This document shows, piece by piece, positions 1-27,500 of a stretch of DNA of 27,500 bases (positions within the stretch are counted from its first letter, which is position 1; every line of letters begins with the position of its first letter). The stretch is from assembly GCA_018398765.1 (NCBI GenBank), contig JAHBMJ010005751.1, forward strand, positions 1 through 27,500, in the 5' to 3' direction. A program made the translations under genes and the position numbers. The notes under the pieces are model-generated. The model saw only the letters and a program-made list of their open reading frames with translations, did not search any database and was not told the origin of the DNA. This stretch comes from Chromera velia (lineage: Eukaryota > Sar > Chromeraceae).

Positions 1-797
1 CTCTTGGCTACAAAATAATGGAATACACCGTAATACACTGTAATACAATGTTTTTTGGCAACCCTGCTCAGCACGGAGGTCTTTCAGGCCGCCAACGCAG
101 TGGGGGCCTCGGAGCGGGGGTTCTCTCTCTACAACCATGCAGGTTTACTCTGAGAAGAGAAACCGTCTCACCCAGCCGCACCAGGACTTACTGGTCACTA
201 CACATGCTAACCTCCTAGAAGAAATTTTTTTTTAAGGTCTAGTACAGTAGTACAGTACAGTGTAGATATCATAGTACAGTAGTACAGTACAGTACAGTGT
301 AGTACAGTATAGTACAGTGTACTTGTGCAACTATGAGCGCTTGCATAGAAGCATGCAAGGGGAAAAGGATATCGACCAAAGAGTGAAAACAAGACGGCCC
401 TCTCCAATTTTACCTACCACACTTGCTGATAGAACGAGACGGGCAAATAAAACGATGCCCGAAGAAGAGAGACGACTGAGGTTCCTCCCAAAGTCTGCCC
501 AGAGTTGGAGTCTCCCATGCGAAGTATAAAGCTGTTATGCCTGCAATGTAGTACAAGCTGATCTGAAAATATCAGCAGTGAATTAACAGCTTTGGAGCAG
601 ATCCACAGTCCCACAATGTTCAGAGATAAATATGCAGTGTGCCTTGATCTGTGTGCATCAAAATCGGCTTCTTGGATATTTGATTTTAAGGCTGGGGCAC
701 ATTGATCCCATGATGTGTGCAGACCCCGCCGCACCCCGCCGCCACTGGCCACATTGCGGTAACGGGCGCGCAGCACGCCGCCGCGTTGCGGTCACGA
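1..797. other. non-coding stretch with a GTAC microsatellite
   Basis: I see no credible gene here: the reading frames are short and have no domain or splice pattern. 240-320 is an imperfect repeat of AGTACAGT-type units. The last 100 bases become CG-rich just before the inverted-repeat element that starts at 798. Confidence 0.6.
240..320. repeat. imperfect GTACA/GTAGTACA microsatellite
   Basis: Repeated blocks of AGTACAGTAGTACAGTACAG with small interruptions cover about 80 bases. Because GTAC is self-complementary, the tract reads almost the same on both strands. Confidence 0.85.
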
Positions 798-845
798 ACC
801 TCCCTGAACCTAAGTGCCACTTGAAAAAATATAATCAAGATGATT

Positions 846-1010
846 TCTATCTGCGGCATTGTTTTTCAAGAGACCGTCTACACCTGCGGCGTAGACAGTC
901 AAGACACTGTCCAAATATACAGCTTTAGCTTTCAAGACATCGTAAATGATCCGCGCCTGCAGCGCGGACTTTCAAGCTTATCCAAAAATGCGGCTTAAAC
1001 TTTCAAGTGG
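846..1010 (-). repeat. left subterminal repeat cluster
   Basis: Three to four degenerate units contain a CTGCGGC-like core and a CTTTCAAG-like block. They are in the opposite orientation to the cluster at 1905-2025, as expected for subterminal repeats of an inverted-repeat element. Confidence 0.5.
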
Positions 1011-1904
1011 TAGTTAGGTTCAGAGAGGTCCGGTCAGACACACCGCTATATTTTTTTTTTCTCACTAACCCCAATTTAAAAATATAAAATCACACTCTCA
1101 CATTGCTTAAAACTCTTTGTTTTGAGCTTTTAAGCATTAATATGTTGTTTAATACATAAAAAATACTAGAAAAGCTGGAGAACTATGGTTGTTTTGGAGA
1201 CCGTTTTGATGTTGGAAACCGTTTGGGATAGATTTGTCTTATAAATCCCATCCTATTCTATATAAGCCGGTTAAGGTGTTTTGAGAACAAAATGACTATT
1301 AAGTCAGGTAATGAAAAGAAAAACTGTACATACATTATCAACTAGATCATCAATTAAACTATTATTCAATTATTATATTAGGTTCAATAACTCTCAATAT
1401 ATCTAAATGAGTAGTAATAAAAATGAATCAAACTATATTAAAATGATTATTCATGAATGTAAATACCATGAAACATTGTTCGGCATTGTTCTTTTCTTCC
1501 TTTCCTTTTCCTTCTTTGGATTACTTTGGATACACTCTTCACAAAAATTCAAAGTTGAGTGAGTAGATTTAACTGTGAAGTATTGAACTTAGTATCCATG
1601 GAAGCATATAAATCATATAGATGAATGTTCTTTTGACAGGTTGAGCCTGCTGCTCTCAGTAGATCGCTTAACAAGAATCTGTACAGCTCTCTGGGCTGAG
1701 AGCTGTCAGAGCAACACTTGGCGGACTTGATCTTGACGATCCATTTTTTTTTTTTTTATACCGCCGTGGAGAGACAAAGGCGACGGTCTTGCTGCTCCGT
1801 GGCGTTCCGCAGCGGACCCACCTCAGAAACTTGCTTAACCGGCACTGCACCACTCCGTGGCGCGTCGTGGTCCTCCCCTTCTTCTCCAAGTTTTTTCCCC
1901 GCAG

Positions 1905-2025
1905 ACTGTGTTTTAAAAGTCTACGCTGCAGGTGCGGGCTATGTCTTAAAAATCTTTACCGCAAATGCAGACTATGTCTTGAAAGTTTGTGCCGCAGATG
2001 CGGGCTATGTCTTGAAAATGATGAT
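1905..2025 (+). repeat. right subterminal repeat cluster, about 33-36 bp units
   Basis: Units of the form GCAGATGCGGGCTATGTCTT followed by GAAAGT/AAAATC repeat about three times. The tract also reads through as a short periodic peptide, which I take as a by-product of the repeat length being a multiple of three. Confidence 0.6.
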
Positions 2026-2356
2026 TGAATTGGAGTTACAAGAGCGGATCGACTTTGTTTTAAAACTCATAACAGTGTCACTAACAATTTTTAAAGTAGT
2101 TGTTTGGGGTTATTTTAAGGTCCCTTACTATAGGCCTAGCCGTGGGCCTCACGTCTCTATAAAACTTGTTGTATTAAAAATTTGTATTGCCAATCATTTA
2201 CTTTGTATGCTTAGCAATATTGACAATCGTAAGTTTGACCAGTTTTGCATAGTCTGACAGTGCATAGCCCATAGAACCATGCACATCGCTAGGCACCTCG
2301 CTGGCATGGACGACTTGAACGTTCTGCTTTCAAGTGGCCCGTAGTGTCAGGGAGGT

Positions 2357-2751
2357 GGCTTTAACCATGCAGCCATAACGTGTGTACGATAGCGTGCGTC
2401 AAGCAATTGTTCTTTTTCTTGCTTTCCGGGGCCGTTCGCAAGCTTGCTTGCGTCAGATGCATGCTCGTGCATGCAAGCCCGGGTTCGGTGCGCGCGGGTG
2501 TGCGCCGCGCGCGGCCCGTCGCCGCGGCACCAAAAAATTCGCCCTGTACATCGAAGTGCCATGTTCTTTAGATAGACGTACGGGCAACACGCCGATTCGC
2601 TGACTTAAAGAGGGCCGCAACTCTGCATGCAGGCTGCAGAATTTCTTGTCCCCAGAATCGCCGTGGTGTCTCTCGACGACTCTACATCGCGTCCAGCAGC
2701 TAGTGGGACGCTGGGAAGCGAGACTAGATCGGTTGTTTTCCCTTACTGCAG
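2357..2751. other. upstream region of gene A with a CG-dense stretch
   Basis: 2457-2535 is dense in CG dinucleotides (GCGCGCGGGTGTGCGCCGCG and similar), unlike its surroundings, and could mark the promoter or first exon of gene A. One possible first exon is an ATG at 2457 reading ten codons to a GTGCGC donor at 2488. It ends in phase 1, which matches the phase-1 start of the exon at 2752. This is speculative: a phase match alone occurs by chance one time in three. Confidence 0.25.
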
Positions 2752-5700
2752 GTGGTGTCCGTCTATCCGTTGTTTGTGCTTCGAACTGGACTGGGGTTGA
2801 TGGGGGCAAGGAGGCATTTCCTGCCCCGAGTGGCGGCCTCTCGGTTGGCAGCGACTCAGGGAGTAGCAGCAACTCGGGGAAGCGCGAGAGTATGTAGGGG
2901 GGGGGGGNGGGGGGGGGAGGAAGTCGGGGGGGCAGGTTTGGAGTTGACGCTGAGGGCGTCCGTCTTGTCCCGTCTCTGCTTGAAAGTGGACGTCTGCAAA
3001 CCCCACCACATTGGGTCGAGGCCTGCTCCGGGGCTTCATGAGGAGGGCAGCCACGAGTTGACGGGTCAGGGTTTTGATCAGGGGGCGGACTCTGGAACAA
3101 GAGGGCAGGTGGTCTTGGATGAGCAGGGACTGCCTTACTGGCGAGATGTTGACAAGACGGGTGGGTCGTGAAGCCTGCCTGTTGTGTTCCCAGCCCTAGT
3201 CCCAGCCTTGCGTGCTCCACGATTCCTGTGCTCACTCGCCCAAGCTGTTCTTCCCCTTCCCGTTCTTCTGTCCTGGACCTCAAGCTCAAAGACCTCCCTA
3301 CTCTTTGCACTTCTTTTTGCTCCCCTGCTACCCCTTCTGCGTTGGGTTCTTTCCTCCCCTCCCCCTTTCGATTTGTCTGCTCCTTTCTGACCGTCCTCAT
3401 CCTCCCTGGTCCTTCCACAGCTCCTGCCTTGAGCAACTCTGAATCCCTTTGGTTCGTAGTCTTCTTTCCGATCGACCTCCAAGCACGTCTACGTGTGCAT
3501 GGTGCCCTGTTCTTCTGCCCTTCCCTCCCTCTATGTCCCCTCCCCTTCTGCGCTTATCTCCCGTGGTTCCTTCTTCCCCCCTGTGGTTCGGTCCCTCACC
3601 CCCCTTCTGTCTCTACTTGCGTCCTTGCCCTTCGTTCTCCCCTGCCGTTCTGTCCTCACCTGTTTGCCCCCTGTTTCTTTTCCAGCCATGCCCTTCGTTC
3701 CCACCGGCCGTCCTGTCCTCACCTCTTGCTCTTCCAGCCATGTCATTCGCCCCCCCCTGCCGTTCTGTCCTCACCTGGCCCTTGCCCCCCCTTCGCAGTT
3801 CCGTCCTGTGCTTTCCTCTTGGGACCTCCGTAGCTGATCACTGCCTTCCCCACTTCTTCTTGAGTCCCTCGAGCTGGGTTCACAGGCCAAAGATTTCTTC
3901 CCCTCTCTTTCCTGCAGGTGCCTGGAGGGATCTCGGGAGGACCTTGAACCTGCCCAACCTGGGACACCTGTCTGCAGCCCAACGAGAAGTGGTGGGTCGA
4001 GCGTGTCCGTCCTGTCGACGGGTTTTGTCCGTTGGTGGACTCACGTCTCTCCCTCTCTGCGTGCAGCCTCTTGACACCGAACGGGAAGTCGACCGCGACG
4101 CTTTTCCATCTCAAGGTGTGTCCCCAAGGAATGTGCTCGTCGCCCTTTTCCGTTTTCTGCCTGGTCACGCAGTTATCTCAAGGTCTCGTTTTCTTCGGCT
4201 CGACCCGAGGCTGCAGTCCCCTTTTTTTTGGAGTGTCACCATCCGAAAAAGAAGCGTCATCCGGCTGTCACCACCATTTGAAGGTGAAAGCAGGGGACCG
4301 GTGACAGTGGTGACAGTGGTGACACCTCTTTCCAAAAACTTTTCTTTTCTATACAGCCCCTTCTCTTCTTTTCTCTACATGCTTTTTCTAAAAAGGTGTC
4401 ATTAGTGTCACCACTGTCACCGGTGAGGTGCTTTCACCTTCTTGGGTGGAGGACACTTCAGTTTGAAGACTGTCACCCGCGGTTGGAAGTGTCACCTCTC
4501 TCTCTTTTGCCTGTCTGTGCGGCCTTCTTATGAGGCCTGAGCCTTCGAGTCTCATTCTTACTTGCTCTTGGTCCTGTCTGGCTTCTCCAATGATCTTGAG
4601 GTAGGCACTCTTCCTCCCGGCCTCCCGCCGCGCTCCTTCTCCCCTCTCCTTCTCTCCCATCGTTCTCCTACTCTCCTCCCCTGCTTCCCACCGCCCACCT
4701 TCTCCTCCTGTTGCGATACAGGACCCCCCTTCCTCCGTTCAGTGTGGCCCTGGGCTCTCTTCTGTTCTTGCATTCCTAGGTCCCTCTCTGTTTTTTTCTC
4801 TCCCTTCTATCCGCCCTCCAGCTGTGCCCGCTTGCCGCCTCTCTTCCTTGAGGAACGTGCGTCTCTTCTTCTCTGCCTGCCTTCGCTTTCTTCTCCGCAG
4901 CCGATCACTGTCTCTCCCACTTCTCCTTGTGTCCCTCGAGCTGGGTCTTTCTCCAAAGGCCAAGTCATTTCTTCCCCTCACCTTCCTGCAGGTGCCTGGG
5001 GGGATCTCGGGGGCACCTTTGTCCTGCACAACCTGGGATACCTGTCTGCAGCCCAACGAGAAGTGGTGGGTCACGCGTGTCCGGCCTGTCGACGCGTTTC
5101 CTCCGTTGGTGGACTGACGTCTTTCTCCCTCTGCGTGCAGCCTCTCCAGACTCCCATCGCCCCACTGGAAGTCGACTGGGACGCTTCTCCTTCTGCAGGT
5201 ACGTTCCCGAGGGATGGGTTGGTCGCTTCTCTTGTTTTTTGCCTGGCTAGGCAGGTCTCTCAGTTCACCTTTCATCGGTTCGAGTTGACGCTGCAGTTCC
5301 CTTTCTTTCGGAGTGTCACCATCCGAAAAAGAAGCGTCATCCGGCTGTCACCACCATTTGAAGGTGAAAGCAGGGAATCGGTGACAGTGGTGACAGTTGT
5401 GACACCGTTTCCAAAAACTTTTCTTTTCTATACAGCCCCTTCTCTTCTTTTCTCTACATGCTTTTTCTAAAAAGGTGTCACTAGTGTCACAAGTGTCACC
5501 GGTGAGGTGCTTTCACCTTCTCGGGTGGGTGACACTTCGGTCGGTTTGAAGACCGTCACCCGCGGTTGGAAGTGTCACCTCTCTCTCTTGCCTCTCTGTT
5601 CGGCCTCTTTATCAGGCTTGAGCCTTCGAGCTCCTTCTTATTTCTTCTGCGTTGTCTTTCTGCCTTCTCAAACGGTCTTGCGGCGGCGGAAGCCCTTCCT

Positions 5701-8700
5701 TCCTCTTCCTTCCGGGCCTCGTGCCGCCCCACCTCCTCCCTCACCTCCTCCTTCTCCCCACTTCTCTTCTCCTCTCCCTGCTGTCCGCCCTTCCTGCTTT
5801 CCTCCTGTTGCGATCCTGGACTGCTCATGTCCCTCCTTCTTCCGTTTTCTGTGGCCCTGGGCTCTCTTCTGTTCTGTCTGGTCCTTTCCGCTCTTTCTCT
5901 TCTTTCGCCCTGTCTGCTTTCTTCCCGCCTTTTTTTTAGCTGCTTCTGGCGATGCCTGCTTCTTGCACCTTTTCCTTGGGGGGAAGTGTCTTTCTTCTCT
6001 CTCTGGCCCTTTGTTTCCTTCTCAGCTCGTGTCGACTTGGTTTTTGTGTCCTTGATGCAGGCCGATGTGAAGGTATTGGAGAGACCTCTGCCCTCCAGAA
6101 CATGGGGCCAAAGGACGACGTCTGCCCCCACCTGTTTGCAACCCTACGACAAGAAGTGAGCCGGCCGGGCGTGCCAGCAGGGGTCTCAAGCGCTTTTCTG
6201 TCCCATCTTTTTGTTCGCGTGTCTCTGCCCCCCCCTTGCGTGTCTCTATCCTTTTTCCCGCCGCCCTGGTACCCTGCGTGCAGCCTCTAGAAATCTCTGT
6301 CGCTCTCATGGATGGCCGCGCGTGTCCTGCAGGTGGGTCTGCAGACCATGCAGCTGTCCCGCCCTCCTTCGGCTCTCCCTTTTTTGTTCTCCCTCCTTTC
6401 TCCTGTCGTCTTGTCTGTCCGTCCTCCCTGTCCCGCTTTCCACTTTCGTGAGCTTGTGTACCCATGCCGCTTCATTTGGTGTGCTGGCCTCTCTTATCGC
6501 GGGCCTGCTCCAAACCGCTTTCCTTCCCTCCTGGCTCTTTGCAGGTCCCCGCGGGCGTCTTGATAGAAGCCCCGTGGGGAGGAAGGTGGCCGAGTCGAGC
6601 CTGGGGCCCGAGGGTGCGGCCTGGGAGCTTCTTCAAGCGGTGAGTGGATCGTGCTTGCCCTGGTGGTCTGAGGTTCTGTTGACTCGTTCCAAGCAAGACC
6701 TTAGCCATAGTGTGTGTGTGTGCAGGCTCTCCACACCTCCAGTCTGCTGCCGGACGAGCGGGACCCTGCCAGAAGCAGTCGAATTCCTCCCGCAGGTGCG
6801 TCTGTGTTCCTTCTTTTTTGGTGTCTCGGCCACCCGACTTCGATCCTGCCAGTATGTGCAGAAATGCCTTTTCCTTCTGTCCCCCCCCAGCGTTTTTGTC
6901 TGTGGTCCTCTATATGGGCCGTCTGGCCTTTTGGCCCACTCGATGATGCATGCGAATGTGGCCTCTTTGCGGCGTGCAGCTTGGGCGGTTTCGAGCAAGA
7001 CAAGGAATCGGCTTGCCCACATGTCCAATGGGAACAGTTCGGCGACAGAGAGATCGACTTGGGAGGAAAAGAAGCAGCAGGCGATCGACTTCAGCGATAT
7101 CCCGCAGAAACCTTACCTTCGGGAGCTTCCTGCCGAGAAGTTTCAAGACTGGGATGCCAATTTAGACGCCGCGACAAAAGAGGAGCTCATCCGGACACTT
7201 CTCAAGATCCCCATCCCGCAGCCCCCGCCGGCACCCCCTCAAGGTCTGTCTTCGCTCATCCTGTCTCTGCTTCTTAACCTCCTGTTCGACCGTCAGGCAG
7301 GCCTCCTTGTCTCGGCTCTGTGTCTCTTTTCGTGTGCCGTCCGTCACCCTCTAGGACCTCGGCTCTCTGCTTTTTCTCCTGATTTGCGTGTGACTCGTCT
7401 GGCTTGACCTGGCTTCCCCTTCCCGGTTTTTTTCTTTTTCCGTCGCGACCTCGCCCGCACGAAAAATTCTCCATCCTACACTCGGCATCTCCATCTCTTT
7501 AAGTTGACATGCGCGTGCCATGTGCGGCTGGTTGGTCGGGTGTGTCGTAATGGATGGAACCGTCAGACAGCGTGCATGCGAGCCATGGTGGGCGTGTGTG
7601 CCTGCGTCAAGAGGCTTGGTCTTTGTCTTTCGACCTTTGAGTGTCTGCGGGCCTTTCCCGTTTTCCCAGCATCATGCGTTCGACGTCGCCAGATGGAAGT
7701 GCGCGAGCTCTCTGTGTGTGTGAGTGGCTGGCTGTGTGAGAAGCCTGAGCGCCGTGTCTGCGGGCTTCCCCCCCCCTTTTCTTTTTCTCGTCGCCCGAAC
7801 AAAAATTCTCCATCATATATTCGGCATCTCCATCTCTTTAATTGACGTCCGAATGTTGCGTGTGACTGTTGTCCAGCTGTTGTGTGGTGGGAAGGAACCG
7901 TAGGGAGTGTGGATGCGTGCCATGAGAGAAGTGCGTGTGTGCCTGGATCGAAAGGTCTGGTCTCGGTGTTGCGTGGTCTGCCGAGCTTTGAGTGTCTGCG
8001 AGCTTTTCCCGTTTTTTTTTCGTCGGCCGAACAAACATTTCTCGAGGCTGGCTTCTGCGACCAAAAATTGCTCCAGCATGCGTGAGTTTGCCTGCTGTGA
8101 GACGACTGGACTGGTCGTTCGTCCGTAGAGGTTGCACCGTCTCGATCCCTGAGTGTCTGCGGGTCCGCCCGGCTCCCGTCAGGATCACTTTTTTCGTCGT
8201 CCGCGCCGAAAATTTCCCCAGCATACTTTTTGACGTCGCGTGTGAACGGTGGCTGGCTTGTCTGTGCCCTGCATACATGGTGGTTTGTCTGTGCGATGAC
8301 CTGGATTTTTTTTTGTCGTTGCGTGTTTTGTCTGTTCATACACGGCAGGTTCTGTTGATGCGAGACCGCTCGACGCGGTCACAAGGGCCCTTCAGGAAGT
8401 AGTGGCAGCTCTCCAGGCTATGGCACAGACCCCGGGCTCCAGACCATCTGGACAATCACAACGCAGTCCGCCTGCGCAACGACCGTCCCCATCCTTAGTT
8501 TCTTCTCCCGAACATACGCTTGCTTCTCCACCTGACCCTACAGCTCCACTAACAGAGGGCGGTTTGCCTCCGAGCCAGCAGGCAGCGTCTTTGGGAGGCG
8601 CCACAGCGAGAGCAACACATGGGAGCGGCCCTCCGAACGTTGATGGCCTTTCAGAACAAGGACCCGATGTTTTTGAAGAGCCTGGCGTGACTGCAACACC

Positions 8701-8842
8701 ATCATTCTGCTTGGCTCCTTACATGTCAGAACCAAGCAGAACCGTATGTGAGACTCCCGAACCGGTCTGCATTGCAGCAAACCAAGCGGCAAAAACGATT
8801 GATCGATCTGCGGGCTCTAGTGGCCATCGCAACGTTTTATAG
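2752..8842 (+). CDS. gene A: unrecognised multi-exon protein with tandem exon-pair modules (5' exon not located)
   Basis: I rebuilt 12 exons: 2752-2889, 2936-3160, 3918-3991, 4067-4115, 4992-5065, 5141-5198, 6061-6155, 6284-6332, 6545-6639, 6726-6795, 6980-7243 and 8349-8842 (stop TAG). All phases join; the visible protein is about 561 residues. Acceptors are mostly TGCAG and donors mostly GTNNGT. Exons 3-10 form four A+B pairs encoding repeats such as GAWGDLGGTFVLHNLG. Exon 11 has an acidic/amphipathic stretch (TWEEKKQQAIDFSDIPQK) and a proline run (PIPQPPPAPP). Exon 12 starts with a helical segment (VTRALQEVVAALQAMAQ) and then becomes Ser/Pro-rich. I recognise no family and assign no function. 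The intron at 2890-2935 is only 46 bases and contains poly-G with an N, so that junction is the weakest. Exon 12 could instead be the first ORF of the block that follows. Confidence 0.6.
2936..3160 (+). other. gene A exon 2 (best-supported early exon)
   Basis: The frame is open for 225 bases in phase 1 and encodes residues such as LTLRASVLSRLCLKVDVCK and LPYWRDVDKT. It ends at a GTGGGT donor whose phase fits the first module exon at 3918. The acceptor GGGGGGGCAG has no pyrimidine tract. Another frame runs open across the poly-G from 2752, so a fused longer exon is possible if the poly-G length is wrong. Confidence 0.45.
3918..4115 (+). repeat. gene A module 1 (exons A1 3918-3991 and B1 4067-4115)
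   Basis: A1 enters in phase 1 and leaves in phase 0 at GTGGGT. B1 leaves in phase 1 at GTGTGT. The pair encodes GAWRDLGRTLNLPNLGHLS then AAQREV and PLDTEREVDRDAFPSQ. A1 and A2 are both 74 bases and differ at about eight positions. Confidence 0.75.
4231..4497. repeat. intronic foldback, copy 1
   Basis: This sits in the intron between modules 1 and 2. Arms at 4280-4326 and 4395-4441 are inverted copies built from GGTGAAAGCA, ACCGGTGACAGTGGTGACA and TGACACC blocks. Outer blocks (GTGTCACC at the left, AGTGTCACCT at the right) continue the GTGAC theme. The loop is pyrimidine-rich. Copy 2 at 5311-5580 is about 95% identical, which is closer than the coding exons beside it. Confidence 0.8.
4992..5198 (+). 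repeat. gene A module 2 (exons A2 4992-5065 and B2 5141-5198)
   Basis: Same phases as module 1 (1 to 0, 0 to 1), with donors GTGGGT and GTACGT. It encodes GAWGDLGGTFVLHNLGYLS then AAQREV and PLQTPIAPLEVDWDASPSA. The homology with module 1 extends into the upstream intron (4900-4990 against 3830-3917), so the duplicated unit is about 1,075 bases. Confidence 0.75.
5311..5580. repeat. intronic foldback, copy 2
   Basis: Near-identical to the element at 4231-4497, at the equivalent place in the intron after module 2. Small changes break some arm pairs (for example GGGGACCGG to GGGAATCGG), but the overall inverted structure is kept. The intron between exon B and the foldback (4122-4230 against 5205-5310) is much less similar. 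Confidence 0.8.
6061..6332 (+). repeat. gene A module 3 (exons A3 6061-6155 and B3 6284-6332)
   Basis: A3 is 95 bases and B3 49, with phases as in the other modules and donors GTGAGC and GTGGGT. The peptide GRCEGIGETSALQNMG aligns with GAWGDLGGTFVLHNLG of module 2, and PLEISVALMDGRACPA aligns with the B2 peptide. An insertion of about seven residues lengthens A3. No foldback follows this module. Confidence 0.65.
6545..6795 (+). repeat. gene A module 4 (exons A4 6545-6639 and B4 6726-6795)
   Basis: A4 is 95 bases like A3 and B4 is 70, with phases 1 to 0 and 0 to 1 and donors GTGAGT and GTGCGT. It encodes GPRGRLDRSPVGRKVAESS and LHTSSLLPDERDPARSSRI. Sequence similarity to modules 1-3 is weak; membership rests on position, exon lengths, phases and the shared G/GxxG start. 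Confidence 0.5.
7244..8348. repeat. intron 11 of gene A, filled with degenerate tandem repeats
   Basis: The last intron (donor GTCTGT, acceptor GGCAG) holds at least four diverged copies of a block with GAGTGTCTGCGGGC, a pyrimidine run, CGTCGCCCGAACAAAAATTC and CATCTCCATCTCTTTAA. Copies of the first part lie near 7638, 7757, 7988 and 8150; copies of the CATCTCTTTAA part lie near 7490 and 7830. Spacing is irregular (about 120-230 bases). The opposite strand is open for about 250 codons across the tract, which I attribute to the repeat structure. Confidence 0.7.
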
Positions 8843-8867
8843 AAATAAGAACATGAAAGCAACATAA

Positions 8868-9601
8868 ATTAAATCGATCTTCCCCGCTTCTATCCGAACG
8901 CTTATCGCCAGCTTCCTAGCCCATCACCACCCTGCGAGCAGTCTGGTTATCCCTTTTCACATTCTGCCATTTGCAACTGCTGGCACTCAAATTGTTGAAG
9001 CTTCGATAAGTCTCCTAGATGTACTAGATGAAAGCTTACTAGATGATGCCTCGGTAGTAAACCTAGTAGGGTTTGAGCCTCTTCTTCTAGTAGGGCCTGA
9101 GCCTTTTCCTACTACGGCACTAGAGCGTGGCCTCCAAGCTACAGGCATTTTGCAATGTGTGCAGACCTTAGTGCATGTAGATGGATGGTGGCTGTGGGCT
9201 CTCAAAGCTCCAAGTATGATCCACTGCCGCCTTTTCCCGTCCACCGTCCCTTTTCGATATAAACGGCTTTTGGAGCGCATCATCGAGTCCCGCCTGCAGG
9301 TCCGTGTGCAGACTGCAGTCCTACCGCAGCTTTGGGAAAACCTACATTTTGATACTGTTGCCCCACTGTGGCACTAGCACCCCTTTCAGTATCAGCACAA
9401 CTTTGCAGCTTTCTAGAACCAGCGCGTGATGCGCATCACATTTTTGAAACAGGGGGGACCCTAGAGTCTCTCTTGCGGAATAAAAACGCCGACCTCCTGT
9501 GTTTTGATCGACGGGTTGCTGAGCATCTCCATAATTTAGCGTTGTGCATGCGGGATCGTGGAGCGTGGCTCATTGCCTCTGCACTCCGCTTTATAGAATA
9601 A
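8868..9601 (+). pseudogene. broken ORF upstream of the GIY-YIG ORF
   Basis: The frame is open from 8868 to a TAG at 9375-9377 (segments such as SLLDVLDESLLDDASVVNL and VHVDGWWLWALKAPSMI). A second open frame, entered around 9353-9374, continues to TAA at 9599-9601 (FLEPARDAHHIFETGGTLES, MRDRGAWLIASALRFIE). The two overlap by about 20 bases and the joined peptide reads smoothly, so I take it as one gene with a one-base frameshift. No start ATG is visible near 8868. I see no retroviral-type slippery heptamer in the overlap. No known domain is recognised. The stop is 11 bases before the ATG of the next ORF, which suggests a compact multi-ORF element. Confidence 0.5.
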
Positions 9602-9612
9602 AGGAAAAAAAT

Positions 9613-10161
9613 ATGCTTGCTGGTGGAGCTATCGCCTGTTTGATCAACATAGACCGCCCAATTCTCTATGCGTTAAAAAATCCTTTCCTAGCATCTCCAT
9701 CGCTTATTAAAATTGGTAGCACTTTAAAAAACCCTGACCGGAAAGTGGACCAGTATTATTTATGCTATTCATGGGGTTTCAACATTATCTGTATCCTAGT
9801 GTTTCTGCCTGGGGTCATGCACACACGGCTGAATCATTTTGAACGATTGCTCCTTGACTTATTCAGCGACTATAAGCTCAAAAGTCTAGTGTGGATTTTT
9901 GAGTCCCGCCAAGAATGGCTAATTAACGTTTCCCATGCATATGTACTAGCAACGTTCCGGTCTTTTCGTGACCAGGTCGTGAAGCAGGTTTATCGAATCG
10001 ACTCATACTTATTATGGTCCAATACACATTTTTTGCCTGATTATGACTTTTATACAGAATTTGAAATCCTGGATGAAAAGCACAAAATCCTGAAGAATAT
10101 TGCCCTGAGTCAGGAAGAATCAAAAGCTAACCGGACAGCACGTCAGCGGCAAAAAATATGA
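9613..10161 (+). CDS. T5orf172/MUG113-like GIY-YIG domain protein
   Basis: An intact 182-residue ORF starting at ATG 9613. The hallmarks of the T5orf172/MUG113 branch of the GIY-YIG superfamily appear in order. A first strand, GAIACLIN (residues 5-12), is in the GIY position. LIKIGST (31-37) is in the YIG position. A basic turn follows (KNPDRK, 39-44). A helix HFERLLLDLF (75-84) carries the conserved Glu, and RQEWL (99-103) is in the position of the family's REWF motif. GIY-YIG proteins are mostly DNA endonucleases, while T5orf172/MUG113 members are common in phages, large DNA viruses and fungi and mostly of unknown role. The C-terminus is basic (SKANRTARQRQKI), fitting nucleic-acid binding. 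The ATGA at 10158 overlaps the next ORF. The first GIY Tyr is not obvious, so catalysis is uncertain. Confidence 0.6.
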   Translation: MLAGGAIACLINIDRPILYALKNPFLASPSLIKIGSTLKNPDRKVDQYYLCYSWGFNIICILVFLPGVMHTRLNHFERLLLDLFSDYKLKSLVWIFESRQEWLINVSHAYVLATFRSFRDQVVKQVYRIDSYLLWSNTHFLPDYDFYTEFEILDEKHKILKNIALSQEESKANRTARQRQKI

Positions 10162-10346
10162 GCAGACGAACGAATCATACAAATAAGCGTTCAAGAATTG
10201 CATTAGGCTTTGGGCCTTGATTACAAGGTCCAAGGAAGCGGCGATCTCAATCTGTTTCATCAATATCTCAGAGTCAAAGGCATGCTTCTATCTTAAATCC
10301 GGAATACAGGCAAAGAGCCAGACTCAATGACTTCTCAATCTTCTGA
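10158..10346 (+). pseudogene. basic, Ser/Arg-rich ORF with an internal TGA
   Basis: It starts at an ATG overlapping the previous stop (ATGA) and reads MSRRTNHTNKRSRIALGFGP, then a TGA at 10218-10220. It continues in frame through PRKRRSQSVSSISQSQRH to a stop at 10344. The composition looks like a nuclear-localisation or DNA-binding linker. It lies between the GIY-YIG ORF and the chromodomain, so it may be a decayed linker of one fusion protein or a separate small protein. Confidence 0.4.
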
Positions 10347-10605
10347 TGACGCAGAGTGGGAGGTCGAAAAAATTCTTGATTACGATGAGAGGCGCAACCA
10401 GTATAGGGTCCAATAGAAAGACTACCCGTCAGGTCCAGACAATCCACAATGGATTCCAGCATCAAACTTCCAGGGTACCGGGGACCGCCTGCTTGTTGAG
10501 TACCATCATAAAGTGAGGCAAGACGTCCAGCTGCTTAATGAACGCCTGGCAGTCCTCGATTTTTTTGAGATAGAGGATTCCATGGACCACGCAACTGCGG
10601 AATAG
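10327..10605 (+). pseudogene. chromodomain ORF interrupted by TAG
   Basis: From ATG 10327 the frame reads EWEVEKILDYDERRNQYRVQ, a TAG at 10414-10416, then KDYPSGPDNPQWIPASNF and a helix RLLVEYHHKVRQ, with the final stop at 10603. This is the classic chromodomain order: an aromatic/VEKIL strand, the YxVxWKGY strand, the TWEP-like turn (PQWIP) and the terminal helix. The TAG lies exactly where the conserved Trp of WKGY/WKDY belongs, so a one-base TGG to TAG change is the simplest reading. Chromodomains bind methylated histone tails and are carried at the integrase C-terminus of Ty3/gypsy chromoviruses, but no integrase precedes this one. It is in the same frame as the GIY-YIG ORF at 9613, with stops between. 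Confidence 0.7.
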
Positions 10606-10608
10606 GAC

Positions 10609-10928
10609 TGTAGGGCCTGTACGAGGCGCCGCCTCTGGCTGGCAGGAGACTCAGTCGCTTGACGGGCTGCTCGCACGGAGTATGGGCACGGGATCGATGA
10701 ACGCGTGCGTCGGTACACAGAATCAGTGATCGATACACAAAGTGATGCATTTGTTCTGTGCCAAGGAGAAGAAGCTCTGGAAGCAGTATGATTGGCATGA
10801 GTGGTTGCTATCAGAAACTCTAAGATGGAACTCCCTCTAAGAATGTCTGTTCAGGAATCTCTCTGTCTAGCCCACCACACTGCTAGCCTAGTAGTTACCT
10901 AGCATGATAGCCCCGTACGCAGCTAACA
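10609..10928 (+). repeat. 5' LTR
   Basis: It begins TGTAGGGCCTGTACGAGG and ends CGCAGCTAACA. It differs from the right copy at about 13 positions, 11 of them transitions. Confidence 0.8.
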
Positions 10929-10931
10929 GAT

Positions 10932-10944
10932 TGGTTAGCAGAGC
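10932..10944 (+). promoter_or_regulatory. putative primer-binding site
   Basis: TGGTTAGCAGAGC lies three bases after the 5' LTR. It looks like the complement of a methionine tRNA 3' end, with one extra base. The matching tRNA is not in the window. Confidence 0.45.
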
Positions 10945-13501
10945 TTTTGGTAACACAGGGAGGCAGATGTGGTGTGGATCGCAAACTTTGTTGTATTGAC
11001 GAACAGTTAGGCCGGATAGAGAATCCTCATCATTGTACGCAAGGCCTGTACTGACAAGAGTGCAGTGCCAGTTCGCTAGTGGAAAAATTCGTTGAAGGAA
11101 GAGAGATTTCGTCTCCTTTGTATTGTTTGTTCTTGAGTCGAAATTTGTGGTGGACCTGAGACTTTCTTCCAGATGTGATGGAGCGTGCTGTTTCTTTCTA
11201 TTCTCTTTGTCTTGAGAGAGTCCTCGGAACTCAAGGTTGCTGGCCCGCTGGAGATGAGGGTCCAGAAGGACGAGCTTGAGGAGGGAGACCATTCAGTCTG
11301 ATTGACTGAAGTGACTGACTGACTGCCGTCTCTGCCGATTGTGCTGCAATGAAGCACGAGGTGTCCAGGCCTACAAAGAACGCGCCCAGGTGATGGAGGA
11401 GATGTTCTTGGTTGTTTTGTTCTGTGAGCTGTTTGGGATGGAAAGAGGAAGGGCATCTTGTGAAGTGGAAGGTTGGTTGTGGTGACTAAATGGTGACTGA
11501 AGGTGTGTGGCCTTCTCTGTCTTTGTTTGCAATCATCTGTGCCGCGTTTCCAAATGCTCAGTTGTGCTATGGAGGCACCGCGGCAGCCGCACATCTTCAA
11601 GTCAGTGAATTATTGAATTGTTTTCTTTTGGTTGTGTGTTAAAGTTGGGAAATTTGCTTTGGGGGGAGGAAGGAATGGGTGTGAGAGTGAGAGGTGAAAA
11701 AGAGAGTGTGTTGAGGTGGTTGGGTCTGGTGGCTGGTATGTCTGATTGTATCTCTCTGTACATCCTGACTGTATTGTGTCTTCATGGTGGGAATGAATCA
11801 TGGGGGCCACGGCAGTTGGGAAAGAAAGAGAAAAAAGGAAAGAAGAGGAGAGGAAGGAAAAGAGGTTGAAGGTGAGGAGACTGAGGGTTTGTTGTGGCGA
11901 GAGGAGATTGTCGAAGAGAAGAGATACAAATACAAAGTAAGAAGAGGCAATCAGGAGAAGAAGAGAAGTGACTTCGTGTTGGGAATGACAGTGGGATAAG
12001 GAAAGGAGAGGCTGCATGTCTTCAGTGCTTGGGCACGGCCGCCTGGGGACTGATAACTTCAGCTGGGATTCATGCAGGGTGAATGTTGGTATGTTGCTTC
12101 TCTGGCTGTCTCTGTACGTCTGTTGTCTTCGTATTAAGAAAGAGCAAGAGTGGAGTAGAAAGTGCAGAGTGAGTGACCATAGCGCTGACGCAGCAAATGA
12201 GAAGCGTGAGAAGAAAAGAGACTGTTAATTGTAGTGGGGTCGCACCCTACGCAATTCCTACACATCTGTCGTTGTTCTTGATGGCCCGTGAATGTTGCAT
12301 ACGTATAATTGTGCAATAGTTGACGAGTCGATTAAGAATTGAGCATCACGAAAGAAACGCCGAAAGAAAAAGAAAAACGATCGGAATGTCTGAGTGAGAA
12401 ACTGTGATCAAAGAAAGGTGTGTCTTGACACAGCGGGAAGGAGGAAGCCCATGTGAGATCAGAAGTCATGACGCGCTTCAGGGAGGCCCTTGTCTTTGTC
12501 TCTTACTCTCTTACATGTGATCTCTCTATGAGTGTTCATATGCTTGAGGCAAACACTGACATGAATGATTTTCTGGTCGTGTCGACCTGTGTTCTTGAAG
12601 GGTTACCTCGTAAGAGGGAGTCTCCTGAGCATTCATGTTTTAAATCTGGTGTGCAGTTTGGGGCACAGATTCAGTAGTGAGGAGGGCGGTCTCTGTAGAG
12701 AGGCAGGTGGTCGCTGTGTGAAGCAGAGAAGGAAGAGGTGATCACAGGGTGGCCGAAACCACCTGGTCATTCAGACATTCTCGACACATTGCGTGAAGTC
12801 GCTGTAAGGAAAAGAATGAGGGGGGTTGGTATCGTCTGGCGGCGGACGGTTGGCGTCTCTTGTGTGTCTTTTGATACACTGTGCAGTCGCGATACCAGAC
12901 TCCTGTATGATCTTGAGCCAATGTACTGTGATGACCCTTGTCTTGCCAGGATCAGTCAGTCACAGTGTGAGAAGTGCAGAGCAGAGTAAAGAAAGCTGAA
13001 GCCTGAGGTCGCGCCTCAGCATGATTGTAGCAAAGCGTGCACCGTTGGCAACCGCATTTGCGCGTGTGTGGTCGCAGTCGACCCGAAGAGTCAAAAGAAC
13101 GAACGAACGAATGGAAGTGTGTGAAGGTGTATGTAGCTGCACATTATTAGCAGCGGTCATGCAACTCGGCTTGCGCATTGGGACAGGCCTGAGGTGAGCA
13201 TGTATGGCCAAGCCCTGTTCAGAAGAGTAAACGCATGCATTACAGTCCTCGGCGTAAGCAGGTGGCGCGTGCTGTGATGTTGTAGAAGAGTTGGGCCTGT
13301 TGTTTGGCGCTTTGGGGTCACTGTTTGCTCTGTTAATTATGTTATTTCGGTTTGTGTATGATGGTGTGTGTGGTATGATCGTTTTGCCCACCCTACCCAC
13401 CCAGCAAGCGGGCAGATGTAGGGATATGTAGGGTGAGACGGTGAAGCGTGTGTTTTGTGTGTGTGAGTGAGAGTGTGAGCCGAGCGTGGACGTCGGCCTT
13501 G

Positions 13502-13514
13502 GCGAGCGGGCAGA
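13502..13514 (+). promoter_or_regulatory. putative polypurine tract
   Basis: GCGAGCGGGCAGA abuts the 3' LTR start. The combination GCGGGCAGATGTAGGG also occurs about 100 bases upstream, near 13409, as if the PPT/LTR junction had been locally duplicated. Confidence 0.45.
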
Positions 13515-13834
13515 TGTAGGGCCTGTACGAGGCACCGCCTCTGGCTGGCGGGAGACTCAGTCGCTTGACGGGCTGCTCGCATGGAGTATGGGCACGGGAT
13601 CGATGAACACGTGCGTCGGTGCACAGAATCAGTGATTGATACACAAAGTGATGCATTTATTCTGTGCCAAGCAGAAGAAGCTCTGGAAGCAGTATGATTA
13701 GCATGAGTGGTTGCTATCAGAAACTCTAAGATGGAACTCCCTCTAAGAATGTCTGTTCAGGAATCTCTCTGTCTAGCCCACCACACTGCTAGCCTCGTAG
13801 TTACCTAACACGATAGCCCCGTACGCAGCTGACA
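13515..13834 (+). repeat. 3' LTR
   Basis: Same length as the left LTR, ending GCAGCTGACA, followed by AGGAT, which matches four of five bases of the left flank. Confidence 0.8.
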
Positions 13835-14636
13835 AGGATAATAGAACGATATCTTTCGAAAGCTGAAGACTAGCCAGGTAACAGCCATCTCGGTAGCTGA
13901 CACCTCTAGATAGAAAACACTCCCACTAGAAATATGCAGTAGCTTGACCTCCACACCGCTCTGGCCTCCGCCTAGAGCAAATTAAATGGCATGTTATTAT
14001 CACAAAGGAGGATATACCATCACTCCATACATTATTCATACTCTACGGCACTCATAATAGTCCCCCGCAATGTCACATGCACTCCTCTCCCCTCCCACAC
14101 ACCCTCAACCGCAGTCTTCTACTACGTGGCCACCTACAAGCTCCAAGTCCCTGAGGTGTCCCTTGACCCCTGCCTTGCACGGACCCCAAGGGCATAATAT
14201 ACTTTCCATAGGGCGCCAAAGATCTTCAGCCGAGGCCGTCACCTTTGCACTTCATCTGAGGTATCACCCAGGACGGTAGTACTACAGGAAACGACTTAGA
14301 CCAACCACACAAATACACATAAACGCACTGCAGCCGCTACCGAAGGAGGACCCCCTCCCACCAGAAGTAGGCTGTGGTGGTACGTAGTGCTAACGCCTTG
14401 TCGGGACTTGGGTATTCCCCCTGTGGTGTAATAACACTGTAATCTACACCCTTGCAGTCGACAGACGGCGACCAACGGTGAAGTGTAACGAATGTGTACA
14501 TGCTTCACCTTTTTCATGGATCGTTCACAGTGCAGAGTAGGGTAAAACACAGCAATACCACCGACTGGAGAGAGCCAAATCGATGAACCAACTCCAGGTG
14601 CATGAAAGTGAATCAATGAAAACGAGTGGGAGTGGG
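13835..14636. other. non-coding stretch between two insertions
   Basis: No convincing gene. The first part continues the DNA that was split by the LTR element. The middle is C-rich on the + strand (about 14060-14180). The last 60 bases are GAAT/GAGT-rich and are the target of the TIR element that follows. Confidence 0.5.
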
Positions 14637-15219
14637 CTAGGGGGGGGCACTTCAGCCGGTTACACCATGGTTATTGACCCCACACACCCCCCTTACAATG
14701 TATGACATGTAATCATCAGTCAAAAGTGGTGTCAATCGATTAGTTACGTTTGGTTACTCATAAAACTGGCTTTAAGATTGTTAAATAATTCAGGTTATGG
14801 TTAAAAATGATGAAAAATGATGTATCACACTCACTTTGCCCCCAAGTCCCCCGTAACCGGGTAACCCGTAACCTTTTTTGACCCCCCTCAAAAATGAAGT
14901 AACCTCCCTTAAAAAGTATTCAAACGTGTTCTAAACATCATTTTGAATGCTTTTAAAAGTTGAAAATTTAGTTGGTTACTGAGCTTAAAATGCTTGTAAC
15001 CGGGTAACTCGTAACCTCTTTGTATGACAAAGATAAAAAGGGGGTAACCCAAAGTAACCACGTAGCCTACACTTCAAAAACATCAGATTTTAATATAACT
15101 TGACTAGGCAGAGCTCCAGGTTGCCGGACTGGCTCGCAAAAATCTGTTTTTTTTTGTTCACATTTTATGTCATTTTCGGCTCAAAATCCACTATAACCTT
15201 CCAGAGTGCCCCCCCCTAG
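14637..15219. mobile_element. 583-bp TIR element (MITE) with 8-bp target duplication
   Basis: The ends are CTAGGGGGGGGCACT at 14637 and its exact reverse complement ending at 15219. Weaker inverted similarity continues inward (CGGTTA...ACC against GGTTAT...). GGAGTGGG immediately precedes (14629-14636) and follows (15220-15227) the element, a perfect 8-bp target-site duplication. An 8-bp duplication with short G-rich TIRs is typical of hAT elements. The interior has no ORF of note but has repeated GTAACC/GGTTAC motifs (for example GTAACCGGGTAACCCGTAACC-like runs near 14860 and 14998). Confidence 0.85.
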
Positions 15220-15420
15220 GGAGTGGGTGAATGAACGAGTACATGAATGAAGGCAGGCACACTTTCAAAGAATGACGAGGGAAGTGAATGAATCGTTAGA
15301 TGCATGGACAAAAGAGTGAATGAGTGAATGAGTGAGTGAGTAAGTGAGTAAGTGAGTGAATGAATGAATGAATGAATGAAAGAATGAATGAAAGGATGAA
15401 TGAAAGGAGATGAAAGGAGT
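15220..15420. repeat. GAAT/GAGT tetranucleotide tract
   Basis: Imperfect repeats of GAATGAATGA and GAGTGAGTGA, most regular at about 15315-15400. The left flank of the neighbouring TIR element is similar, so that element inserted into this repeat. Confidence 0.85.
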
Positions 15421-15448
15421 AAAAAGAGGGTAACCAAAAGGGGGGGGA

Positions 15449-15690
15449 TGTTACGAGGAAGCCGTCTCTTATTCCTTTATTCCTTTCCCTTGTGCCCTCT
15501 TTAACACTACTGTATGCTAATGATCTCCTCTCTTCATGCCTACTCACCGCTGGTCCACGTCTCTTCACATAAGGGTCGATTTGAAACGCCCGCGATTGCG
15601 TTGCCCAAGCAACCGAAACCGGCTGCAAGCAAAGAAGTGAAGGAATTGCATACATATGCATAAGGGTGAGGGCGCATCCATTGCATAACA
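15449..15690 (+). repeat. possible solo or 3' LTR-like segment
   Basis: AAAAGGGGGGGGA directly precedes TGTTACGAGG, the usual look of a polypurine tract/LTR junction. 242 bases later the sequence GCATAACA gives a TGTTA...TAACA terminal pair. There is no second copy, target duplication or coding interior, so this is a weak call. Confidence 0.25.
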
Positions 15691-16735
15691 GGGAAGGATG
15701 TAGATTGAAGTACGGGAAGTTCAAGACCGCGCCTAAGTGAGCGGAGGACTCGAACTCTTCGTACGCAAAGAGAAAGAGAAAGAGGCACAGAAAAAGAGAG
15801 AGACAGAGGAAACGACAGAAGGGAAAGAATAAAGGGAGAAAGCCCAGGAAGAGGAAAAAACGTGAAAGAAGGCATTGCTTGAGAAAAACATAAACGCAAG
15901 AGAAAAAAGGGTAAAACCTGACTCTACCCAGAGGGACAGCTCAATCGGAGGCTCCCATGCAGAGGAGTGGGTACATGACCACGCGAGCGAAGGACCCAGT
16001 CCTCAATGACATGACATTGTACTGAGTCTTGCCCTGATTGATGTATAACTGGTGCCATGAAAATGATTAGGAAAGAAGCGAAGGCCAAACATGAGAAAAA
16101 CAAAAAATGGAAGGGCACAAGGCAACAGAATCTTTGCCGAGCAAAGTGATAGAATGAACGCACCTAAGTAAGTAGATGACCTGACGTCACTTGCACAGGA
16201 AATACAAAAACGCCGCCAAGGGACCAAAATGAAAAGGACAAACTGACAAACTGGTATCGTCCTGCAAGGAAGAAGAAAAATGAGGAAAAGAATTCATTAG
16301 GGAAGAAAAGAGAGGACTGCTCAAATGGAAACAAAGGCAAGAAGCCAACACACAGACTGGGAAATAGAAAAAGCAAAGCCGGTTGGGAGGACAGTACAGC
16401 ATGAACATTGAGTTTCAAGTCTGTTTGATTTTCCCTTTCTTCTTATCTTTCTTTTGACTCAGCTAGGAAAGGGAGACGAATATACAAAGAACGAATGCAG
16501 AATAGAGTGCGTAACATCAAAAAGATGAGAGGAAATAGAGGGAGCGTCTCTTTTTTATTATTGCTTTGCCTCAAGTAAGGCCCCACCGTCTCTCTATCGA
16601 CCGTCTGTGTATCAACAAGTATTGTGTCCACGATGTAGCGCTACACAAAGCTACCTGCCACCACCGAAATACAACTCCCCACACGACCATCTTGCAAAGA
16701 GTGAACCGACTGTCCTTTGAAAACACTTGAGCAAT
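15691..16735. other. purine-rich non-coding stretch
   Basis: Long AAAGAGAAAGAG-type composition on the + strand (about 15765-15870 and 16070-16120). The open frames are on the pyrimidine strand, are Phe/Leu/Ser-rich and lack any domain. I see no gene. Confidence 0.5.
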
Positions 16736-16739
16736 GGCC

Positions 16740-17128
16740 TCCCACCGGTACTGTTCATCCGTCCACATCAGATCGTTTCCCCCGTCTCTGCACAGACAAT
16801 GCATGCACCGTCTCCATGGGTCAATCAATACATACCTTTCTATCACAGACGAAACATAAGCCATGGTACACCCATCCTAAGGCTCAAGACTGACTGGATG
16901 TGCCCCACAGAATACCTAACCGAGAGGCTCTTACCTGAACTATCCATCCATCTATATTAGATCGTTTTTACACGTCTCTGAACCAACCATACATGCCGTC
17001 TCCAGGTTGTCAGTCGGCACATACTTCTCTCTTACAGATGGAAAAAAAGCCATGACAAACCTATCCTCAGGGTGCAAGGCTGACCAGATGGGTCTTCCAG
17101 AATACTGGAGCAAGAATCGTGCACTCGC
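16740..17128 (-). repeat. two tandem copies of a ~190-bp unit, partial third
   Basis: Units start near 16740, 16929 and 17129. Each has ATC(C/T)GTC(C/T)ACATC-AGATCGTTT, then CGTCTCTG, a CATGC-CCGTCTCCA-G block, CATAC-TCTCT--ACAGA and CC-ATCCT-AGG. The third copy stops after the GGTTGTTTTCGATG block. On the - strand the second unit is open for about 60 codons (ending at 16952), but the first unit has stops in the equivalent frame, so I do not call a gene. Confidence 0.65.
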
Positions 17129-18060
17129 CATATCCACCTGTCTACATCGGGTTGTTTTCGATGACTAAACATGACCGAATCCATATTCACATAGTCGAAA
17201 ACGAGGTCGTAGGGGCAACTTCACACTGTCAGCTAGGTTGCCCCAGTATTCTAAACGAACAAACAGTCGCAAAACCAGTAAGTGAAGGACCTGAGCAGCA
17301 GAACAATAAAAGAAGAAAGGTGAAAGAACGATGGGAGTGGTGAGGGAAGTAGTGAGAGGTATGGGAGATACAAAGATGTATGAGAAAGGATGGAACAAAA
17401 CACAACAAAGTAGAACTCCAACATACGCACTGGTATATATATGAGCAGAAACGACACAACCTAATGGAATCAAACAATCAAGTATGAGGGCTCGGAAACG
17501 AGTGAGAGGGCTCGTTTCATGGAGAGACAGGTGGGACGACCTGACCTCTGTTGAAAACAAAGAAACAAAAGTAAACGAGCGGGAGGGCTCAGAAGCAAGT
17601 GTGAGGGCTCATTTCCTTGAAGAGAAGTGAAGACTTCATCTTGTCTCAGGAACGTAGAGCATGAAATGTCTAAAGATGAGAGATCATGTTAATCTGAAAG
17701 AAGGCTGACAACTCTAAGACTTCAGGTCTTGATAGAAAAGTCTACACACAATTACATGATACACAGGAAGATGAAAGGTCATCGATCTAGTGCACTCAAA
17801 AGGTGAAGTCTGGCCAGACAAAAACATGTATGTGAAAGACCCAGAAAGTGAATGTTCATGGTAGAACACAGTAGTTTCAGACATACAGCCAGATATATAT
17901 GTAATCACCATGGGCACAAAAATACATGTTTGTATATATGGAATGTTCTTTCAATGCAAGGCACGTGAGTACTGAGGCTTACTGACTTGTGAGGGGGCCC
18001 ACCCGTAACCAGTAAACTAAAAAAAAAGCGGTCTCATGCACAAAGAAGTAAAGTAGGGTA
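17129..18060. other. non-coding stretch
   Basis: No convincing gene. GTGAGAGGGCTCGTTTC and its diverged copy GTGTGAGGGCTCATTTCC (about 17500 and 17600) form a small direct repeat. The rest is AT-rich and unremarkable. Confidence 0.45.
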
Positions 18061-18356
18061 TCGCCAGCACCCTAGTAGGGGGGCACTGCTGGCCCATGAA
18101 TCCCTGTGTTCCTCTCACGTGTGTTTAGAAAAAAGGGCCGCTTTTAGATGTAGAGACGAGGGGGCCGCACTCTACATATAGGTAGATCATGACCCCTGAC
18201 TTTAAAGAAAAACAGACAAAAATCTAGGAATGTTATGCAAGAAGTTTCATAAAAAACCAAAAACTGTAAATTACAGAGAATATGACAGTAACATTAGTTT
18301 TTATGTTGGGCTAGAAACATGCATTCATTTTTATAAAAAACTTCGTGTCGCCAGGT

Positions 18357-18490
18357 TTTGTTGGGCTGTTGGGCTTGTTGTACTGTTGGGCTTTACCTTG
18401 CCAGGAAGTTGTTGGGCGCCCAACACGCCTAACAGACAACACGCCCAACAAGAAAGCCCAACACGGCCCAACAGCCCAACAAACACTCCC
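18357..18490. repeat. left GTTGGGC hairpin cluster
   Basis: Four TTGGGC motifs are followed by about five GCCCAA motifs, centred on the perfect palindrome GTTGGGCGCCCAAC at about 18411-18424. The right cluster at 19224-19320 has the same design with a TCATGACTTGTCATG centre. Confidence 0.75.
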
Positions 18491-18554
18491 AACATGCATA
18501 ACACGTACAATCATGATGATGAGAATGATCTAAAAGAATATTAAAACAATATGA

Positions 18555-18992
18555 AATACTGTTGGTGTTCTAGCAGTCAGCCCAGGTCGCCAGAGAGGAC
18601 CCAGAAGCAGCAGCACCAGCCGCCTCTTCCCTCTCATTCAGGATCAGAAGAATTTCAAACCGGTCTCTTCAGGTTTGGACTGCATTGCATGTGTAGACGA
18701 CAATCGTAAGTGGTACCTTTTGGTCTCCTCTTTCTCACCGACTCTCACCAGCATTTATATTGACAGTGAAGAATTTGAATCATCTGAACATGTCTCTTTC
18801 TCTGTTCTCTGCAAGCCGTCTTCTCTTGCAGTCCAGACATCTTTAATTCCTGTTGGTTCTGTGTTTGGTTGGGTTCATGAATTCTCACGAGACAAACGGA
18901 AACTGACTGTCAGCACTGAAGAAATAAAACGTTTGATTCGTCTGTGGAATGAAATTGATCACTCCGAGATGACTGCCGATAAAGGGGAATGA
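18555..18992 (+). CDS. exon-like ORF inside the foldback element, unknown product
   Basis: The frame is open from after a TGA at 18552 to the stop at 18990 (up to 145 codons) and has no early ATG. CTAGCAG near 18575 could be an acceptor. The protein is varied and non-repetitive (WYLLVSSFSPTLTSIYIDSE, SVFGWVHEFSRDKRKLTVST, IKRLIRLWNEIDHSE), unlike the low-complexity frames around it, so it may be a real exon or a captured gene fragment. I recognise no family. The lack of a start and of a partner exon means it could be a relic. Confidence 0.35.
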   Translation, partial: NTVGVLAVSPGRQRGPRSSSTSRLFPLIQDQKNFKPVSSGLDCIACVDDNRKWYLLVSSFSPTLTSIYIDSEEFESSEHVSFSVLCKPSSLAVQTSLIPVGSVFGWVHEFSRDKRKLTVSTEEIKRLIRLWNEIDHSEMTADKGE

Positions 18993-19392
18993 CTTGATGA
19001 ATGAGTTGGAAAGGTTAAACACAAGGAGTATGCATTTGTCTGCATTGTATGTGCAGGTCTGTCTCCATTTTCTTTGGTGTATTATGAACGTTTTACGAAG
19101 AGTTTCAGGCTCATACTGCACCAATGTGCAGCGCTGAATGTCTTGAATGGTGTCTGTTGTATTTATATGCTTTGATACGTAGACCTGGCGTGTGAGACAA
19201 GCTTGTAGGGAAGGGAGGGGACCTTGTTGGGCTTTGTTGGGCACTGTTGGGCTTCATGACTTGTCATGCAGCTGATGAAAGGCCCAACAGAGCCCAACAG
19301 GGAACAAGCCCAACAGAACCTGGCGATACGACTTTGGACTGACATTTCTCAAGACTAAAGATAAACTAGAGCTTGAGAATAGCCCAACATAA

Positions 19393-20965
19393 CACTCCAG
19401 AATGTGCTTCATCTGCTAGTTTTAACCTTATAACTTGGGATAAAATATATAGTGTAAAAGGATATAAGAAAAGTTAGGGGTGAAGCTTAGGTATACCCAC
19501 AGTGCAGCCCCCTAGTACAGGGATGAGAAGAGAACTTGCAAATCGATCAACAGGCACATGACGAAAAGCATTCCAGAGCTACTGACCTCGTGATCTCAAT
19601 TCGCTGACGATCGCTGAAGAAGCCATATAAGAAGGGGGAACAGGCCGATCACTACCCAGAGAGCGCGCCTCGTTTCGTGCTCAGTCTGCTTCAATCTCTC
19701 CCTTGGATTACTCACCCCCTCATGTCTGCCGTGTATGCTGCTGTCTACCATTTACTCTTGCTGCAAGAATGGTCATACGTGCGATGAAAAAGAATGCAGC
19801 AAAATAAGAAACAAAAGGTAGAGCGCCCATCTAACCGACTGACACTAACCTTGCAGTCTTGCACAAAAGAGACAGCAGACTCATGCAGTCTTGCACAAAC
19901 GATCCATTCACCCAAAGATTCTAACATTTGCATGCAGACTGCATCCCGAGAAGAAGTGTAACATTCCATAGTGTCACGTCCTAGAGAAAAGAATCAGCAG
20001 CATCCTTGGATATATGAAGCACTCCATTCATATGTATCTGAAGAGAACAGGCTTTCTGAAGTACCGTTTCGCTACAAAGGGAGAAGCCTAGGGAGAAGCA
20101 AGTATGGCTGCGCGTTTTGTCAGCAAACTGAGCAGAGAATGCATACACGTGTAGGCGCGCACACGCAACAGCGTCGCACGAAAGGAAAGCCAAGAAACAA
20201 AATTTATATTAATATTATGTCGAAAAAGAAAAGACATGCTTGAATCGTCTGCAGTCATATTTAAGAGTCTCAGAAACTCAACCTGGCTGTACGGTAGACA
20301 GACAATTGTTCTGTCTGAAGCAAGAACACTGCATCACAATCTGTTTGTGAAGCAGTGAGAATCGAAAAGATGAGGAGTGTGTAGAAGGCTACATGCGTTG
20401 GCGTCTCTGGCTGTTTTGTCTTCAGACTGAGCCCGCTGTTAAGACAGCTGCACCACGAGGCCGCCTCAAAGTCAAAAGGGAAAAATATAGAGTTTTCATA
20501 TTTTCAGGCATGTGTGCAGTGCAAAATATCTGCAACAAGTCTGCAGGCCACCTGAAGATCAGAAGTGATAGAGATAAAGACATGCGGTCTATGTAGCATA
20601 CGGTCAGATAACGGCAGCATCACTGAATTTCGTTCTTTCCATTCCTTTATATTTTCTCACTCATGTTTCTCTTCTTTATCTCCTCCCTCGTTCTAACCCT
20701 CATTCTTCCGGCCGACAGGAATCTTTACTTTCGTTCTGTCATGCATGATGTCGGTCGTGCTTATTTCTACAGAAGTGTTTCTCTCTGTATGGTCTGTATG
20801 AGGCACTGCAGGAGGGATATCGAAGTTACGTGTTTTGCTGAGTTGTCTTCTCCCATACGTTCTTTTTTTTTTTCTTCCGAAACGATCCGTTGTCAAAGAA
20901 ATATAAAAAAAAGAAGGGAGAATGTCTTATAGGGAATGAAGAGAAGAGCGCGTGAACAGTGCTCT
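19393..20965. other. non-coding or unresolved stretch
   Basis: No frame carries a recognisable domain or consistent splice signals. TATAAGAAGGGGGAA occurs at 19626-19640 and again at 20966-20980, just before the LTR-like segment. If the latter is a polypurine tract, part of this stretch may be the eroded interior of an LTR element. Confidence 0.4.
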
Positions 20966-21785
20966 TATAAGAAGGGGGAATGTGTTACGGACTTCTAAGT
21001 AGGCTGTGGTAGCAGGATATAACTTTCAAGTATGTCTTGTTTGCTAAAAGCCTACTTGGTATGATCTAGGGGGAAGAGAAATAAAAGTGAAAGGAAAGGA
21101 GAAAATAATTGAGGATGTAAGTAGATCTTGAGAAAAAGAAACTCACCTTAAAGTTTTAATGGGGATATCCATACCTATTAAATAGAAAAGACTGTTGAAT
21201 TCCATCATGGAAGACAGAATGGAAGAAGGAATGGAAGAAAGAATGGCAGAGCAAATGGAAGAAAGAATGAAAAAAGAGTTGGAAGAGCCTTTTTCAGGGG
21301 TCTTGACGGGCCACGGCATGTCCAAGCAGAAGAGCCTCTTCCAGGAGCCTCGTCAAAAACAAGGAAGAGGAAGAAAAAAAGGAAGAGAAGATGGAATGAA
21401 AAAGAAGAAAAATAAAATGAAATAAATAGAGACTGACCAGAATGGAATATAGAAAATGGAAGAGGAAAAGGAAGAGGTGTTGGAAGAAATAGGGGTAAAA
21501 TCAATACAGATGAAAGTAGATGAAAATAATTATGGAAGTCTTTATGGAAGAGCAAAAAGTGAAAGACTTGGATTTTTAGAAGAGCAAACGGAAGGAGATA
21601 TTGAAAATCAAATTTTATCTTATCATTTCATTGGACCCATCTCGGACAGAGGACTTCCGACATCCCTTCTCCAGCCTTTGAGAAAACTCCTGAGAAGTGA
21701 ATCTCGAGTGACTTCAGTCTCCTAGCTACCCTACCTTCAGTAAAACGCTGCTAGAGTTCCGGAGTCAGATAAGAAGTCCGCTACA
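20966..21785 (+). repeat. candidate 3' or solo LTR with polypurine tract
   Basis: AAGAAGGGGGAA (20969-20980) is a typical polypurine tract directly before TGTGTTACGGACTTCT at 20981. About 800 bases later AAGAAGTCCGCTACA ends at 21785, giving a TGT...ACA pair with an inverted CGGACTTCT core. The interior includes a GAATGGAAGA repeat (21217-21270) and a purine-rich frame, which I do not call a gene. No partner LTR or coding interior is in the window. Confidence 0.4.
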
Positions 21786-22514
21786 CTAGGTCCGTTGATA
21801 TGAGAATTTTTAGTGTTCATGCAAAGGGTATTAAACGGCAACTCTCCCAATTACCCAATCTACAAGCATTCTTTTTTTTTTTTTATGTTAAATGTTACAG
21901 AAGTTCTATACATACATGTGGTTTCAATCTTTTAAATTAGTCTTCTTTAGTTCTTTTTGAATTCAATTCTAGACAAAAAAAAAATCAAATCTCCACTCTA
22001 GCAAAGCCAACTTCATTCATTCATTCATTCATTCATTCAAATGATGATCCAGGGTTAAAATTAAAAAGGTGTCTATAAAGTAGATCTTCCATTAAATTAC
22101 ATTAAATAAAAGAAAAATCCTGAAACACTTCTGCGTCCGCGTGCATGCATGCATGAACTTCATTTCTTGCGTACAAGTCAGCTCCGCGTCGCCTTTCATG
22201 CGTGCGTGCATGCTCAAAAATTTCAATACGCACATTTTTCGTCCATAACTGTATCGCGAGCCTTTGATCTTCGACCCAATGCAGATGTCTATTCAATCTG
22301 ACACGAAGTTGTCCATAATCCTCGGACTGCAGTGCGCATTCTTGTCCCCAGCTGGTCATTCGCTGTTGACGTGTTCTTCTTCAGGAAATCGGAGACTGGG
22401 TGCAACACGTTTTGCATTTATCCAAACTATCTTCAGATACAGTTGACTCAAAGCCTACTACGGTACAGCGGTAGACTGTCTATTTCGGATTGATTTGTGC
22501 TCCCATTCCCCAAA
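21786..22514. other. region upstream of gene B
   Basis: Holds a (CATT)n tract at about 22014-22039 and alternating GCATGCATGCATG near 22141-22155. A - strand frame at 22102-22359 is open for 85 codons with ordinary composition (LRVRLNRHLHWVEDQRLAIQ), but it has no domain or splice partner that I can define. The promoter of gene B should lie here; no clear TATA box was identified. Confidence 0.4.
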
Positions 22515-23852
22515 ATGGGAAATGCCGATTCAAGGTTTGGGGAGGATGGAGGGATGCCGTCGAAGTTCAAGTGTGCCTTGCTGCTCAATGACGTGCGGAA
22601 CTGCCCTCTGGCAGCCAACGAGTACTGCCGCATCACCGCATACATCAACAACGAAGACGGACAGTTGACACGGCAGACAGCCACCAAAACCAAGCACGCC
22701 TACGTCACTCTCAGCTTTGATTCGGTCATTCAAGTCTTCGTTCACTCCGTGATTGATGATCACTCTGGGTCGGACAGGAACCACAAGACGAGTAAACTAC
22801 TCGGTCGGTCGGTCGGTCGATTGATCTTCTCTATTTGCCTGCTGTCTTCCCTTCCTTTTGTTCCCGAAGAGCTGTGTTATTCAACGTATCATTGTCCAGT
22901 ACTAATCAGCAGCTTGACTCTTTGCAAGAGAGGGCAGGACCCTTGTTTGAGGTGAACGGAAAGCCTTTGTTCAGCACCCATTCGTTATTTCTCCCTGCAG
23001 GTTCTTTGTATCTGCCCATCCAGGACATCTTCAACACACACGGGTTCTACTTTTACCACTCCTGGATAGTTATGAGCCCGGCTGAGGGGAGTACAGAGCC
23101 TGTCACTGACTTGAACGTTCCGCACAACGAACACGTCCGAAGGGAGATGGTCAACAGATTTTTCAATGCCGTCTGGGAGGCCCCCCGTATGCCCAAAGCT
23201 GCGATGGCGTGCGTCAGCATCTTCCCTGACCACGACTACGATCCCCACACCAACACCTTTGCACCCGCGAAACGTGTCAGTCTGTGTGCCAAGTCTATGC
23301 TTTGTGCGGCTTTTTCTTTCGTGGGCCAAAGGCTTTTTCTGCACGCCCGAAGGACTATATAAACAGAAGTGCATCAGAGGCGCATTGACGTATCTCACCA
23401 ATGTGTTGCCACCCTTCGAGGAAGAGAGTGGCTTCTTCCTTCAAACGGTCGGTCTCTTCCATTCAGTGGGTGCTCATGCCGCCAGAACGGGGGGGAGGCC
23501 TTCATTCCCCTGAAGAGTTCCGCCCGCATTAAATTCATTTTTTGTTTGTTTGTTTGTTTGTTTGTTTATGTGCATGCATGCAGCAAGAGTTCTACGGCCA
23601 CAGATGGACCTCCATGCTTCAGTCCCACGCCCAGCACCTGTACCTCTGCCAAGTTGGTGTGGCTCTGTGGGGCTCTGTGGGGGGGGGAGGGGGGGGTCTG
23701 TCTGTCTGTCTGTCTGTCTGTATCTCTGGCTAGGTGTCTCTTCCTTGCTTTTCGTTCTGTGTAACTGCTGACCCTGCTCCTGTTTTGGTCAAGTGTATTC
23801 CCCCTATTTCTTCCTGCCCTGCCACTTTCTCTTTGCCGCCGTGTATTCCCCT

Positions 23853-23883
<31 letters not shown>

Positions 23884-23933
23884 CTTGCCTACCTGCCTGC
23901 TTGCTTGCCTGCCTGCCTACTTGCCTGCTTGCT

Positions 23934-23964
<31 letters not shown>

Positions 23965-24500
23965 TTTTTTGCTTCTCCATTTTCTGACGGTCGTCCTTTC
24001 CACTTTCCTTGATGGTGTGGTGCGAATGCTGCCTGCAGTCGCAGAATCTTCTCCTCTCGGCCGACGACTCACTCCCGTCACTTGGTAGGAAACTCTTCAA
24101 GCAGAAGGAAAAAACAAAAATGTACAAGGAGCAGAACCGGTCAGGAGAAAGACGTTGTCAAAAAGACAGAATGACTACAGGAAAAGAGCCTATCAGACAG
24201 AGCCTGAGCATACTGCTAAGAAAATTAAAACTTCCACAATAAGACAGAAAGAGCATTTGTGGAAACAAACTCGGACCCTTCTCGGACACGACCACGCAGA
24301 AAAGTGCTTGACGAGAAGCGCAAATGGCCTTTCATGGAAAGGAAAATATATGTACATGCACACACCCGAAGAGACAGGCAGACAGAAAAAAAACGATAGA
24401 AGACGGGATGATGAGGAACCGCATGCCTCAATGAATGTCCTGGCGGGAAGTGTGGAGCGAGTGAGATATTAAACCGAAGATGTATAAGCATTGTGGTACA

Positions 24501-24570
<70 letters not shown>

Positions 24571-27265
24571 TGTGTGTCTGTGTGTCTGTGTATGTCTGTG
24601 TATGTCTGTATGTATATGTAGGTAAATGTATGTGTGTGAGTGTGCAGTGCGTTGGAAAAGCGTGTAGGCCTCCTGAAAGCTGAGGTGTCACGATACGAGA
24701 ATACGATCCTGAACCTGGCCACAAACGCAGAGAGCGAGTCCAACCAGAAGTCCAAGGTCAGTCAATCAGTCAGTCAGTCAATCAGTCAATCAGTCAATGA
24801 GTTAATCAGTCAGTCGGTCAGTGAGCGAGGGACGTCGGCAGTGCACTTTCTTCTCTGCTAGAAGCGCATCCGAAATCAAGAAAGAAGGCGGATTTCTTTT
24901 TCTGACTTCCAGGACAAAAAAAGAGCGAACATCCAACTCTATGCAAGGCTCTTCGGGGAGAAAAAGAAGATTTGAGCCCTTGTGGTTGGTCCCGTTGAAC
25001 AAGAAACAGACGTGGCAGACAAAAAAAGGGGGGGCGGAAAGTTTTGAAGAACGGCTGATAGGAAACAATGAGGGAGGGAGGGAGGGAGGGAGGGAGGGAG
25101 GGAGGGAAGCAAGGAAGAAAAAATGAAAGGAGAAGAAAGAGAATTCTCTCTCTCAACTGATAATGCAGCTGGCCTCTATGGAGACAGAGCTGACAGTCGC
25201 GAGGGGGAAAGCTGACTCTCTGGAGGTCTGTTTGTCTGTCTCTCTGTCTCTCTGTATGTCCTGGTTTCTCTTTGTCTCTCTCTATCTCTCTTTCTCTCTC
25301 CGATTCTCAAACTGAAGTGAATGGACTTGTTGGTGTATTCTGTGTCTCTTGGGATCACTTTGGCATTCTCGCAGGGCCCTACATTGCCTGTTGTGCCTCT
25401 TCCGTTTGCTTTCGTTTCCCTTTGCATTCCTGATTTTCTCTTCTTCGCTGTCCTTCTCAGCTCTATGGTCCCAACGCTATAGTCACCTATCTGTCTGTGA
25501 ATTCAACTTTCCGAATCTGTAGTCTCCTCCCTGGCACCGTCTTGCAGGCCCGTTGCGCTGAGGCAGAGTACTACCGGTCAAAGCAGAATGAGACTCTGGA
25601 GGTCAGCCTGGTTTTGCTTTTGTTGCGCCCTTTTTACATTCAGAAATCGGAACTGTTGCCCTTCCTTTCACTGCACCGGTCCTTTTCTTCTTCCTCTTCT
25701 TCTTTTCTTTTCTCCTTCTTTATGATGCCTTCCGTTTCCTTCCCAAAGAGCAGAAATAAGGAAGGGAAGGGACTACTGTAGGCGGTCCGATTTTCCAACC
25801 CGATGCCTGCCTGACTAGTTTCGACTGGCCAAGAAGTGGTTCCTTCTGTATGGGGCTCCCCTGATTATTTCTCCTCTCTTCCCTGCCTTGCAGAGCCTCA
25901 AGAAGGAACTCGAACAGAAAAACGAACAGTACATCGCGGTCAGTACATGCGTCTCTTTTTCTTTTCTTTCTGTGGTGAATCTGCATGTCTGTGTCCAGGA
26001 ACCAGGAGGCACTCAACTCTTTTCATTCATGTGTGACTACTCTGACAGTCCAATCGTCTCTTTCCTGAACAAATTTCCTGACAGCATCCAACTCCATTTT
26101 GTCTTCTTCCGCAATGCCTGTGTGAAAACATCCTCCCCTTTTTCCCCATGTACACCTTTTTGTATTCTCCCTCTCTTTTGTGTTGCAGAAGGCTCATCAA
26201 TTCGATTCTCTCCACGAATTCTGTGCGAAGAACTCTCTGGACGTCCGTGAGCAGAACAATTGAAGAGACAATCCTTCTGCAGCTTTTGCTTTGCGCTCCC
26301 TCTCTTCATTCTCGTTCTTCTTCTATCTCGACTTCTCGTGTTTTATTTGTTTGTTTGACATGCGAGAGATCCGCATCCCCATCTTCATTCACGTCAGGTG
26401 CAGAAATGTGTTTGGGTGATGGATGTTCAGCTTTTGTCTCACAAGTCTGATTTGTGCGCTACCCGGAAAGGTTTTTCCCTGGACATTTACTCTATCTTTG
26501 GACGCATTCATGCAGGCGAACCGAGTGATCGAAAGCCAGACGAAGGAGCTGAAGTCAGTCAATTGAAGTGGACTTCAATCAGTGCGTCTTCATATGAAGT
26601 TTAGAAAGGCGGCGCGTCTGAGGAGAGACGCTTCTCCTCCTCTTCTTCTCGACATACTCTGAGTTTCTTCTTTTCACACAGACTTGGCAGTGTGGTCTTG
26701 CACTGCAGTTTTTCCTTGGACTGTCGCTTTCTCCCGCATTTTTTCTCCTGCTGTCGATCCGGTAGACTGTTTCAAGGGAATGCGTTCAAGCTGATTCTTT
26801 GCGTAATTTTGTCTACATCTGCTCCGTCCACGCAGAGCGAAGGGGGACCGCCAATCGACTATCGAGGCAGAGGTCGGTCGGTCGGTCAAAGAGGGGAGAG
26901 GAAGGAATGAAAGAGGAAAAAGAGGTAGAGAGAAAACGCTGCGGGAGATCTGCAATCTGGATGAACTCTAGTCTCCTTCCAGCGAGTGACACATGCAAAT
27001 ACACATGGAGAAGCAGAGAGAGGATACGTAGAACATTCCTCCAACTTGCACACCCATGGATTGCTCCTCTGGCTGCCCGAACGTTTTGGTCCGTCCAAGA
27101 GCATCCATAGCACCTTTGTTCATTTTCTCTTGTAATTGTCTACGCTGTGCCTGGTGCATGTCTGTAGTGCATTTCTGTCCAATCGTCTTTCTTATTCTGC
27201 AGCTCCGCGACGCGAAGGTGGAACTCGGGGAGGAAAGAAGAACGACAGAGAGACTGCGACAGGCG
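22515..27265 (+). CDS. gene B (5' part): N-myristoylation-type start, globular domain, long coiled coil
   Basis: 13 exons, all phases joining: 22515-22803, 22872-23279, 23353-23447, 23584-23652, 24039-24139, 24648-24756, 25169-25225, 25548-25601, 25894-25938, 26189-26242, 26516-26553, 26836-26872 and 27203-27265. The visible 473 residues begin MGNADSRF, which fits the MGxxxS pattern for N-terminal myristoylation, with A at -3 of the ATG. Residues 1-265 are globular (ALLLNDVRNCPLAANEYCRI, HGFYFYHSWIVMSP, GALTYLTNVLPPFEEE); the early beta-rich part might be C2-like, which I cannot confirm. From about residue 320 the chain is heptad-like and charged (EKRVGLLKAEVSRYENTILN, SLKKELEQKNEQYIA). A membrane-anchored scaffold is a reasonable inference, not a finding. 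Donors are almost all GTCNG. Exon 1-2 and 2-3 acceptors (GAAGAG, CGAAG) are the least certain. The gene continues past the window. Confidence 0.7.
22804..22819 (+). repeat. GGTC repeat at the intron 1 donor of gene B
   Basis: Four GTCG units give three overlapping GTCGGT donors at 22804, 22808 and 22812, each shifting the frame by four bases. Using the first makes exon 1 end in phase 1, which fits exon 2 from 22872. Confidence 0.7.
23538..23569. repeat. (TTTG)n in intron 3 of gene B
   Basis: About seven TTTG units directly upstream of the acceptor TGCATGCATGCAG of exon 4. Confidence 0.9.
23681..23724. repeat. poly-G and (GTCT)n in intron 4 of gene B
   Basis: A G-rich run GGGGGGGGAGGGGGGG is followed by six GTCT units, about 30 bases after the GTTGGT donor. 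Confidence 0.85.
23852..23964. repeat. (CTGC)n tract in intron 4 of gene B
   Basis: About 110 bases of CTGC/CTGCTTGC units. Both strands are open and encode Ala-Cys-Leu-Pro or Gly-Arg-Gln-Ala repeats, which are by-products. Confidence 0.95.
24503..24615. repeat. compound (CT)n(GT)n microsatellite in intron 5 of gene B
   Basis: CT repeats at about 24505-24537 switch to GT repeats, then to GTCTGTGT units, ending about 30 bases before the acceptor GTGTGCAG of exon 6. Confidence 0.95.
24757..24830 (+). repeat. GTCA/ATCA repeat starting at the exon 6 donor
   Basis: The intron opens GTCAGTCAATCAGTCAGTCA, so the donor hexamer GTCAGT is the first unit of the tract. Confidence 0.85.
25068..25110. 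repeat. (GGGA)n tract in intron 6 of gene B
   Basis: About nine GGGA units followed by purine-rich sequence, 60 bases before the exon 7 acceptor. Confidence 0.9.
26873..26888 (+). repeat. GGTC repeat at the exon 12 donor of gene B
   Basis: GTCGGTCGGTCGGTCA starts exactly at the donor, repeating the arrangement of intron 1. Confidence 0.75.
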
Positions 27266-27500
27266 GTCAGTAGACTACATTTAGACTTTACCTTTGCACT
27301 TCGAAAGTAGGCCTTTCACATTTTCACACCCAAAGAGTGCGCTGAGGAATAATCCGTTTGGGTAAGCTTGAGTCACCAGGCGTAGATTAAGTGTCGACGC
27401 ATTGCTTCGTTTTAGTCTGAATTTGGAAGTGTCAAAGGGATCACTTTATCTTTCTCTGACTCACTTACTCACCCACTCACTCACTCACTCACTCATTCAC
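27266..27500. other. start of intron 13 of gene B, with terminal (ACTC)n
   Basis: The intron begins GTCAGTAG. The window ends in an ACTC/CACT tetranucleotide tract from about 27460. No exon is seen before the edge. Confidence 0.55.

Follow-up and report, generated by a model that had tools for sequence, protein, structure and literature searches.

In the available part of PMC12220804, polinton-like viruses of cryptophytes are described as carrying AEP–S3H fusions together with GIY-YIG genes of the T5orf172 subfamily, most of which stand alone. According to the accessible text of PMC3671162, modules of the GIY-YIG, Zn-ribbon and helicase types occur together in virophages, Tlr1 and transpovirons; the word chromodomain is absent from that paper. 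In the available portions of PMC12910113 and PMC9033089 GIY-YIG and chromodomain belong to separate elements.

The locus described here, from Chromera velia, has relatives that carry both domains in one gene. It was analysed within a window, the whole stretch of 27,500 nucleotides under study (contig C3823:1-27500), and relatives were sought in the entire assembly (177.8 Mb in 4040 contigs). We consider it probable that the window holds a decayed and truncated copy of a multicopy eukaryotic mobile DNA element, the mobility and mechanism of which, as set out below, we infer.

A decayed GIY-YIG–chromodomain gene in the window

An open reading frame was confirmed at positions 9613-10161, followed in frame by a chromodomain-like stretch, as the original prediction had stated. 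Translation of the frame from 9613 revealed in-frame stops at 10159, 10204, 10294 and 10414 ahead of a last stop at 10603. Among relatives in the same genome, a search for which had been suggested along with the prediction, the corresponding frame is stop-free in two loci, L009 (4788-6173, 462 amino acids) and L010 (524-1741, 406 amino acids), and ORF1 is open in a third, L032. Since the fusion frame is open throughout L009 and L010, the GIY-YIG, basic and chromodomain ORFs of the window are one decayed gene, and the window copy is a pseudogene (Table 1). The stop at 10414 replaces the tryptophan of a WKDY motif seen in relatives, and the chromodomain stretch of the window was matched by way of L009 and L010 (tblastn).

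The close spacing of the ORFs had been taken as a sign of mobility, an argument that we reject as the several packed ORFs proved to be one gene broken by four stops and one other gene, ORF1. The spacing itself is present in the sequence as described. The ATGA overlap at 10158-10161 is due to chance, because the "basic ORF" is read in a different frame and begins at the first broken codon, its ATG overlapping the first stop; the 11 bases that separate the stop at 9599-9601 from the GIY-YIG ORF at 9613 result from a shift in the frame of ORF1.

The ORF1 remnant aligned (tblastn) as two pieces to the 248-residue open frame of L032, which indicates a frameshift near position 9368. The ORF1 protein was matched in 13 loci (the window, L012, L013, L017-L020, L025-L027 and L030-L032), and the same search gave no match in L009, L014, L015, L016, L024 or the second family described below. 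The L032 frame had no match in Pfam or PHROGs. In the window's subfamily ORF1 is situated upstream of the fusion gene with both on the + strand, and from its match to the L032 frame it is judged to be a real gene, separate from the GIY-YIG–chromodomain gene.

Table 1. Positions of the features recognised in the window
Feature	Position	Strand	Basis
Palindrome module, copy 1, related to the L009/L029 inverted termini	4220..4506	+	93% identity to 5300-5590; iteron pair match at 4394-4410
Palindrome module, copy 2, with a T-rich core between inverted iteron triplets	5300..5590	+	Fold, iteron cluster, genome counts
Exon-like piece of a left-arm gene family	6946..7242	+	32 genomic matches; GT-like end
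Left-arm repeat	7400..8350	+	70 rows in genome search
ORF1 remnant, corresponding to residues 54-248 of the L032 frame, no known domain	8892..9511	+	tblastn
GIY-YIG–linker–chromodomain pseudogene	9613..10605	+	Translation, tblastn, open frames of relatives
T5orf172-type GIY-YIG region	9664..9966	+	Analogy to L015 residues 18-118; C3553 match, copy alignment
Chromodomain region	10354..10506	+	Translation; Pfam Chromo in L009, L010, L014, L015
LTR-type element	10609..13834		Direct repeats 10609-10928 and 13515-13834

Genomic relatives and the PrimPol–D5 partner gene

At least 114 six-frame matches to the GIY-YIG ORF of the window, its own included, were identified in the genome and merged into 87 loci; an ORF of this abundance is not a product of chance. 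Within the window's subfamily dN/dS was 0.13-0.27 in 15 of 15 pairs (159-181 codons); the other subfamily gave 0.10-0.21 for 4 of 10 pairs, and its remaining 6 were saturated. The comparison of L018 with L032 over the helicase part of the partner gene described below gave 0.16, with the other 8 computed pairs saturated. The low values indicate that the proteins stayed functional during the spread of the copies, and the coding sequences evolved under purifying selection.

A second family (L010, L011, L021, L022 and L028) encodes a protein of the same kind, approximately 32% identical, with the fusion complete in L010. Its left ends have short GC-rich repeats in common, and the fusion gene of L010 and L028 faces a convergent AAA/ATPase_2-like gene. 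A further two loci, L016 and L024, have 3.5 kb in common around the fusion gene, with no PrimPol match within the stretch examined.

The domain assignments were assessed by profile search. The window copy alone gave no GIY-YIG Pfam match, so the identity of the domain rests on its relatives rather than on the window; the original prediction of a GIY-YIG-like domain is supported, at the level of sequence profiles, to that extent. A whole-genome search with T5orf172 (PF10544) returned 6 matches at E up to 1, of which 5 exceeded the Pfam cut-off, and all 5 coincided with copies of the window's GIY-YIG family; the best of them (C3553) covered profile positions 3-100 of 101 at 36.5 bits. Among 14 aligned copies, T5orf172 was matched in 5 at E up to 1 (best 1.6e-8) and MUG113 in 2 (best 0.0013). 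Pfam Chromo was matched above the cut-off in L010 (3.2e-10) and L014 (8.9e-6) and below it in L009 and L015, and the closest structures to the L010 chromodomain by sequence were those of HP1/CBX. A profile search of the GIY domain against the PDB gave no match at E up to 10, and a single-sequence AlphaFold2 model of the window ORF had a mean pLDDT of 40, too low for use. No homologue outside the genome was found at E 0.01 for the L009 fusion protein or the GIY-domain alignment among 5.8 billion proteins, at the sensitivity of a word-based search.

In the alignment columns that we take to be the catalytic residues of GIY-YIG enzymes, the Tyr, Lys-x-Gly and Glu-Trp positions are mostly kept across the 14 copies, and Arg is present in 12 of the 13 rows covering its column, the window having Lys. 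The presumed catalytic helix Glu is Lys in 5 of the 14 rows (L009, L014, L016, L024 and L025), and catalysis by these copies appears doubtful.

Downstream of the fusion gene, many copies carry a convergent gene on the - strand, the product of which combines Prim-Pol, PriCT_2, D5_N and DUF5906 domains. L029 retains an intact version (809 amino acids), in which Prim-Pol (3.2e-8), PriCT_2 (5.8e-16) and D5_N (9.6e-5) lie above the Pfam cut-offs and DUF5906 (1.4e-4) below; the same protein matched DNA primase in PHROGs (1.2e-29) and the D5 primase structure 8apl in the PDB (0.0025). Outside relatives amounted to two proteins at E 1e-5 (approximately 5.8 billion proteins, 7996 candidates scored). 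The nearer, P0001, shares with L029 the domain order PrimPol–PriCT_2–D5_N at 31% identity over 90% and is encoded on an 8.7-kb metagenome contig. Viral contigs queried with the single proteins P0001, L029, L010 and L009, a search that reaches close relatives only, yielded no relative.

The positions of the 87 merged GIY loci were compared with those of 41 PrimPol/helicase loci, both sets being built from the matches listed, so that the counts are lower bounds. Among the matches listed, 25 of the 87 GIY loci have a PrimPol/helicase match within 6 kb, and in 22 of these 25 the PrimPol gene is downstream and convergent, at a spacing of 1512-1912 bases in 20 of the 22 (the exceptions being C1430 with 339 and C3475 with 5876); C258, C2710 and C3766 have it in other arrangements. 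The other 62 loci, the window's copy included, have no such match within 6 kb among those listed, and may represent truncated copies, contig ends, copies with other partners or copies too diverged.

The ORFs scanned gave no Pfam match to reverse transcriptase, RNase H or integrase, nor any match to a tyrosine recombinase or capsid. These results bear on a further reading, in which the locus would be a fragment of known retroelements, with the chromodomain of a chromovirus (Ty3/gypsy) or the GIY-YIG domain of a Penelope-like element joined by chance. Each domain is indeed found, separately, in retroelements in the parts of PMC9033089 and PMC12910113 available. A single open frame holds both in L009 and L010, however, so that the chromodomain of the relatives lies inside the GIY-YIG ORF rather than in a gypsy pol; T5orf172 is the profile that was matched, and PrimPol–D5 is the partner. 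Given the shared open frame, this partner and the lack of a reverse transcriptase match in the ORFs scanned, an origin from gypsy or Penelope elements was rejected, and we give it next to no chance of being correct. The relatives support what the original prediction had proposed, a mobile element that pairs a T5orf172/MUG113-type GIY-YIG domain with a chromodomain and in which neither reverse transcriptase nor integrase is visible.

Palindromic termini, left arm and limits of the copies

Inverted repeats were sought in 20 copies, and bracketing repeats of more than 200 bp were found in 2 of them. In L009, 1280-1597 is paired with 9766-9437 (78% over 332 bp, approximately 8.5 kb apart), and the pair encloses the GIY-YIG–chromodomain ORF, which is intact, together with a PrimPol gene that is broken. 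In L029, 2585-2826 is paired with 6384-6138 (85% over 248 bp, approximately 3.9 kb apart) around PrimPol–D5 alone. A candidate inverted pair of 31 bp also brackets the GIY gene in L013, and the remaining pairs lie within one gene or flank. The L009 left terminus is common to L016. The termini of L009 and L029 are palindromic: TGACACTT-like iterons recur every 9 bp, followed by an AT-rich core and then by the iterons inverted; L016 and the window have these iterons in common with them. No target duplication was seen in the flanks of L009 and L029 examined.

The two palindrome modules of the window differ from the ends of L009 and L029 in that their core is T-rich and shorter and the iterons of their left half are degenerate. 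The double iteron was matched 3 times in the window against 0.10 expected; the bare octamer was a weaker signal, with 5 occurrences against 1.39 expected (1 of 100 shuffles reached 5). The iteron cluster at 5400-5572 is the sole cluster in the window, and none of 100 mononucleotide shuffles gave one. Hairpin folding yielded z values of -8.2 for the second module, -10.3 for the L029 left end and -3.2 for the L009 right end. In the genome the triplet RGTGTCANNAGTGTCANNAGTGTCA was counted 17 times and its reversed control 0 times, and the second module had 28 longer genomic matches. A palindrome of the window type is located within 12 kb of 13 GIY loci, upstream and co-oriented in 11 and downstream in 2 (C243 and C3477); the downstream palindrome of C243 precedes a second GIY copy. 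The second module is a candidate left end of the element, or an intron-borne relative of that end. No right-hand palindrome for the window's subfamily was found in the window cluster scan or among the genome matches.

It is also conceivable that the copies are remnants of endogenised polinton-like viruses or virophages, of which PrimPol–D5 and GIY-YIG would be the surviving replication part, broken by recombination. Cryptophyte polinton-like viruses often have AEP–S3H fusions and T5orf172 genes (available part of PMC12220804), the nearest outside protein, P0001, sits on a small metagenome contig, and the limits vary among copies. Against this, the ends of L009 enclose space for two genes and, beyond them, for small genes at most, and PrimPol is the sole gene in the 3.9-kb unit of L029; in the left arm of L009, 14 of the 22 ORFs of at least 70 amino acids, including the longest (237 amino acids), had no Pfam match at all. 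We regard a viral remnant as unlikely. The contents between the inverted ends of L009 and L029 are accounted for by genes other than reverse transcriptase.

T-rich sequence, the exon-like piece and the left-arm repeat fill the stretch from the palindrome to ORF1. All 16 GIY loci that have the repeat within 10 kb carry it upstream and in the same orientation, but for 22 of the 38 merged arm loci no GIY locus is present over that distance. L026 could be aligned to window positions 5362-10600 at 82%; the exon-like piece was not recognised there, though its flanks align. In C243 the similarity to the window extends leftwards to 2488. The flanks immediately before ORF1 vary among copies, as do the right limits, and no empty site was found among 8 arm loci lacking GIY, one of which, L038, had an ORF1 fragment. 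The left arm may represent cargo, an additional gene of the element, or a family of host genes next to which the elements are situated.

Another reading is a host multigene family in which a domesticated or homing-type GIY-YIG–chromodomain gene was spread by segmental duplication of the arm, with the PrimPol element a separate neighbour. The left-arm genes and palindromes are tightly linked and co-oriented, the arm often occurs without GIY, and the fusion of the second family has a different partner gene. The conserved spacing and orientation of PrimPol in diverged copies, the single pair of inverted ends enclosing both genes of L009 and the stops in most copies argue against it, and we consider a host family improbable.

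On its right side the GIY-YIG element copy of the window ends where an LTR-type element starts, at 10609. The repeats of the latter are 96% identical with TG...CA ends, recur as pairs 2.7-3.0 kb apart on at least 5 other contigs and are flanked by AGGAC and AGGAT, alike in 4 of 5 bases. The sequence behind it yielded no continuation of the GIY-YIG element, and the loss of the right part is therefore not explained by this insertion alone. The LTR-type element, the two palindromes and the convergent PrimPol–D5 gene, which is absent from the window copy, had been missed in the original prediction. Circular permutation was considered and rejected, as no permuted order was noticed by eye among the match rows.

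The proposed element and its closest described systems

The reading that we prefer is a mobile element whose PrimPol–D5 protein would bind the iterons, melt the core and copy the element. Replication by way of hairpins or inverted repeats is suggested by the palindromic ends. The GIY-YIG domain may nick or resolve the terminal palindromes, cut target DNA, or both, and the chromodomain would tether the complex to marked chromatin, with biased insertion sites as the outcome. Iterons adjoining melting regions are sites of action of SF3-type helicases and PrimPol proteins, and GIY-YIG enzymes such as SLX1 cut branched DNA. The PrimPol-only L029 suggests that the core consists of PrimPol and the palindromic ends, to which the GIY-YIG–chromodomain protein would have been added, or for which it would act in trans.

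Weighing against this explanation are the 62 of 87 loci lacking a PrimPol neighbour, the small number of bracketed copies, the varying limits, and the lack of a target duplication in the flanks examined or of an empty site among the arm loci; the same applies to the other partner in the second family, Lys for the helix Glu, and the lack of an outside homologue or PDB match in the searches above.

More tentatively, and as a possibility that we hold to be less likely than not by some way, the family could represent a new class of self-replicating eukaryotic DNA transposon, copied by PrimPol–D5 from hairpin-forming iteron palindromes, in which a chromatin-reading GIY-YIG nuclease would replace the transposase, resolve the hairpins and direct insertion into marked chromatin. 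If mobility is confirmed, this would be a small eukaryotic element replicating by a virus-type PrimPol–helicase in the absence of capsid, DDE integrase and reverse transcriptase, and the GIY-YIG–chromodomain fusion would be an independent further answer of mobile DNA to chromatin targeting.

A GIY-YIG–chromodomain fusion was not found in open-licence PMC literature, searched largely by title and start of abstract, nor was an element of comparable kind in the same literature by title and start of abstract. The family is real and apparently undescribed, and the window contains a dead copy of it. Chromoviruses (Ty3/gypsy) share the chromodomain with it and Penelope-like elements the GIY-YIG domain, and both are likewise mobile DNA; unlike in these, the two domains are in one protein beside PrimPol–D5, and reverse transcriptase was unrecognised in the ORFs scanned. 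Virophages, Tlr1 and transpovirons are similar in being small elements with GIY-YIG and a helicase or primase, and Tlr1 fuses the helicase to GIY-YIG; in contrast, Mavirus and OLV have GIY-YIG fused to a Zn-ribbon instead of a chromodomain, and virophages have capsids (PMC3671162, accessible text).

With the polinton-like viruses of cryptophytes, as described in the available part of PMC12220804, the family shares an archaeo-eukaryotic-type primase fused to an S3H-type helicase, T5orf172 genes and repeated insertion in a protist genome. Those viruses measure 14-40 kb and carry morphogenesis genes, whereas the Chromera element has 3.9-8.5 kb between its inverted ends, its GIY-YIG domain is fused to a chromodomain, and no capsid or integrase was recognised in the ORFs scanned. 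The closest system in kind is the replication module of polinton-like viruses, and the novelty lies in the protein fusion and the compact form.

Partner genes and neighbourhoods of the fusion gene

The fusion gene (GIY-YIG–linker–chromodomain) of the second family faces a convergent AAA/ATPase_2-like gene at both L010 and L028, where it occupies the place of the PrimPol–D5 gene of the first family. Second-family copies L022 and L010 also have a GC-rich repeat at their left ends, flanking the GIY-YIG gene on that side; it contains CTTCTGTAGTCGC motifs and is apparently tandem in L022.

Two further loci, L016 and L024, have 3.5 kb around the fusion gene in common; no PrimPol match was found in this shared stretch, and the minus-strand ORFs downstream of the fusion gene gave only weak or low-complexity Pfam matches. 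On contig C3766 (loci L014 and L033), a single open frame of the PrimPol-type gene holds two primase-like halves, and this gene lies upstream of the GIY-YIG gene on the same strand, while most copies are arranged otherwise.

Coordinates of the features described
Feature	Location	Strand	Remarks
Exon-like piece of left arm	window 6946-7242; L026 1457-1955		
AAA/ATPase_2-like gene	L010 2264-3499	-	convergent to fusion gene
Exon-like piece + palindrome module	window 3920-4506 and 4990-5590		tandem unit, ~1.08 kb
LTR-type element	window 10609-13834		320-bp repeats, TG...CA ends

LTR-type element and left arm of the window

The repeats of the LTR-type element are 96% alike and near-identical 5-base flanks border the element; the one ORF scanned in it had no Pfam match.

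Within the tandem unit the exon-like piece, which translates as LSAAQREVVG-ACP-CRRV..., precedes the palindrome module. Paired palindrome modules spaced about 1 kb apart were also observed on contigs C3477 and C201. If the mobile-element palindromes of this unit sit in apparent introns, the arrangement would recall introners.

Comparison of the window with L026 showed that the left-arm exon-like piece has diverged and is no longer recognisable between these two loci, whereas its intron-like flanks retain 83-92% identity, a pattern like that of gene families subject to diversifying selection.
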